Assembly (NCBI GenBank): GCA_002162925.1 | Contig: MABC01000053.1 | Span: 82,535-146,534, forward strand | Reading direction: 5' to 3' | DNA from: Thalassotalea sp. 42_200_T64 | Lineage (GTDB): Bacteria; Pseudomonadota; Gammaproteobacteria; Enterobacterales; Alteromonadaceae | Length of the DNA: 64,000 bases | Shown: piece by piece, positions 1-64,000 of the stretch | Layout: the number at the start of each line of letters is the position of its first letter | How positions within the stretch are numbered: the stretch's first letter is position 1 | Notes under the pieces: generated by a model | Told to the model about the DNA's origin: nothing | The model's database searches: none | What the model saw: the letters and a program-made list of their open reading frames with translations, nothing else | Translations under genes and position numbers: made by a program

Positions 1-1
1 T

Positions 2-178
2 CATCCGGCCTATTTCAGTGGTGCTGGTAATAATTATTTTACCTGTCCACCCTATTACTCCAAAGCGGTTATGAGGATAAAATCTTGGAGTCAAAGTGGT
101 AGCTGGGGCGAGAGTGATTGTGGTGTCGCGGGTGGTTCTGGCGGAACTGGCTGGATGAAGAATACATGTCAAGATTAG
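2..178 (+). CDS. C-terminal fragment of a secreted-looking protein (partial, starts outside window)
   Basis: Open frame from position 2: HPAYFSGAGNNYFTCPPYYSKAVMRIKSWSQSGSWGESDCGVAGGSGGTGWMKNTCQD*; Gly/Ser/Cys rich. Confidence 0.45.
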   Translation, partial: HPAYFSGAGNNYFTCPPYYSKAVMRIKSWSQSGSWGESDCGVAGGSGGTGWMKNTCQD

Positions 179-252
179 TCGATGAAAACCTATTATAATG
201 CTATTTGATCCTGCATCTAGTAGCTTGTAGCCTAAACGTCGTTTGGAACTAA

Positions 253-1239
253 ATGAATATCTTTATCACAAAAATTGCCTCAGTAAAGCTGACGTTTGTA
301 TTATTGCTTATGCTGCTTTTTACTATTATTGTTGCTTATAATGGTGAATTTTCCTGGGTAACTTGGCTAGCATTACCGTTAGTTTTATTGTTATTGAATT
401 TAGTTGCTGCGATATTTTCAAATAAGGCTTTTCGCAGTAATTTACCGTTATTACTGTTCCACTTAACCTTGTTGCTTACCGTGCTTTTAGTTGCACTCAG
501 CCGTTTAACTTATCTGGATGCTCATGTCGAACTATTTGAAGGCGAAGTGTTTGATGGCAAACTTGCAGGCCAAAAAAATGGCTTATTGCATCAATACAGC
601 CTAAAAGCCGGTGATTTCACCAATATTGCCGTGCAATTAGAGTTCACGCCTATGGTGGCCATTACCGCAATACGTAGTCGAGTTTTGGTAGCCACTAACG
701 CGGGGCCGCATGAAGTTGTCATTGGTGAGCATAAACCCTTGGTTATCAATAACTACCGATTTTATGTTAGTCGTAATGTTGGTTATTCTGCCGTGTTTAG
801 CTGGCAGGCCCTGCAAGAAAATAGTCCTAACCTGCCGACAGAAACAGGTACCATTCACTTTCCACCATTTTTGACCAATCAATTTAACCAGTCGAATTCC
901 TGGCAAGTGCCTAATAGCGATATTGAGCTTTGGTTTATGTTACAGCCTGAAGAAGATTTGTTAGCAGAAAGAAAATCAATTCAGCTAGCGCCACCACAAA
1001 ATCATTATATGGTCGTGCGTAACGGTGAAGATCGGCAAGAATTAAGAGTCGGACACCAGTTGCATTTGCCACAAGGCATCTTAACTTACCATGGTCTACG
1101 TACCTGGATGGGTTACAAAGTTCATTATGACCCTTTTAAGGCTTATTTATTAGCAACTTCACTACTAACGGTATTGTGTTTAGCCTGGTTTTTTTGGCAA
1201 AAATTCAATCAACGCAGCTGGCTAACGCCAGTAGCATAA
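253..1239 (+). CDS. ResB-like cytochrome c biogenesis protein
   Basis: Multi-TM N-terminus, large periplasmic domain, C-terminal TM; ResB-like layout; a CcsA/ResC partner lies nearby. Confidence 0.7.
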   Translation: MNIFITKIASVKLTFVLLLMLLFTIIVAYNGEFSWVTWLALPLVLLLLNLVAAIFSNKAFRSNLPLLLFHLTLLLTVLLVALSRLTYLDAHVELFEGEVFDGKLAGQKNGLLHQYSLKAGDFTNIAVQLEFTPMVAITAIRSRVLVATNAGPHEVVIGEHKPLVINNYRFYVSRNVGYSAVFSWQALQENSPNLPTETGTIHFPPFLTNQFNQSNSWQVPNSDIELWFMLQPEEDLLAERKSIQLAPPQNHYMVVRNGEDRQELRVGHQLHLPQGILTYHGLRTWMGYKVHYDPFKAYLLATSLLTVLCLAWFFWQKFNQRSWLTPVA

Positions 1240-1345
1240 GATGTATTATTATGTTGCTGCCTATTCGGCTAATGGTTGATCAAAACAAAAAATTGTTCTG
1301 CATGGAAAAATTAATGTAAAATACTGCATTAACCCAAGACCCAAC

Positions 1346-4026
1346 TTACTGTACCGTAAACTCTTTACTTCCTAATATTTGCTCACCAGCTAAAATGACT
1401 ACTTGCCAAGTGCCTCTCTGAAGAGCTTGTGGAGGCGTTAGTTTTTTATACCTATCGCAAATGCCGGGTGAAACTTTGAGTTCAAATGGAAAGCCCTCAC
1501 CATTTGGAGAAACTAAAACTAAGGTAAACCGCTGGAATCTGTCTTCGCAAAACCAAATAGTTTGTATATCAATTCTATCCGTACTATCAAGAGTGTTTTT
1601 AGGAGTAAAACCAGTGCTATCGTTTATCAATCCAACATTTACAGATTTTAAGCGGTTTATGTTAGTGCTATTAGCGGGTAGCGTGGTGAATTGATCGATT
1701 AAAAATGAATAAGAGCCTAATAGCCTGGTATTTTGTTTAATGGTGATTGTCCACTGGCCAATAGTCAAAGGCTGCTGATGAAATAGCCGCGTTAGTATCC
1801 CGGATTGGTTTTTGTCTATGGTTAAAGATTGCTTAAATTGTTGGTGTACCTTTCCGAAACTTGATTTGGGCCCTTTCCAATATACATCAAAGGTTTCATT
1901 CGGTTTGGGGTTTAACCAACGAATATTTATCGCTACCTGCGCTTGCGGGTTAAATGTGTTAGCTTCGGTAAATATTATTGGTGAGCGGTTTTCTTCAGCG
2001 GTGTGACGTTGCTCCAAATAACCTACTTTGAGCTTCGCTAAACCTTGATGATTATTATATAGCTGAGCATTTTCTTTGACTAACGGCTTTTGCTCGAATA
2101 ATGTTAAAAAGTCATTATGCTTTTGAATATACCAACTTTTAGTTAATTTTGCATAGTGCTCTGTTTGTTGCTTAAATTCATCTCTGAGCGCTAAGTTATG
2201 CTGTAAATCAGGGTCAATGTTTAAATCATACAAGTGTTTTTCTTGGTTATAGCCCTGTTCAAGGTATTTGTATTGACCATCCTTTAACCCCCAATAATGT
2301 GGCTGGGCATTGCTTTCAAAGAAATATTGAATTTTTGTTTGAAAATTTTCAGTAAGTACATTACGAGTTTTATAATCGCCAAAATTGTTATTTCCAGCAA
2401 TGCTTGCCAAAGTAGGGAGTATGTCACCATGATCTATACTTCTCTTAGAAATCACCGATTGCGTGATAGCTCCTGGCGCCGAGATCATTAAGAAGTTTTT
2501 TAAAGTGCTTTCCTTTAATAACATACGCTCTAGTGCATGATCGCCAGTAATTGCAAAAATGGTTTTCTGGTAAAGATTATTTGTTTTTAGCTGTTCTATT
2601 AAGCTACCTAGAGCATTATCTACAAAATGAAGTGCTTTATAATAAGCTTTGTCATTGACTGTTAGTTCGTCATAATCGGTTAGTAACACGCTTTGAAAAT
2701 TACCAGGCAGAGTGAACGGTTGATGTGGTGAATTACTAATAAACTGAACAAAGAATGGCTTCGAATTATCACTAGTGTTGTTGATCCATTGATTCATTCT
2801 CTTAACTACGACTCTGTCATCCCCCCCCAACTATTGAATTCTGTAATGTTATGCTGTGGTAATTTAGGGTCAAAGTAATCGATATGATCAAACTCTGCCT
2901 GTTTAAATAAACTCAACAGGTTGCGAAATTTTAAGTTCGATGCAGAAAATAACCCGGTATTATAACCTTGCTTTTTTATTTCTATTGGTAGCAACACTCC
3001 TGAAAAAGGCTGTTTAATGATTTCTGGTGTGGAAACCCGGGTTGAAATTTCGCCTCCTGTTAAAATGGAGATATTTTCTATTTCGCTTGTTGCCCTATTT
3101 AAGGTCAAATCATTAAAAATGATACTATGCTGATATAATTCATCTAAGTTTGGAGTGATATGCTTATCTAATACGCCTTTTGGGAATAAGTCAGCATTAC
3201 CAACTGATTCTAATACGATTAATACAATATTCGGTTTAACTAGTTGTTGTATTTGCCGTGTCGCCAAGGCTAATTTAGCTTCATTTTCAGGCGTTAACCT
3301 TGCTTGTCCATAACGCAGTGAATAAAGATCTTGTTCAATCGGTAAGTCAAATTCGGCTACTTTTTGTGATTGCAGGGAATGACTTAGAATGTAGCTAAAA
3401 GCATTTTGACTTCTTTTGCTTGCTAAATCGTTTAGGTTGAAGAATTGGGCAGATACGATGTGAACCACAATTAAGCAGCCGAACAACACTGGGATACCAA
3501 ACTGTACTAATTTTTTTAAGGGTTGGTTGTTCCACAATAGTGCAATTACGTTATAGCTTGTGGTCATCGGCGACATTAATGAGCAGATGAGTAATAGCAA
3601 TGTTAGGTTGAATAAGACAGTTGGGCTGATAAAGCTGATTATTGAACTATAAAAATAGCTGGTTTCATTAAGTTCACTGATGCGCCAGTAAGGTAAATGA
3701 TTGTGAAAAAATCCATATGTGGCTTGGTCGACAATGGCATAGAGACCGATTATAAAAATTAACGCAGGTATTAACCAATCGTACATATTTTTGGCTAAAG
3801 AAGAATTTTGCTTTATTGCAATTTGTTTTAAAGCAAAACAAATAACAGCAAAGACTAAGGCTACCCATATATTTTGCCATTGCAGCATTAATAAACTAAT
3901 CAACATTGAAAGGGAAAACCAAGAACTATGGCTTTCTACTTGAATAAAAAAGAGTAATAACCAAAAAACACCGGCAAATAAAAGGGTAATAAATTGGTTG
4001 AAATGTACAGTTTCGGTAATTCGCAC
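1346..4026 (-). pseudogene. LTA synthase/sulfatase-like membrane transferase, interrupted by a frameshift at a G8 tract
   Basis: ORFs 2806..4026 (5 TM + NIVLIVLESVGNADLFP) and 1346..2830 (SPHQPFTLP..., ITGDHALERM) are consecutive parts of one alkaline-phosphatase-superfamily protein. The frame breaks at C8 (+ strand 2821..2828). Confidence 0.8.
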
Positions 4027-4166
4027 TAGTTATTCCAAATAAAAAATTCGTCCAGTTAGGTTGTAATCAAATCATTGCACACTAATGTTGATAGTGTTGA
4101 GCCATAGTAAAATTTAGGTAATATTTAATTTTGTCATTAGAGATTTAATCTGTGTAATTATAATTT

Positions 4167-5009
4167 TTAAATCACTCCTTTATGCGCCACCATGGAAATA
4201 AATGGTACCCCAAAAAAGGTGACGAAAGATATGATAAATACCATGATGATCATGACTGAACTAATATCTGGTTTTATTTTCCAAGTAATCCGAGCATGTA
4301 ATAACAAAGCAACAAGTAACCAAGAAATGAATGACCAGGTTTCTAAAGAATCCCAAGCCCAATATCGTCCCCAGGCGTCTTGCGCCCATATGGCTCCCGC
4401 GATTAACATTAAGGTGTCAAAAATCAAACCGACGGCGACAAAGCGGAAGGCCAATATTGCTAGGTTTTCATCTGCAGGTAGTTGCTTAAACCAATGATAA
4501 CATGTTCTAAATTTTCGCAGTAAAATAACAACAGATAAGGCCACCGCCATATAAAATATTCCAAGGTATACTTTCCCAAAAGCCACATGAATATACAGCC
4601 ATATTGTTTGATATGTTGCAGGGTAAATTGATTCTTCTGCAGGCGCCAATAATATCCAGGCCATCATCATAAATAACACCGGTTGAGCGATGACCAGTGG
4701 TAATCGAATTTCTTTAATTCGCCAAAACACCAATAGCCAGATTAAGGTGAAACTCCAGATATTACTCGATAGTATTTCAAACATAGTGACAAATGGGCCA
4801 TGGTCGAGTCGATACCATCTTAGAGCCAATGCCATGGTGTGGATAACGAAACCTAACGAGGTTAGATAAGGAATAATAGTAGGCACTTTACGCCACACAA
4901 CAGTGCTGATTATGGCGATGCTGCCAGAGAAAACGTATAAGGTTAACGCTGCCCATAAGAATAATAACTCATTATCTAAAGAGGATAGTTTAACTAACCA
5001 GTCAGTCAT
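4167..5009 (-). CDS. ccsA: CcsA/ResC-like cytochrome c assembly protein
   Basis: Polytopic; WAQDAWGRYWAWDSLETWSFISWL matches the tryptophan-rich WWD haem-handling motif. Confidence 0.85.
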   Translation of the reverse strand: MTDWLVKLSSLDNELLFLWAALTLYVFSGSIAIISTVVWRKVPTIIPYLTSLGFVIHTMALALRWYRLDHGPFVTMFEILSSNIWSFTLIWLLVFWRIKEIRLPLVIAQPVLFMMMAWILLAPAEESIYPATYQTIWLYIHVAFGKVYLGIFYMAVALSVVILLRKFRTCYHWFKQLPADENLAILAFRFVAVGLIFDTLMLIAGAIWAQDAWGRYWAWDSLETWSFISWLLVALLLHARITWKIKPDISSVMIIMVFIISFVTFFGVPFISMVAHKGVI

Positions 5010-5104
5010 GGTGATTTTTACCCAAGTAATTATTAAATAGCAATTTAAATCTGATAATAGAGCATGGTATCATTGCTTATGAGTTAATCCCTAGTTGTTT
5101 TTCC

Positions 5105-5803
5105 TTGTTTAAATGTATGTTTTCTGGAGTAAAAGTGAATTTATTAAAAGATATACGCGTGCGAGCATTGGCGGTGTTGGTGATAGCAATTGCGCTTATT
5201 GGCTTTTTGTTAAAACAGACGCCAGATAGCTGGGTGGTTGGCGATCAGAAAAACTACGACAACAACGCTACGATACCAACCTATTTAATTAAACCTGAGC
5301 AAGATAAAGCTGAAGAGTCAGAGCCAGTAATTTTGGCTAAGCTCGATCCTAAAGGGCATGCCAGCCAGCAACAACATTTGCAGTTGCAACAACAGTTTAG
5401 TGACGCCGCTGAGTTATTGCGAATTGGTCATCACCAACAGGCGATAACGGTATTACATAAAGTGCTGCAGCAACAGCCAAATATGGTGGAAGCGCATGTT
5501 AATTTAGGCTTTGCGATGTTGGGTTTGAAAGATCTGCAAAAAGCTGCAAATTCGTTTGCTTATGCTCTAGAGCTAAGACCAGAACAAGCTAATGCTTATT
5601 ATGGTTTGGCGCTGGTTGCAGAACAAGAGCAAGATTATGAAATAGCCCTTAGCGCTATGCGTACTTATATCCATTTACGTGAAGACGATCTTTACATTGC
5701 AAAAGCCCGAGCCGCTCTGAACTTTTGGCAACAACAACTTGCTCAGCAAAAACAAACTCAACAAACCACTAAGACAAAGGAATTAACAGAAAATAGTAAG
5801 TAA
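5105..5803 (+). CDS. TPR-repeat membrane-anchored protein
   Basis: N-terminal TM; repeats such as VEAHVNLGFAMLGLKDLQKAANSFAYALELRPEQANAYYGLALV. The true start may be the GTG near 5135, after GGAG. Confidence 0.75.
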   Translation: MFKCMFSGVKVNLLKDIRVRALAVLVIAIALIGFLLKQTPDSWVVGDQKNYDNNATIPTYLIKPEQDKAEESEPVILAKLDPKGHASQQQHLQLQQQFSDAAELLRIGHHQQAITVLHKVLQQQPNMVEAHVNLGFAMLGLKDLQKAANSFAYALELRPEQANAYYGLALVAEQEQDYEIALSAMRTYIHLREDDLYIAKARAALNFWQQQLAQQKQTQQTTKTKELTENSK

Positions 5804-5854
5804 TCGACAGGTTAAATTAACGTCTATTCATTACCGTCTAAATCGTTAAAAGTT

Positions 5855-5868
5855 ATGATCTTAATCAA
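5855..5868. promoter_or_regulatory. Putative FNR/ANR box (ATGATCTTAATCAA)
   Basis: 13/14 match to TTGATNNNNATCAA, about 107 bp upstream of ORF 5975. Confidence 0.5.
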
Positions 5869-5974
5869 ACTACCCGGGTAAGCAAACCGTATAATTATCA
5901 GTATGTTTATTGTTCAAGTCGCTAGCAAAAAAATTGTTAATCGCTGAACCATTTGAATAGATATTGAGATAAAA

Positions 5975-6394
5975 ATGCGCTTACCAAAAATCGTTTATGA
6001 GAATATGCCGTACTTATATTTTGTTGCAAGTGCGCTTTGCTTTGTTTACGCCGAAAACATTTACCTATTTTTTTCTGCCGCCATTCTGTATTTTGCTGGC
6101 ACCTTTGTTTGGTGTATGCGCTCTTCTTATCGTCGTAAAGATACCCCCAGCCGATTTGCCAAGAGTATCTTTAATTTTCGTTTAGGTGACTCTTTATACG
6201 AGCTTATGCCTTTTCTTGAATTTGCTCTCGGCATTTGTATTATTCATTTCTTTACCATAGATATTGTGATTGCCTGCGGGTTTATCTTTTGCTTTATTGG
6301 CGTTAAAAATTTAATCATGCGCATCATTAACCGTCGCAAATATACGGCAGAGTTAGCTTTTGGCAAGAGGATGGCGGGTAAGAAAGCTGAGTAA
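5975..6394 (+). CDS. Small multi-TM protein of unknown function
   Basis: 139 aa with several hydrophobic helices; intact ORF. Confidence 0.65.
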   Translation: MRLPKIVYENMPYLYFVASALCFVYAENIYLFFSAAILYFAGTFVWCMRSSYRRKDTPSRFAKSIFNFRLGDSLYELMPFLEFALGICIIHFFTIDIVIACGFIFCFIGVKNLIMRIINRRKYTAELAFGKRMAGKKAE

Positions 6395-6479
6395 CCTGAG
6401 TTCAGGTTAAATAAGGTACGCAATTAACACGTTATTTCTTATCTACGAAACTCATCTGGCTGCAGCGCATTTCTTCAGA

Positions 6480-7103
6480 TTAGTTATTATTTACTATCTC
6501 GGGTAGGCGGTATGGCACACTAGCGATATTATCCATGATCATGTTAAATGCCGCGTCATCATCCCAATTGGCGTAACTGCGCAGGTAACTGGTGACTTTT
6601 CCCTGGCGATTCAGGATGAAGGTAGCGGGTACCGCATCAACAGGAAATATTTTGCCCAGTTGTTTGTCGGTATCGATGAACATATCTAAGTGTTTGATAT
6701 CGAGTTGCTGATAAAAACCACTAACCAACTCCAAACCTTCATCATCTATTGAAATAGGCAATAACACAAAGTCAGTGTCTTTGAATTTGTCTTTCAATCT
6801 GTCGAGCTCGGGTAATTCCCGCAAGCACGGTCCACACCAGGTAGCCCAGACATTTACTAAGATGACTTTGCCTTTATAATCGTTAAAGTTGACTTGCGCG
6901 CCGAGATTGTTGTAAAAATTAACCGGCTCGAGGTATCGCGCCGGCTTTACCTGCTTAAAACTGGCAACGGTGCCGTCACTGGGATTATCTTTTTGATGAT
7001 CAGCATGACTCAGAGCCGCAACAAAAAGGGCAGAGGTGAGAACCACAAGGTTAACAAGGCTTGGTTTGAATATATTCATTTTTACTATAATTTCAATTGT
7101 CAA
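6480..7103 (-). CDS. TlpA-like thiol-disulfide oxidoreductase
   Basis: Redoxin fold with VNVWATWCGPCLRELPELDRL active site; N-terminal signal. Confidence 0.9.
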   Translation of the reverse strand: MTIEIIVKMNIFKPSLVNLVVLTSALFVAALSHADHQKDNPSDGTVASFKQVKPARYLEPVNFYNNLGAQVNFNDYKGKVILVNVWATWCGPCLRELPELDRLKDKFKDTDFVLLPISIDDEGLELVSGFYQQLDIKHLDMFIDTDKQLGKIFPVDAVPATFILNRQGKVTSYLRSYANWDDDAAFNMIMDNIASVPYRLPEIVNNN

Positions 7104-7127
7104 AAAAGGCGAGAAAACTCGCCTTTT
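7103..7127 (-). terminator. Hairpin between P19-like and TlpA-like genes
   Basis: AAAAGGCGAG-AAAA-CTCGCCTTTT, T-run on the minus strand. Confidence 0.6.
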
Positions 7128-7163
7128 GGTAAAGTTGCTAATTAGCGGCTATTTTACGATGGC

Positions 7164-7736
7164 TTAGTAGCCGCCTTTTTTACCTATACCTAAGTAGGTC
7201 AAGTCCCACGATACCATAAAGGGTTTAAACCAGGCAGAAGGCGCCGTTTCTTTATCCATGTGTAGCATTAAATCTGGTGCCGTTACCCGGTACTTGATCG
7301 AGTACTTACCTACGCCATTTAATTTTACGTTATTACCATAATGGGGTCCGTCGTTGGCGATCATTGGCATTAATGAACCTGAGGTAAACCACTTGGTGCC
7401 TACTTTTTCGATGCGGTAATCAACCTTTAAATACGGCATCCAGGCACCTGCTTTGAAGCTGTAGGGATTATCTTCGGTGACTTCAACTCTTAACTCCAGA
7501 TGAATGTCGGCACCCTCTGGAATGGCATGGTCCATATCATCCATATTCATTGGCATTTCATGACCCATGGCAGCATGATCCATGCCTGCCATTTCAGACA
7601 TGATCACCGGCTGAATGTACATGCCTTTAAATTCCATGCCATATTTCACAAAACCTTGTTCTTGTGTTTGACCCGCAGCATTTACATTTAACGTGGTTAA
7701 CAATAAAGCAGCAAAGGTTAATAATTTTATTTTCAT
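7164..7736 (-). CDS. P19/FtrA/Tp34-family periplasmic iron (metal) binding protein with Met/His-rich insertion
   Basis: Signal peptide; P19-like conserved segments (YGMEFKGMYIQPV, DIHLELRVEVTEDN, HYGNNVKLNGVGKYSIKYRV); MSEMAGMDHAAMGHEMPMNMDDMDHA insertion. Confidence 0.8.
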   Translation of the reverse strand: MKIKLLTFAALLLTTLNVNAAGQTQEQGFVKYGMEFKGMYIQPVIMSEMAGMDHAAMGHEMPMNMDDMDHAIPEGADIHLELRVEVTEDNPYSFKAGAWMPYLKVDYRIEKVGTKWFTSGSLMPMIANDGPHYGNNVKLNGVGKYSIKYRVTAPDLMLHMDKETAPSAWFKPFMVSWDLTYLGIGKKGGY

Positions 7737-7753
7737 ATCATTCTCTAATCATT

Positions 7754-9223
7754 CTAAAGACCAAAAATAGCTGGCCACCAACAGAAACCAACAAATAAAC
7801 TTCCCAGCAGGCCGGTTATGCAAGGTACAATACGGGCTCTTGCCTTAAGTTGTTGTCGGGCCAGAATTTTCCAGCCTAACCATAAGCTCCAGATTATACT
7901 GAAACTGAACAGGGCGATCTTGATCGAGATCAGTGCCGAGTTGTCCAAACCCAAAATAGTTAGCCATTCGAATAGCTTGCCACCTAAACCAATCAGTAAT
8001 GACACCATGGCAACTGGCATATACTGGTAGGCGAGCTCTTTAAAACTTTGTTTGAAGTTATCGGCACTGCCAAACAGTTGCGCCAGGTAGGTGGTTATCG
8101 CGTTAATCGCCGACAACACCACAGTAAATACCAAGGTAACGATAGCCATAAAGCCAACAATAGAGAAAAAGTCTAACCAGTTAAACACTTCTCTGCGCTC
8201 AGGGTGAACACTCATTAACCACCAGGGACCAGATTCACCAACCCAGTACATTTCATTGCTGATAAACCATTCCCCCAGGCTTTGTCGCATCATTTCATAT
8301 TCGGGTAGGGTTAACCATAAAAAACCCCCTAACGCGGAGCCGGTGCCTAATAAGAAAAACCACACTTCGGCAGCACCTGGGTTATGAGTTTTAATTTCTT
8401 CAACTTCTTTACCCGGAGCCCTTAATTTAACCATGACACTCGATTTTGCTTCCGGGTTAACACAACGAAAACATTCGATACAATGGCGAGATTCACGCTT
8501 TTGCCGTAAATCTATCATGGTCGGGCAAAAACTGTTTTCGGCATACTTGTCGCCACCGGCTTTCGGTTTTTTAGAGGTAAACTGCACCACACCCAAGCGT
8601 GAGAACAAGCCAAGCATCAGTCCAATCGGGCACATATGCCGACACCAGGCGCGGTTTTTATTGCCCCAAATAAAGCCGACGATTATCGCCATCAGCATCA
8701 CGCCGCCAAATACTTCCGCCAGGGCCTCTGGATGGTCTCTCACGCCAACGGTTTGCCCCAAAAAGGTAATGATAATAAAACTGACAATTGGCATGCCTTC
8801 CCAGCGAATAATTGCCGGTATGCGTCTACGTAAACCACGCTTATTGGCCCATTCACTGGCGGCCCCCATCGGGCATAATAAACCACACCAGGAGCGCCCG
8901 GTGAAGATGACCGATAAAAACACTAAGGGAAACCAAAGGCCCCACATCAGGTAGTTAGAGAACACGGTAAAGTTATCCAGTGGTGTGGCTTGCTCGCCTG
9001 GGTCGGCGAGAAACAATGGCAAAAACAACAAAACTAAAAATAACCCAAACATCGCCAGATGTACCCAGCGCAGTTTGTCTTTATGGTGATGGAAAAACCA
9101 CTCAAGCCAGGTTAATCGATTATTTTGATCCACGGCTTTCGGATTGACCACCTCGACACTATTAGTAATATCTATTATCTCTATCTCTGCACTCGCAGTT
9201 GTTGAATTGTCATTTATTGCCAT
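7754..9223 (-). CDS. FtrD/NapH/NosR-like polytopic 4Fe-4S ferredoxin
   Basis: TM helices plus GRSWCGLLCPMGA, CRHMCPIG and CIECFRCVNP cysteine motifs. Confidence 0.8.
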   Translation of the reverse strand: MAINDNSTTASAEIEIIDITNSVEVVNPKAVDQNNRLTWLEWFFHHHKDKLRWVHLAMFGLFLVLLFLPLFLADPGEQATPLDNFTVFSNYLMWGLWFPLVFLSVIFTGRSWCGLLCPMGAASEWANKRGLRRRIPAIIRWEGMPIVSFIIITFLGQTVGVRDHPEALAEVFGGVMLMAIIVGFIWGNKNRAWCRHMCPIGLMLGLFSRLGVVQFTSKKPKAGGDKYAENSFCPTMIDLRQKRESRHCIECFRCVNPEAKSSVMVKLRAPGKEVEEIKTHNPGAAEVWFFLLGTGSALGGFLWLTLPEYEMMRQSLGEWFISNEMYWVGESGPWWLMSVHPERREVFNWLDFFSIVGFMAIVTLVFTVVLSAINAITTYLAQLFGSADNFKQSFKELAYQYMPVAMVSLLIGLGGKLFEWLTILGLDNSALISIKIALFSFSIIWSLWLGWKILARQQLKARARIVPCITGLLGSLFVGFCWWPAIFGL

Positions 9224-9328
9224 AGTAGCTGCTTCTGGTTATGTCGCAAATAATTACCAATGCCGGTAGTTTTAATGCTGCTATCTTAATCCATTCTTTG
9301 CCACTGTTAAGTGAAATATGGTGTTTCA

Positions 9329-9342
9329 TTGATACTGATCAA
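9329..9342. promoter_or_regulatory. Perfect FNR/ANR box TTGATACTGATCAA
   Basis: 14/14 match to TTGATNNNNATCAA, 106 bp upstream of the ferredoxin gene start, in a divergent intergenic region. Confidence 0.75.
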
Positions 9343-9458
9343 AAATAAACTTTGGCAACTGATTAGACTTGTCAGCAATAAAATATGTCATAACTGTAGC
9401 GATTTTTCGCCAGTTATTTCGAATCGAATTGAGTATAAAATAAAATAAAGTTACTGTT

Positions 9459-12083
9459 ATGAATGCCTATAAACATGAAAAGATGTTCCAGTTAATTAAA
9501 GAGCACGCCATTGCTTTTGGTGATTGTGTTAGTGTTTATGATCCGGTTTTGGATAAAGTGGTAGAAAGTACTGACTGTTTTATGGAAATCATCGATATTG
9601 ACCCGGCAAGTAACCATATCAAGGCGCAATGGCTAGCCAAAATGAAGTTGTCTGGGCAAGTTTATCATGAGGAACTTTTCCAAATAGGAGCGGATTTAAG
9701 CCCGGTTTTTAAGGAGTATGAGTTAGTGCATGTTAATGGTAGTGTTCATCATATTCGTCAAGTTAACTATCCTTATTTTGATCAGCAAGACCCTGAAAAA
9801 ACCTTAGTGTTAATCACCTTGCGCGATTGTAACCATGAGTACCGCACCAATCCTAAGCATGTTACCGAGAATTGGCGTAAGGAAAATAGCTCGCAAGTTC
9901 GTTATTTACGCAAAATACTGGCGTTAATCAGTAACGAATGTCAGGCCGACTTTGCCATGCTGGCCATTCCTAGTGCCGATAAACAACATGCTCAATCGTT
10001 AGTGGCGATTCAGGACGGAGAATTTATTGACGATCTCAATTATGCGCTTAAGGGAACTCCATGTGAAATTACGGTTAATGGTAGTATTTGTGCGCATAAA
10101 AATGATATCCAAAATTTATATCCCGAAGATAATATGTTGGTCAACATGCAGGCGGAAAGCTATATTGGCGTGCCATTTTTTGATGAAGAAGGCCTGGTTA
10201 GCGGCTATTTAGTGATCATCAAAAAAACGTCGTTGCAGGATAAATCGTATTGCAAAAAATTAATTGAAAACTACCAGGCGCAATTGAATCGCAGAATTCA
10301 GCTGTATTTTGCCGATAAGCAGCTGGCGCAAATGTGCCAGGATAAAAGTGGTTTTCTAGGATTTGATCAAGAGCAGTTTCTTCTAGGGACAACGCCGTCA
10401 TCGAAAGAGCTGGCTAGTTGGTCAAACATTTCAAAAGAGACGTTTAACAGTGTCAAAGAAGCGATTTTGATCACCGATGCCGATAATAACATCATCCATT
10501 GCAACCGGGCGTTTACCGATATCACTGGCTATTCATTAGCAGAAGTATTAGCTAAGAATCCTAGTGTTTTATCCTCAGGCCTCCATGATGCCGTATTTTA
10601 TCAGCAGATGGAAAAATCATTAGCCGAAACGGGGATTTGGGAAGGCGAAATCATCAACAAAAATAAATCGGGAAAAACCTATTCAGAATGGCTGTTTATC
10701 CGTGTTGTTTTTGATGAAAACCAGCAAGCGACGCATCATATTGCCGTGTTTAGTGATATTTCTAAGCATAAAGAAAAAGAAGAATTGTTATATTTTCAGG
10801 CAAACTATGATCCATTAACCATGTTGCCAAATCGTAGTTTACTGTTTTTTACTTTAGCCGAGTCTTTAACCAAACTGGAAGAGCAGCCCGGTAAACCGAT
10901 TGTGTTAATGCATATTGATTTAAATGGGTTAGCCAGAATCAATGAAAATTTTGATTATAATGTCGGGGATGCACTATTGGTTGAAACGGCAAGAAGGATC
11001 AAGCGCATTATTAATGACGATAGTGTTATGGTGGCAAGGATTTCAGGCGATAACTTTGTGGTGTTATTTTCCTGTGTGGAACATACCTTTGATGCCGACA
11101 ACATCGCAACACGGCTTTGCCAGGAATTGGCAAAAGCTGTGTTAATCGATCAGAAAACGGTAAAAATAACCGCAAACATAGGTATTGCGGAAACGTCAAA
11201 CTCAACATTAAACCCAGAATCCTTGTATTCGATGGCCGAACAAGCCTTACTCAATGCCAAACTTGAAGGTCTGGGACAATTCTGTGTGTTTGATGAACAA
11301 TTACGCACGGAACTGAAAAATACCTGGCAATTAGAACAAGAGTTAAATGTTGCCATCGCTGAAGATCAGTTTGTCTTACATTACCAGCCGCAAATTGATG
11401 CCAGCTCCGGTGAACTACTGGGACTGGAAGCGCTAGTGCGTTGGCAACATCCACAGCGAGGCTTGTTAGCACCATTCTATTTTATCAGCCTTGCGGAAAA
11501 AACGGATCAAATCGTTGATTTAGGTACTTTGGTACTACGTAAGGCTTGCCGACAAATTGCCTTATGGCAACAAACCTTAGAACAAACATTTACCGTGTCG
11601 GTGAATATTTCGCCGCGGCAGTTTGCGTTGGAATCCAGCGCAAACACCATGCAATCTATTATCGAGGAATCGGCCATTGATACCTCAGGCATCATTCTGG
11701 AAATCACTGAAGATGTGCTAATGGCCGATCATAGTGATCTACTCACGACGTTAGGGGCGCTAAACGAAGGCGGTATTAAATTATCACTGGACGATTTTGG
11801 CACCGGCTTTTCTTCATTGTCGTATTTACAGCAATATCCATTGAGTGAACTGAAAATTGATCGCTCCTTTGTGAAAAGCTTAGGCCATAAGCCGGAGAGT
11901 TTATCGATCGTCAAAGCCATCATTTCGATGGCCAATAGCTTAAACTTGAAAGTGGTTGCTGAAGGGGTTGAGACCGTAGAGCAGCGAGACATACTTGCCG
12001 ACTTGGGCTGCGACATATTTCAGGGCTTTTATTATGCAAAACCTTTGGCTGTGGCAGATTTAACCGAATTTATTAAACAATAA
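9459..12083 (+). CDS. GAF/PAS-GGDEF-EAL signalling protein (degenerate GGDEF, EAL present)
   Basis: PAS (ITDADNNIIHCNRAFTDITGYSLAEVL), GGDEF region with RISGDNF instead of GGDEF, EAL region (GLEALVRWQHP, LSLDDFGTGFSSL). Confidence 0.9.
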   Translation: MNAYKHEKMFQLIKEHAIAFGDCVSVYDPVLDKVVESTDCFMEIIDIDPASNHIKAQWLAKMKLSGQVYHEELFQIGADLSPVFKEYELVHVNGSVHHIRQVNYPYFDQQDPEKTLVLITLRDCNHEYRTNPKHVTENWRKENSSQVRYLRKILALISNECQADFAMLAIPSADKQHAQSLVAIQDGEFIDDLNYALKGTPCEITVNGSICAHKNDIQNLYPEDNMLVNMQAESYIGVPFFDEEGLVSGYLVIIKKTSLQDKSYCKKLIENYQAQLNRRIQLYFADKQLAQMCQDKSGFLGFDQEQFLLGTTPSSKELASWSNISKETFNSVKEAILITDADNNIIHCNRAFTDITGYSLAEVLAKNPSVLSSGLHDAVFYQQMEKSLAETGIWEGEIINKNKSGKTYSEWLFIRVVFDENQQATHHIAVFSDISKHKEKEELLYFQANYDPLTMLPNRSLLFFTLAESLTKLEEQPGKPIVLMHIDLNGLARINENFDYNVGDALLVETARRIKRIINDDSVMVARISGDNFVVLFSCVEHTFDADNIATRLCQELAKAVLIDQKTVKITANIGIAETSNSTLNPESLYSMAEQALLNAKLEGLGQFCVFDEQLRTELKNTWQLEQELNVAIAEDQFVLHYQPQIDASSGELLGLEALVRWQHPQRGLLAPFYFISLAEKTDQIVDLGTLVLRKACRQIALWQQTLEQTFTVSVNISPRQFALESSANTMQSIIEESAIDTSGIILEITEDVLMADHSDLLTTLGALNEGGIKLSLDDFGTGFSSLSYLQQYPLSELKIDRSFVKSLGHKPESLSIVKAIISMANSLNLKVVAEGVETVEQRDILADLGCDIFQGFYYAKPLAVADLTEFIKQ

Positions 12084-12114
12084 TTTCACCAGGTTTTAAT
12101 GTATTTAACTTACT

Positions 12115-13398
12115 ATGACAAATAATTGGAATTTTATGACTTCATTTTGGATCATCACCGCAGTGTTATTTATCATTGCTTGTGCCATCGTTTTTTATGC
12201 CTATATAAAAAGTAAAAAACAGCAGCAAAGCAAGGTCGATGACAGTCGAAAAAACACCAATGTCTCATTGTACCATGAGCATTTGCAAGAATTAGATAAC
12301 GATTTGGCTGAAGGTGCGATTGAGCAATCGAGTTATCAACAGCTAAAATCTGAACTGAATAAAACCTTGTTGCAAGATGTTGATAATAGTGACCAACCTG
12401 CCATCAGCGCGGGCAAGTTATCGTTATTGCTGCCTATCGCGATGACTCTCTTTATTGTCACCATAAGTATGTATTTATATAATGGCCTGGGAGCTTCACA
12501 ACTATTAGCACAACCTGCTGCAGCGGTTGCCGAAAATCCCCATCAAAATTTGGATATGAACCAGCAAGCACTATTCCGGGTGCAACAATTGAAGATCAAG
12601 GTAGAAAATGAGCCAACCAATTCGCAAGCATGGTTTAGTTTAGGTCAGGCATTTACCAACGTTAGCGAGTTTGATAATGCGGTACGTTCATTTGATCAAG
12701 TTATCAGCTTAATTGGTGAGCATGCAGAATTAATCGGCCCGAAAGCACAAGCTCTGTATTATAAAAATGATAATCAAATGAATGCTGACATTCAGGCATT
12801 GATTGATAGAGCACTTGCGCTTGATCCGATTGATGCCTCTACCAATGTGCTACTTGGCATGGATAATTATGCGCAGCATAATTATGCCCAAGCCATTGAA
12901 CATTGGCAGTTAGTATTAGACAGCGGTCGTCCTGGGGTAAATACTCAGGCATTGGAAGGTGCCATTAGTGAAGCGAGAAATCAGCTAGCACAAAGCCAGC
13001 AGTTATCCGGCGGAGTTGTACCAGTTGCCGATGTAGACCCTGATGCGCCAAGATTAACTTTGGCGGTGTCATTATCCGATGAAATGCATGACATATTAAT
13101 GGCTGGCGACGACAAAACGGTATTTGTCTATGCAACAGCAACATCCGGTCCACGTATGCCACTGGCAGCCGTTAAAATTAAAGCCAGTGATTTGCCGATA
13201 ACCATTGTACTTGACGATTCACAGGCGATGACTGCGCAAATGAATTTGAGCAGTGTAGATAAAGTTAATGTGTATGCGGTTGTTTCGATGCAAGGTGATG
13301 TCGGCATTAAAGCTGGAGATTATAAGTCGCAATTAATGTCGGTTGATGTCATGGCAACAGAAAAGCTAACTCTAACCATTGATACTTTGGTTAATTAA
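12115..13398 (+). CDS. ccmI: CcmI-like c-type cytochrome biogenesis protein (TPR)
   Basis: N-terminal TM, YHEHLQELDNDLAEGAI, second TM, TPRs, C-terminal CcmI-like domain. Confidence 0.8.
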   Translation: MTNNWNFMTSFWIITAVLFIIACAIVFYAYIKSKKQQQSKVDDSRKNTNVSLYHEHLQELDNDLAEGAIEQSSYQQLKSELNKTLLQDVDNSDQPAISAGKLSLLLPIAMTLFIVTISMYLYNGLGASQLLAQPAAAVAENPHQNLDMNQQALFRVQQLKIKVENEPTNSQAWFSLGQAFTNVSEFDNAVRSFDQVISLIGEHAELIGPKAQALYYKNDNQMNADIQALIDRALALDPIDASTNVLLGMDNYAQHNYAQAIEHWQLVLDSGRPGVNTQALEGAISEARNQLAQSQQLSGGVVPVADVDPDAPRLTLAVSLSDEMHDILMAGDDKTVFVYATATSGPRMPLAAVKIKASDLPITIVLDDSQAMTAQMNLSSVDKVNVYAVVSMQGDVGIKAGDYKSQLMSVDVMATEKLTLTIDTLVN

Positions 13399-13478
13399 TA
13401 CTCAGGCCGATAATTTCGGCCTGTCTTATTTCTGCTTTATATAGCAGCCCCAGCCTTGGGAAATATGAGTTGTTTAGC

Positions 13479-14249
13479 TTAAATACTGTTCGCAGGTTTA
13501 GTTTTGGCTAGCCAGTTAGCAATGTTGACTGCCATTTGCTGGTTATTACCGGTTAAAAATTTATTTTGAAAAATGGCATCATCGGCAAAAACCAGCACAT
13601 CACCTTTGCCTATTTTTTTATGGATGATGACGGCAAACGTCGATTGATAATCGCCACCATCTTGTTGTTTATTTTTATTCAGATCTAACCAGGCATCTGC
13701 ACTGGTTATGGCAAGCGCCGATGCAGACTTATCTTTTGTCTGCAAAGCCCAACCGCCGTATAGATTAAAATGCTGAACATTGTTAAAAAGCCAATGCGGT
13801 ACCAATCTTGAAACTGAGAAATCTTTTGGTTTATTGGCCAGCATGGCTTGATGTTCGTTAATTGAATAGTTGGATACACCAATATCAAACTCAGCCAACA
13901 AGCCACCAACGGTTGGCGCAATATGGATCATGATGACTAATTTGCCACCCGACTTTACATAGTCGGCAAGTACCTGGCGTTCTTGCAATGAGAATGCCTG
14001 AAAAGGCCCGGAGATGATCAGTGCATCCACTTTCGCCAATGCCCGCGGATGAATAACGTCGCTACTCGCACTCACCTGATTATCAGCAGCAACCAGTGTA
14101 TCGGCGAATCCGGATAGTCCCAGTTGTCCCTGCTGCTGGTATAAAAATGCCTGTTTGTGTCCTTCATCAAAGACGATGTTCGCACTTTGCGCACTTTTGC
14201 TTTGCAGAAAACATACGCTTAACACTATTAGCAACAACTGTTTATACAT
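13479..14249 (-). CDS. DUF4350/GATase-like secreted protein
   Basis: Signal peptide; VDALIISGPFQAFSLQERQVLADYVKSGGKLVIMIH is typical of GATase-like DUF4350 folds. Confidence 0.6.
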   Translation of the reverse strand: MYKQLLLIVLSVCFLQSKSAQSANIVFDEGHKQAFLYQQQGQLGLSGFADTLVAADNQVSASSDVIHPRALAKVDALIISGPFQAFSLQERQVLADYVKSGGKLVIMIHIAPTVGGLLAEFDIGVSNYSINEHQAMLANKPKDFSVSRLVPHWLFNNVQHFNLYGGWALQTKDKSASALAITSADAWLDLNKNKQQDGGDYQSTFAVIIHKKIGKGDVLVFADDAIFQNKFLTGNNQQMAVNIANWLAKTKPANSI

Positions 14250-14322
14250 AACATACCTGATTATTTGATTCAGTAGTTACACCTATATATACCGAGAACT
14301 TCAGCAACGCAACAAAAGTTAT

Positions 14323-14585
14323 ATACCCGCTCCACTTCAAGATGCAGGTTTCAGAGCGCTTGAGCGATTCCAATACAAGGCGCAGTTATGTAGTAATGGT
14401 TATTCCCTTACAAATAGCTGCAACGACGTAGTGGGATTGCTCAAGCGCTTCTTCGATGGGTTTAAAAGCAATTTATGCCGCGTTATCAAATTGAACAATG
14501 GAACAACCATTCTTTAAATTTAATGCCTTGCCTAAATTGCTTTTAACTCCCACTGAAATCCCGCATCTTGAAGTGGAACGGGTAT
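14323..14585. mobile_element. MITE-like foldback element with about 30-bp terminal inverted repeats
   Basis: Left ATACCCGCTCCACTTCAAGATGC; right end reverse-complements to ATACCCGTTCCACTTCAAGATGC; nested internal inverted repeats. Confidence 0.75.
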
Positions 14586-14754
14586 GAAATATTGACTATT
14601 TGCTTATTCTTGTGGATCTGATGTCAGTGTTATAATTTATTAACTGTATGATTTATCAGCAAGTGCTAGTGGGAAAGATAGTCTTGTTGGTGGCCTAATT
14701 GCAATTAGTTAAATTTTAACCAGAAATAAAGTACCACTTTTTATTTGGTAGTGT

Positions 14755-14760
14755 TATAAT
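14755..14760 (+). promoter_or_regulatory. Candidate -10 element of the spc operon promoter
   Basis: TATAAT followed by GC-rich discriminator CTCGCGCCC, upstream of rplN; -35 not clear. Confidence 0.5.
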
Positions 14761-14862
14761 CTCGCGCCCGCTTACCTCAGGCTATGGTTTGGGTAGGTGG
14801 ATAAAGGCAGTGACGGGTCAAATTTTTGGCCTTGAATTTACAAACAGCGGAGCACATATAAT

Positions 14863-15231
14863 ATGATCCAAATGCAATCACAGCTAGACGTTGCTGATAA
14901 CAGCGGCGCTCGACGCGTGCAATGTATCAAGGTTCTAGGTGGCTCGCACCGTCGCTATGCAGGTATTGGTGACATCATTAAGGTTTCTGTTAAAGAAGCT
15001 ATTCCTCGCGGTAAAGTGAAGAAAGGTGATGTTCTAAATGCGGTAGTGGTGCGCACTAGAAAAGGCGTTCGTCGTTCAGATGGTTCATCTATCAGATTCG
15101 ATGGAAACGCGGCAGTAATGTTAAATGCTAACTTACAGCCAATTGGCACACGTATTTTCGGACCAGTGACACGCGAATTAAGAACTGAAAAGTTCATGAA
15201 GATCGTATCTCTAGCTCCTGAAGTACTTTAA
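14863..15231 (+). CDS. rplN: 50S ribosomal protein L14
   Basis: [33 protein letters not shown]. Confidence 0.98.
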
Positions 15232-15243
15232 GGAGTCACGAAA

Positions 15244-15558
15244 ATGGCCTCTAAAATTCGTCTAAATGACGAAGTAGTAATCCTAGCTGGTAAAGATAAG
15301 GGCAAAAGTGGCAAGATCACTAAAGTTCTTACAGCTGATGGAAAAGTATTCGTTGAAGGCATCAACTTAATCAAGAAACATCAAAAGCCTGTACCTCAGT
15401 TACAGCAACCTGGTGGCATTGTTGAGAAAGAAGCTGCAATCAACGTATCAAACGTTGCGATCAAAAACCCTGCTTCTGGCAAGGCTGATCGTGTAGGTTT
15501 TAGAATTGAAGACGGCAAAAAAGTTCGTTTCTTCAAGTCTAATAACGAATTAGTATAA
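15244..15558 (+). CDS. rplX: 50S ribosomal protein L24
   Basis: [22 protein letters not shown]. Confidence 0.97.
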
Positions 15559-15572
15559 TATTGGAGTAAACG

Positions 15573-16118
15573 ATGGCGAAACTGCATGATTTATATAAAG
15601 ATACGATTGTATCATCTCTTGTAAAAGAGTTTGGTTACAAAAGTGTCATGCAAGTCCCTCGGATTGAAAAGATCACCCTGAACATGGGTGTTGGTGAAGC
15701 TATTGCTGATAAAAAAGTATTAGACCACGCCACAAATGATCTTACTGCAATCTCGGGTCAAAAGCCGATGATCACTAAAGCCCGCAAATCTGTTGCGGGT
15801 TTTAAGATTCGTGAAGGCTACCCTATTGGTGCAAAAGTAACTTTACGCGGTGAACGCATGTGGGAATTTTTAGAGCGCTTAATCGCGATCTCAATTCCTC
15901 GTATTCGTGATTTCCGTGGCTTGAACCCTAAGTCGTTCGATGGCCGTGGTAATTACAGCATGGGCGTGCGTGAGCAAATTATTTTCCCAGAGATCGATTA
16001 CGATAAAATCGATAAAATTCGCGGTATGGATATCACTATCACTACTACTGCGAAGAACGATGCGGAAGGTCATGCTTTGCTGACTGCCTTTAACTTCCCG
16101 TTTAAGAAAAAGGTGTAG
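15573..16118 (+). CDS. rplE: 50S ribosomal protein L5
   Basis: [30 protein letters not shown]. Confidence 0.98.
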
Positions 16119-16122
16119 AGTT

Positions 16123-16428
16123 ATGGCTAAAACATCAATGAAAGCACGTGAAGCAAAACGTGCAAAATTAGTTGCTCAATATGCTGAAAAGCGTGCAGCA
16201 ATAAAAGCGATCATCTCTGACGTAAATTCTTCTGAAGAAGAGCGTTGGGATGCAGTATTAAAACTTCAAGCTTTACCGCGTGATTCTAGCAGCAGCCGCC
16301 AACGTAACCGTTGTGTGATTACTGGTCGTCCACATGGTTACCTACGTAAGTTCGGCTTAAGCCGTATTAAATTACGTGAAGCAACCATGCGTGGTGAAGT
16401 TCCTGGTCTTAAAAAAGCAAGTTGGTAA
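16123..16428 (+). CDS. rpsN: 30S ribosomal protein S14
   Basis: [13 protein letters not shown]..., [21 protein letters not shown]. Confidence 0.98.
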
Positions 16429-16442
16429 GGGAGTAATTAATT

Positions 16443-16832
16443 ATGATGACTGATCCTATCGCGGATATGTTTACACGCATCCGTAACGGTCAATCTGCAG
16501 CTAAAGTTGCAGTATCTATGCCATCTTCCAAGCTAAAAGTAGCAATTGCTCACTTGCTTAAAGAAGAAGGCTATATAAACGGTTTTGAAGTATCTACTGA
16601 AGCTAAGCCTCAGTTAGAAGTCACTTTAAAATATTTCGAAGGTAAAGAAGTAATCGAAACGATCAAGCGTGTTTCACGTCCTGGTCTTCGTGTATACAAA
16701 GGCAGCACTGAGATCCCTCAGGTATTAGCTGGCTTAGGTATTACGATTGTATCTACTTCTAAAGGCCTAATGACTGATCGTGCCGCTCGCAATGCGGGTC
16801 TTGGCGGTGAGCTCATTGGTACCGTAGCGTAA
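16443..16832 (+). CDS. rpsH: 30S ribosomal protein S8
   Basis: [16 protein letters not shown]; true start likely the second ATG (16446). Confidence 0.98.
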
Positions 16833-16843
16833 GGAGCAAGAAT

Positions 16844-17377
16844 ATGTCTCGTGTTGCAAAAGCACCTGTGGCAGTACCTGCTGGCGTTACTGTTACGTTA
16901 TCTGGTCAAGAAATCACAGTTAAAGGCCCTAAAGGCGAATTAACTCGTACGATCCACAGTGACGTTGCTGTTTCTCAAGAAGAAAACAACATCATCACTA
17001 CAATCGTTAGCGACGTTAAAGGCGCTTGGGCTCAAGCCGGTACGACTCGCGCATTAATCAATAACATGGTTAATGGTGTGAACACTGGTTATGAAAAACG
17101 CCTGATTTTAAACGGTGTTGGTTATCGTGCAAAAGCGGCTGGTCAGAAGTTAAGCCTTTCTTTAGGTTTCTCTCACCCAGTTGAGCACGCGGTTCCAGCC
17201 AGTGTTAAAGTTGTAACTCCTAGTCAAACTGAAATCGTACTTACCGGTGCTGATAGGCAGGAGATTGGTCAAGTAGCTGCGAACATTCGTGCATACCGTA
17301 AACCTGAGCCTTACAAAGGCAAAGGGATTCGTTATAGCGATGAAGTTGTTCGTCGTAAAGAAGCTAAGAAGAAGTAG
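16844..17377 (+). CDS. rplF: 50S ribosomal protein L6
   Basis: [17 protein letters not shown]..., [13 protein letters not shown]. Confidence 0.98.
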
Positions 17378-17386
17378 GGTAATACT

Positions 17387-17740
17387 ATGGATAAGAAAAC
17401 ATCTCGTTTACGCCGTGCAAAACGTACGCGCGCTAAAATCAGCGAGTTGGGTGCGAATCGTTTAGTCGTTCACCGTACTCCTCGTCACATTTATGCTCAG
17501 CTTATCGCTCCAACTGGTTCTGAAGTAATTGCGCAAGCATCTACTTTGGATAAAGACATTCGCGAACAAGTGAAAGCTACTGGCAATAAAGAAGCAGCAG
17601 CTGCTGTTGGTAAAGCAATCGCAGAGCGCGCTTCCGCCAAAGGTATCACTAACGTTGCATTCGATCGTTCAGGTTTCTTATACCACGGTCGAGTTCAAGT
17701 ATTAGCTGAAGCGGCTCGTGAAGCTGGCCTTAAATTCTAG
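17387..17740 (+). CDS. rplR: 50S ribosomal protein L18
   Basis: [27 protein letters not shown]. Confidence 0.97.
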
Positions 17741-17750
17741 GAGTTAGATA

Positions 17751-18254
17751 ATGGCTAATGTAGAAAACACACAACAAAGTGAATTTGCTGAAAAGTTAAT
17801 TGCTGTTAACCGCGTATCAAAAGTGGTTAAAGGTGGTCGTATTTTCAGTTTCACAGCACTAACAGTAGTTGGTGACGGCAACGGTCGTGTTGGTTTTGGT
17901 TACGGTAAAGCACGTGAAGTGCCTGCTGCAATCCAAAAAGCAATGGAAAAGGCTCGTCGTAATATCGTAAACATTGATCTGAAAGGTACTACTTTACAGC
18001 ATGCTGTTAAAGGTAAGCACTCAGGTTCTAAAGTTTACATGCAACCTGCTTCTGAAGGTACAGGTATCATCGCCGGTGGCGCGATGCGTGCAGTACTAGA
18101 AGTTGCTGGCGTACAGAACGTACTGTCAAAAGTATACGGTTCTACTAACCCAATTAACGTTGTACGCGCTACTATCAGTGCTCTTGCGGATATGAAGTCG
18201 CCTGAGTCTGTTGCAGCTAAGCGTGGCTTAAACGTTAGTGAAATACTGGGGTAA
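17751..18254 (+). CDS. rpsE: 30S ribosomal protein S5
   Basis: [22 protein letters not shown]. Confidence 0.98.
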
Positions 18255-18260
18255 CTAGAC

Positions 18261-18440
18261 ATGGCTAAGACTGTCAAAGTAACACAATTAAAAAGTTCTA
18301 TCGGACGTTTACCGTCACATAGAGCTACATTGAAAGGATTAGGTTTACGTCGTATTCGTCATACTGTAGAGTTAGAAGATACTCCATCAGTACGCGGTAT
18401 GTTGAACTTAGTTCATTACATGATTAAGGTGGAGGATTAA
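18261..18440 (+). CDS. rpmD: 50S ribosomal protein L30 (absent from the ORF track, 59 aa)
   Basis: Read directly: [59 protein letters not shown]. Confidence 0.97.
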
Positions 18441-18443
18441 CTT

Positions 18444-18878
18444 ATGCATTTAAATACATTATCCCCTGCACCTGGCGCTACGAAAGATAAAAAGCGTGTA
18501 GGTCGTGGTATCGGTTCTGGTAACGGCAAAACAGGTGGCCGCGGTCACAAAGGTCAAAAGTCTCGCTCAGGCGGCGGCATTCGTCCAGGTTTTGAAGGTG
18601 GGCAGATGCCACTTAAACAACGTTTACCTAAATTTGGTTTTACCTCGCGTAAATCTTTAGTTCGCGCTGAAGTTCGTTTACACGAATTAAACCATATCAA
18701 TGGTGATGTTGTTGATATTCACGCGCTTAAAGACGCAGGCATTATCACTCGTAACATCGTATCTGCAAAGATCATGTTATCTGGTGAAATCAGCCGTAAA
18801 ATTACGGTTCGTGGCCTAGCAGTAACTAAGGGTGCACGTGCAGCTATTGAAGCTGCCGGTGGTACAATAGAGGAATAG
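18444..18878 (+). CDS. rplO: 50S ribosomal protein L15
   Basis: [42 protein letters not shown]. Confidence 0.98.
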
Positions 18879-18884
18879 TACACA

Positions 18885-20210
18885 ATGGCTACACCAGGAA
18901 TGGAAAACAAAGCTCAAGGCGGTTTGTCTGAGCTTAAACAAAGATTGTTGTTCGTACTCGGAGCGCTTATTGTGTTTCGTTTAGGTTCATTTGTACCAAT
19001 CCCTGGTATTGACGCCGCTGTACTAGCTCAGTTGTTTGAACAACAAAAGGGCACCATTGTAGAAATGTTTAACATGTTCTCTGGTGGTGCACTTGAGCGA
19101 GCCTCTGTATTGGCTCTTGGTATTATGCCGTACATCTCAGCTTCGATTATCACGCAAATCAGCACACACATTGTGCCGCATATGCAAGAGTTGAAAAAAG
19201 AAGGTGAAGCTGGACGTCGTAAGATCAGTCAATACACACGCTACGGCACACTGCTTCTGGCAACAGTACAAGCGATTGCGATTTCGAATAGTTTACCTGG
19301 TATGATGCCTGGCCTAGTGGTTAACGCTGGCTTTGGTTTCTACTTTACCGCGGTAGTATCTTTAGTAACTGGTACCATGTTTTTAATGTGGTTAGGTGAA
19401 CAAATTACTGAACGTGGTATTGGTAACGGTATTTCAATCTTAATCTTCGCAGGTATTGTTGCTGGCATGCCATCCGCTGTTGGTCAAACAGCAGAAATGG
19501 CGCGTCAAGGTGAATTGCACTTATTAGCATTATTAATCATTGCAGTAATCGTTTTTGCGGTTACGTTTTTAGTTGTATGGGTAGAGCGCGGTCAACGCCG
19601 CATTGTGGTAAACTATGCTAAGCGCCAACAAGGTCGCAAAGTATTTGCCGCTCAAAGTACTCACTTACCACTTAAAGTAAACATGGCGGGTGTTATCCCA
19701 CCTATCTTTGCTTCAAGTATTATCTTGTTCCCGGGTACCATCGCAAGTTGGTTCGGACAAGGTGACGGTATGGTGGCTGACTTTTTACAAGAGATCTCTC
19801 TTGCATTGTCGCCAGGACAACCTTTGTATGTAATGCTATATGCTGCAGCAATAATCTTTTTCTGTTTTTTCTACACGGCTCTTGTGTTCAATCCACGTGA
19901 AACAGCAGATAATTTGAAGAAATCTGGTGCGTTCATTCCAGGCATACGCCCGGGTGAGCAAACATCTAGATATATCGATAAAGTAATGACCCGCTTAACA
20001 TTAGCCGGGGCTTTATACATTACTTTTGTTTGTTTGGTTCCTGAGTTCATGATGATCTTTATGGATGTACAATTCTACTTCGGTGGAACATCCCTACTAA
20101 TTATTGTAGTCGTAATCATGGATTTCATGGCACAAGTACAAACTCATTTGATGTCTCATCAATATGACAATGTACTTAAGAAAGCCAATCTTAAAGGCTA
20201 TGGCCGTTAG
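18885..20210 (+). CDS. secY: Preprotein translocase subunit SecY
   Basis: 10-TM SecY; position between L15 and L36; [32 protein letters not shown]. Confidence 0.98.
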
Positions 20211-20226
20211 GCCAACGGAGTATAAA

Positions 20227-20340
20227 ATGAAAGTTCGTGCATCCGTTAAAAAGATTTGTCGTAACTGTAAAATAGTTAAACGTGCAGGTGTAGTTCGCGT
20301 ACTTTGCGTAGAACCAAAACACAAGCAACGCCAAGGCTAA
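20227..20340 (+). CDS. rpmJ: 50S ribosomal protein L36 (absent from the ORF track, 37 aa)
   Basis: Read directly: [37 protein letters not shown]. Confidence 0.97.
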
Positions 20341-20401
20341 TCTTTTACTAAAGTGTTACTAGTTGTAATTTATTGTAATTAGTAACACTTTATATTGCAA
20401 A

Positions 20402-20500
20402 AATGTTGCTGGTTGAGTATCCTTACGGGCTTTTCAACCGGTTTTCTTTTAACCCTATAAAATAGGAGATGTGTTAGTGGCCCGTATAGCTGGCATTAAC
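20402..20500 (+). ncRNA. Alpha-operon ribosome-binding-site leader (S4 autoregulatory pseudoknot)
   Basis: GGTTGAGTATCC...ACGGGCTTTTCAACC...TAGGAG...GTGGCCCGTATAGC resembles the E. coli alpha operon leader, including the rpsM GTG start. Confidence 0.85.
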
Positions 20501-20833
20501 ATCCCTGATCGTAAGCATGCAGTAATTGCCATTACTGCTATCTACGGTATCGGTGCAACCCGTGCAAAGTTAGTTTGTGCAGGCGCTGGTATCGCTGAAG
20601 ATATTAAGATCAGTGAATTAGACGAAGCGCAAATAGATTTGCTTCGTACAGAAGTGGCGAAATTTACCGTAGAAGGTGACTTACGTCGTGAAGTTTCAAT
20701 GAATATCAAGCGTCTGATGGACCTTGGCTGTTATCGTGGTTTACGCCATCGTCGCAGTCTCCCTCTACGTGGTCAGCGCACGAAAACGAATGCGCGTACC
20801 CGTAAAGGTCCTCGTAAGCCGATTAAAAAGTAG
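20477..20833 (+). CDS. rpsM: 30S ribosomal protein S13 (GTG start)
   Basis: [33 protein letters not shown] at 20464 favours GTG at 20477 over the track start at 20471. Confidence 0.97.
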
Positions 20834-20849
20834 ATCGAGGTAATTAGAC

Positions 20850-21239
20850 ATGGCTAAAACACCTACGCGTACTAAACGTCGCGTTAAAAAACAAGTTGCT
20901 GATGGCATGGCTCATATCCATGCTTCTTTCAACAACACAATCGTAACTCTTACCGACAGACAAGGTAATGCTTTATCTTGGGCAACTGCAGGTGGTTCAG
21001 GTTTCCGTGGTTCACGTAAATCTACTCCATTCGCTGCACAGGTTGCTGCTGATCGTGCTGGTAAAGTAGCACAAGAGTTTGGTTTGAAGAATATTGAAGT
21101 ATTCGTCAAAGGTCCAGGTCCAGGTCGTGAATCTGCAATCCGTGCCTTAAATGCTGCTGGTTTTAAAATCACCAACATTACTGACGTTACTCCGATTCCT
21201 CATAATGGTTGTCGTCCACCTAAGAAACGTCGCGTTTAA
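20850..21239 (+). CDS. rpsK: 30S ribosomal protein S11
   Basis: [43 protein letters not shown]. Confidence 0.98.
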
Positions 21240-21260
21240 TAGGTCTGTTGGAGAAATAAC

Positions 21261-21881
21261 ATGGCAAGATATTTAGGCCCAAAGCTAAAGCTTAGCCGCC
21301 GCGAAGGAACAGACTTGTTCCTTAAAAGTGGTGTTAGGGCAATTGATACTAAATGTAAGATCGAAACTATTCCTGGTCAGCATGGCGCCCGTCGCGGTCG
21401 TTTATCTGACTATGGTGTGATGCTTCGCGAAAAACAAAAAGTTCGTCGTATTTACGGTGTTCTTGAGAAGCAGTTCCGTAATTACTACAAACAAGCTGCT
21501 CGTCTTAAAGGCAACACAGGTGAAAACTTGTTAAACCTTTTAGAAGTGCGCTTAGACAACGTTGTTTACCGTATGGGTTATGCATCAACACGTGCAGAAG
21601 CTCGTCAACTCGTTAGCCACAAAGCTATCGTAGTTAACGGTATAGTTGTTAATATTCCATCTTTCGCTGTTAAGCCAGAAGATACTGTTTCAATTCGTGA
21701 GAAGTCTAAAACTCAAGCGCGCATCGCTGCTGCTTTAGAATTAGCGGACCAACGTGAGAAGCCAGTCTGGGTTGAAGTTGATAATAAGAAAATGGAAGGT
21801 ACGTTTAAACGTTACCCAGATCGTTCTGATTTATCAGCAGAAATTAACGAACAGTTGATTGTCGAGCTTTACTCGAAATAA
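21261..21881 (+). CDS. rpsD: 30S ribosomal protein S4
   Basis: [24 protein letters not shown]. Confidence 0.98.
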
Positions 21882-21906
21882 AGCTGAACTTTAAGAGAGG
21901 ACAATA

Positions 21907-22896
21907 ATGCAGGGTTCTGTAACCGAATTCCTTAAGCCGAAACTAGTTGGTATTGAAAATATCAGCGACACTCGCGCAAAGGTAACTTTGGAACCACTTG
22001 AACGTGGTTTTGGTCATACTTTAGGTAATGCGTTACGCCGCATCCTACTTTCTTCTATGCCAGGTTGTGCCGTGACGGAAGTAGAAATTGATGGTGTATT
22101 GCATGAATACAGTAGTAAAGAAGGTGTGCAAGAAGACATCATCGAAATTCTGTTAAACCTTAAAGGTTTGGCGATTGGTTTAGAAGGCAAAACTGAAGCA
22201 GTTTTAACTTTAACTAAGTCGGGTGAAGGCCCTGTAACGGCCGCTGATATTCAGCATGATGGTGATGTAGAAATCGCTAATCCTGCACACGTTATCTGTA
22301 ATTTAACAGGTGACGGTTCTATCAGCATGCGTATCAAGGTAGAAATGGGTCGTGGTTACGTTCCAGCTTCTGTCCGTCGCAACGCCGAGGAAGAAGATCG
22401 CGCAATTGGTCGTTTACTCGTTGACGCATCTTTCAGTCCTGTTGAAAGAATTGCTTATGATGTTGACTCGGCTCGAGTTGAGCAACGCACTGACTTAGAT
22501 AAGCTAGTTATCGACATGGAAACTAACGGTACGTTAGATCCAGAAGAGGCGATTCGTCGTGCATCAACCATCTTAGCCGAACAGCTAGATGCGTTTGTTG
22601 ACTTACGCGATGTTAAAGAAGTTGAGCCGGAAGAAGTTAAACCTGCTTTCGACCCAATCTTACTTCGTCCAGTTGATGATTTAGAACTAACAGTTCGTTC
22701 AGCCAACTGTTTGAAAGCAGAAGCGATTCAGTACATTGGTGACTTAGTACAGCGTGCAGAAGTAGAACTTCTTAAAACACCTAATTTAGGTAAGAAGTCT
22801 CTCACTGAAATCAAAGACGTGTTAGCGTCTCGTGGCTTATCTCTAGGCATGCGCCTAGAAAACTGGCCACCTGAAAGCATTGCTGATAACGACTAA
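21907..22896 (+). CDS. rpoA: RNA polymerase subunit alpha
   Basis: [20 protein letters not shown]..., [20 protein letters not shown]. Confidence 0.98.
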
Positions 22897-22937
22897 GTCG
22901 ATCACAATTTAATAGTTTAAGAGATAAGGATTAACTT

Positions 22938-23345
22938 ATGCGCCATCGTAAAAGCGGTCGCCAGTTAAACCGTAATAGTAGTCATCGCCAGGCGATGTTC
23001 CGCAATATGGCAAGTTCTCTAGTTAAGCACGGTGTTATTAAAACTACTGTTGCTAAAGCTAAAGAACTACGTCGCGTTGTTGAGCCACTAATTACATTGG
23101 CTAAAACAGATAGCGTTGCAAATCGTCGTTTGGCATTTGCTCGCACACGCGATCAAGAAGTAGTTGGTTTATTATTTACAGATCTTGGTCCTCGTTACCA
23201 AGAACGTCCAGGTGGTTACACTCGCATTTTAAAATGTGGTTTCCGTACTGGTGATAAAGCACCTATGGCTTATATTGAACTTGTAGACCGTCCAGCAGTT
23301 GAAGAAATTGTTGAAGACGTTGAAGAAGTTTCAGAAGAAGCATAA
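22938..23345 (+). CDS. rplQ: 50S ribosomal protein L17
   Basis: [28 protein letters not shown]. Confidence 0.98.
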
Positions 23346-23368
23346 ATCGAGTTATTATAATTCGAATA

Positions 23369-23396
23369 AAAAGAGTCCTTAGGGACTCTTTTTTTT
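23369..23396 (+). terminator. Rho-independent terminator after rplQ
   Basis: AAAGAGTCC-TTA-GGGACTCTTTTTTTT. Confidence 0.9.
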
Positions 23397-23420
23397 GGTA
23401 AATGTAAGCACGTTTTGAAG

Positions 23421-23575
23421 CATGGGGGTTCCGTGTCAACTGCTCGCTGTCAAGCATGGAGGTTCCAAATCAAGTTTGGAATGACGGTGAACATTTTCTA
23501 AGAATATTGAAGTTTTCACGATGCTTATTTATTTACGCCACGTCATCCCGTGCTTGCCACGGGACCTCCTAAATT
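23421..23575. repeat. REP-like interspersed imperfect inverted repeat
   Basis: GGAGGTTCCAAATCAAGTTTGGAATGACG versus the reverse complement of CGTCATCCCGTGCTTGCCACGGGACCTCC. Confidence 0.5.
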
Positions 23576-23687
23576 GACAGCGTGCACTGCTTATCGACGC
23601 TTCAGAACGCTCTTTTCACCACTCACCTTGACGTCCCCACTTATAATCCGTACTGTGGTAGGTTGTATTGTTATGTAAGTGAATCCA

Positions 23688-24590
23688 ATGTCAGATCGAA
23701 ATCCAATAATTGCAGTTACCGGCTCATCCGGTGCAGGTACATCAACCACGATGGGCGCTTTTGAGCACATCTTTCGCTCTCTGAACATTAACCCTGCAAT
23801 CGTCGAAGGGGACAGCTTTCACCGATTTACTCGGCCGGAAATGGATCTTGAAAAAAGAAAAGCAAAAGCCGAAGGCACTAAAGTCAGTTATTTTGGCGAT
23901 GTGGCAAATGATTTTGACGCCCTGGAAAAATTATTCAAAGACTTTGGTGAACGCGGCGAAGGTAAGATGCGCCGTTATCTGCATACTTTTGATGAAGCCG
24001 TACCCTATAACCAAATGCCTGGTACTTTTACCCCGTGGGAGCCATTAGGGAAAGATTCTGACCTGTTATTTTATGAAGGCCTCCATGGTGGTGTGGTTAC
24101 TGAAAAAAATGACGTTGCCAAGCATGTAGACCTGTTAATCGGTATGGTGCCTATAGTGAATCTGGAGTGGATCCAAAAAATCATACGAGATACCAACAAA
24201 AGAGGGCACTCGAGAGAGGCCGTTAATGAAAGTATTGTCAGAAGCATGGAAGATTACTTTAATTTTATCACCCCGCAGTTTTCTCGTACCCACATTAATT
24301 TTCAACGGGTGCCAACGGTGGATACATCAAACCCGTTTAGCGCAAAAGTGATCCCTAGTGCCGATGAAAGCTTCGTAGTGATCCGCTTTCGAGAAATGAA
24401 AAATGTAGATTTTCCGTTTTATTTGCGGATGATCGATGGCTCTTTTATGTCTCGGGTAAATACTCTTGTGGTACCTGGCGGAAAAATGAGTTTTGCCATG
24501 GAGCTAATCTTGAAACCCTTGATAGCCAATATCATTGAAAAAAAGCAAGCGGCGAGTAAGCAAATCGATTGGATGCAGACGTATAAGTGA
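23688..24590 (+). CDS. prkB: Phosphoribulokinase-like protein (PrkB)
   Basis: MSDRNPIIAVTGSSGAGTSTT P-loop; VEGDSFHRFTRPEMD; track starts at 23679. Confidence 0.9.
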   Translation: MSDRNPIIAVTGSSGAGTSTTMGAFEHIFRSLNINPAIVEGDSFHRFTRPEMDLEKRKAKAEGTKVSYFGDVANDFDALEKLFKDFGERGEGKMRRYLHTFDEAVPYNQMPGTFTPWEPLGKDSDLLFYEGLHGGVVTEKNDVAKHVDLLIGMVPIVNLEWIQKIIRDTNKRGHSREAVNESIVRSMEDYFNFITPQFSRTHINFQRVPTVDTSNPFSAKVIPSADESFVVIRFREMKNVDFPFYLRMIDGSFMSRVNTLVVPGGKMSFAMELILKPLIANIIEKKQAASKQIDWMQTYK

Positions 24591-24644
24591 ATCCAGTGAA
24601 CTGCACTTGAAAAGAAAAAAACAGGGTACCTTGTACCTGTTCCG

Positions 24645-25048
24645 TTACTTTTCCACAATCTCAAAGTCATGCGTAATCTTCACTGCCTTATTCACATTAA
24701 TGCCACCGAACAATACTTATCAGCAGATAATGCGACCGCTCTTTCTACATGCTTGGCACTTACCCCTGTGCCTTTGATGATAAAGTGTAAATGGATATCA
24801 GAGAATACACGCGGTACTGTGTCAACTCGTGTGCCGTTAATTTCAACGATACAGTCGCTGATGTTTTGACGAGATTTTTCCAGAATACTGACCACATCCA
24901 CCGATGAACAGCAGCCTAATGACAATAATATATTTTCTAGCGGGCTGACTGCATTATTGCCACCGTTAGCATCCATTAGAATGCTGTGACCACTTTCTGA
25001 GGTGCCCATAAACATCTCATCGCTAACCCATTGTACTTTTGCTTTCAT
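24645..25048 (-). pseudogene. yhfA: OsmC-family protein (YhfA-like) with a 3' frameshift
   Basis: Track ORF ends ...DKYCSVALM*; the shifted frame continues GGINVNKAVKITHDFEIVEK* to 24645. One-nt indel near 24703..24710. Confidence 0.7.
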
Positions 25049-25062
25049 GATTATTTCCTAGA

Positions 25063-25861
25063 TTATTGTACGTTCGTGCTCTCAAAAATTTTGTCTGCTG
25101 ATGCGGCAACAAAATCATTATATAAATTACCACAACGTTTTGGGTAGCGTTTGGCAAATTCATAGAAGCAGCTTGGTATTTTTGCCACTTGATCCGAAAA
25201 CTTAACACTTACCTTATCAGCCATGGTCGAAGATTGCTCGAGTAACACGTCAGCATCGCCTTTAATTTCACCACCGGCAGCATTTAAGCTAAAACCACCA
25301 TTCTTCACCGCCTGATTAAGTTCGATAATGCAGTCGAAATCTTCTAGGTGATTAATGCTCACAGTAAAGTGATTAGCTCTGTAGCCCCATGCCGATAACC
25401 AGGCGGCATACTCGCTTTCTTTTAGCAGAGTTTGGTATTCTTCATAACTGACTTGCCAATGAGTGCCTGAGTATAAAAATGACTGACTTTCAACTTTACT
25501 AGTGTCAACAATAGCAACAATACGGTTAATTATCTGTTGAGCTGGTAGCGATAACTTTTCCACTAACAACTCGCTGATAAATACTTTTGGCAAAGTATTG
25601 TCGGGATGTTCAAAGTGCTTAGCGTACATTTTTTTTCGCTTCAAAATGATACTCTCCACACTGTTGGTAGCCAAGGCTAAGTAGATGCTTAGCGAGTTTT
25701 TCAATGCCCACTTTGTCTAAGTTAAAGGTACGGTAGGCAACATGATCATTTACAAGATCTTTGCCTGTGCTTAAAAGTTGATGAACTTTGCCGGCAGACG
25801 GTGTAACCGCTAAGTACTGCTGCCAGATGTGGTCAAATAGTGTGGTGATTTTGGCGCTCAT
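25063..25861 (-). pseudogene. DUF1338 protein (HglS/YdcJ-like) split by a frameshift at an A8 tract
   Basis: ORF 25619..25861 ends ...CGEYHFEAKKNVR*; ORF 25063..25704 continues MYAKHFEHPDN.... T8 on + strand at 25629..25636; seven As would restore EAKKMYAKHF. Confidence 0.75.
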
Positions 25862-25996
25862 GGTGTCCCCTTAGAAAATGAACAATATAATGAATTTTAA
25901 TGAAACTTGCAACTATAGTAGTATTTATAATATAATTGTGAGGTTCGACTAAAAAATAGGACGATGCGTGCGGAAAGTTTGGATTGTTGTAACTCC

Positions 25997-26071
25997 CCGA
26001 CGAAGGAGCCTACCTCGTCGGAAAATTTAGATATTATCGATTGCTTTGAAAAAGCAGGGACGGAGCCCTGC
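25997..26071. repeat. Two adjacent perfect hairpins in the DUF1338/astD intergenic region
   Basis: CCGACGA-aggagcctacc-TCGTCGG (25997..26021) and GCAGGG-acgga-GCCCTGC (26054..26071). Confidence 0.6.
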
Positions 26072-26100
26072 AATTTGTATTGAATACGATAAGGTAAGCA

Positions 26101-27570
26101 TTAGATACTTAAGCCCGGGCTCAATTGAGCAGGAAGTTGTACTTTTTCGGCCTCTACTGAGGCAACTGGGAATGCACAGTAATCAGCGGCATAAAAGGCA
26201 CTGGCTCTATGGTTACCACTGTCTCCAATACCACCAAATGGCGCAGCACCGCTGGCACCGGTAATGGGTTTGTTCCAGTTTACAATGCCGGCACGAATAC
26301 GCTTAAAGAAGTGGTTGTAGTGTTCTTCACTGTCACTTAACAGACCCGCAGATAAACCAAAGCTGGTATTGTTTGCTTCGACAATGGCGCTATCAAAGTC
26401 ATCAAAGCGATACACTTTTAATAATGGCCCAAAGTGTTCTTCATCAGGCATGTCTGCAATGGCTGTGACATCGACAATGCCAGGAGTAACAAAACCCGTG
26501 CCCGGCTTTTTGTGAGTAAGAGCGATTAAAGACGTTCCGCCTAGTTCAACCAGTTGCTCGTGCGCCGCGACTAACCCCAAAGCGGCACGTTCCGAGATCA
26601 TTGAGCCGATAAACGGTTGCTCTTCATCATTATAGTAACCAATTTTAATGGCTTTCGTGGCACTAATTAATTTTTCTAAAATCGCATCACCAGTGGCATT
26701 ATTCTCAATAAACAATCGGCGCGCACAAGTACAACGTTGACCTGTAGTAATAAAGGCTGATAGCATGATGTCGTGTACCGCGGCATTAACATCAGCAACA
26801 TCTTTCACGATCAATGGGTTATTACCACCCATTTCTAACGCTAGAATTTTTCCTGGTTTATCTGCAAATTGTTGGTGCAATAGCTTGCCTGTGGTTGAGC
26901 TACCAGTAAAGAATAAGCCATCAATACCTGGGTGGCTGGCTAACGCTTTACCGGTTTCAACTTCACCTTGTACCAGGTTAATTACGCCGGCAGGTAAACC
27001 TGCTTGCTCCCATAGTTTAAGCATTAACTCTGCAACCATAGGGGTTAATTCAGAAGGCTTGAATACTACAGTATTGCCAGCAATTAAGGCCGGTACAATA
27101 TGACCGTTAGGTAAATGACCCGGGAAATTGTATGGGCCAAATACGGCAACTACGCCATGTGGCTTATGACGAATAAACGCTTTAGCACCAGAAATAGGGT
27201 TTTCTACAGTACCCGTTCTGTCGTTATAGGCTTTAATGGATAAATTCACTTTCCCTATCATCGCGCCAGCTTCCGTACGAGTTTCCCAGATAGGCTTACC
27301 CGTTTCTTGTGCAATCGCGGTGGCAATTTTTTCTTTGTGTTCGGTTAACACATCCATGTAGCGTTTAATCACTACAAGACGGTGTTCGACACTGGCAAAA
27401 CCCCAATCTTCAAAAGCGATACGGGCACTATTTATCGCTTCGTTTACTTGTTCTGCGCTGGCAGATTCACCTTGCCAAATTACTTCGTTCAATGCCGGAT
27501 TTAATGAAGACATAGAGTTACCCATGCCTGGTAGCCATTGACCATTAATAAATTGTACTGAATTTGTCAT
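26101..27570 (-). CDS. astD: N-succinylglutamate 5-semialdehyde dehydrogenase
   Basis: ALDH fold: [34 protein letters not shown]; next to astA and argD/astC. Confidence 0.93.
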
Positions 27571-27596
27571 TTTTACCTCTTACTAACACTACGAGT

Positions 27597-28613
27597 TTAA
27601 GTTGATGCAATTCTTACCTTGTCGCCATTGGCAACTTGTAAGGCATCGGCCGTTTGCTGGTCGATTGTCGCTAGATCATTCTCTAAATCGATATCTACTG
27701 GCATTAACACTGCTCTAAACTCACGGACTTTAGTGTTACATATCATTTGTTTATTGGTGGTAGTTACGCCACCAATGTTAATTGTTAAACGGCTTGAATT
27801 TCTGACCGTTTTAATTGATTTAAGTTGCGCTTCTACCGTCGGGCCAGCATCAAAAATGTCAACATAACCACGATTAATAAAACCTTCATTTTCTAATAAA
27901 CGTAAAGCCGGCACGGTTTGCTGATGTACCTTACCAATGACTTTCTGCGCTTCTTTACTTAACAAGCTGACATAAATGGGGTATTTAGGCATCAATTCGG
28001 CAATGAATTCTTTTCTTCCGATACCGGTCAAATAATCGGCGGTAGGAAAATCCATTGAAAAGAAGTGTTCTTCCAACCACTGCCAAAAAGGCGAGTTGCC
28101 ATTGTCATCAGATACCCCTCGCATTTCTGCGATCACCGTTTGATTGAAGCGATGTTGGTGTTCAGCCATAAATAATAAGCGGCATTTCGATAGGAAGCGG
28201 CCATAATTATTTATTCGATAATTATCGCGTAAATATAACGTGCACAATTCAGAGCTACCGGTGTAGTCGTTATTCAACGAAAGAATTTCAACGTTATTAT
28301 AAATATTGAGTTCGCGCGAAGAATGTACAACTTTACCGATATGGTAATGATAAAAAGCATCATTAAGGCCGACCGCGGCTTCTATGCCACTAGTGCCAAC
28401 CACTTCACCAGTTTCAAGGTCTTCCATGACAAACAAATACCCTTCATCACCGCAGGTTTCTACGGGTGTATGAAATGATTTGGTTGCGCGATTAATTCGG
28501 CTTACCAACAATTCTTCATTTACGGGTAAGGAAGTAAAGCCATGACCAGACTCCACGGCTATTTGATGCAAAACATCATAATCGCTACTGCGGATAGGGC
28601 GGATAATAACCAT
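27597..28613 (-). CDS. astA: Arginine N-succinyltransferase
   Basis: MVIIRPIRSSDYDVLHQIAVESGHGFTSLP. Confidence 0.95.
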   Translation of the reverse strand: MVIIRPIRSSDYDVLHQIAVESGHGFTSLPVNEELLVSRINRATKSFHTPVETCGDEGYLFVMEDLETGEVVGTSGIEAAVGLNDAFYHYHIGKVVHSSRELNIYNNVEILSLNNDYTGSSELCTLYLRDNYRINNYGRFLSKCRLLFMAEHQHRFNQTVIAEMRGVSDDNGNSPFWQWLEEHFFSMDFPTADYLTGIGRKEFIAELMPKYPIYVSLLSKEAQKVIGKVHQQTVPALRLLENEGFINRGYVDIFDAGPTVEAQLKSIKTVRNSSRLTINIGGVTTTNKQMICNTKVREFRAVLMPVDIDLENDLATIDQQTADALQVANGDKVRIAST

Positions 28614-28652
28614 AGTATTTTCTCTAAGATAGTAAGAGTTAAGGCCTAAACC

Positions 28653-29894
<1,242 letters not shown>

Positions 29895-30137
29895 CTAAAT
29901 GTAGCACAGGCTGTATATGGTTGTTGGTCTAATAGCGTATGCTCTCAACCAAAATTGAGTCAATATTATGCCAGAAATTTATGCGGTTGTCTTTGCTTGG
30001 GTAGCTTGGAGCCCAATAAAAATAAGGGGTTCTTAGGTTTTATTCAATATTTATGCATAACTATATTTGTTGATTTCACCTTAACTAATTAACTGCGCGA
30101 TAAATTCAAAGTAACAGTTATGCTACTTTTGGGATGA

Positions 30138-30485
30138 TCAATTAGGTAAGTGGTAAATGGCTTTTAATACCGACTGTTGAGAATTTGTCATGTTGATAAA
30201 TTTCATGCCGATGAAGAATTGGTTTTGCGAAACGCGGCGATTTACGATTAATCGCACCACAGTAGGTTCTAATTGTGGTTGTTCGCAAAATTTGATTTGA
30301 AACTGTGGCGGGTGATTACATTGTGCCAATATATTGTCGATGCATTGCTTATCAACAATAAGCTGGATACCAGAAAGTGAAAGATTTTTCGCATTCCCTA
30401 AAAAGGTATCGTTAGTTTCAGATAAAATGATAGAAACATTAAAATCTACATCTAGCCTGGGATGATACCTCCTCTCACTTAACAT
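30138..30485 (-). CDS. PilZ-domain protein
   Basis: ERRYHPRLDVDFNVSI... NLSLSGIQL; RxxxR and D/NxSxxG PilZ motifs. Confidence 0.75.
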   Translation of the reverse strand: MLSERRYHPRLDVDFNVSIILSETNDTFLGNAKNLSLSGIQLIVDKQCIDNILAQCNHPPQFQIKFCEQPQLEPTVVRLIVNRRVSQNQFFIGMKFINMTNSQQSVLKAIYHLPN

Positions 30486-30565
30486 GCTAACCTCTATTTT
30501 TATTATTAATTTATTATATTTACTCTAACATAATTTACTCAACAATGATTTTGTCCGTCGAAAGA

Positions 30566-31159
30566 TCAACGAGTCCTGCTTGAAATCGTTAGAAAATTTT
30601 GCAGTAATTGATGCCCTTGTTCGGTCAAAATCGACTCAGGATGAAACTGTACCCCCATTATGGGTAAATGCTTATGGCAAATACCCATAATTTCATCGAC
30701 TTGCCCTTTATCGTCTTCGGTCCAGGCGGTAACTGTTAATTCTGCGGGCAATCGGTCTTTATTGACAATTAAAGAATGATAGCGAGTGACCTGCAAAGGA
30801 TTATTCAGTTTAGCAAACACATTGCTATTATTGTGTTTAATTAATGACGTTTTGCCATGCATCACTTGCCTGGCTTTTTCTACTGCGCCGCCAAAATGCT
30901 GGGCGATACATTGATGGCCAAGGCAAACCCCTAAAATTGGAATTACCCCTGAAAATTGTTTGATAATGGCAAGAGATAAACCGGCACTACTTGGATCACA
31001 AGGACCTGGTGAAATAACGATGTGATCGGGCTTTAACTGTTTGATCGAGTCGATGGTTAGCTCATCATTTCTTTTAACTAATACTTCTTCACCTAAATGT
31101 TGAAAGTAGTGCACCAAATTAAAGGTAAAGGAGTCATAGTTATCGATCATTAACAGCAT
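30566..31159 (-). CDS. pabA: Aminodeoxychorismate/anthranilate synthase component II
   Basis: [43 protein letters not shown]. Confidence 0.93.
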
Positions 31160-31259
31160 TTAGGTTCCAAAAGTTAAGCCAAAGAAATAAAAAAGATATT
31201 ATACCCTATAAAGTTAGGCATTGAGCAAGTGTGGTTATGCCGTGTTCCAGGATAAGTAA

Positions 31260-32093
31260 TTACCTAATGTTGTTGGTATATACTGATGGCGTTTGAGTAG
31301 CAATTACTTCTACTTTATCGCCAATGTTTATAGTTCCCTGATTTAAAGCCACCAGGTTCTGACCAAAATACACTTGCAGGTCATCTGCCTTTCTAAATTT
31401 TTGCAAAGTTGCCATCGGTTCTTTATCTGAGCTACGTATTCCAGTTTGTTCATTCACCGTAGTAAACACACAGCGGCTGCAAGGCTTACTTATAGTAAAT
31501 TCGACTTCACCAATCCGTATTTTTTGCCAAGCATCTTCAGCAAATGCGGAGCAATTGCTAACCACCAGGTTTGGACGGAATTGTTCGATATTTACTGGAG
31601 ATGCTAGTTTTTGATTTAAGCAGAATAACGATGCTTCACTGATCAGCAATAATGGATAACCATCGGCAAAACTTAATTTTTTGTTATAATCTTTAACATT
31701 ACGCTCAGATTTATCTCCTAAAAAATAGACTTTGCAAGGTGAGTTAATGTACGTAGAAAACCACAGATCTATTTCATCATGACAGTGTTGCGAGAATATC
31801 TTGTCATTCCAGACTGAAATGTGTTGGTAGCATGCAGAAAAGTTTGTCCGATCGATATTTAAAACAGCCATGCCGGGGGCTTTTACCATTATTCCATCGG
31901 GAGTAATGCTGCAGGTAACTAATACCAACTTTGATTTAGTTCTGCCGGTAATAAACTTACCGTTTAAGTCGGTTATGACAAAATAGCGATCATGCTCTAA
32001 GCCAGTTTCCTGCACTAATGAGCTCGTCAATGAAAGCGCCTTTGTTGATTTTATCGGATAGCTGAAAATGCTGGTTAATTGTGCGTAACTCAT
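31260..32093 (-). CDS. MOSC-domain protein (YcbX-like)
   Basis: N-terminal MOSC beta-barrel YPIKSTKALSLTSSLV; FTISKPCSRCVFTTVNEQTG. Confidence 0.85.
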   Translation of the reverse strand: MSYAQLTSIFSYPIKSTKALSLTSSLVQETGLEHDRYFVITDLNGKFITGRTKSKLVLVTCSITPDGIMVKAPGMAVLNIDRTNFSACYQHISVWNDKIFSQHCHDEIDLWFSTYINSPCKVYFLGDKSERNVKDYNKKLSFADGYPLLLISEASLFCLNQKLASPVNIEQFRPNLVVSNCSAFAEDAWQKIRIGEVEFTISKPCSRCVFTTVNEQTGIRSSDKEPMATLQKFRKADDLQVYFGQNLVALNQGTINIGDKVEVIATQTPSVYTNNIR

Positions 32094-32222
32094 GATTTTC
32101 TCGTTAAAAACACCTGGGAGCTATCCATCTTAATGCACTCAATATAAATAAGAAAATTTAATAAATAATTCGGCTATAATAGCGTTTGCGCAGATACCAT
32201 AAATTCACCTTACAGGAAACTA

Positions 32223-33419
32223 ATGAGCAACAACTCGGTTAACTCCAAAATAATTTCGATCGCTGTCTTATTACCCTTGTTAGCATCAATCGTTGCTATT
32301 ACTCCGTTAGCAGTAGATTTATATTTGCCCGCTATGCCAATAATTGCTCAACACTTTGCAACGTCAATTGCCGATGTGCAAAATTCATTAAGTGTTTACC
32401 TGGCCGGCTATGCTAGCGGGTTATTACTTTTTGGACCTTTAGCAGATAAATTAGGGCGACGAAAGTTAGCTATTTTTGGCCTAACTTTTTTTTCATTAAC
32501 GTCTTTGTATTTGCCTTTAGCTGAAACCATTGATCAATTTATTACTTTGCGTTTTATCCAAGCATTTTGTGGCAGTGCCGCAACCGTCGTTGTGCCCGGT
32601 ATTATTCGTCAGTTTTATGGTAAAGATACGGCCAAAGGCATGTCTTATGTCAGCATGATAATGATGTTTGCCCCTATGCTGGCACCGACCATTGGCAGTG
32701 CAATAATGTACGTTGCCAGTTGGCAAGCGATGTTTTATTTCTTAGGATGCTATGGGTTCGTGATTTTAGTGGCGACGATATTAAAGTTGCCCGAAATGGA
32801 GCGAAAAAAACAGTCGAACCTTGAACATATATCTTTTTTTGGCAATTATAAAATTGTACTTTTCGAGCGGGAAGCACGCAAATATATATTAACATCGATG
32901 CTAGTTTCTTTAGCATTTTTCGCCTATTTAACGGCAATTCCTTTTGTCTACCTCGAGGTCTACCAAACCGGGGAATTTGTGTTCAGTTTTTTGTTTGGCA
33001 TCAATGTCGTCGCATTAATGATGGCGCAATTGATTAATACCAGATTCGTTGGCAAAATTGGCTCACAACGGATGTTGATCCTTGCGCTTTATATGGCATT
33101 GTTTAGTGCTCTTTGTTTAGTGTCGGTGAATATCCTGGAATTATCGTTATTTTGGACTGTGATCACAATTTTGCCATTAATGGGCAGCATTTCTTTAATT
33201 GCGGTAAATTCCGACTCCTTGATCTTGATTACTTTCGAAAATCAAACTGGCACAGCAACAGCGGTTATTGGCACCTTAAGGTTTGGTATTGGGGCGCTAG
33301 CAGGGCCTATTTTGGCTTATTATCACAATGACACCGCGTTACCCTTTACGGTTTTGATGCTAACCTCAATAATACTTGTGGGTCTTAGTCAATTTTCAAA
33401 CTTAACTCATAAAAAATGA
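32223..33419 (+). CDS. MFS drug transporter, Bcr/CflA type
   Basis: 12-TM; ITPLAVDLYLPAMPIIAQHF; GPLADKLGRRK. Confidence 0.88.
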   Translation: MSNNSVNSKIISIAVLLPLLASIVAITPLAVDLYLPAMPIIAQHFATSIADVQNSLSVYLAGYASGLLLFGPLADKLGRRKLAIFGLTFFSLTSLYLPLAETIDQFITLRFIQAFCGSAATVVVPGIIRQFYGKDTAKGMSYVSMIMMFAPMLAPTIGSAIMYVASWQAMFYFLGCYGFVILVATILKLPEMERKKQSNLEHISFFGNYKIVLFEREARKYILTSMLVSLAFFAYLTAIPFVYLEVYQTGEFVFSFLFGINVVALMMAQLINTRFVGKIGSQRMLILALYMALFSALCLVSVNILELSLFWTVITILPLMGSISLIAVNSDSLILITFENQTGTATAVIGTLRFGIGALAGPILAYYHNDTALPFTVLMLTSIILVGLSQFSNLTHKK

Positions 33420-33442
33420 GCCGGTATTTAATCAACTTGGTA

Positions 33443-33613
33443 TCAAGGCTCAGACTTATTAGACTTTTCTTTATCGGTTTTTAATTCGCTTTGTTGAATA
33501 CGCCATTTTTGCATTTCAGCCGTGTAGGTACCCCATACGCACGGGTTACAAGAACCGATTTCACAACATTCGCTCGCGGCCGGAGGTGTTGGTTGTTCAG
33601 TGAGGTTGGACAT
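33443..33613 (-). CDS. Cys-rich microprotein, oxidoreductase-like N-terminal domain type (copy A; absent from ORF track)
   Basis: Read directly: MSNLTEQPTPPAASECCEIGSCNPCVWGTYTAEMQKWRIQQSELKTDKEKSNKSEP*. Confidence 0.8.
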   Translation of the reverse strand: MSNLTEQPTPPAASECCEIGSCNPCVWGTYTAEMQKWRIQQSELKTDKEKSNKSEP

Positions 33614-33692
33614 TTCAAATCATCTTGTCGAAAATACTCTGTTAAACTTTATAAACAGAAAATCTTTATTTTTCATTGTTATTGCCAACAGC

Positions 33693-33842
33693 TTAGTCAA
33701 TTTGCGAGTTAATTTTATCTTGCTGAATTCGCCATTTTTGTAGTTCGCTGTAGTAATGGTCCCAAACGCATGGGCAACAAGAACCACCTCCACAACAATC
33801 ATCATCGGCTGGAGGGTAAGGTTTTTCTAGTAATTCAGTCAT
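33693..33842 (-). CDS. Cys-rich microprotein, oxidoreductase-like N-terminal domain type (copy B; absent from ORF track)
   Basis: Read directly: MTELLEKPYPPADDDCCGGGSCCPCVWDHYYSELQKWRIQQDKINSQID*. Confidence 0.8.
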   Translation of the reverse strand: MTELLEKPYPPADDDCCGGGSCCPCVWDHYYSELQKWRIQQDKINSQID

Positions 33843-33975
33843 GTTAATTTTGCACAGTTAATATTTCGATTGTCGTTATTTTACCTGAATGGCGATTGAA
33901 GTAAAAACCTATTCTTTAACCAATAACAGAATTTATACCATCCCTGGAAATTCTAAGTTAATTCATCCCTGAATT

Positions 33976-34003
33976 AAAAAACCCTGCAGTTGCAGGGCTT
34001 AAA
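33976..34003 (-). terminator. Rho-independent terminator downstream of accC
   Basis: AAAAAACCCTGCA-GT-TGCAGGG, T-run on the minus strand. Confidence 0.8.
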
Positions 34004-34020
34004 AATTATACTGATAATGT

Positions 34021-34097
34021 ACCTTGTACCTTGTACCTTGTACCTTGTACCTTGTACCTTGTACCTAGTACCTAGTATCTAGTACCTAGTATCTATT
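34021..34097. repeat. Heptamer tandem array (ACCTTGT x6, then ACCTAGT-type variants, 11 units)
   Basis: Six perfect ACCTTGT units, then ACCTAGT, ACCTAGT, ATCTAGT, ACCTAGT, ATCTATT, running into the accC stop codon. Confidence 0.95.
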
Positions 34098-35442
34098 ACT
34101 CAATATCGGCGAGTTTTTTCTCTAGGTAGTGAATATTAGCACCACCACGGGCAAAACCAACATCAGACATGATGTCCTCTTGCAAGGCGATATTGGTTTT
34201 AATACCATCGATTACTAATTCATCCAGAGCGTTTTTCATACGAGCAATCGCTACATCACGAGTTTCACCGTAAGTGATCAGTTTGCCAATCATCGAATCG
34301 TAATGAGGCGGTACTGAGTAATCAGTGTAAATGTGAGAATCCCAGCGTACGCCCATGCCCCCAGGAGGGTGGAAACGAGTGATTTTACCCGGAGAAGGGA
34401 TAAAAGTACGGGGATCTTCAGCATTGATACGACACTCTATGGCATGCCCCTTTACTTGAATATCTTCCTGTTTGATGGTTAATTTTTGACCTGAAGCAAT
34501 ACGGAGTTGCTCTTTGATCAAATCAACCCCAGTGATCATTTCGGAAACCGGATGCTCTACCTGAATACGGGTGTTCATTTCAATGAAATAGAACTCGCCA
34601 TTTTCAAATAAGAATTCGAAGGTACCGGCACCGCGGTAGTTAATTTCTTTACAAGCGTTACAACAACGAGCACCAATTTCAGCACGAATTTCAGGGGTAA
34701 TACCAGGCGCAGGCGCCTCTTCCACAACTTTTTGGTGACGACGTTGCATCGAACAGTCACGTTCGGCAAGGTGAATTGCATTGCCTTGGCCATCGGCAAG
34801 AATTTGAATTTCAACGTGACGAGGGTTTTCCAGGAATTTCTCCATGTAAACCATATCGTTGTTGAACGTGTTTCTCGCTTCAGTTTTGGTTAACTGAATC
34901 GATTCAATTAAGTCCGCTTCGCTACGTACCACACGCATACCGCGACCACCACCACCACCAGAGGCTTTGATGATCACCGGGTAACCTATGCGGCGACCGT
35001 GAGCGATACTTGCCGCTTCATCGTCGGTAAGCGGACCATCAGATCCTGGAACACAAGGAACTCCGGCGGCTTTCATTGCTTTAATCGCTGAAACTTTATC
35101 GCCCATTAAGCGAATGCTGTCCGCTACAGGACCAATAAAGGCAAAACCTGATTGTTCAACCTGCTCGGCAAAATCTGCGTTTTCCGCTAAAAACCCGTAC
35201 CCAGGATGAATAGCATCGGCATCAGTGACTTCGGCGGCGGTAATTAAACGAGGGATGTTTAAGTAACTGTCCAGAGCTGATGGTTTACCAATACATATAG
35301 TCTCGTCTGCCAATAAAACGTGTTTAAGGTTTTTATCAGCAGTAGAGTGTACAGCTACGGTTTTAATGCCTAGCTCTTTACATGCACGTAAAATACGTAA
35401 TGCAATTTCGCCTCTGTTGGCGATAAGTACTTTCTTTAACAT
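34096..35442 (-). CDS. accC: Acetyl-CoA carboxylase biotin carboxylase subunit
   Basis: [36 protein letters not shown]. Confidence 0.98.
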
Positions 35443-35463
35443 GGAATTAACCTTACGTTATGC

Positions 35464-35913
35464 TTATTCGATTACGAAAAGCGGTTGGTCAAATTCAATT
35501 GTGTCTTCATTTTCAGCAAGAATTTGTTTAATAACACCAGACTTGTCAGCTTCAATTTGGTTCATCATTTTCATCGCTTCAACAATACATAAAGTATCGC
35601 CAGCATTTACGTGTTGACCTACCGCTGCGAAAGCTGGAGCATCAGGCGATGCTGAAGCGTAGAAAGTACCAACCATAGGTGAACGAACAATATGACCCGT
35701 TAGTTCGGCACTTGCAGGGGCTGCAGCAGCAACAGGAGCTGCCATTGCAACAGGAGCTGCAGCAACAGGAGCTGCCATTGCAACAGGAGCTGCCATTGCA
35801 ACAGGAGCACCACGGCAGATGCGAACAGACTCTTCACCTTCAGAGATCTCTAATTCATTGATTCCGGACTCTTCAACAAGTTCGATTAATTTTTTGATTT
35901 TACGAATATCCAT
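35464..35913 (-). CDS. accB: Acetyl-CoA carboxylase biotin carboxyl carrier protein
   Basis: [33 protein letters not shown]-terminal [15 protein letters not shown]. Confidence 0.98.
35724..35810. repeat. In-frame minisatellite encoding the accB Ala/Pro/Met linker
   Basis: Repeats of GCAACAGGAGCTGCCATT and variants, encoding ([11 protein letters not shown])n. Confidence 0.8.
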
Positions 35914-35940
35914 TAGTACACCTTAGTAATGTTTATTTTA

Positions 35941-35980
35941 CTTAACTTAACTTAATTTAATTTAATTTAGTTTAATTTGT
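35941..35980. repeat. Pentamer tandem array (CTTAA/TTTAA, 8 units)
   Basis: CTTAA x3, TTTAA x2, TTTAG, TTTAA, TTTGT across the aroQ stop region. Confidence 0.8.
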
Positions 35981-36419
35981 TTAGTGTGTGATGAGCCGCA
36001 TCAAGGGCATATTCGTACCCCTTCGCACCCAAACCACAAACAACCCCTTCAGCGATATCTGAAAGGTAAGAATGATGACGAAACGCTTCACGTTTGTGCA
36101 CATTAGACAGATGAACTTCAATGAACGGGATATTTACTGCCGAGAACGCATCTCGAAGAGCTACGCTGGTATGAGTAAATGCCGCAGGATTGATGATTAT
36201 AAAATCTACCTTTTGGTGTGCCTGGTGAATGGCGTCGATTAATTCATGCTCCGCATTACTCTGCAGATGCATTAAATTGATATCTAAAGATTTAGCCTGT
36301 ATTTCTAAATTAGCAACAATTTCTGCTAAAGTTTGTGAGCCATAGATTTCCGGTTCACGTTTGCCCAGCATATTTAAATTTGGGCCATTTAACAGTAAAA
36401 CATTAAACTTTGTAGTCAT
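35967..36419 (-). CDS. aroQ: Type II 3-dehydroquinate dehydratase
   Basis: [37 protein letters not shown]. Confidence 0.97.
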
Positions 36420-36622
36420 CTGCAGCTAAATCCAGTGAAATTATTGTTTTTGAACTATTTAACGTATTAAAGCATATCTGCTACTTAGTTTATACGTTGA
36501 AAATGTACGTTTTTTCAAATCTCTGCACATTATAGACATTTTCGCAGCAATTAGCAGCAAAATATTGGTCTAATCAGTGGTGTTATGATTCTGAAAAGGA
36601 ATATTGAGAGATAAAAATTGCA

Positions 36623-36643
36623 AAAAGGGGCGAAAGCCCCTTT
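36623..36643 (-). terminator. Terminator after dsbD
   Basis: AAAGGGGC-GAAA-GCCCCTTT; T-run on the minus strand. Confidence 0.8.
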
Positions 36644-36670
36644 GTTTGGCTGGAGCGTTTGAATGATAAT

Positions 36671-38533
36671 TTAATTAAATATTTTATTGATATGGTTAGC
36701 AAACTCCTCTGCGCCCATAAAACCTGTGACTCGTTGCTGGCTTAATTCGTTGCCATGAACATCAAAAAATAAAATTGAAGGCAAACCGAACACATCAAAA
36801 GATGTCATTAACTCAATACTTTGCGGCTCTCCGGTTTCGGTTAAATCGATTTGTATCAGCACAGTGTTATGCAAAGCTTGCTGCACTTCTGGCTTGGGAA
36901 AGGTGTATTTTTCAAACTCTTTACAGGCAATACACCAATCCGCATATAAGTCGACCATTACCGATTGGCCCTTGCTATTCGCCTTGGCAACCTCGACAGT
37001 TAATTGGTCTAAACTTGCCACATGGATAAATTCTTTGTGAGTTTGCTGTTGTGCAACACCGACATTAAATAAAGTGTTATAAGCTAAGTTTGCGCCAAAG
37101 AATAGCATAACAAATATTATTAAAGCTCGAAGGCCATACCCGATACTGGCTGGCGATTTACGATTATCATTGTTTACTACGTAAAAATAGGTGGCGGTAA
37201 TTAACAACAAAAACGCCCACAATAGGTTAGATACCATTTCAGGTAAGAAACGCTCTAGCAGGAATACTGGCACGGCCAATAATAAGAAGCCGAAAACATT
37301 CTTGATTACCGTCATCCAATTGCCCGCTTTCGGTAACAATTTACCGCCTGAGCTGCCCAATACTAATAACGGTAACCCCATGCCTAAACTCAGAACGTAT
37401 AAAGCCGAAGCACCAATGACTACATCCCCTGTTTGTGCGATATAAATCAATGCGCCAGTGAGTGGCGCAGTGGTGCAAGGCGAGGCAACTAAACCAGAAA
37501 TGGCGCCCATAACAAAGACCGAAACCAGCGAGCCGCCTTTTTGACTTCTGCTTATATTGTTCAACTTGTTTTGCCAACTTGTGGGTAATGCTAAATTGAA
37601 CACGCCAAACATCGACAGTGCTAACAACACGAACAATATGCTTAAACCAATTAAAATGGCAGGGTGCTGAAATGCGGCTTGAAACTGTGCACCCGCTAGG
37701 GCAACAGCTATGCCTAAAGCAGTATAAGTAATTGCCATACCTTGCACGTAAGCCATTGATAAAGTAAACGCTTTACGGGTGGTTAAGTGTTTTCCCCGAC
37801 CAACAATAATGCCCGTTAAAATAGGATACATAGGGAAAACACAAGGGGTAAAGGAAAGTAATAGTCCTAGACCGAAAAAGCTGACTAAGGTGAATAGTAA
37901 ACTATTTCCGGCGAGCATTGATGCCAATTCATCTTGCTGGCTAATGGTTTCGTCATCGTTAATTTGTCCTGCGCTTGTGTTGTTTTTCGAGACATCAACA
38001 TATCCTGCGCCAATGGCATTTAAAATAGCGTTAGCGCTTGGGTTAGTTGGTATTTCTTTTGATTTTTCATTTGCATTAACAAAGCCACTTAACGGTACGG
38101 TGTTTTTCGTTGGCGGGTAACACAAGCCTTTATCCGCACAACCTTGGTAAGTGATCGTTAACTCACCGTTAGGGCCAACATTATTCAAAGGAACAGTAAA
38201 TTTAACTTGTTTGTAGTAAACCTGCTGAACGCCAAAATATTCATCTTCATGATCTTCGCCTTGCGGCAATAGCGGTAAAGTGAACTCGGCATCTGCGGCT
38301 TTAAATTTAAATTTACCTTTATATAGGTAGTAACCATCAGCAATGGCAAAGTAAATTTCTAACTTGTCTTGCTGCTGATTAAAGTCGAATTGAAAGGCTT
38401 GCTCTACCGGTAAAAATTCTTGGTCATTGCTGAATAATGAATCAAGTGAAGTATCAAAAATAGAATTTTGAGCGGTAGCAGTACCGGTCAATATAGAAAC
38501 GGTAAGTAGCAATAAAGCAAATATTGAGCGCAT
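36671..38533 (-). CDS. dsbD: Thiol:disulfide interchange protein DsbD
   Basis: N-terminal DsbD-alpha domain, TM segment with SFTPCVFPMYPIL, C-terminal DLYADWCIACKEFEKYTF. Confidence 0.95.
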   Translation of the reverse strand: MRSIFALLLLTVSILTGTATAQNSIFDTSLDSLFSNDQEFLPVEQAFQFDFNQQQDKLEIYFAIADGYYLYKGKFKFKAADAEFTLPLLPQGEDHEDEYFGVQQVYYKQVKFTVPLNNVGPNGELTITYQGCADKGLCYPPTKNTVPLSGFVNANEKSKEIPTNPSANAILNAIGAGYVDVSKNNTSAGQINDDETISQQDELASMLAGNSLLFTLVSFFGLGLLLSFTPCVFPMYPILTGIIVGRGKHLTTRKAFTLSMAYVQGMAITYTALGIAVALAGAQFQAAFQHPAILIGLSILFVLLALSMFGVFNLALPTSWQNKLNNISRSQKGGSLVSVFVMGAISGLVASPCTTAPLTGALIYIAQTGDVVIGASALYVLSLGMGLPLLVLGSSGGKLLPKAGNWMTVIKNVFGFLLLAVPVFLLERFLPEMVSNLLWAFLLLITATYFYVVNNDNRKSPASIGYGLRALIIFVMLFFGANLAYNTLFNVGVAQQQTHKEFIHVASLDQLTVEVAKANSKGQSVMVDLYADWCIACKEFEKYTFPKPEVQQALHNTVLIQIDLTETGEPQSIELMTSFDVFGLPSILFFDVHGNELSQQRVTGFMGAEEFANHINKIFN

Positions 38534-38535
38534 GT

Positions 38536-38856
38536 TTATTTTTTCACTGTGTCATGTATCCAGTTTAAATACAGCTCATTGCCTTGCTGGATGGTCAATG
38601 CAATGATTTCTACTACATCATAGGGGTGCAGTGCGATTATCGTCTGTTCAAGTTGTGGAAATAATTGTTGCTTTGATTTGATCAACAACATTATCTCTTC
38701 GTCGCACTCTTGCTTTCCTTGCCAACGGTAAAAAGATTTTATTTTCGGCAAAATATTAACACAGGCAGCCAGTTGGTCCGTAATTAATTTTTCGGCAATA
38801 GCTTCTGCCACCTCACTGTCTGGGCAATTACATAATACAATTTGAAACATATACAC
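38536..38856 (-). CDS. cutA: CutA-like divalent cation tolerance protein
   Basis: CNCPDSEVAEAIAEKLITDQLAACVNILPKIKSFYRWQGK. Confidence 0.93.
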   Translation of the reverse strand: MYMFQIVLCNCPDSEVAEAIAEKLITDQLAACVNILPKIKSFYRWQGKQECDEEIMLLIKSKQQLFPQLEQTIIALHPYDVVEIIALTIQQGNELYLNWIHDTVKK

Positions 38857-39031
38857 TCTCTATTATTAGCCTAACTGCTGTCTCCCAACATCGTTATTTT
38901 AGCTAAGCAAGTTAATAGTCTATCTTAAAATTAACCGCAGCAGTTATATCAATCCGCATAAGTACGACTTCGCTTGAAATAGACCCGATCACCCCAATAT
39001 AAGTTTCATCACTACAATATTTTGGACCTTT

Positions 39032-39556
39032 ATGTTTAAAGTTTTATTATTACTGTTTATTGTCATGCCCATTATCGAGATTATGGTGTTGATGAATGTT
39101 GGTGGCCTTATCGGCGTGTTACCAACCATTGTAATTGTTATTTTAACCGCTTGGGTTGGTGCAGCTATGGTGCGTCAACAAGGCTTGGCGACTTACCAGT
39201 CGGTTCAATATAAATTAGCACAAGGGCAAATGCCTTCTGATGAAATCATTGCTGCTTTACTATTGCTGGTCGCTGGGGTGCTATTATTAACTCCCGGTTT
39301 TATTACCGATGGCTTTGGTCTGTTATTGTTGTGGCCAGTATCGCGAGCTGCTATTGTAAAAGCGGTGCAAAAACATTTAACGGCTTCTAAAACCAATCAT
39401 ACAAGTTTTTTTCATGGCCAATTTGATCAACATCAATCTGGTGCACAATCTCAATTTTCAGAGGATATAAACTCAGATCAAGGATTTGAAAATCGACATA
39501 TAGATAGTGAAAAATCCGGTAAAACCATAGACGGTGAGTTTGAGCGCAAAGACTAA
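39032..39556 (+). CDS. fxsA: FxsA family membrane protein
   Basis: PIIEIMVLMNVGGLIGVLPTIVIVILTAWVGAAMVRQQGL; upstream of groES. Confidence 0.9.
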   Translation: MFKVLLLLFIVMPIIEIMVLMNVGGLIGVLPTIVIVILTAWVGAAMVRQQGLATYQSVQYKLAQGQMPSDEIIAALLLLVAGVLLLTPGFITDGFGLLLLWPVSRAAIVKAVQKHLTASKTNHTSFFHGQFDQHQSGAQSQFSEDINSDQGFENRHIDSEKSGKTIDGEFERKD

Positions 39557-39587
39557 TTTTGTTAAATAACGACATAATGAAGTCTTA

Positions 39588-39621
39588 ATAGCGCCATTTA
39601 CTTAAATAGCGCTATTTTTTT
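39588..39621 (+). terminator. Terminator after fxsA
   Basis: AATAGCGC...AGCGCTATTTTTTT. Confidence 0.7.
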
Positions 39622-39641
39622 AGTTATTTTTCGCGTTATCA

Positions 39642-39669
39642 CTTGAGAGTAAAAAAATAATCCCCATCT
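39642..39669 (+). promoter_or_regulatory. Sigma-32 heat-shock promoter of groESL
   Basis: CTTGAGA-N13-CCCCATCT, 65 bp upstream of groES. Confidence 0.8.
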
Positions 39670-39733
39670 GTTTACTAACAATAAATTGTTTAAAAATTTT
39701 CACTAATTAAAAAATTCATATCAGGAGATATAA

Positions 39734-40024
39734 ATGAGCATTCGTCCTTTACACGATCGTGTGATTATCAAACGGAAAGAAGCAGAGTCAAAATCTGCTG
39801 GCGGTATCGTATTAACAGGCAGTGCGGCTGAAAAATCTACTCGCGGTGAAGTTGTTGCTGTCGGTAATGGCCGCATTTTAGAATCGGGTGAAGTTCGTCC
39901 TTTAGATGTAAAAGTTGGCGATCAGGTTATTTTCACCGAAGGCTATGGTGCCAAAACTGAAAAAATTGACGGCGATGAAGTGCTTATTTTAAGTGAAGCC
40001 GATATTTTGGCGATTGTTGAATAG
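39734..40024 (+). CDS. groES: Co-chaperonin GroES
   Basis: [40 protein letters not shown]. Confidence 0.98.
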
Positions 40025-40104
40025 ATCTGCTTCGCATCTCTATTTAGACCACTTCGTGGTAATTAAAAAAATTATTGTAGATTAGGCTTTTGCCTGATGA
40101 ATAA

Positions 40105-41772
<1,668 letters not shown>

Positions 41773-41819
41773 AAATAGAGTTTAAACTCTAAATTTACTA
41801 ACTCTGAACATTTAAACGA

Positions 41820-41850
41820 AAGCCTGAATAGCAATATTCAGGCTTTTTTA
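41820..41850 (+). terminator. Terminator after groEL
   Basis: AAGCCTGAAT-AGCA-ATATTCAGGCTTTTTTA. Confidence 0.9.
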
Positions 41851-42083
41851 TTTATTATTTTTAATAACAACTTTAATTTGATTTCATACTTCTATGGCGC
41901 TCTGGGGCACATTGCGCCTTAGAGTAGTTATTCAAAAAATAATCTGGGGAACTTAAGAAACGGATAATAACCAACAGGAATACTGCAAAGTATTCCTGTT
42001 TTGCATTAAAGCGACTAATAACTCAGTTACCGACAATGCAAGTAGTCTTTTTTCGTCATAGCGAAAATTCTAAAATTAGTACA

Positions 42084-43364
42084 TTAGAGCAGGCGCATTA
42101 CCATCTCTTTGACAACTAAATATTGAACTTGCCTTAGCATCCTTAATTCACCAGGTCGCGCTGGACTAGGAGGTAGTAGTTCAACTTGCTGGTAAAGGTT
42201 ACTAAATTCATCATTAATGCTGCTAGCTATACGATGCAACTGTTTTGAGGCTAACGAGATAGGGATGCCTAATGTCTGAGAAAAAGCTAAAACATCTTCT
42301 CGTGTGACGTCACTAAATCGTTCCTTGCCGTTAATTGGTACAGATACTTTTTCATTTAAAGGATCAGTTCCTTCGGGTACGTAGATAATGGTACTTAGCA
42401 AGTCATAAAATGGTGTTAATTGAGCGAAGCCTTTCACATAAAAAAAACTGATGTTCTTTAAGTGCGCATCTCCATTACCAATAAGCAGGTTAAACAGGAC
42501 CCATTGAAATAACTTTAGTGACGTGATCGCTGGCGGTCTTACTTCTTTAAGTAGCTTTTGATAAGTTTCTACTGTTGACGCCCTATATTTAGAGCCCCTG
42601 CCATACCCCAATAATTGGCATGCATCTACAATGTGTTTTCGCTCTTGCTCGGGATAGTCTCCAATTCTATCAAATCGCTCGACAATGTAAGCAGGCTCTG
42701 GGGTGTAGATAACGTCTACATCAGGCACATCTATACCTAATTGATACGCCAATTTCATCATAAACCATTCGTTACGGGTAGTTTGCCAATAGCGATCCGG
42801 TTCGGAATGATCCGGTTTTAAAATGTGCGTCGAAGGCGTACCCTCATTACCTTCAAACAAGTCATCACCTTGTTTGATTATAAGCATCTTGTGTTGGGCG
42901 CCAGCCAACGACATTCGGCTGCCTTGACGGCTATTAAGGGGGGCTCTCGGTAAGTTTTTTATTTTATCCCATAACTGCTCGTATGGTAGAGGCGTTGCAT
43001 CGCTAGCAGGAAATTCAACCAACTCTTCTAATAACGTTAACGCGCCGGCTGATTCTATGCCTGATTCGGTAAGTAGAGCAAAAGAGTCTTCATGATCTAC
43101 ATCCGCGTCTTTGGCCAGTAATAGTCGTGCGTTTTCTTCTGGTAATAGGTTGTCGAAAAATCGCTGAACTGGGCGCCTTGTGCCAGAATCAAGATGCTCA
43201 CCTTCTTTTAATGGGATGTCTGGGCATATCGCAAACCTATTTGGCGATGCTAACCAAGCTTCGTCGTATTTGAAAGACCAAAACCCATTAGTATCTCGCA
43301 ACTGTCCCATTAACTGCTTGCCTACATAAACCTGTAGTTTTCTGGCGGCATGCATATCACTCAT
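42084..43364 (-). CDS. hipA: HipA-family serine/threonine kinase toxin
   Basis: RMSLAGAQHKMLI, STHILKPDH, NEWFMMKLAYQLGIDVPDVD, LLIGNGDAHLKNISFFY. Confidence 0.95.
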   Translation of the reverse strand: MSDMHAARKLQVYVGKQLMGQLRDTNGFWSFKYDEAWLASPNRFAICPDIPLKEGEHLDSGTRRPVQRFFDNLLPEENARLLLAKDADVDHEDSFALLTESGIESAGALTLLEELVEFPASDATPLPYEQLWDKIKNLPRAPLNSRQGSRMSLAGAQHKMLIIKQGDDLFEGNEGTPSTHILKPDHSEPDRYWQTTRNEWFMMKLAYQLGIDVPDVDVIYTPEPAYIVERFDRIGDYPEQERKHIVDACQLLGYGRGSKYRASTVETYQKLLKEVRPPAITSLKLFQWVLFNLLIGNGDAHLKNISFFYVKGFAQLTPFYDLLSTIIYVPEGTDPLNEKVSVPINGKERFSDVTREDVLAFSQTLGIPISLASKQLHRIASSINDEFSNLYQQVELLPPSPARPGELRMLRQVQYLVVKEMVMRLL

Positions 43365-43644
43365 AATTCGATACTAATTGCTGAATTTGAGAAATCAATT
43401 TTCGTTTTGCTCCATCGTTACTTTCAGGTAAGACGATATCAATTTTTACCTCTAACCCAAGTGCTTCCATTAAGGCGAATACGCGGGCAACTGACATTGA
43501 GCCAGAGCCTTTTTCAAAGCTGCCAATTGTATTGATGCTGCTGCCAGAAAATTCTCCGGCGCTTTTTTGATCTAAGTCTTGGCTTTTTCTCACTGCGGCT
43601 GCGATTTTACCCCATTGGTCGATGGACTTAATTGTGACTTGCAT
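43357..43644 (-). CDS. hipB: HipB-like HTH antitoxin
   Basis: HTH: VRKSQDLDQKSAGEFSGSSINTIGSFEKGSGSMSVARVFALMEALGLEV; overlaps hipA. Start chosen at MQVTIK because the upstream ATG (43665) lies in an operator. Confidence 0.88.
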   Translation of the reverse strand: MQVTIKSIDQWGKIAAAVRKSQDLDQKSAGEFSGSSINTIGSFEKGSGSMSVARVFALMEALGLEVKIDIVLPESNDGAKRKLISQIQQLVSNYE

Positions 43645-43660
43645 TATATCTTCCATTAAA

Positions 43661-43678
43661 TTCATAGTATTTTGTGAA
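43661..43678. promoter_or_regulatory. HipB-type operator O1
   Basis: TTCATAGTATTTTGTGAA. Confidence 0.7.
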
Positions 43679-43710
43679 TCATAGTTAAATTCTACACAAA
43701 AAACAATGCC

Positions 43711-43728
43711 CTCACAATATATTGTGAA
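43711..43728. promoter_or_regulatory. HipB-type operator O2
   Basis: CTCACAATATATTGTGAA (near-perfect palindrome). Confidence 0.75.
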
Positions 43729-43760
43729 ATAGTATCTGTTCAGGATAAAAATAGATTATA

Positions 43761-43778
43761 TTCATAGTATATTGTGAA
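43761..43778. promoter_or_regulatory. HipB-type operator O3
   Basis: TTCATAGTATATTGTGAA. Confidence 0.7.
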
Positions 43779-43978
43779 AATAATCTAATGACCGTATGTA
43801 CAATCAGCAACCTTAAATAAAGTCATTTGACAGCCTATGAATGGCACGATGAACGGCCTCACAGAAATTGTTTTTTGTTTCTTATCATAGCTAAAAAATT
43901 TGGTTATATCTCGAATAGGGAGCGACTTACTACTGAGGTATGGAGTCATGTATTGTTTGTATGTAATATACAAATTAA

Positions 43979-44044
43979 TTTAGAGAGGAAGTTGTAGCTC
44001 TTGTCACACAGCAAGGTTATAGCGCAACAGAAGCAGCTAAATAA
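43979..44044 (+). pseudogene. IS3-family OrfA N-terminal remnant
   Basis: FREEVVALVTQQGYSATEAAK* resembles the IS3 OrfA HTH start (FREEVVALVTEQGYS..EAAKSL). Confidence 0.6.
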
Positions 44045-44084
44045 TTTTTCTTATGTCTATATCGTAAAGCTCATACGTAAATTT

Positions 44085-44867
44085 TTATGAGGTTTTCGCT
44101 CTGTTTTGTGCCTTCTTTCTGAAATCTGACGGTAATACTTTAAAAAATTTTACAAATTGACGACTGAAATAGCTATGCTCTGAAAAGCCACAGTGACTGG
44201 CTACTCTAGAAATAGGTTCAGAGGTTTCAATTAACATACGGCGCGCTTGTTCAAGCCTGACTTCATTTATAAATTGTAATGGGGTTTTAGCCAGATATTT
44301 TTTAAAACGCCTTTCTAGTGCGCTTACCGATAGATGACTATGTTCTGCGAGTTGTTTGATACTGAACTCGTTGGCATAGTTGTCCCTTATATAATCCACA
44401 GGTTTTTGTAATAAGCTTAAACCGGCAGGCTCTACATTCGTTTGCTCAATATGTTGAGAAATGCCGTAAGTGCCGATGATACTCCCATCTTTACTATAGA
44501 GTGGACGTTTAGAGGTGGTAAACCAGGCCATAGAGCCACCTTTCGTTACGTTCAGCTCAAGACGACTTGATACTTCTTCTCCGACTAATACTTTTTTATC
44601 GTCAACAGCAAACTGCTTTGCAATATGCGGAGGAGAAAAATCATAGTCACCTAAGCCAACGACTTGCGGAAGTGTTTTCATGCCAACATGTTCAATAAAA
44701 CACTGATTACAGTGTAATAGCTTGCCATTAACATCTTTTATCCAAAACAAAGCACCGGGAACTAATTCATACATAGCAACAATTTGTTGTAAATCTACTT
44801 GATGTAATATTTTCAGGGACGTTGAATTGATATTCGTTATGCTCATAATGTTCTCCTTGAGGGGCAA
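44085..44867 (-). CDS. PAS-AraC transcriptional regulator
   Basis: PAS (GALFWIKDVNGKLLHCNQCFIEHVG) and AraC HTH (FSIKQLAEHSHLSVSALERRFKKYL...SRVASHCGFSEHSYFSRQFVKFF). Confidence 0.9.
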   Translation of the reverse strand: MPLKENIMSITNINSTSLKILHQVDLQQIVAMYELVPGALFWIKDVNGKLLHCNQCFIEHVGMKTLPQVVGLGDYDFSPPHIAKQFAVDDKKVLVGEEVSSRLELNVTKGGSMAWFTTSKRPLYSKDGSIIGTYGISQHIEQTNVEPAGLSLLQKPVDYIRDNYANEFSIKQLAEHSHLSVSALERRFKKYLAKTPLQFINEVRLEQARRMLIETSEPISRVASHCGFSEHSYFSRQFVKFFKVLPSDFRKKAQNRAKTS

Positions 44868-44994
44868 AAATAATTAGAGACGCTGATTTTTTCATATTGT
44901 TCACCGAAATATCTATACCAGCTTGATGCTTTACTTGTTATTATTTTCCACACTACTACCTTGTTGTAGTGAAAAGTAGCTTAAATTATAAAGT

Positions 44995-46580
44995 TTGCAA
45001 ATAAATTTCGTCGCTTATTTTGTTGTATTATTTGAATTGTGGGTATGGGTTATGTTGAAATCTTTAATCATGGTATTTCAATCTTTTATAGGGGTAAATG
45101 CTGCCGATAAGCCGACTAACATTTTGTTAGTCACGGTTGATGATATGAACTGGGATTCTGTGGGGGCTTTTGGTAATAATATTAAGGATATCACGCCTCA
45201 TATTGATCGAATAGCTAGCGAAGGGACTAAGTATAAAAGAGCCTATGTGGCAGCTTCAAACTGCGCACCTTCTCGGGTGGCTATCCAGACAGGTTTGTAT
45301 CCTCAGCAATCTGGAGCCAGAGGTTTCTTTTATATAAATGATGACAAAACGCCCACAATAGCCACCGAGCTAAAGGCTAATGGCTTTTTTACGGGCGTAA
45401 TTAATAAGTCTACAGACACGAATCCTTCACCAGATACCAATAAGTATTGGGATTTCAGATCTGGCTTTAATAAAGTCGCTAAATATTCTGCTAAGGGGTT
45501 CGGTGAAAAAAGTGCAGACTTCTTCTCTCAGGTTAAACAAAATAAGCAACCCTTCTATCTGGTAGTTAATATAGCTGATCCCCATAAACCGAATTTTAAC
45601 GATCCTAAAGCAACTAATAAAGGGGCTGATGTTCATGCTCCCAGTAGAATCATCGCAGAGAGCGAAGTAACTATTCCCTCATTTTACCTGAGCTTCAGGC
45701 AGTAAAAAGAGATATCCGTAACTACTTTAACTCGGTCAAAAGAGCCGATGACACAGTAGGAGAAGTTATGGCTGCTTTGCGCAATAGTGGTTTAGAGCAA
45801 GATACTTTGGTTATTTTTCTATCCGATCACGGTATGCCATTTCCTTTTGCCAAATCCTCTGTTTATGATAATGGCTTACGAACTCCTATGATCATGAAGT
45901 GGAAAAATTCCGTCTGGTAGTGTGAACCAAAATATCGTTTCTGTGATCGATTTAATGCCGACTATACCCGATGTTGCTGGGGTTAATTTGCCTACACAAC
46001 AAAAGTATTTTGGTAAAGCGCTACTTAAGCAAAGTAATAAAAAGCCAACAAATACTAAGCAGTACGCTTCCGGTAGTTTTGATGAAAGTGCTCACGGCTA
46101 TCCGGTTCCTATGCGAGGGGTAATATCAGCGGAATGGAATTATGTATTTAATACCTGGTCTGACGGTAAGCACGAAATCAAAAGTGCGGCAATGAATCAT
46201 CTGACGTTCGGGAAATGCTAAAAGAAGCCAACAAAAACCCAGTAATTAAGGCAAGAGTGGATCATTATAAATATCGCGCTACGGAAGAGTTATGCAACCT
46301 AATGATTGACCCTCACTGTTTGGTGAATTTAATTGATGATGCAAAATATGTTGATGTAAAGGCGCAATTACAGAATGAAATGCGTAAGCAAATGGTTAGA
46401 ACTGGGGATTATCTGTTGGAAGCTTTTGATCTGCGAGGCGATAAAAAAGCACTGCAAGTCTTTATGAATAAACAGCATCAGCAAGCGAAACAAAGAGCAA
46501 AACAGTATAAGTGGAAACGTGGCTCAAACATCGCAGGTTCAACTAGGGCAAACACTGGTTTATATCAAGTTGAGCCTTAA
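44995..46580 (+). pseudogene. S1-type sulfatase, at least three frameshifts
   Basis: NILLVTVDDMNWDSVGAFGN; sulfatase signature CAPSR; fragments 44995..45705, 45700..45920, 45922..46221 and 46215..46580 in shifting frames. Confidence 0.85.
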
Positions 46581-46767
46581 CCTTAATAGAAGAAAAAACT
46601 AAGTGCTGAAGATAAGTTTTATGGGATCAGGGCTTCAATCAATACTATAGATTCATTTGATTCAATCAATTATCTTCTGGCTCGCTCTAATCTGTCTTAA
46701 ATTGAATTCCGCTTATTACTTTTAGCCTTGAGTCGTCGCTATGTGTAGCCTACTGACAGGAACAACA

Positions 46768-49700
46768 ATGAAACACTTAATACCTTTTTTTAAAGCAATA
46801 AAATTTCAATCTTGCTTGGTGGCTTTAGCTTTATTAACTTTAACTTCTCTTGTAAATGCCGAACCAAGTAAATTAACGCAGCAAAAAATAAATCAAAAAG
46901 TCGCTGAATATAATTATCAGCTAAGCACACAAGCGATTGGTGGCCATTATCAATTTAGCAAAGACAATTTATTGGTTGAGCAAGCCAGGCAAGTTAAAAG
47001 TCTAGGGTCTAATCTATTAAAAATATGTTTAGGTAAAGGCACCGCTAAAAGCTATGGTTTTGAGAAAAAAGCCTTAAAAGCTAAGTCAGCCTTAGCAATG
47101 CTGAGATCCACGCCAGCACTTAAACACGTTTTTGATATGAACTTCAAATATTACCAAGCTTGGATACATTCATACACCGAAGGAAAATGGCGTGATGGTA
47201 TCACTAAAAAAGAAGCAGATGATTACTATAAAGAAATGTATGACTTAGCTGGGTATTTTTTAACTAAATATTCTGGTACAGGTAAAGTCTTCATGCTGGG
47301 AAATTGGGAAGGTGACTGGTTAATTCATAAAAAGATGGATAGAAATTCAACGCCGTCGACAAAGCCATTCAAGGCATGACCGATTGGCTCAATATTCGCC
47401 AAAAAGCTATTGATGATGCTAAGAAAAATGTTAAACACCAGGACGTTGAACTTTATCATTACTTAGAAGTTAATCTTGTTAATAAAGCGATGGATGGTAA
47501 GAAAAGTGTTGCACATAGCGTATTGCCAAATACCAATGTCGATCTAGTGTCTTATTCAGCCTATGAATCGATCAAAGATTCAAAAAAAACAAATATAGAT
47601 GCTATTCGTAAACCGCTTACTAAGGCCATGAATTACTTAGAAGGGCAGTTAAAACCCAAAGCTGGCATCCCATTTAAACGTAGAGTCTTTTTAGGTGAAT
47701 ATGGTTATCAAGCGAATAAAAATAAACCTGAAACTGTTAAGTCACAGTACATAAAAAGTAAGCATGTTATGCAGGTTGCTATTGAGTTAGATTTACCTTT
47801 TGCACTGATCTGGCAAATGTATAACAATGAATATAGTGATGATGGCGTATCTAAAGAAATGTCTTTAATTGATGAATCTGATGACAAGCGTTTATTATTT
47901 TATTTGCTTAAAGTGTATACACACAAAATGAGATATTTTGTTGCTCAATCGTATAAGAAAACGGGGATAGCTCCTTCTGATAAAGCATTTAAGCAACAAG
48001 CCATTAAAGTGCTGAAAAATCTTTCATACAAGCAAAGTCAAAAAAATAAAGTAAAACTAGAAAAACAAACAGCAGTAAGTCAAACCAAGGTTGTTGGTAA
48101 GTCTATTGGTACGACGGGTGCTCCCAAAGCACCTGCTAAAAAAGGAAAAAAGAACAAACCTGTTTCAGGCCCGAGTATTGATAAACCTTTTAATAATGAA
48201 CTTGGCTATAAATCAGCCAAAATTAAACCTGACTTTGACTTCACTTCAACCGCTAAATCATACAATAACGTCAATGTGTTAGTGGTGATGTCAGATCAAC
48301 ATAAAAAGTCTGCGTCAGGTGTGTATGGTCACAAAATTATTAAAACGCCAACGCTAGATGCTTTGGCTAAAGACGGTACCTTATTTACCCATGCTTATAC
48401 ACCAGCGCCGGTTTGTGCGCCAGCAAGAGCAGCAATGCAAACGGGAATATACCCCTATGCCAATGGTGCGGTTTATCATAAGGCACCAAAATTAAGTGAA
48501 AATGGTAAAGAAATAAAAGTAGGCTCAGGAGAATATCGCGAAACTGGCTATCACGAGCATATTATGAGCTTAGCACAAATGTTTAAGTCAAAAGGGTATA
48601 TCACCGCAGCACCAGGGAAAATGCATGTGCATGGTGAACTACAAACTGAGGTGGATGATAAATACCCTAAAGGTAATGACATGGGCTTTGATGAAACCTC
48701 ACTACGTTATTACAGTCACTTCCCTGGTAAGCATTATGAAGATGTTGTCGGTAGCGACACCTACAATCGCTATAAACAAACTGGCCCTTATAAAAAATTT
48801 GGTGGTTCACAAGATTTAAACGCCACCTTAAACCGTCATTGGTTAAAGTTGATGAAGACAATTTTGATATGCTGGTAGCCAATACTGCAGTAGATTTTAT
48901 TAACAGGCATGGCAAAGACAAACAAAACTTCTTTTTACATGTAGGTTTTGAAAAGCCGCATTTACCGTTAACAACATTACAAAAATATTATGACATGTAC
49001 GATGTTGATGATTTTGAATTACCTGACACCGTCAATGATTGGTATGAAAAAGGTCGTTATCCTTGGATTCAAAATTGGGTTCACAATGCAACCCCTAAAA
49101 AAGATAAGGATAAGGCGAAACGCATTATGGCTGCCTATGCAGCTTGTATTACCGAAATGGATGAAATGTTTGGTCGCTTAATTAAGGCGTTAAAACAAAA
49201 CGGTCAATATGAAAATACCATTATAGTTTACAGCACAGATCACGGTGAGCATATGTTTGAACATGGTTTGCGTGGTAAACACAATATGTATGACGCAGCG
49301 ATTATATTCCTTTTATTGTCTCTTATCCTAAAGAGTTACCTAAAGGTCAGGTAAATGATTCTTTGGTTTCTCTTATTGATATTATGCCAACATTGGCTGA
49401 ATGAGTAGGCGCTAATGTTAGTGATGAAGTACAAGGTATCTCTTTAGTTGATACCATCAAAACAGATAAAGTGATTATAGATAGAGCCGTGTTTACTGAG
49501 TATCGTCAAGGGGGGTACGAAGCATTTTCAGATGCCGACTTCCTACCATCACGTATGATGCGCAAAGGAAAATATAAGTTCGTTTATACCCATGGAATTA
49601 TTCATCAGCTCTATGATATAGAATCAGCTCCTGATGAGCTAAATAACTTAATTCTTGACCCTGCATACACCGAACTTGCTAAACAGTATGCCTTTGAAAC

Positions 49701-50013
49701 ATTAGCACAGTGGCGTTTTGAAAAGTATTATCCAATAGCGTTAAAAGTTACGGGTAATAAACTTAGCTGGTCTACAATATCTCAGGCTAGAGGGTACAAC
49801 CTGTTTTATTCACCGACAAACAATTCTGCTAAAGCGTCACTTTTACAACAAGACATTAAGCAAACAACATTTAAAGTAGATAAAAAAGGCTATTACTGGG
49901 TGTTTGCTGACTTTAATTTAACTCGAAACACTAAACGCCTCGGTAATACACCCGTTTGGCTGGAAAACCATACTTATAGGTTGCCTATCTCAGATTATGT
50001 TTTGGTAAAATAG
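46768..50013 (+). pseudogene. Bimodular glycoside hydrolase-like + S1 sulfatase protein, three frameshifts and one in-frame TGA
   Basis: GH-like module (FMLGNWEGDW..., FLGEYGYQ...FALIWQMYNNE), Lys/Pro-rich linker, then sulfatase (VLVVMSDQHKKSASGVYGH, CAPARAAMQTGIYP, TDHGEHMFEHGL). Breaks near 47350, 48845 and 49303; TGA at 49402..49404. Confidence 0.8.
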
Positions 50014-50161
50014 TAGTAGTTCGATTTCTAGGAAATCGACCGTTTTTGATAAGGATATTATGGTTTGGTTGTCTAAGTCACTTTTCTCAAAATACAGCCG
50101 GTTAAACGATTTATCTTTTTATCTCGCTATATCTAAACAAAAAAATATTTAAGGAAATTCA

Positions 50162-50362
50162 ATGAGACTTTCGATAATTTTACTTACCTTACTTAGTTTT
50201 ATTTCTCATAGTGATGAATTTCAGTTATCAATTAAAGAGCACACCAGACTATCTAATAACAGTGCGATAAATGCTAAGTATTGGTTGGCAACCAATCAAG
50301 TATCTTCAGAATCATCTGCGCCTTTACTTATCTATTTGCATGGCCGCGGAGGAGTAGACTAA
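50162..50362 (+). pseudogene. Truncated secreted alpha/beta hydrolase
   Basis: Signal peptide, then SAPLLIYLHGRGGVD*; stops just after an HGxGG-type oxyanion motif. Confidence 0.6.
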
Positions 50363-50588
50363 AGCGTTAATTATGGCGCTGCTTTGTTGCTCGTTTAAGA
50401 AACACTAAACGTCGCAATAAATCGCCTTGTACTAAACGCTTTATCCTGCGCAAAAATATTGCTCTGAAATCTACATAAAACTCGCTTCGGCGAGTTTTTT
50501 GTTTATTTCTAAATACATTCTATATTGAAAGTTAGTAGCGAATTCGCTACTGTGCACTAATTGTCACCATAAGGTAAAATTTTCTCCC

Positions 50589-51173
50589 ATGGACACAGAT
50601 ACATTTAATCAAGCCATCCAATTAATTGATCAAGCCAATGCCGAAGATCCAAATAAAGAAACTTGGCAAGGCAATGAATACTCGAAAGAAGTGCTATATT
50701 CGATGCGGATGAGCGAAACCTTGGCCAGCTTTGCGCCTGAGGCTGAACAAGCATTACAGATAGCTGCTCGCTGTCAACATATTTGCCGCTGGGAACATCC
50801 ACGCAGTGAATATGAAATGAATCGTCAGGGCTATCTATTATGGCGTCAGGAATTGAAAAAATTTCATGCTAAAAAAGCGACAACAATACTAACCTCTGTT
50901 GGTTGTAAGGCCGAGATCATTGAGCAAGTGGAATTTTTAGTGTTGAAAAAACAATTAAAAAGAAATCCACAAACACAAACGTTAGAGGATGTTATCTGTT
51001 TGGTGTTTTTAGAACATTATTTTGATGATTTTATTGCCAAGCACAGCGAAGAAAAGCTCATTTCAGTATTGCAAAAAACCTGGGCGAAAATGTCTGAGCA
51101 AGGACATCAGGCAGCGTTAGGCTTATCGTTATCTGAGGATGCGAATGCACTAGTAGCAAAAGCGCTAAGTTAA
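50589..51173 (+). CDS. DUF4202 protein
   Basis: AARCQHICRWEHPRSEYEMNRQGYLLWRQELKKFHA; LEDVICLVFLEHYFDDF. Confidence 0.8.
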   Translation: MDTDTFNQAIQLIDQANAEDPNKETWQGNEYSKEVLYSMRMSETLASFAPEAEQALQIAARCQHICRWEHPRSEYEMNRQGYLLWRQELKKFHAKKATTILTSVGCKAEIIEQVEFLVLKKQLKRNPQTQTLEDVICLVFLEHYFDDFIAKHSEEKLISVLQKTWAKMSEQGHQAALGLSLSEDANALVAKALS

Positions 51174-51201
51174 TATTTTTTCAGAGACGTTATTATAATC
51201 A

Positions 51202-51222
51202 GGACTAAGGACTAAGGACTAA
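51202..51222. repeat. Heptamer tandem array (GGACTAA)3
   Basis: Three perfect GGACTAA units, followed by hairpin AAGGCTTG...CAAGCCTT. Confidence 0.85.
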
Positions 51223-51273
51223 GGCTTGAGCTATTGCGCAAGCCTTATTCGATTATCGGTTTACATTATCAGC

Positions 51274-51774
51274 TTACATTAGTGTCGACATATCCACGTT
51301 ATCAAACGCCAGCACATCACCACCGAATTCTCTAGAAAAGGCTTTTGCATCACCCTCTTTACTAAAACTGGCTAAGGTTTTGCCCATCGCCCCAGTTTTG
51401 CTTGAACCTACCACAAACCAGGCAACTCTGGCATCGACAAAATAACCATCATTGGGCTCATCCCAAGGCATTTTACTCATGTCATGCACATAGATTGAGG
51501 TGACGTTACGTTTATTTTCCGGGTCTAAATAAAAGCTGAACATATCTCTGGTGGAGCAAAATTTGTGAACTGTTTCACCTCTGTCCTTACGGTATAATTC
51601 ACCTTTTGGTCCGGAAAAATTACTGATCAACATGCCACACAAATGACATTCATCGGAGCTTTCTATGGCTTGTGCTTGCAGCACTACTTGTTGTTGTTGT
51701 TGCTGTTGCTCTGAACAAGCAATCAGCAGTGTCAGCGAAATTAATGGTAACAACAGTTTAACGAGTTTGTTCAT
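51274..51774 (-). CDS. nosL: NosL copper chaperone lipoprotein
   Basis: Lipobox LLIACSEQ; CHLCGMLISNFSGPKGE; MNKL start overlaps the nosY stop. Confidence 0.92.
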   Translation of the reverse strand: MNKLVKLLLPLISLTLLIACSEQQQQQQQVVLQAQAIESSDECHLCGMLISNFSGPKGELYRKDRGETVHKFCSTRDMFSFYLDPENKRNVTSIYVHDMSKMPWDEPNDGYFVDARVAWFVVGSSKTGAMGKTLASFSKEGDAKAFSREFGGDVLAFDNVDMSTLM

Positions 51775-52592
51775 TACAAGGTCTTCTTTTTGAGAATGAA
51801 AATGGCAAGGCTTAGCGGGATTGCTACCCAAGCGAGTAAGGAAAGAATTAACTGAGATTGTGACATGCTGGCGTTAATCGCAATCGCGATTGCACCATTG
51901 ACATCACTACTGTCCAATCCTGACAGGTTTACTAAGCGGAAAATATCGGCAGGGTTTAACATCATCAGCTGAGTTAAGCCTTGTTGGCCAAGATCGCTAT
52001 CAATGCCTACCAATAGTGCTAATAGGGCTAGATCAAAGGCAAGCGCAAAGAAAAACCAGGTGATCAAGGCAAAGCCTGCGGCTTTTGACTTTTCACTTAC
52101 CGATAAACTGATCAAATAGGCAATGGCAGTAAAGCTTAAGCCGAGCAACACCGCACTAAAGATAAACAGTGCAAAGCTGGCAATAACCTGACTACTGTCC
52201 ATTTGAAAATACAACAACAAGGCTGAGCTGCCAAAGCCTAAAAATATTGCCAGGGCGATAATGGCACCCTGGCCGAAAAACTTACCTAACAGCAGTTGCG
52301 ACTTACTTAATGGGTAAGTTAACAACAACAATAAGGTGCCACTTTCTTGCTCACCAACAAAGCTGTCATAACTTAACAACAGGGCGATCAATGGGATCAG
52401 AAATACCGCCAAGCTTGCCAGGCTAGCTATCGTCGTCGATAGTGATGTTATCCCTATGCTGCCAGAAGCTGCGGCGCCAAAGTAGGTTAACCCTAGCGAG
52501 AGTACGGTAAATATCAGGGTGATAGACACTAGCCAGCGGTTTCTCAAACCATCCTGAAATTCTTTATTGGCAACGGTTAATATCTGCATCAT
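51774..52592 (-). CDS. nosY: NosY ABC permease
   Basis: ABC-2 type, 6 TM, in the nos cluster. Confidence 0.92.
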   Translation of the reverse strand: MMQILTVANKEFQDGLRNRWLVSITLIFTVLSLGLTYFGAAASGSIGITSLSTTIASLASLAVFLIPLIALLLSYDSFVGEQESGTLLLLLTYPLSKSQLLLGKFFGQGAIIALAIFLGFGSSALLLYFQMDSSQVIASFALFIFSAVLLGLSFTAIAYLISLSVSEKSKAAGFALITWFFFALAFDLALLALLVGIDSDLGQQGLTQLMMLNPADIFRLVNLSGLDSSDVNGAIAIAINASMSQSQLILSLLAWVAIPLSLAIFILKKKTL

Positions 52593-53545
52593 GATTTTTT
52601 AGCTCCTGAATTTTTACTTCCAGATTTTTTACCGCCAAACAAGGGTAATGGTTGGGCGAGATAGTGTTGATATAGTTGTTCCAGATTAGCCGGCTCAACC
52701 TGAATATCCTTTACCGAATCATAAGACAATAACTGTTTTAAAATCGCCAGCTTTTCTTGTTCCGGCACCATTAATGTTTGTTTATCACCGCCAGCGCTTA
52801 AAAATTGACTCAATGTAGGATCGCTATTTACTGAGCCATTTAATCCAGTAGGTTTAATTCGTACCGGTAAATCTGCCTGTTGGCGAAGTTGCGCCAGGGT
52901 GCCGCTTGCCAATAATTTACCGCCAGATAATATCATCGCTCTATCGATGTGTTGTTCTACGCCGGGGAGTACGTGCGAACATAAAATAACACTGGAACCT
53001 TGTGTTTTTAATTGATCTACGGTTTGGTAAAAATCTCGGGTAGCAATGGGATCCAGGCCAACCGTAGGTTCATCTAACAACAAGAGTTTTGGTTTGCCAA
53101 TAAATGCTTGTGCCAACCCTAAGCGTTGTCGCATGCCTTTTGAATAGGTTTTTACTTGTCGCTTCATCGCGTGGCTAATGCCCACTTGTTCTAAAAGATC
53201 AATGGCCGTTTTTTTATTGAAACCTTTCAATTTAGCGAAGTAAGTAAGTACTTCCAAACCAGTGAGTTGGTCATAAAAACTGACATTTTCAGGAAGATAA
53301 CCAACCTTTGCCCGAGTATGCCAGGCCTCTTTTGAATCGGGCGCCATGCCCATCACTTCGACACTGCCACTGCTTGCTGAAATTACCCCGAGGATAAGTT
53401 TCATCATGGTGGTTTTGCCGGCGCCATTATGACCAAATAAACCCAGCACTTCGCCTTGATTTAAGGTCATGCTGACGGAATCCAGAGCATGGAGTTTTTG
53501 GTATTGTTTGCAAACATTTTGCAATGAGATCAGGGGAGTAGTCAT
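52589..53545 (-). CDS. nosF: NosF ABC ATPase
   Basis: Walker A GHNGAGKTTMMK; signature YSKGMRQRLGLAQA. Confidence 0.95.
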   Translation of the reverse strand: MTTPLISLQNVCKQYQKLHALDSVSMTLNQGEVLGLFGHNGAGKTTMMKLILGVISASSGSVEVMGMAPDSKEAWHTRAKVGYLPENVSFYDQLTGLEVLTYFAKLKGFNKKTAIDLLEQVGISHAMKRQVKTYSKGMRQRLGLAQAFIGKPKLLLLDEPTVGLDPIATRDFYQTVDQLKTQGSSVILCSHVLPGVEQHIDRAMILSGGKLLASGTLAQLRQQADLPVRIKPTGLNGSVNSDPTLSQFLSAGGDKQTLMVPEQEKLAILKQLLSYDSVKDIQVEPANLEQLYQHYLAQPLPLFGGKKSGSKNSGAKKS

Positions 53546-53558
53546 CTTTTATTCATCC

Positions 53559-54947
53559 TTAATGCTGAGCATCAGGTTTAGTACTGGAAGAACTGCTGGT
53601 AGCTGAATTGATTGTTGCCAGTGACACTTCTTCTGCATTTGGGTGTGGTGATTGCATTAACGGATAGCTATCTTTAACCCCTGGTGGTTTTAGTACCGGG
53701 AATTGTCTTTGTACCCAGCGTAAAATAAGCACGGCTGGGCTGTCCATTAACATTTTCATTTCTGGATATTGCCAGACCAGTTTATCAATGCCATCGTTGG
53801 GCTCAAAAATCACATCACCAACAAGGTCATTGTTCATATCCCAGCCAAGGTAGTTGCTCCAGTAATTGCCTTTACCGTCTTTGCTCCACTCTTGTTTTTT
53901 GTTGGATACGTATTTTACTTGCGTTGGATTGTTGATAAAACTATTACCAAATACCTTGGTATTCTCAGAACCGGCGGTTAAATGAATACCAATCTCGCTG
54001 GTATGGATCAAATTATTACTGATGGTGTTGTAGGCTGAGTTATAAACAAATAACCCTTTACCATCACGGCCTAATACTTTGTTTTCAGGTTTAGTCCAAA
54101 CATCTTTAATAACATTGTCGGTAATTGTTGAGGACGTAATAAAGTTCAATAAAAAGCCATAGTCTTCACTATTTTTACTGGTATTTGCTGACACGATTAA
54201 ATGCTTGGAGCTCATTAAGGCATAACCGGCTCGGGTGTTATAGGTAAGATTGTTTAATACTTGATTGCTGTGCGAATACATGTAGTGAATGCCATAGCGT
54301 AAATCATGCATAGTGTTATTTTGCAGGACATTTTCTTGGCTAGAAATAATATAAAGGCCATCTCTGGTATTTGAGACATTGTTGCCACGCACTAAAACGT
54401 GTTTAACAATCGATAATTGAATGCCATTACCTCTATCGGCCGAGCGTAATTTGGTATTTCCTACGATGGTATTATTGAGCACTTTGATATGTTCGGCTTT
54501 CTGTAACCAAATACCAAAGCCACTGCCTTGCAGCTGGTTATTTTGAATGAGAATATTCTCGACTTTTTTATCTGAATATATGCCTGAGTTTTGTTCTGTT
54601 AAGTCATCTCCCCAGTTAATAATGGTGAGATCTTCAATGGTAATGTTGGAATTAAAAAGATGAATGGCATGGCCTTTACCCATGGCATCAATAATGGTTT
54701 CATTACTACCACGTAAAGTAATTTCGCGGTTGATAATAAAGTTGCCAAAGTAGTTTCCTTTGGCCAAAATGACGGTGTCGCCATCAATTGTATTATCGAG
54801 AATTTGTTGTAAGTTGTCTTGCGTTGAAACTTGCCATACTTGTGCCGTAGCTGTGTTGATAACAGCCATTGTCAGCATTAAATAAAGCAATATATTTCTC
54901 ATCATTAAATGGTAATACCTTGTCAAATAGATAAGAGATAAAGGCAT
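53559..54947 (-). CDS. nosD: NosD periplasmic beta-helix protein
   Basis: Right-handed beta-helix repeats (NTISNNLIHTSEIGIHLTAGSENTKVFGN); start probably at 54905 (MMRNILLYL). Confidence 0.93.
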   Translation of the reverse strand: MPLSLIYLTRYYHLMMRNILLYLMLTMAVINTATAQVWQVSTQDNLQQILDNTIDGDTVILAKGNYFGNFIINREITLRGSNETIIDAMGKGHAIHLFNSNITIEDLTIINWGDDLTEQNSGIYSDKKVENILIQNNQLQGSGFGIWLQKAEHIKVLNNTIVGNTKLRSADRGNGIQLSIVKHVLVRGNNVSNTRDGLYIISSQENVLQNNTMHDLRYGIHYMYSHSNQVLNNLTYNTRAGYALMSSKHLIVSANTSKNSEDYGFLLNFITSSTITDNVIKDVWTKPENKVLGRDGKGLFVYNSAYNTISNNLIHTSEIGIHLTAGSENTKVFGNSFINNPTQVKYVSNKKQEWSKDGKGNYWSNYLGWDMNNDLVGDVIFEPNDGIDKLVWQYPEMKMLMDSPAVLILRWVQRQFPVLKPPGVKDSYPLMQSPHPNAEEVSLATINSATSSSSSTKPDAQH

Positions 54948-55141
54948 AATACGTTGCCGTATTATGCCTTAGTTAATACCAAGTTCACTAATTAACTGCT
55001 CATTTTTAATGGCTAAAATGAATAACTACGGCGTTATAAAATTTACAAGTAGAATAACTACTTACTAAATTTCATGGCTTGTATTTAGCCATTTTATCTC
55101 ATGAAAAAGTAGACCACTTTATTAATGAAATTGGTATACAA

Positions 55142-57034
55142 TTAAGCTTCTACTAGCATACGACCGCGCATTTCCATGTGCAGCGCATGACAGAACCAGT
55201 TACAGTAATACCATTGTACGCCAGGCTTGTCGGCAGTAAAGGTAATAGACGAGGTTGCTTGTGGTCCAATTTCCATTTGCACGCCGTGGTTAGTCATACA
55301 GAAACCATGCGTTACATCTTCAACTTGGTCAAGGTTAGTAACAATAACAGTGACTTCATCACCAAGTTTCACTTTAAACTCATTCATACCATAAGTTGGG
55401 GCAACTGAGGTCATGTAAACACGCACTTTTTTACCGTCACGAATAACCTTGTTGTCGGTGTAAACATCAACGCCATCTTTTTTCGCCATTGCAATTGTTT
55501 CAGCAAAGATTGGGTCGGTACGTGGCCATAATTTTAATGGTTTTATTTTACTACGGTGAACCATCATACAATCATGCGGTTCAGCAAAAGTTGGACCATC
55601 ATGAATCAACTTCATTTCATCGCCTGAAATATCAATTAATTGATCATTTTCAGGACGTAAAGGACCCACTGGCAAGAATCTGTCTTTAGAGAACTTACAT
55701 AAAGATATTAACCATTTACCATCGGCATCACGTGTTTCACCTTGTGTGGTATGGTTATGACCTGGTTGGTAATGAACGTCTAATTTTTGACGAATGTAGT
55801 TAACTTTTTTACCGTTATGAGCATCAATTGCGTCTTGAACATTCCATTTTGCAATTTGGCTATCAAGGAATAATGTCGTGTAGGCATTACCTTTGTTATC
55901 AAATGCAGTATGCAGTGGACCTAAACCTAATTCTGGTTCAGCAACAATGGTGTCACGCGGCTTAATTTTATCGGCAAATAATGCATCTAATTTCTTAATA
56001 GAAATAATAGAAACAGTTGGTGATAATTTACCGTTAGCGACGAAGTACTCACCATTTGGTGAAGTATTCAACCCATGTGGTGATTTAGGTACTGGAATAT
56101 AACGCGTTAATTCAGAACCTTTACGACCATCTAAAACAGGTACATTGTTACCGTTATAGGTTTTGAATTTACCAGCCTTAAGTGCTGCCTCACAAGCCGC
56201 TAAACTAAAGATAACCACATGGTCACGCTCGGCGGTGATCATTTCACCTAAGTTCATCCCCATTTCTGAGTTGTAACACGTTGATGCAAAATATTTACCA
56301 TCGTAATCGGCATCGGTATTATCTAGGTTACCGTCAACCATTACTTGGAAAGCCATTTCCATGGTTTCTGCATCAATTACGTTGTATAACGAACGGTATG
56401 TACTAACATCTTCCATGCCAGATTTACCATCGTTATTCATCGGGATTTCAAATTCACCATTACAAACCACATATTTAGTGTATGGTGCTTTTTGTACGCG
56501 TAAACCGTGAACTGCTTGTACGTTTGGAACCGTAAGCATTTTGTCACATTTCATTACGTCACAACGTATACGAGCAACACGAGAGTTGGCTTTATCATTA
56601 ATGAATACGTATTTACCATCGTATCGACCATCTTGCATACTCATATGCGGATGATGAGAATCACCAGCAAGTAAATGGGCACTTTCGCCTTTAATGCGCT
56701 TACTTTCTTCCGTTAATCCCCAGCCTGTTGCTGAGTCGATGTTAAATACAGGAATACGCATAAGCTCGCGCATTGACGGAATGCCCATGATGCGTACTTC
56801 GCCAGAATGACCGCCTGACCAAAAGCCGTAATACTCATCAAGATCACCCGGATGAACAAAGGCTTCGTTTTTTGCATATTCTGCAGCATTGGCTTTTGCC
56901 GTGCTCGCAAACATAGCGGCAGTCATAGGAGCAGCAATTGCGCCAGCACCTAATAAGGCAGTTTTACCAAAAAATTTTCGTCTTTCTTTGTTTTCCAGCT
57001 CCAATTCATTAGAGCGTTTGTCTTCGTTACTCAT
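55142..57034 (-). CDS. nosZ: Nitrous oxide reductase, Tat-dependent (clade I-like)
   Basis: [16 protein letters not shown] leader; CuA region [38 protein letters not shown]. Confidence 0.97.
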
Positions 57035-57114
57035 TCTAATTCTCCATCTTGCTGTTAAATTTTACTAATTTTAAACGTTTTTTATTGCTTCATTTTACGG
57101 TTTCAGTTTGTTGC

Positions 57115-59247
57115 CTAGGCAACTTCCACTGCTGGAATTTGTTGCTCTTTAAATTTATTCTTTTTGCGTGCCAGTTTTTTCAATGGCGGACATTTCTGCT
57201 CATTAAAGTAAGTCACCTGGCAATCGAGGCAATAATGACATTCGCGCATATTAATGGTGCCATCGGGATGAATGGCCTGAATTTCACATTCTTTTGCACA
57301 AGTTTTACAAGGTTGACCACATTCAGGGCGGCGTTTGAGCCAGTCAAATAGTCTTAAGCTATTGCCGGTGGATAGTGCTGCGCCTAGCGGACATAAGTAA
57401 CGGCAGAAAAATTTGCGGGTAAACACGTTGATCAACAATAGTAGTAATGCCCAGATAATGAAAGGCCATTCGCGGTCAAACTTTAATAAAAACGTGGTTT
57501 TAAACGGTTCAATTTCGGCAAATTGCTCGGCCATAGCCAGTGAATCGAGAGATAAGCCGAATAAGGCTAATAAAATAAGGTACTTAATCGCCCATAAGCG
57601 TTCATGAACAGCAAAAGGAAAATCGTATTGCGGTATCTTGATATAACGGGCGGCAACGTTAATTAATTCTTGCAACGCACCAAAGGGACATAACCAGCCA
57701 CAATATACCGCACGACCCCACAGTATAATGGTAACCGCTGCTGCGCCCCAAAGAATGAAGATCACCGGGTCGAGTAAAAATAAGTCCCAGGAGAAATCAG
57801 ACATAAACGCTTGTAAGAAGGTAAATACATTGACCACCGACAATTGCCCGCCCCAAGACCAGCCGATAAAGACGACGGTAACTACGAGGAAAGCATGGCG
57901 AAAGTTATGCAAAAACGTTGGGTGTCTTACCAATAAGTCTTGGAAGAATAGGGTCGCTAGTAAGACCACCATTAATGAGAGCAGGGCGATCACTTCAATA
58001 TTTTTTTCTTGCCACACTTGTTGAGTAAGGGTTAATTCTGGTTCCGGCAACACTACAGGCGGGCGGTACACATACGTATCTAGTGTATGATAATCGCCTT
58101 TAAAACTGGTGAAGAGACTGTCCATCGCACCAAGTTGACGGCGCACTAGCAGTTCTAACTGCCAGTCAGCCCCCGGATTAAATTGATGGTGCTCACGGAT
58201 AATGAATAACGACATTTCATTGAATTTAGGTGTTCCCGGCAAATAAATGTCAGTGATACGGTTATGATCTAAATCTCGAAAGGAAATGGCATCGTCATTT
58301 TGTAATACCTGTATTCGGTCAAATATGCCGCCGCGCACATAGCCTGAGCCTTTATACGAATAACCATTACCTAACAGCGCAATGGCATGCTCCCCAGGTT
58401 TTAGTGATTGCATTAACCAGTTGTATTCCGCATCCCCCAATAAATTTCTTCCTACATTGGGTAAATTGACCTGGGCATAAAACACTTCAGCAAACATATC
58501 TTGTTTTTGATTTTGCCTGGCTTGTTCAACATGTTCAGCAGCGGTGCCAACAAAGGCAGCATCGATTGTTTTTCGATTCAGGTATAGTTTTCTGATTGAG
58601 CCATCACCGACTAAGGCTTGCCAATCACTGGCTTGATAAACGTCGGGTAAAATGGTGGCCATCGGCAATTTGATTTCTTCACTGGCGCTGATAATGCCTA
58701 ATGCTCTGGCAGCGATCGTCGCCGATTTGGTGATTGCAACATTCATCACCATCACGGTGACTGTGGCACCAGATAAGCCATCAATGTGGATCATGTTCTC
58801 GGTTTGATTACCGCCAACCTTTAATCTATCGCTTACCTTCAAGCCCATATATTGGTCGGCAAATTTAAATAATTTTTCTTCAGGAATACCGGCAAGAATA
58901 ATCGGTTCGTGATGCTCTAACACTTTCGCGCCGAGGTAAATCCCTTGTGGGTCGATAGCCACCAGCATATTTACCGGCTCGCCCGAATATGCCGGGATCT
59001 TATTGATATCATTGGTTTCAAAGGCATAACCGATAATTTCATTATCTTGCTCTATCGACCAGTGCGGCACTTCACCAGATTTATCATTAATTTTGCTGGC
59101 ATCTGGAAAGATTTGTTTCATTACCACGATAGGATCTTTTGGCGGACTGACAAAAAGCGCCTGGGCCGAAGGTATAGCGCCAAATGACAAGACTAAAAAG
59201 ATAGTCAAAGGTACAAAGAGTAATTGATATAGTCGTTGCTTGAGCAT
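57115..59247 (-). CDS. nosR: NosR N2O reductase maturation/electron transfer flavo-iron-sulfur protein
   Basis: FMN-binding domain (GLSGATVTVMV), TM domain, CGWLCPFGALQ, CRYLCPLGAALS, C-terminal 4Fe-4S motifs. Confidence 0.95.
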   Translation of the reverse strand: MLKQRLYQLLFVPLTIFLVLSFGAIPSAQALFVSPPKDPIVVMKQIFPDASKINDKSGEVPHWSIEQDNEIIGYAFETNDINKIPAYSGEPVNMLVAIDPQGIYLGAKVLEHHEPIILAGIPEEKLFKFADQYMGLKVSDRLKVGGNQTENMIHIDGLSGATVTVMVMNVAITKSATIAARALGIISASEEIKLPMATILPDVYQASDWQALVGDGSIRKLYLNRKTIDAAFVGTAAEHVEQARQNQKQDMFAEVFYAQVNLPNVGRNLLGDAEYNWLMQSLKPGEHAIALLGNGYSYKGSGYVRGGIFDRIQVLQNDDAISFRDLDHNRITDIYLPGTPKFNEMSLFIIREHHQFNPGADWQLELLVRRQLGAMDSLFTSFKGDYHTLDTYVYRPPVVLPEPELTLTQQVWQEKNIEVIALLSLMVVLLATLFFQDLLVRHPTFLHNFRHAFLVVTVVFIGWSWGGQLSVVNVFTFLQAFMSDFSWDLFLLDPVIFILWGAAAVTIILWGRAVYCGWLCPFGALQELINVAARYIKIPQYDFPFAVHERLWAIKYLILLALFGLSLDSLAMAEQFAEIEPFKTTFLLKFDREWPFIIWALLLLLINVFTRKFFCRYLCPLGAALSTGNSLRLFDWLKRRPECGQPCKTCAKECEIQAIHPDGTINMRECHYCLDCQVTYFNEQKCPPLKKLARKKNKFKEQQIPAVEVA

Positions 59248-59338
59248 GCCAGCTATTAAAACCTTACAAAAATAAACAAACCCTGCGGCAAAATGTCGCA
59301 GTTAAATTGTGAGTGTACCCGTCTCGAATTGTTGTGAA

Positions 59339-59352
59339 CTGATTTGGATCAA
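59339..59352. promoter_or_regulatory. Putative FNR/ANR box (CTGATTTGGATCAA) upstream of nosR
   Basis: 13/14 match to TTGATNNNNATCAA, about 92 bp upstream of nosR. Confidence 0.65.
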
Positions 59353-59497
59353 CACTTAGTTAATTATTTTCGAGCATGAATTTCCTTGAACAAGAGGGGC
59401 ATTACTTAGCCGCACCGGTGCTTTATAGTCGTGCTACATTTAATAACACTAAATCATTACGATTAATGTAAAGTAGTTGTTATAATTAAATAAAATA

Positions 59498-60061
59498 GTG
59501 TTGGAGAATATACCGATGTTGGAGAAAAGCATGCGTAGCGTAATGTATCTATTGTTGGCTTTATCAATGTCAGCTTGTGTTCAGGTAAATACTGAAATTG
59601 CAAAAGCAGAAACGCAATTAGCCATTTCCAGTGTCCATGATCGGGAGCTACTGCTTGATCAAAACTCAACATTTGCCTTTACGCCATTACAACAAAATGA
59701 GCATGGTGCGGTATTTTCCATGGTAACCGCCGAAATTGAAATGTTTCTGAAACAAAAAGGCTTTCAACAGGTAACACCTGAACAACAACCCACTTTTTAT
59801 ATTGGTTATATTCTTGAACGTGAGGATGAGTTAAGTGATGAGCAGTTGTCTGAAACCTTTGGCTTAAACCCAGGATTACCTGATCTGCCAGAGCTAGAAA
59901 AAGGCACCATGTTGATCTTTGTCTTAGATGGTGAGAGTAAGCAGTTTGTCTGGCGAGCAGCAGCCCAGGGCTTTGTCCTTGATGATTTAGATGCCGAGCT
60001 GAAAAAATTGCGATTGCAACAAGTTGTCCATTCGACCTTAAGCCAGTTCAACAACAAATGA
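59498..60061 (+). CDS. DUF4136-family lipoprotein
   Basis: Lipobox ALSMSAC; DUF4136-like FTPLQQNEHGAVFSMVTAEIEMFLKQKGFQQV; true start probably at 59531. Confidence 0.75.
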   Translation: MLENIPMLEKSMRSVMYLLLALSMSACVQVNTEIAKAETQLAISSVHDRELLLDQNSTFAFTPLQQNEHGAVFSMVTAEIEMFLKQKGFQQVTPEQQPTFYIGYILEREDELSDEQLSETFGLNPGLPDLPELEKGTMLIFVLDGESKQFVWRAAAQGFVLDDLDAELKKLRLQQVVHSTLSQFNNK

Positions 60062-60209
60062 TCACGTTTCAATACACTATAATAACAATGTATTTGAAAC
60101 TTTCAGTGAATAGTTTTGGTCTATTTACATAGCGCTATTGATTATTGGCGCTAGGTTATTAGCGACAAAGCAATAGAGCAACATATTGATATCAGTTATC
60201 TGATAAAAG

Positions 60210-60731
60210 GTGGTAGTTATGAAAAAGGTAATGAATGTCATTGCAGTAATGTTCACCGCAGCGATATTTACTGCCCCAGCGTTGGCTGGCCAGGCAGAAA
60301 TTGAGTGGGTGAAACCCGATAAGTTTACCGATATAAAGCAAGCCAATGAATCAAGAAGTAATTTTCAAAAGCGAGTTTTTAAAGAATTCGATCAACATTT
60401 TATGGCGTTAGCGGCAAAACTTCCAAATGGACAAACATTAAAGGTGTCGGTGACTAATTTAGACTTGGCTGGCGATGTTCGTTATATGGTGGGACCGAAT
60501 AACGCGACCATACGTATTGTTGACGATTTGTATTTTCCAAAAATGAAGTTTGATTATCAACTACTTGCCGCTGATAACAGCGTGATCAGCAGTAACAAGG
60601 TTGACATTAAAGACATGGCGTTCAACTTCGGCATACGCCGTAGTACGAGTTCAAATGCCTTTCATTATGAAAAAAACATGATCGATGACTGGTTTTATGA
60701 CACTTTTCCTACGACCAAGGATAAAAAATAA
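60210..60731 (+). CDS. DUF3016-family periplasmic protein
   Basis: Signal peptide; EIEWVKPDKFTDIKQAN...LKVSVTNLDLAGDV. Confidence 0.8.
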   Translation: MVVMKKVMNVIAVMFTAAIFTAPALAGQAEIEWVKPDKFTDIKQANESRSNFQKRVFKEFDQHFMALAAKLPNGQTLKVSVTNLDLAGDVRYMVGPNNATIRIVDDLYFPKMKFDYQLLAADNSVISSNKVDIKDMAFNFGIRRSTSSNAFHYEKNMIDDWFYDTFPTTKDKK

Positions 60732-60795
60732 ATTATCGGACTTGGTATTAAAGCGCCTAGTCTAGCAAGGCGCTTTAACCTGTTTATTAATGTGC

Positions 60796-61710
60796 TCAGT
60801 CCCAACGATAAGCCCAGGCAACAGCATATACTGTAGAGTCGTTGCCACGTGTCGTGGTCACTCCTTTATTTGCCAAAAATTTAATGCTGTGCTGACTGCT
60901 TAACGCTAAACTGTAGGTAAAACCTGCTCGATAATTTCCTGCTTTATTCGATTTCTGCTCACCATCAACGAAGGTGTCGCCGCCCCAAAAATAATTACCA
61001 TTAAGGGATATCCAATGGCCAGGGCCAAGGTCATAAATTAAGTGTGATTGAATGTTATAAATAGGATCTTGTGCAAACGTTTTATCACCCTGCAACTCAT
61101 CATTATCGGTAAATATTTTTGCGGAGACGGCTAAATCAAATTCCCAGGAACCAAATGGAATTGAGGTGCCAATTTCGGACTTAATAAACCAACGGTTTGC
61201 ACCAATATTCAAGATGTAATCGGTATCGTATTGGCCTGTGGGTACACTGACTTGTATGCTGGCGCCAACCACCGTAGTTTTAGCTTGCTTGATAAAGTCA
61301 GCCATTTTCAGTGCTTTAGCGCCATAAAAATTATAGTTAAGTCTTACTCGGGTATCGGTTATTCCGCAAAATTTTCTGGAAATATCTTCGCCCTGGTAAA
61401 CGGCCTCACCATAGGCACATGCCTGTCCCGTCGAGATATCAATTTTACTGGCATTACCGAACAAATTTAATGTTCTGGCGTAAGCAATGGCAGGCCCATC
61501 TATCTCAAGCGTAAGCTCATCGACCGGCACATCTGCTGAGGTATGGATGTCGCCATCCGTATAAACATACAAAGCACCAAAAAAGTTTTGTTCAGTAGGC
61601 AAATTGATATAAGAGCGAGGATCGAGCTCTTGCGCATTTATTGCTGAGGCACAACTAATCATTGCGCCTAACAATAGATATTTTCCTGTTTTTTGGCCAA
61701 CATGCTGCAA
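60796..61710 (-). CDS. MetA-pathway-of-phenol-degradation-like outer membrane transporter
   Basis: Signal peptide and beta-barrel pattern; terminates ...AVAWAYRWD. Confidence 0.65.
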   Translation of the reverse strand: MQHVGQKTGKYLLLGAMISCASAINAQELDPRSYINLPTEQNFFGALYVYTDGDIHTSADVPVDELTLEIDGPAIAYARTLNLFGNASKIDISTGQACAYGEAVYQGEDISRKFCGITDTRVRLNYNFYGAKALKMADFIKQAKTTVVGASIQVSVPTGQYDTDYILNIGANRWFIKSEIGTSIPFGSWEFDLAVSAKIFTDNDELQGDKTFAQDPIYNIQSHLIYDLGPGHWISLNGNYFWGGDTFVDGEQKSNKAGNYRAGFTYSLALSSQHSIKFLANKGVTTTRGNDSTVYAVAWAYRWD

Positions 61711-61782
61711 TTTGTTTCTCCCTGAACAAGTGATGTTATACTAATTTGATTAAATATCTGCTCCTTTTTAATCAAATTGGTA

Positions 61783-62094
61783 TTATTTTTGTTGTTGGTA
61801 GTGGCCTTCAAATTCTGCCATTACTTTAAACAATTTTTCAATTTTTTTGACTAATGTAACCAGTACTAGTTGATCTTTACTTTGTTGCCAGGCTAATAAT
61901 CCATCGGCTATTTCTTCAATATAAGGTTGAAAGCTATCCGCGGTAGATTTGAAACCGGCATCTTTGGGGAAAATGGCAGTGAAATTAGCTTTTTTATCCG
62001 CTCTTAACTCGCCAAGTGCACTGTCGGCTACGATGGAGCGTTTGAGTAATTGTGAGATGTTTGCAATTAATTGCATTTCGAGTTGGATGTTCAT
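61783..62094 (-). CDS. Conserved hypothetical protein, 103 aa
   Basis: Intact helical ORF next to epmB. Confidence 0.5.
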   Translation of the reverse strand: MNIQLEMQLIANISQLLKRSIVADSALGELRADKKANFTAIFPKDAGFKSTADSFQPYIEEIADGLLAWQQSKDQLVLVTLVKKIEKLFKVMAEFEGHYQQQK

Positions 62095-62149
62095 TTTAAG
62101 TTATCTTTTTCAGGTTGATTTTATTAGGGTCTGTCGACCTTTGCGGTGA

Positions 62150-63202
62150 TTATGACAAATTAATCGGCGTCTTGTTAGCTTCGCCGGCAATTTCCTGCAC
62201 CAACTTAGGCATCAGAAAACCAGGTAAGGTCGCCATCATGTTATTGGCAATTATGCTTGCGGCTTTAACGTTAACATCAAAATGTGCAGCACCCGCCACT
62301 GGGTCGAGTAAATGCAAGTAATAAGGCAATATTCCCATCGCAAACAAACGCTCTGACAAAGCACACAAGATTTCACTATCATCATTAATATTTTTTAATA
62401 ACACGCTCTGGTTGAATAACGCAATGCGCTTTTCTCGCAGTGGTTGTATGGCAAGTTCAAACGGCTGATCAATCTCATTGGGGTGATTAATATGAAATAC
62501 CATCACCACTTGTAAGCGGCTTTGTGACAAGGTATTGACCAATTCTGCTGTTATCCGTTGGGGGATCACTACCGGTAAGCGAGTATGAATTCTCACTCGT
62601 TTAATATGCTCAATCTGCTCAAGCTGCATTAACAGCCAGGCTAAATGCTCATCCTTGGCCATTAATGGATCGCCACCACTAAAAATAACTTCGTTTATTT
62701 CCACGTGCTCGGTGATGTAATCTAACGCACTTTGCCAACGCAATTTATTCGGGCTGTTATCTTCATAAGGGAAATGACGACGAAAACAATAGCGACAATT
62801 TACCGCGCAGCCGCTTTTCACTATCATTAACACTCGATGTTTATACTTGTGTAATAATCCTTCGGCAACAGTATCGTGTTCTTCCAGCGGATCGGTAATA
62901 AAACCGGGAACATCTTGCTGTTCAGCAGACAATGGCATCACTTGTTGCAACAGTGGGTCGTTAAAATTTCCCAATTGCATTTTTTTAATAAAAGGGTGGG
63001 GCACTCGCACCGGAAAAAGCTTGCGGGCAGCGAAATGGGCACGATACTTGTCTTCGTCAATATTCAGTAAAGACAATAATTCTTTCGGGCAGGTCACCAC
63101 ATTTGCCAATTCTTGCTGCCATGACAATTCTTTTTTTGAAGAATAGTGCAAATCATCTGCAATTCGGGTTATTATTTGCGGCATTAATTTATCTCTGCTC
63201 AC
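62150..63202 (-). CDS. epmB: EF-P beta-lysylation protein EpmB (radical SAM aminomutase)
   Basis: CAVNCRYCFRRHFPY radical SAM motif; divergent from efp. Confidence 0.93.
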   Translation of the reverse strand: MSRDKLMPQIITRIADDLHYSSKKELSWQQELANVVTCPKELLSLLNIDEDKYRAHFAARKLFPVRVPHPFIKKMQLGNFNDPLLQQVMPLSAEQQDVPGFITDPLEEHDTVAEGLLHKYKHRVLMIVKSGCAVNCRYCFRRHFPYEDNSPNKLRWQSALDYITEHVEINEVIFSGGDPLMAKDEHLAWLLMQLEQIEHIKRVRIHTRLPVVIPQRITAELVNTLSQSRLQVVMVFHINHPNEIDQPFELAIQPLREKRIALFNQSVLLKNINDDSEILCALSERLFAMGILPYYLHLLDPVAGAAHFDVNVKAASIIANNMMATLPGFLMPKLVQEIAGEANKTPINLS

Positions 63203-63265
63203 TTAGCGCTTTATAAGCGAATGATAACCAATAGATGAGAGAACTCCAACTAGTAAGAGAACACT

Positions 63266-63835
63266 ATGGCAAATTTCAGTACCAACGAATTTAAAAACGG
63301 TCTTAAATTAATGATCGATGGCGAACCATGTAACATTTTAGATAATGAAACCGTTAAACCAGGTAAAGGCCAGGCCTTTAACCGCATCAAAATTCGTAAA
63401 CTAATATCGGGTAAAGTCATCGAGAAAACCTATAAGTCGGGTGAATCTGTTGAAGGTGCCGATGTTTTGGAAACTGATTTGGCCTATCTTTATAACGATG
63501 GCGAATTTTGGCATTTCATGAACAATGAGACATTCGAGCAAATTGCTGCCGATGAGAAAGCCGTTGGCGACAATGTGAAATGGCTAAAAGAAGGCGATGT
63601 TTGTATTCTTACCTTATGGAATGGTAGCCCAATTATCGTTACCCCACCAAATTTTGTTGAATTAGAAGTTACAGAAACGGATCCCGGTTTAAAAGGTGAC
63701 ACCGCGGGCACAGGTGGCAAGCCAGCAACGTTAAGTACCGGTGCCGTAGTTCGTGTACCTTTATTCATTCAAATTGGTGAAGTGGTTAAAGTAGATAGCC
63801 GCAGTGGCGAATACGTATCTCGCGCTGGCAAGTAG
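63266..63835 (+). CDS. efp: Elongation factor P
   Basis: [46 protein letters not shown]. Confidence 0.97.
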
Positions 63836-63862
63836 ATAGGTCAGCAGGGAAAGTCATTAACT

Positions 63863-63890
63863 AAAAAAGGAGCTTTGGCTCCTTTTTTTT
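63863..63890 (+). terminator. Terminator after efp
   Basis: AAAAAAGGAGC-TTTG-GCTCCTTTTTTTT. Confidence 0.92.
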
Positions 63891-63907
63891 GCACATGGAT
63901 GATGAGA

Positions 63908-64000
63908 TGAACACCTCAAGTTGATTCGGCGTCACAATGCGCCATTATTGAGATTGACCATTCAATAAGCAAACAAGAGGTGTTCACTATGAAAGTTACA
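63908..64000 (+). mobile_element. Left end of a probable IS110-family insertion sequence (partial)
   Basis: ATG AAA GTT ACA (MKVT) at 63989, as in IS110-family MKVTTVGIDLAK starts; perfect 10-bp inverted repeat TGAACACCTC/GAGGTGTTCA upstream. Confidence 0.5.

Follow-up and report, generated by a model that had tools for sequence, protein, structure and literature searches.

A decayed gene joining a GH-A-like barrel to an S1 sulfatase in Thalassotalea sp. 42_200_T64

The stretch of DNA analysed here, called the window, comprises 64,000 nucleotides of contig MABC01000053.1 from Thalassotalea sp. 42_200_T64. Read frame by frame, positions 46768-50013 represent one former gene, now in four pieces, in which a secreted barrel module is followed by a K/P-rich linker and an S1 sulfatase. 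Three frameshifts and one in-frame TGA interrupt it. The gene and its surroundings are organized as follows.

41773-50588 (about), no strand: variable segment of about 8.7 kb, from groEL (supported by Pfam) to what we take from homology to be the DUF4202/nos genes, holding the fusion gene, the second sulfatase and the regulator (comparison with genomes G240 and G197)
44085..44867, minus strand: intact regulator of PAS and AraC type, divergent from the sulfatases (PF12833, PF00165, PF08448)
44995..46580, plus strand: second broken S1 sulfatase with three frame changes, just upstream of the fusion gene (PF00884, E 8e-22 for the first piece; 38-41% identity along its length to a flavobacterial-locus sulfatase)
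46768..47350, plus strand: signal peptide and barrel N-half with GNWEGDW, holding the candidate acid/base Glu (48% identity to residues 13-195 of the Sphingomonas protein of locus L004)
47343..47364, plus strand: frame break in the barrel module (homology switches frame between these positions)
47351..48041, plus strand: barrel C-half with FLGEYGYQ, holding the candidate nucleophile Glu (58% identity to residues 198-423 of the L004 protein)
48042..48251, plus strand: K/P-rich linker of about 70 codons, free of stops and lacking a second signal peptide (barrel homology stops at 48041 and sulfatase homology starts at about 48252)
48252..48821, plus strand: N-part of the S1 sulfatase with the CAPAR (formylglycine) motif (PF00884, E 3e-19; 58-61% identity to 607-aa flavobacterial sulfatases)
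48821..48833, plus strand: frame break in the sulfatase (homology alignment)
48833..49303, plus strand: middle part of the S1 sulfatase with the DHGEH metal-site motif (PF00884, E 9e-22; 62-66% identity)
49303..49306, plus strand: frame break in the sulfatase (homology alignment)
49306..50013, plus strand: C-part of the S1 sulfatase and C-terminal tail (42-45% identity over 231-233 residues to the end of stand-alone sulfatases)
49402..49404, plus strand: in-frame TGA stop (translation and alignment)

A sequence-only reading had described this gene as a disrupted fusion of a GH-like module and an S1 sulfatase, and the elements that it named were all located between 46768 and 50013: a signal-peptide-like N-terminus following the ATG at 46768, the GNWEGDW and FLGEYGYQ motifs, the K/P-rich linker, the CAPAR motif and a C-terminal tail. 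The fusion itself was borne out, as the junction lies in one open frame with homology on both sides; an uninterrupted frame of about 500 codons (47376-48878) carries the barrel C-half, the linker and the sulfatase N-half. Homology was far beyond chance for both modules. The Sphingomonas protein (431 aa) spans both barrel halves at 48% and 58% identity (E 3e-122), and the two halves fit profile A1, which includes the window pieces among its own rows, with E-values of 1.5e-105 and 1.8e-76. The three sulfatase pieces align to a 607-aa flavobacterial sulfatase at 61%, 63% and 45% identity (E about 0), and the alignment runs until five residues before its end. The reading was mistaken about an Fn3-like tail: the stand-alone 607-aa sulfatases end in a sequence that aligns with this tail, no Fn3 model matched it, and we rejected a separate Fn3 module in favour of the sulfatase's own C-terminus.

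The Pfam sulfatase model, which has a cut-off of 25 bits, scored 69.8 and 78.1 bits on two of the sulfatase pieces, and the closest solved sulfatase, 4upi, was distant (168 bits). In translation, the activation motif C-x-[AP]-x-R is present as APVCAPAR and the D-H metal motif as STDHGEH. Active-site motifs are preserved in both modules, and the sulfatase module is a pseudogene, with two frame breaks and one TGA inside a reading frame that is no longer intact. The stand-alone 607-aa S1 sulfatases of Hyunsoonleella, Aestuariivivens and Yeosuana resemble the fused module in their roughly 60% identity, their CAPAR motif and their C-terminal tail. However, they are encoded by separate genes adjoining SusD and carry signal peptides of their own (read by eye), where the window sulfatase has the linker instead.

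The barrel module, of which the window pieces and the intact homologues were both compared, matched no model in Pfam or NCBIfam and no PDB sequence, even by profile search; the family thus has no name in these libraries, as the earlier statement that the GH module was not recognised would have it. We also found no literature on it. The AlphaFold2 model of the L004 homologue, computed with the window pieces in the alignment (pLDDT 82.7, pTM 0.82), shows eight alternating strands arranged as a (beta/alpha)8 barrel. In this model, the Glu of GNWEGDW (E179) comes after strand 4 and that of GEYG (E309) after strand 7, and the prediction agrees with the earlier suggestion of a TIM-barrel-like module with two Glu motifs. 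The structure search proposed at that time returned clan GH-A enzymes (GH164, PslG, GH5, GH1) as fold matches, with probability 1.00 and TM about 0.5; across these PDB matches, mostly at 8-14% identity, TM was about 0.4-0.55 and rmsd 5-10 Å, so that the likeness is topological only. The fold is therefore predicted to be GH-A-like. The model shares with GH164, the GH39-like PslG, GH5 and GH1 the (beta/alpha)8 barrel and the placing of a candidate Glu after strands 4 and 7, but the identity is about 10-13%, no profile matched the window barrel, and the usual strand-4 motif of the clan is NE whereas the window barrel has NWE. Both E179 and E309 are kept in close homologues, and every wider relative compared retains the Glu of GEYG/GEFA. 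The Glu of NWE is replaced by Gln in one distant haloarchaeal relative (Halobaculum), which makes the acid/base role of this residue uncertain for the superfamily at large.

It is possible, though we would not put it as high as an even chance, that the barrel belongs to a CAZy family which exists already but is too recent or too small for the libraries used, in which case only the fusion would be new. The comparison was made with Pfam, NCBIfam and PDB, and CAZy adds families often, GH195 being a recent one (PMC13063451). This explanation has to contend with the failure of even profile searches to find a match in Pfam, NCBIfam or PDB sequences, and with the annotation of distant plasmid-borne relatives as "hypothetical protein".

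Relatives of the barrel are few. A single pattern-based scan across 84,980 species genomes found 14 related loci, in Sphingomonas, Flavobacteriaceae, Chitinophagaceae and Pedobacter, and every one of them has a stand-alone barrel gene of about 400-456 aa. Of 369 class genomes sampled, one has the barrel, namely the source genome; it is present in four of 301 genomes of the family of Hyunsoonleella and in one of 346 genomes of the phylum Bacteroidota (the centre genome itself). Because this wider sampling of 369 class and 346 Bacteroidota genomes gave no members beyond those known, we conclude that the barrel family is rare. It was not found in 16 other genomes of the source genus, and the second sulfatase had no good DNA match among them. 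In the tree of the C-half, the window pairs with Sphingomonas, with support of 91/87, below the strict threshold. In a different genus of the GTDB family to which the source genome belongs, a barrel of the same family (38% identity) has another kind of carbohydrate-active fusion partner, in a 1093-aa protein organized as CBM2, barrel, CBM2 and GDSL (G126, L018 15896-19177); unlike in the window, its partners are a GDSL esterase-type domain and CBM2, with no sulfatase.

The search for intact homologues suggested earlier thus yielded 14 loci, with the sulfatase separate wherever it is present. In 13 of the 14, an S1 sulfatase gene shares the 11-17 kb stretch with the barrel gene, several of these sulfatases being confirmed by Pfam and the others by the C-x-P-x-R motif only; the exception is Sphingomonas, the closest relative in the tree, which has no sulfatase like the window's. 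In five flavobacteria, a separate 607-aa sulfatase, 60-63% identical to that of the window, directly follows SusD. The flanks in Hyunsoonleella hold an HTCS regulator, an SSF symporter, GH130, mannose-6-phosphate isomerase, an FGE and more sulfatases, one of which is the relative of the window's second broken sulfatase, together with a 1070-aa ORF assigned to SusC by size alone. With SusD, the HTCS regulator, sulfatases, FGE and GH130, the Hyunsoonleella locus (L005/L078/L079) shows the pattern of a PUL for sulfated glycans. GH2 enzymes that carry Ig domains of mannosidase type are present in the loci of Chitinophagaceae and Sphingomonas. Because GH130, mannose-6-phosphate isomerase and GH2 are among the neighbours, these loci suggest a sulfated, mannose-containing glycan as the substrate, which is a guess from the neighbourhood.

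In the source genome, the fusion gene is part of the variable segment, which also holds HipAB, the AraC-type regulator, likely the local one, and the second broken sulfatase, probably part of the same lost function. The segment is absent from G240, in which groEL adjoins the DUF4202/nos block (again as we take these genes to be), and different genes are inserted at this place in G197. All three formylglycine-motif sulfatases of the source genome are broken, two in the window and one on contig C66 (L068 1456-2725, S1-type, with the motif ACTTTRAS), while an FGE-type maturase gene on contig C48 is an open frame. Some minor features of the window may be recorded here. A membrane gene of the sulfatase superfamily (LtaS-like) at 1346-4026 is broken into two overlapping frames of 406 and 494 aa. 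For an alpha/beta-hydrolase remnant at 50162-50359, considered as a possible part of the island, Pfam gave no match, and its likeness to esterases of the flavobacterial locus was not convincing. An intergenic repeat of about 80 bp (50376-50456) has two tandem copies at the corresponding site of G240 (L059 9737-9870 and 9885-9965).

The fusion is real, because the junction lies in one uninterrupted frame of 500 codons and the sulfatase's own signal peptide is gone; on the same grounds, an assembly artefact was rejected. The sequence-only reading had tied separate halves in homologues to such an artefact. The halves are indeed separate in intact homologues, but the artefact does not follow, given the open junction frame and the precedent of PbSulf1-GH195, split into OpSulf1 and OpGH195 in a relative. 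The fused version was absent from all 14 related loci in public genomes, and no intact fusion of GH, linker and sulfatase was found on plasmids (no match covering 80% of the query). The fusion has been seen once only, as a dead copy, and the fused enzyme no longer works in the source genome.

We had to consider whether the frame breaks reflect mistakes in sequencing or assembly, with an intact, working fused enzyme in the organism. The assembly consists of 94 contigs and is 87% complete, and the active-site motifs of both modules are kept, as would suit such errors. However, the breaks cluster, four in the fusion gene and three in the neighbouring sulfatase, and on contig C66 the third S1 sulfatase is disrupted too. 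Of the core genes of the window, about 36 syntenic ones match two relatives in one frame with one exception, at 25066-25861, where the frame changes relative to a close relative (L073 13162). Because these genes show only one break, the lesions represent local decay of the function encoded here and a general sequencing error is unlikely; we regard a working enzyme behind misread frames as very improbable. It is also conceivable, but in our opinion unlikely, that the genes were once separate neighbours and that an in-frame deletion in decaying DNA joined them by chance, so that a bifunctional enzyme never existed. Such a history would fit a gene that is dead and a fusion seen in one case only, and also the 14 related loci, in all of which the halves lie apart or a sulfatase of the window type is missing. 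Yet about 70 open codons, basic, rich in P and K and linker-like, lie between the homologous parts, where a random join would need stop-free filler, and it is exactly the sulfatase signal peptide that is missing. Moreover, the barrel and sulfatase genes of the flavobacteria are not immediate neighbours, because SusC and SusD lie between them, and a fused and a split form have been published for another pair of GH and sulfatase (PMC13063451).

We therefore prefer, as a reading that is rather probable though far from secure, a decayed island for sulfated glycans, acquired horizontally, whose central gene encoded a secreted bifunctional enzyme of barrel, linker and sulfatase. The island would have been acquired for the use of a sulfated, probably mannose-containing polysaccharide, of which only a decayed remnant is left. 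Its central gene would have produced a single secreted protein, in which the flexible K/P-rich linker tethered a putative retaining GH-like barrel of clan GH-A type, at the N-terminal end, to a formylglycine sulfatase of type S1. The sulfatase might strip the sulfate before the tethered barrel cleaves the neighbouring glycosidic bond, or the two might act in reverse order on the same chain; this order is modelled by analogy on PbSulf1-GH195 and on the GH78|S1_25 protein P36.

Enzymes fusing a GH and a sulfatase are already known, as the sequence-only reading had noted for ulvan, and the fusion in the window is a new variant of them, though dead. In P36 of Formosa agariphila, GH78 and S1_25 perform consecutive steps in one protein (PMC8511951); a GH is joined to an S1 sulfatase as in the window, but GH78 is an alpha-rhamnosidase acting on ulvan and is unrelated to the window barrel. 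PbSulf1-GH195 of Polaribacter combines an S1_51 sulfatase, which must act first, with GH195, and its domains occur as the separate genes OpSulf1 and OpGH195 in Ochrovirga pacifica (PMC13063451). It is similar to the proposed enzyme in being a secreted, bimodular protein of a sulfatase and a GH family new at its time, in being split in a relative and in its mannose-based sulfated substrate, which for the window is a presumed one. In contrast, its sulfatase precedes the GH, its secretion is by T9SS, and it is active and encoded by an intact gene. GH195 is a relative of GH99, but the window barrel is GH-A-like in prediction and, at E up to 0.5-1, no GH99-type Pfam model matched it, GH195 being judged only through the GH99 profile.

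The live interest of the locus is in the GH-A-like barrel family, unclassified in Pfam, NCBIfam and PDB sequences. About half of the susC/D loci of Bacteroidetes have no recognised CAZyme, and 11% of these CAZyme-less loci encode predicted peptidases and sulfatases, a finding interpreted as pointing to CAZyme families yet to be discovered (PMC6499787). The flavobacterial loci offer concrete sites for seeking such enzymes, because three consecutive members of the barrel superfamily adjoin SusC/D and several sulfatases there. In L005, two diverged members (6147-7433 and 8673-11135, the latter encoding 820 aa with a T9SS tail) adjoin the close homologue, making three in a row. We tentatively suggest, with less than even confidence, that the barrel founds a new family of clan GH-A, accompanied by two diverged paralogues within these flavobacterial loci, that it attacks a sulfated mannose-containing glycan, that the window holds its version fused to a sulfatase, and that these loci answer part of the puzzle of PULs without known CAZymes. 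The fusion, even though dead, tells experimenters which sulfatase pairs with which cutting enzyme. Farther away, a distant haloarchaeal relative of the barrel, annotated as a hypothetical protein, adjoins a SUMF1-family gene on a plasmid of Halomontanus rarus (L067 7977-9092), and another plasmid of this species (NZ_CP119798.1) matches the sulfatase query at 21 places.
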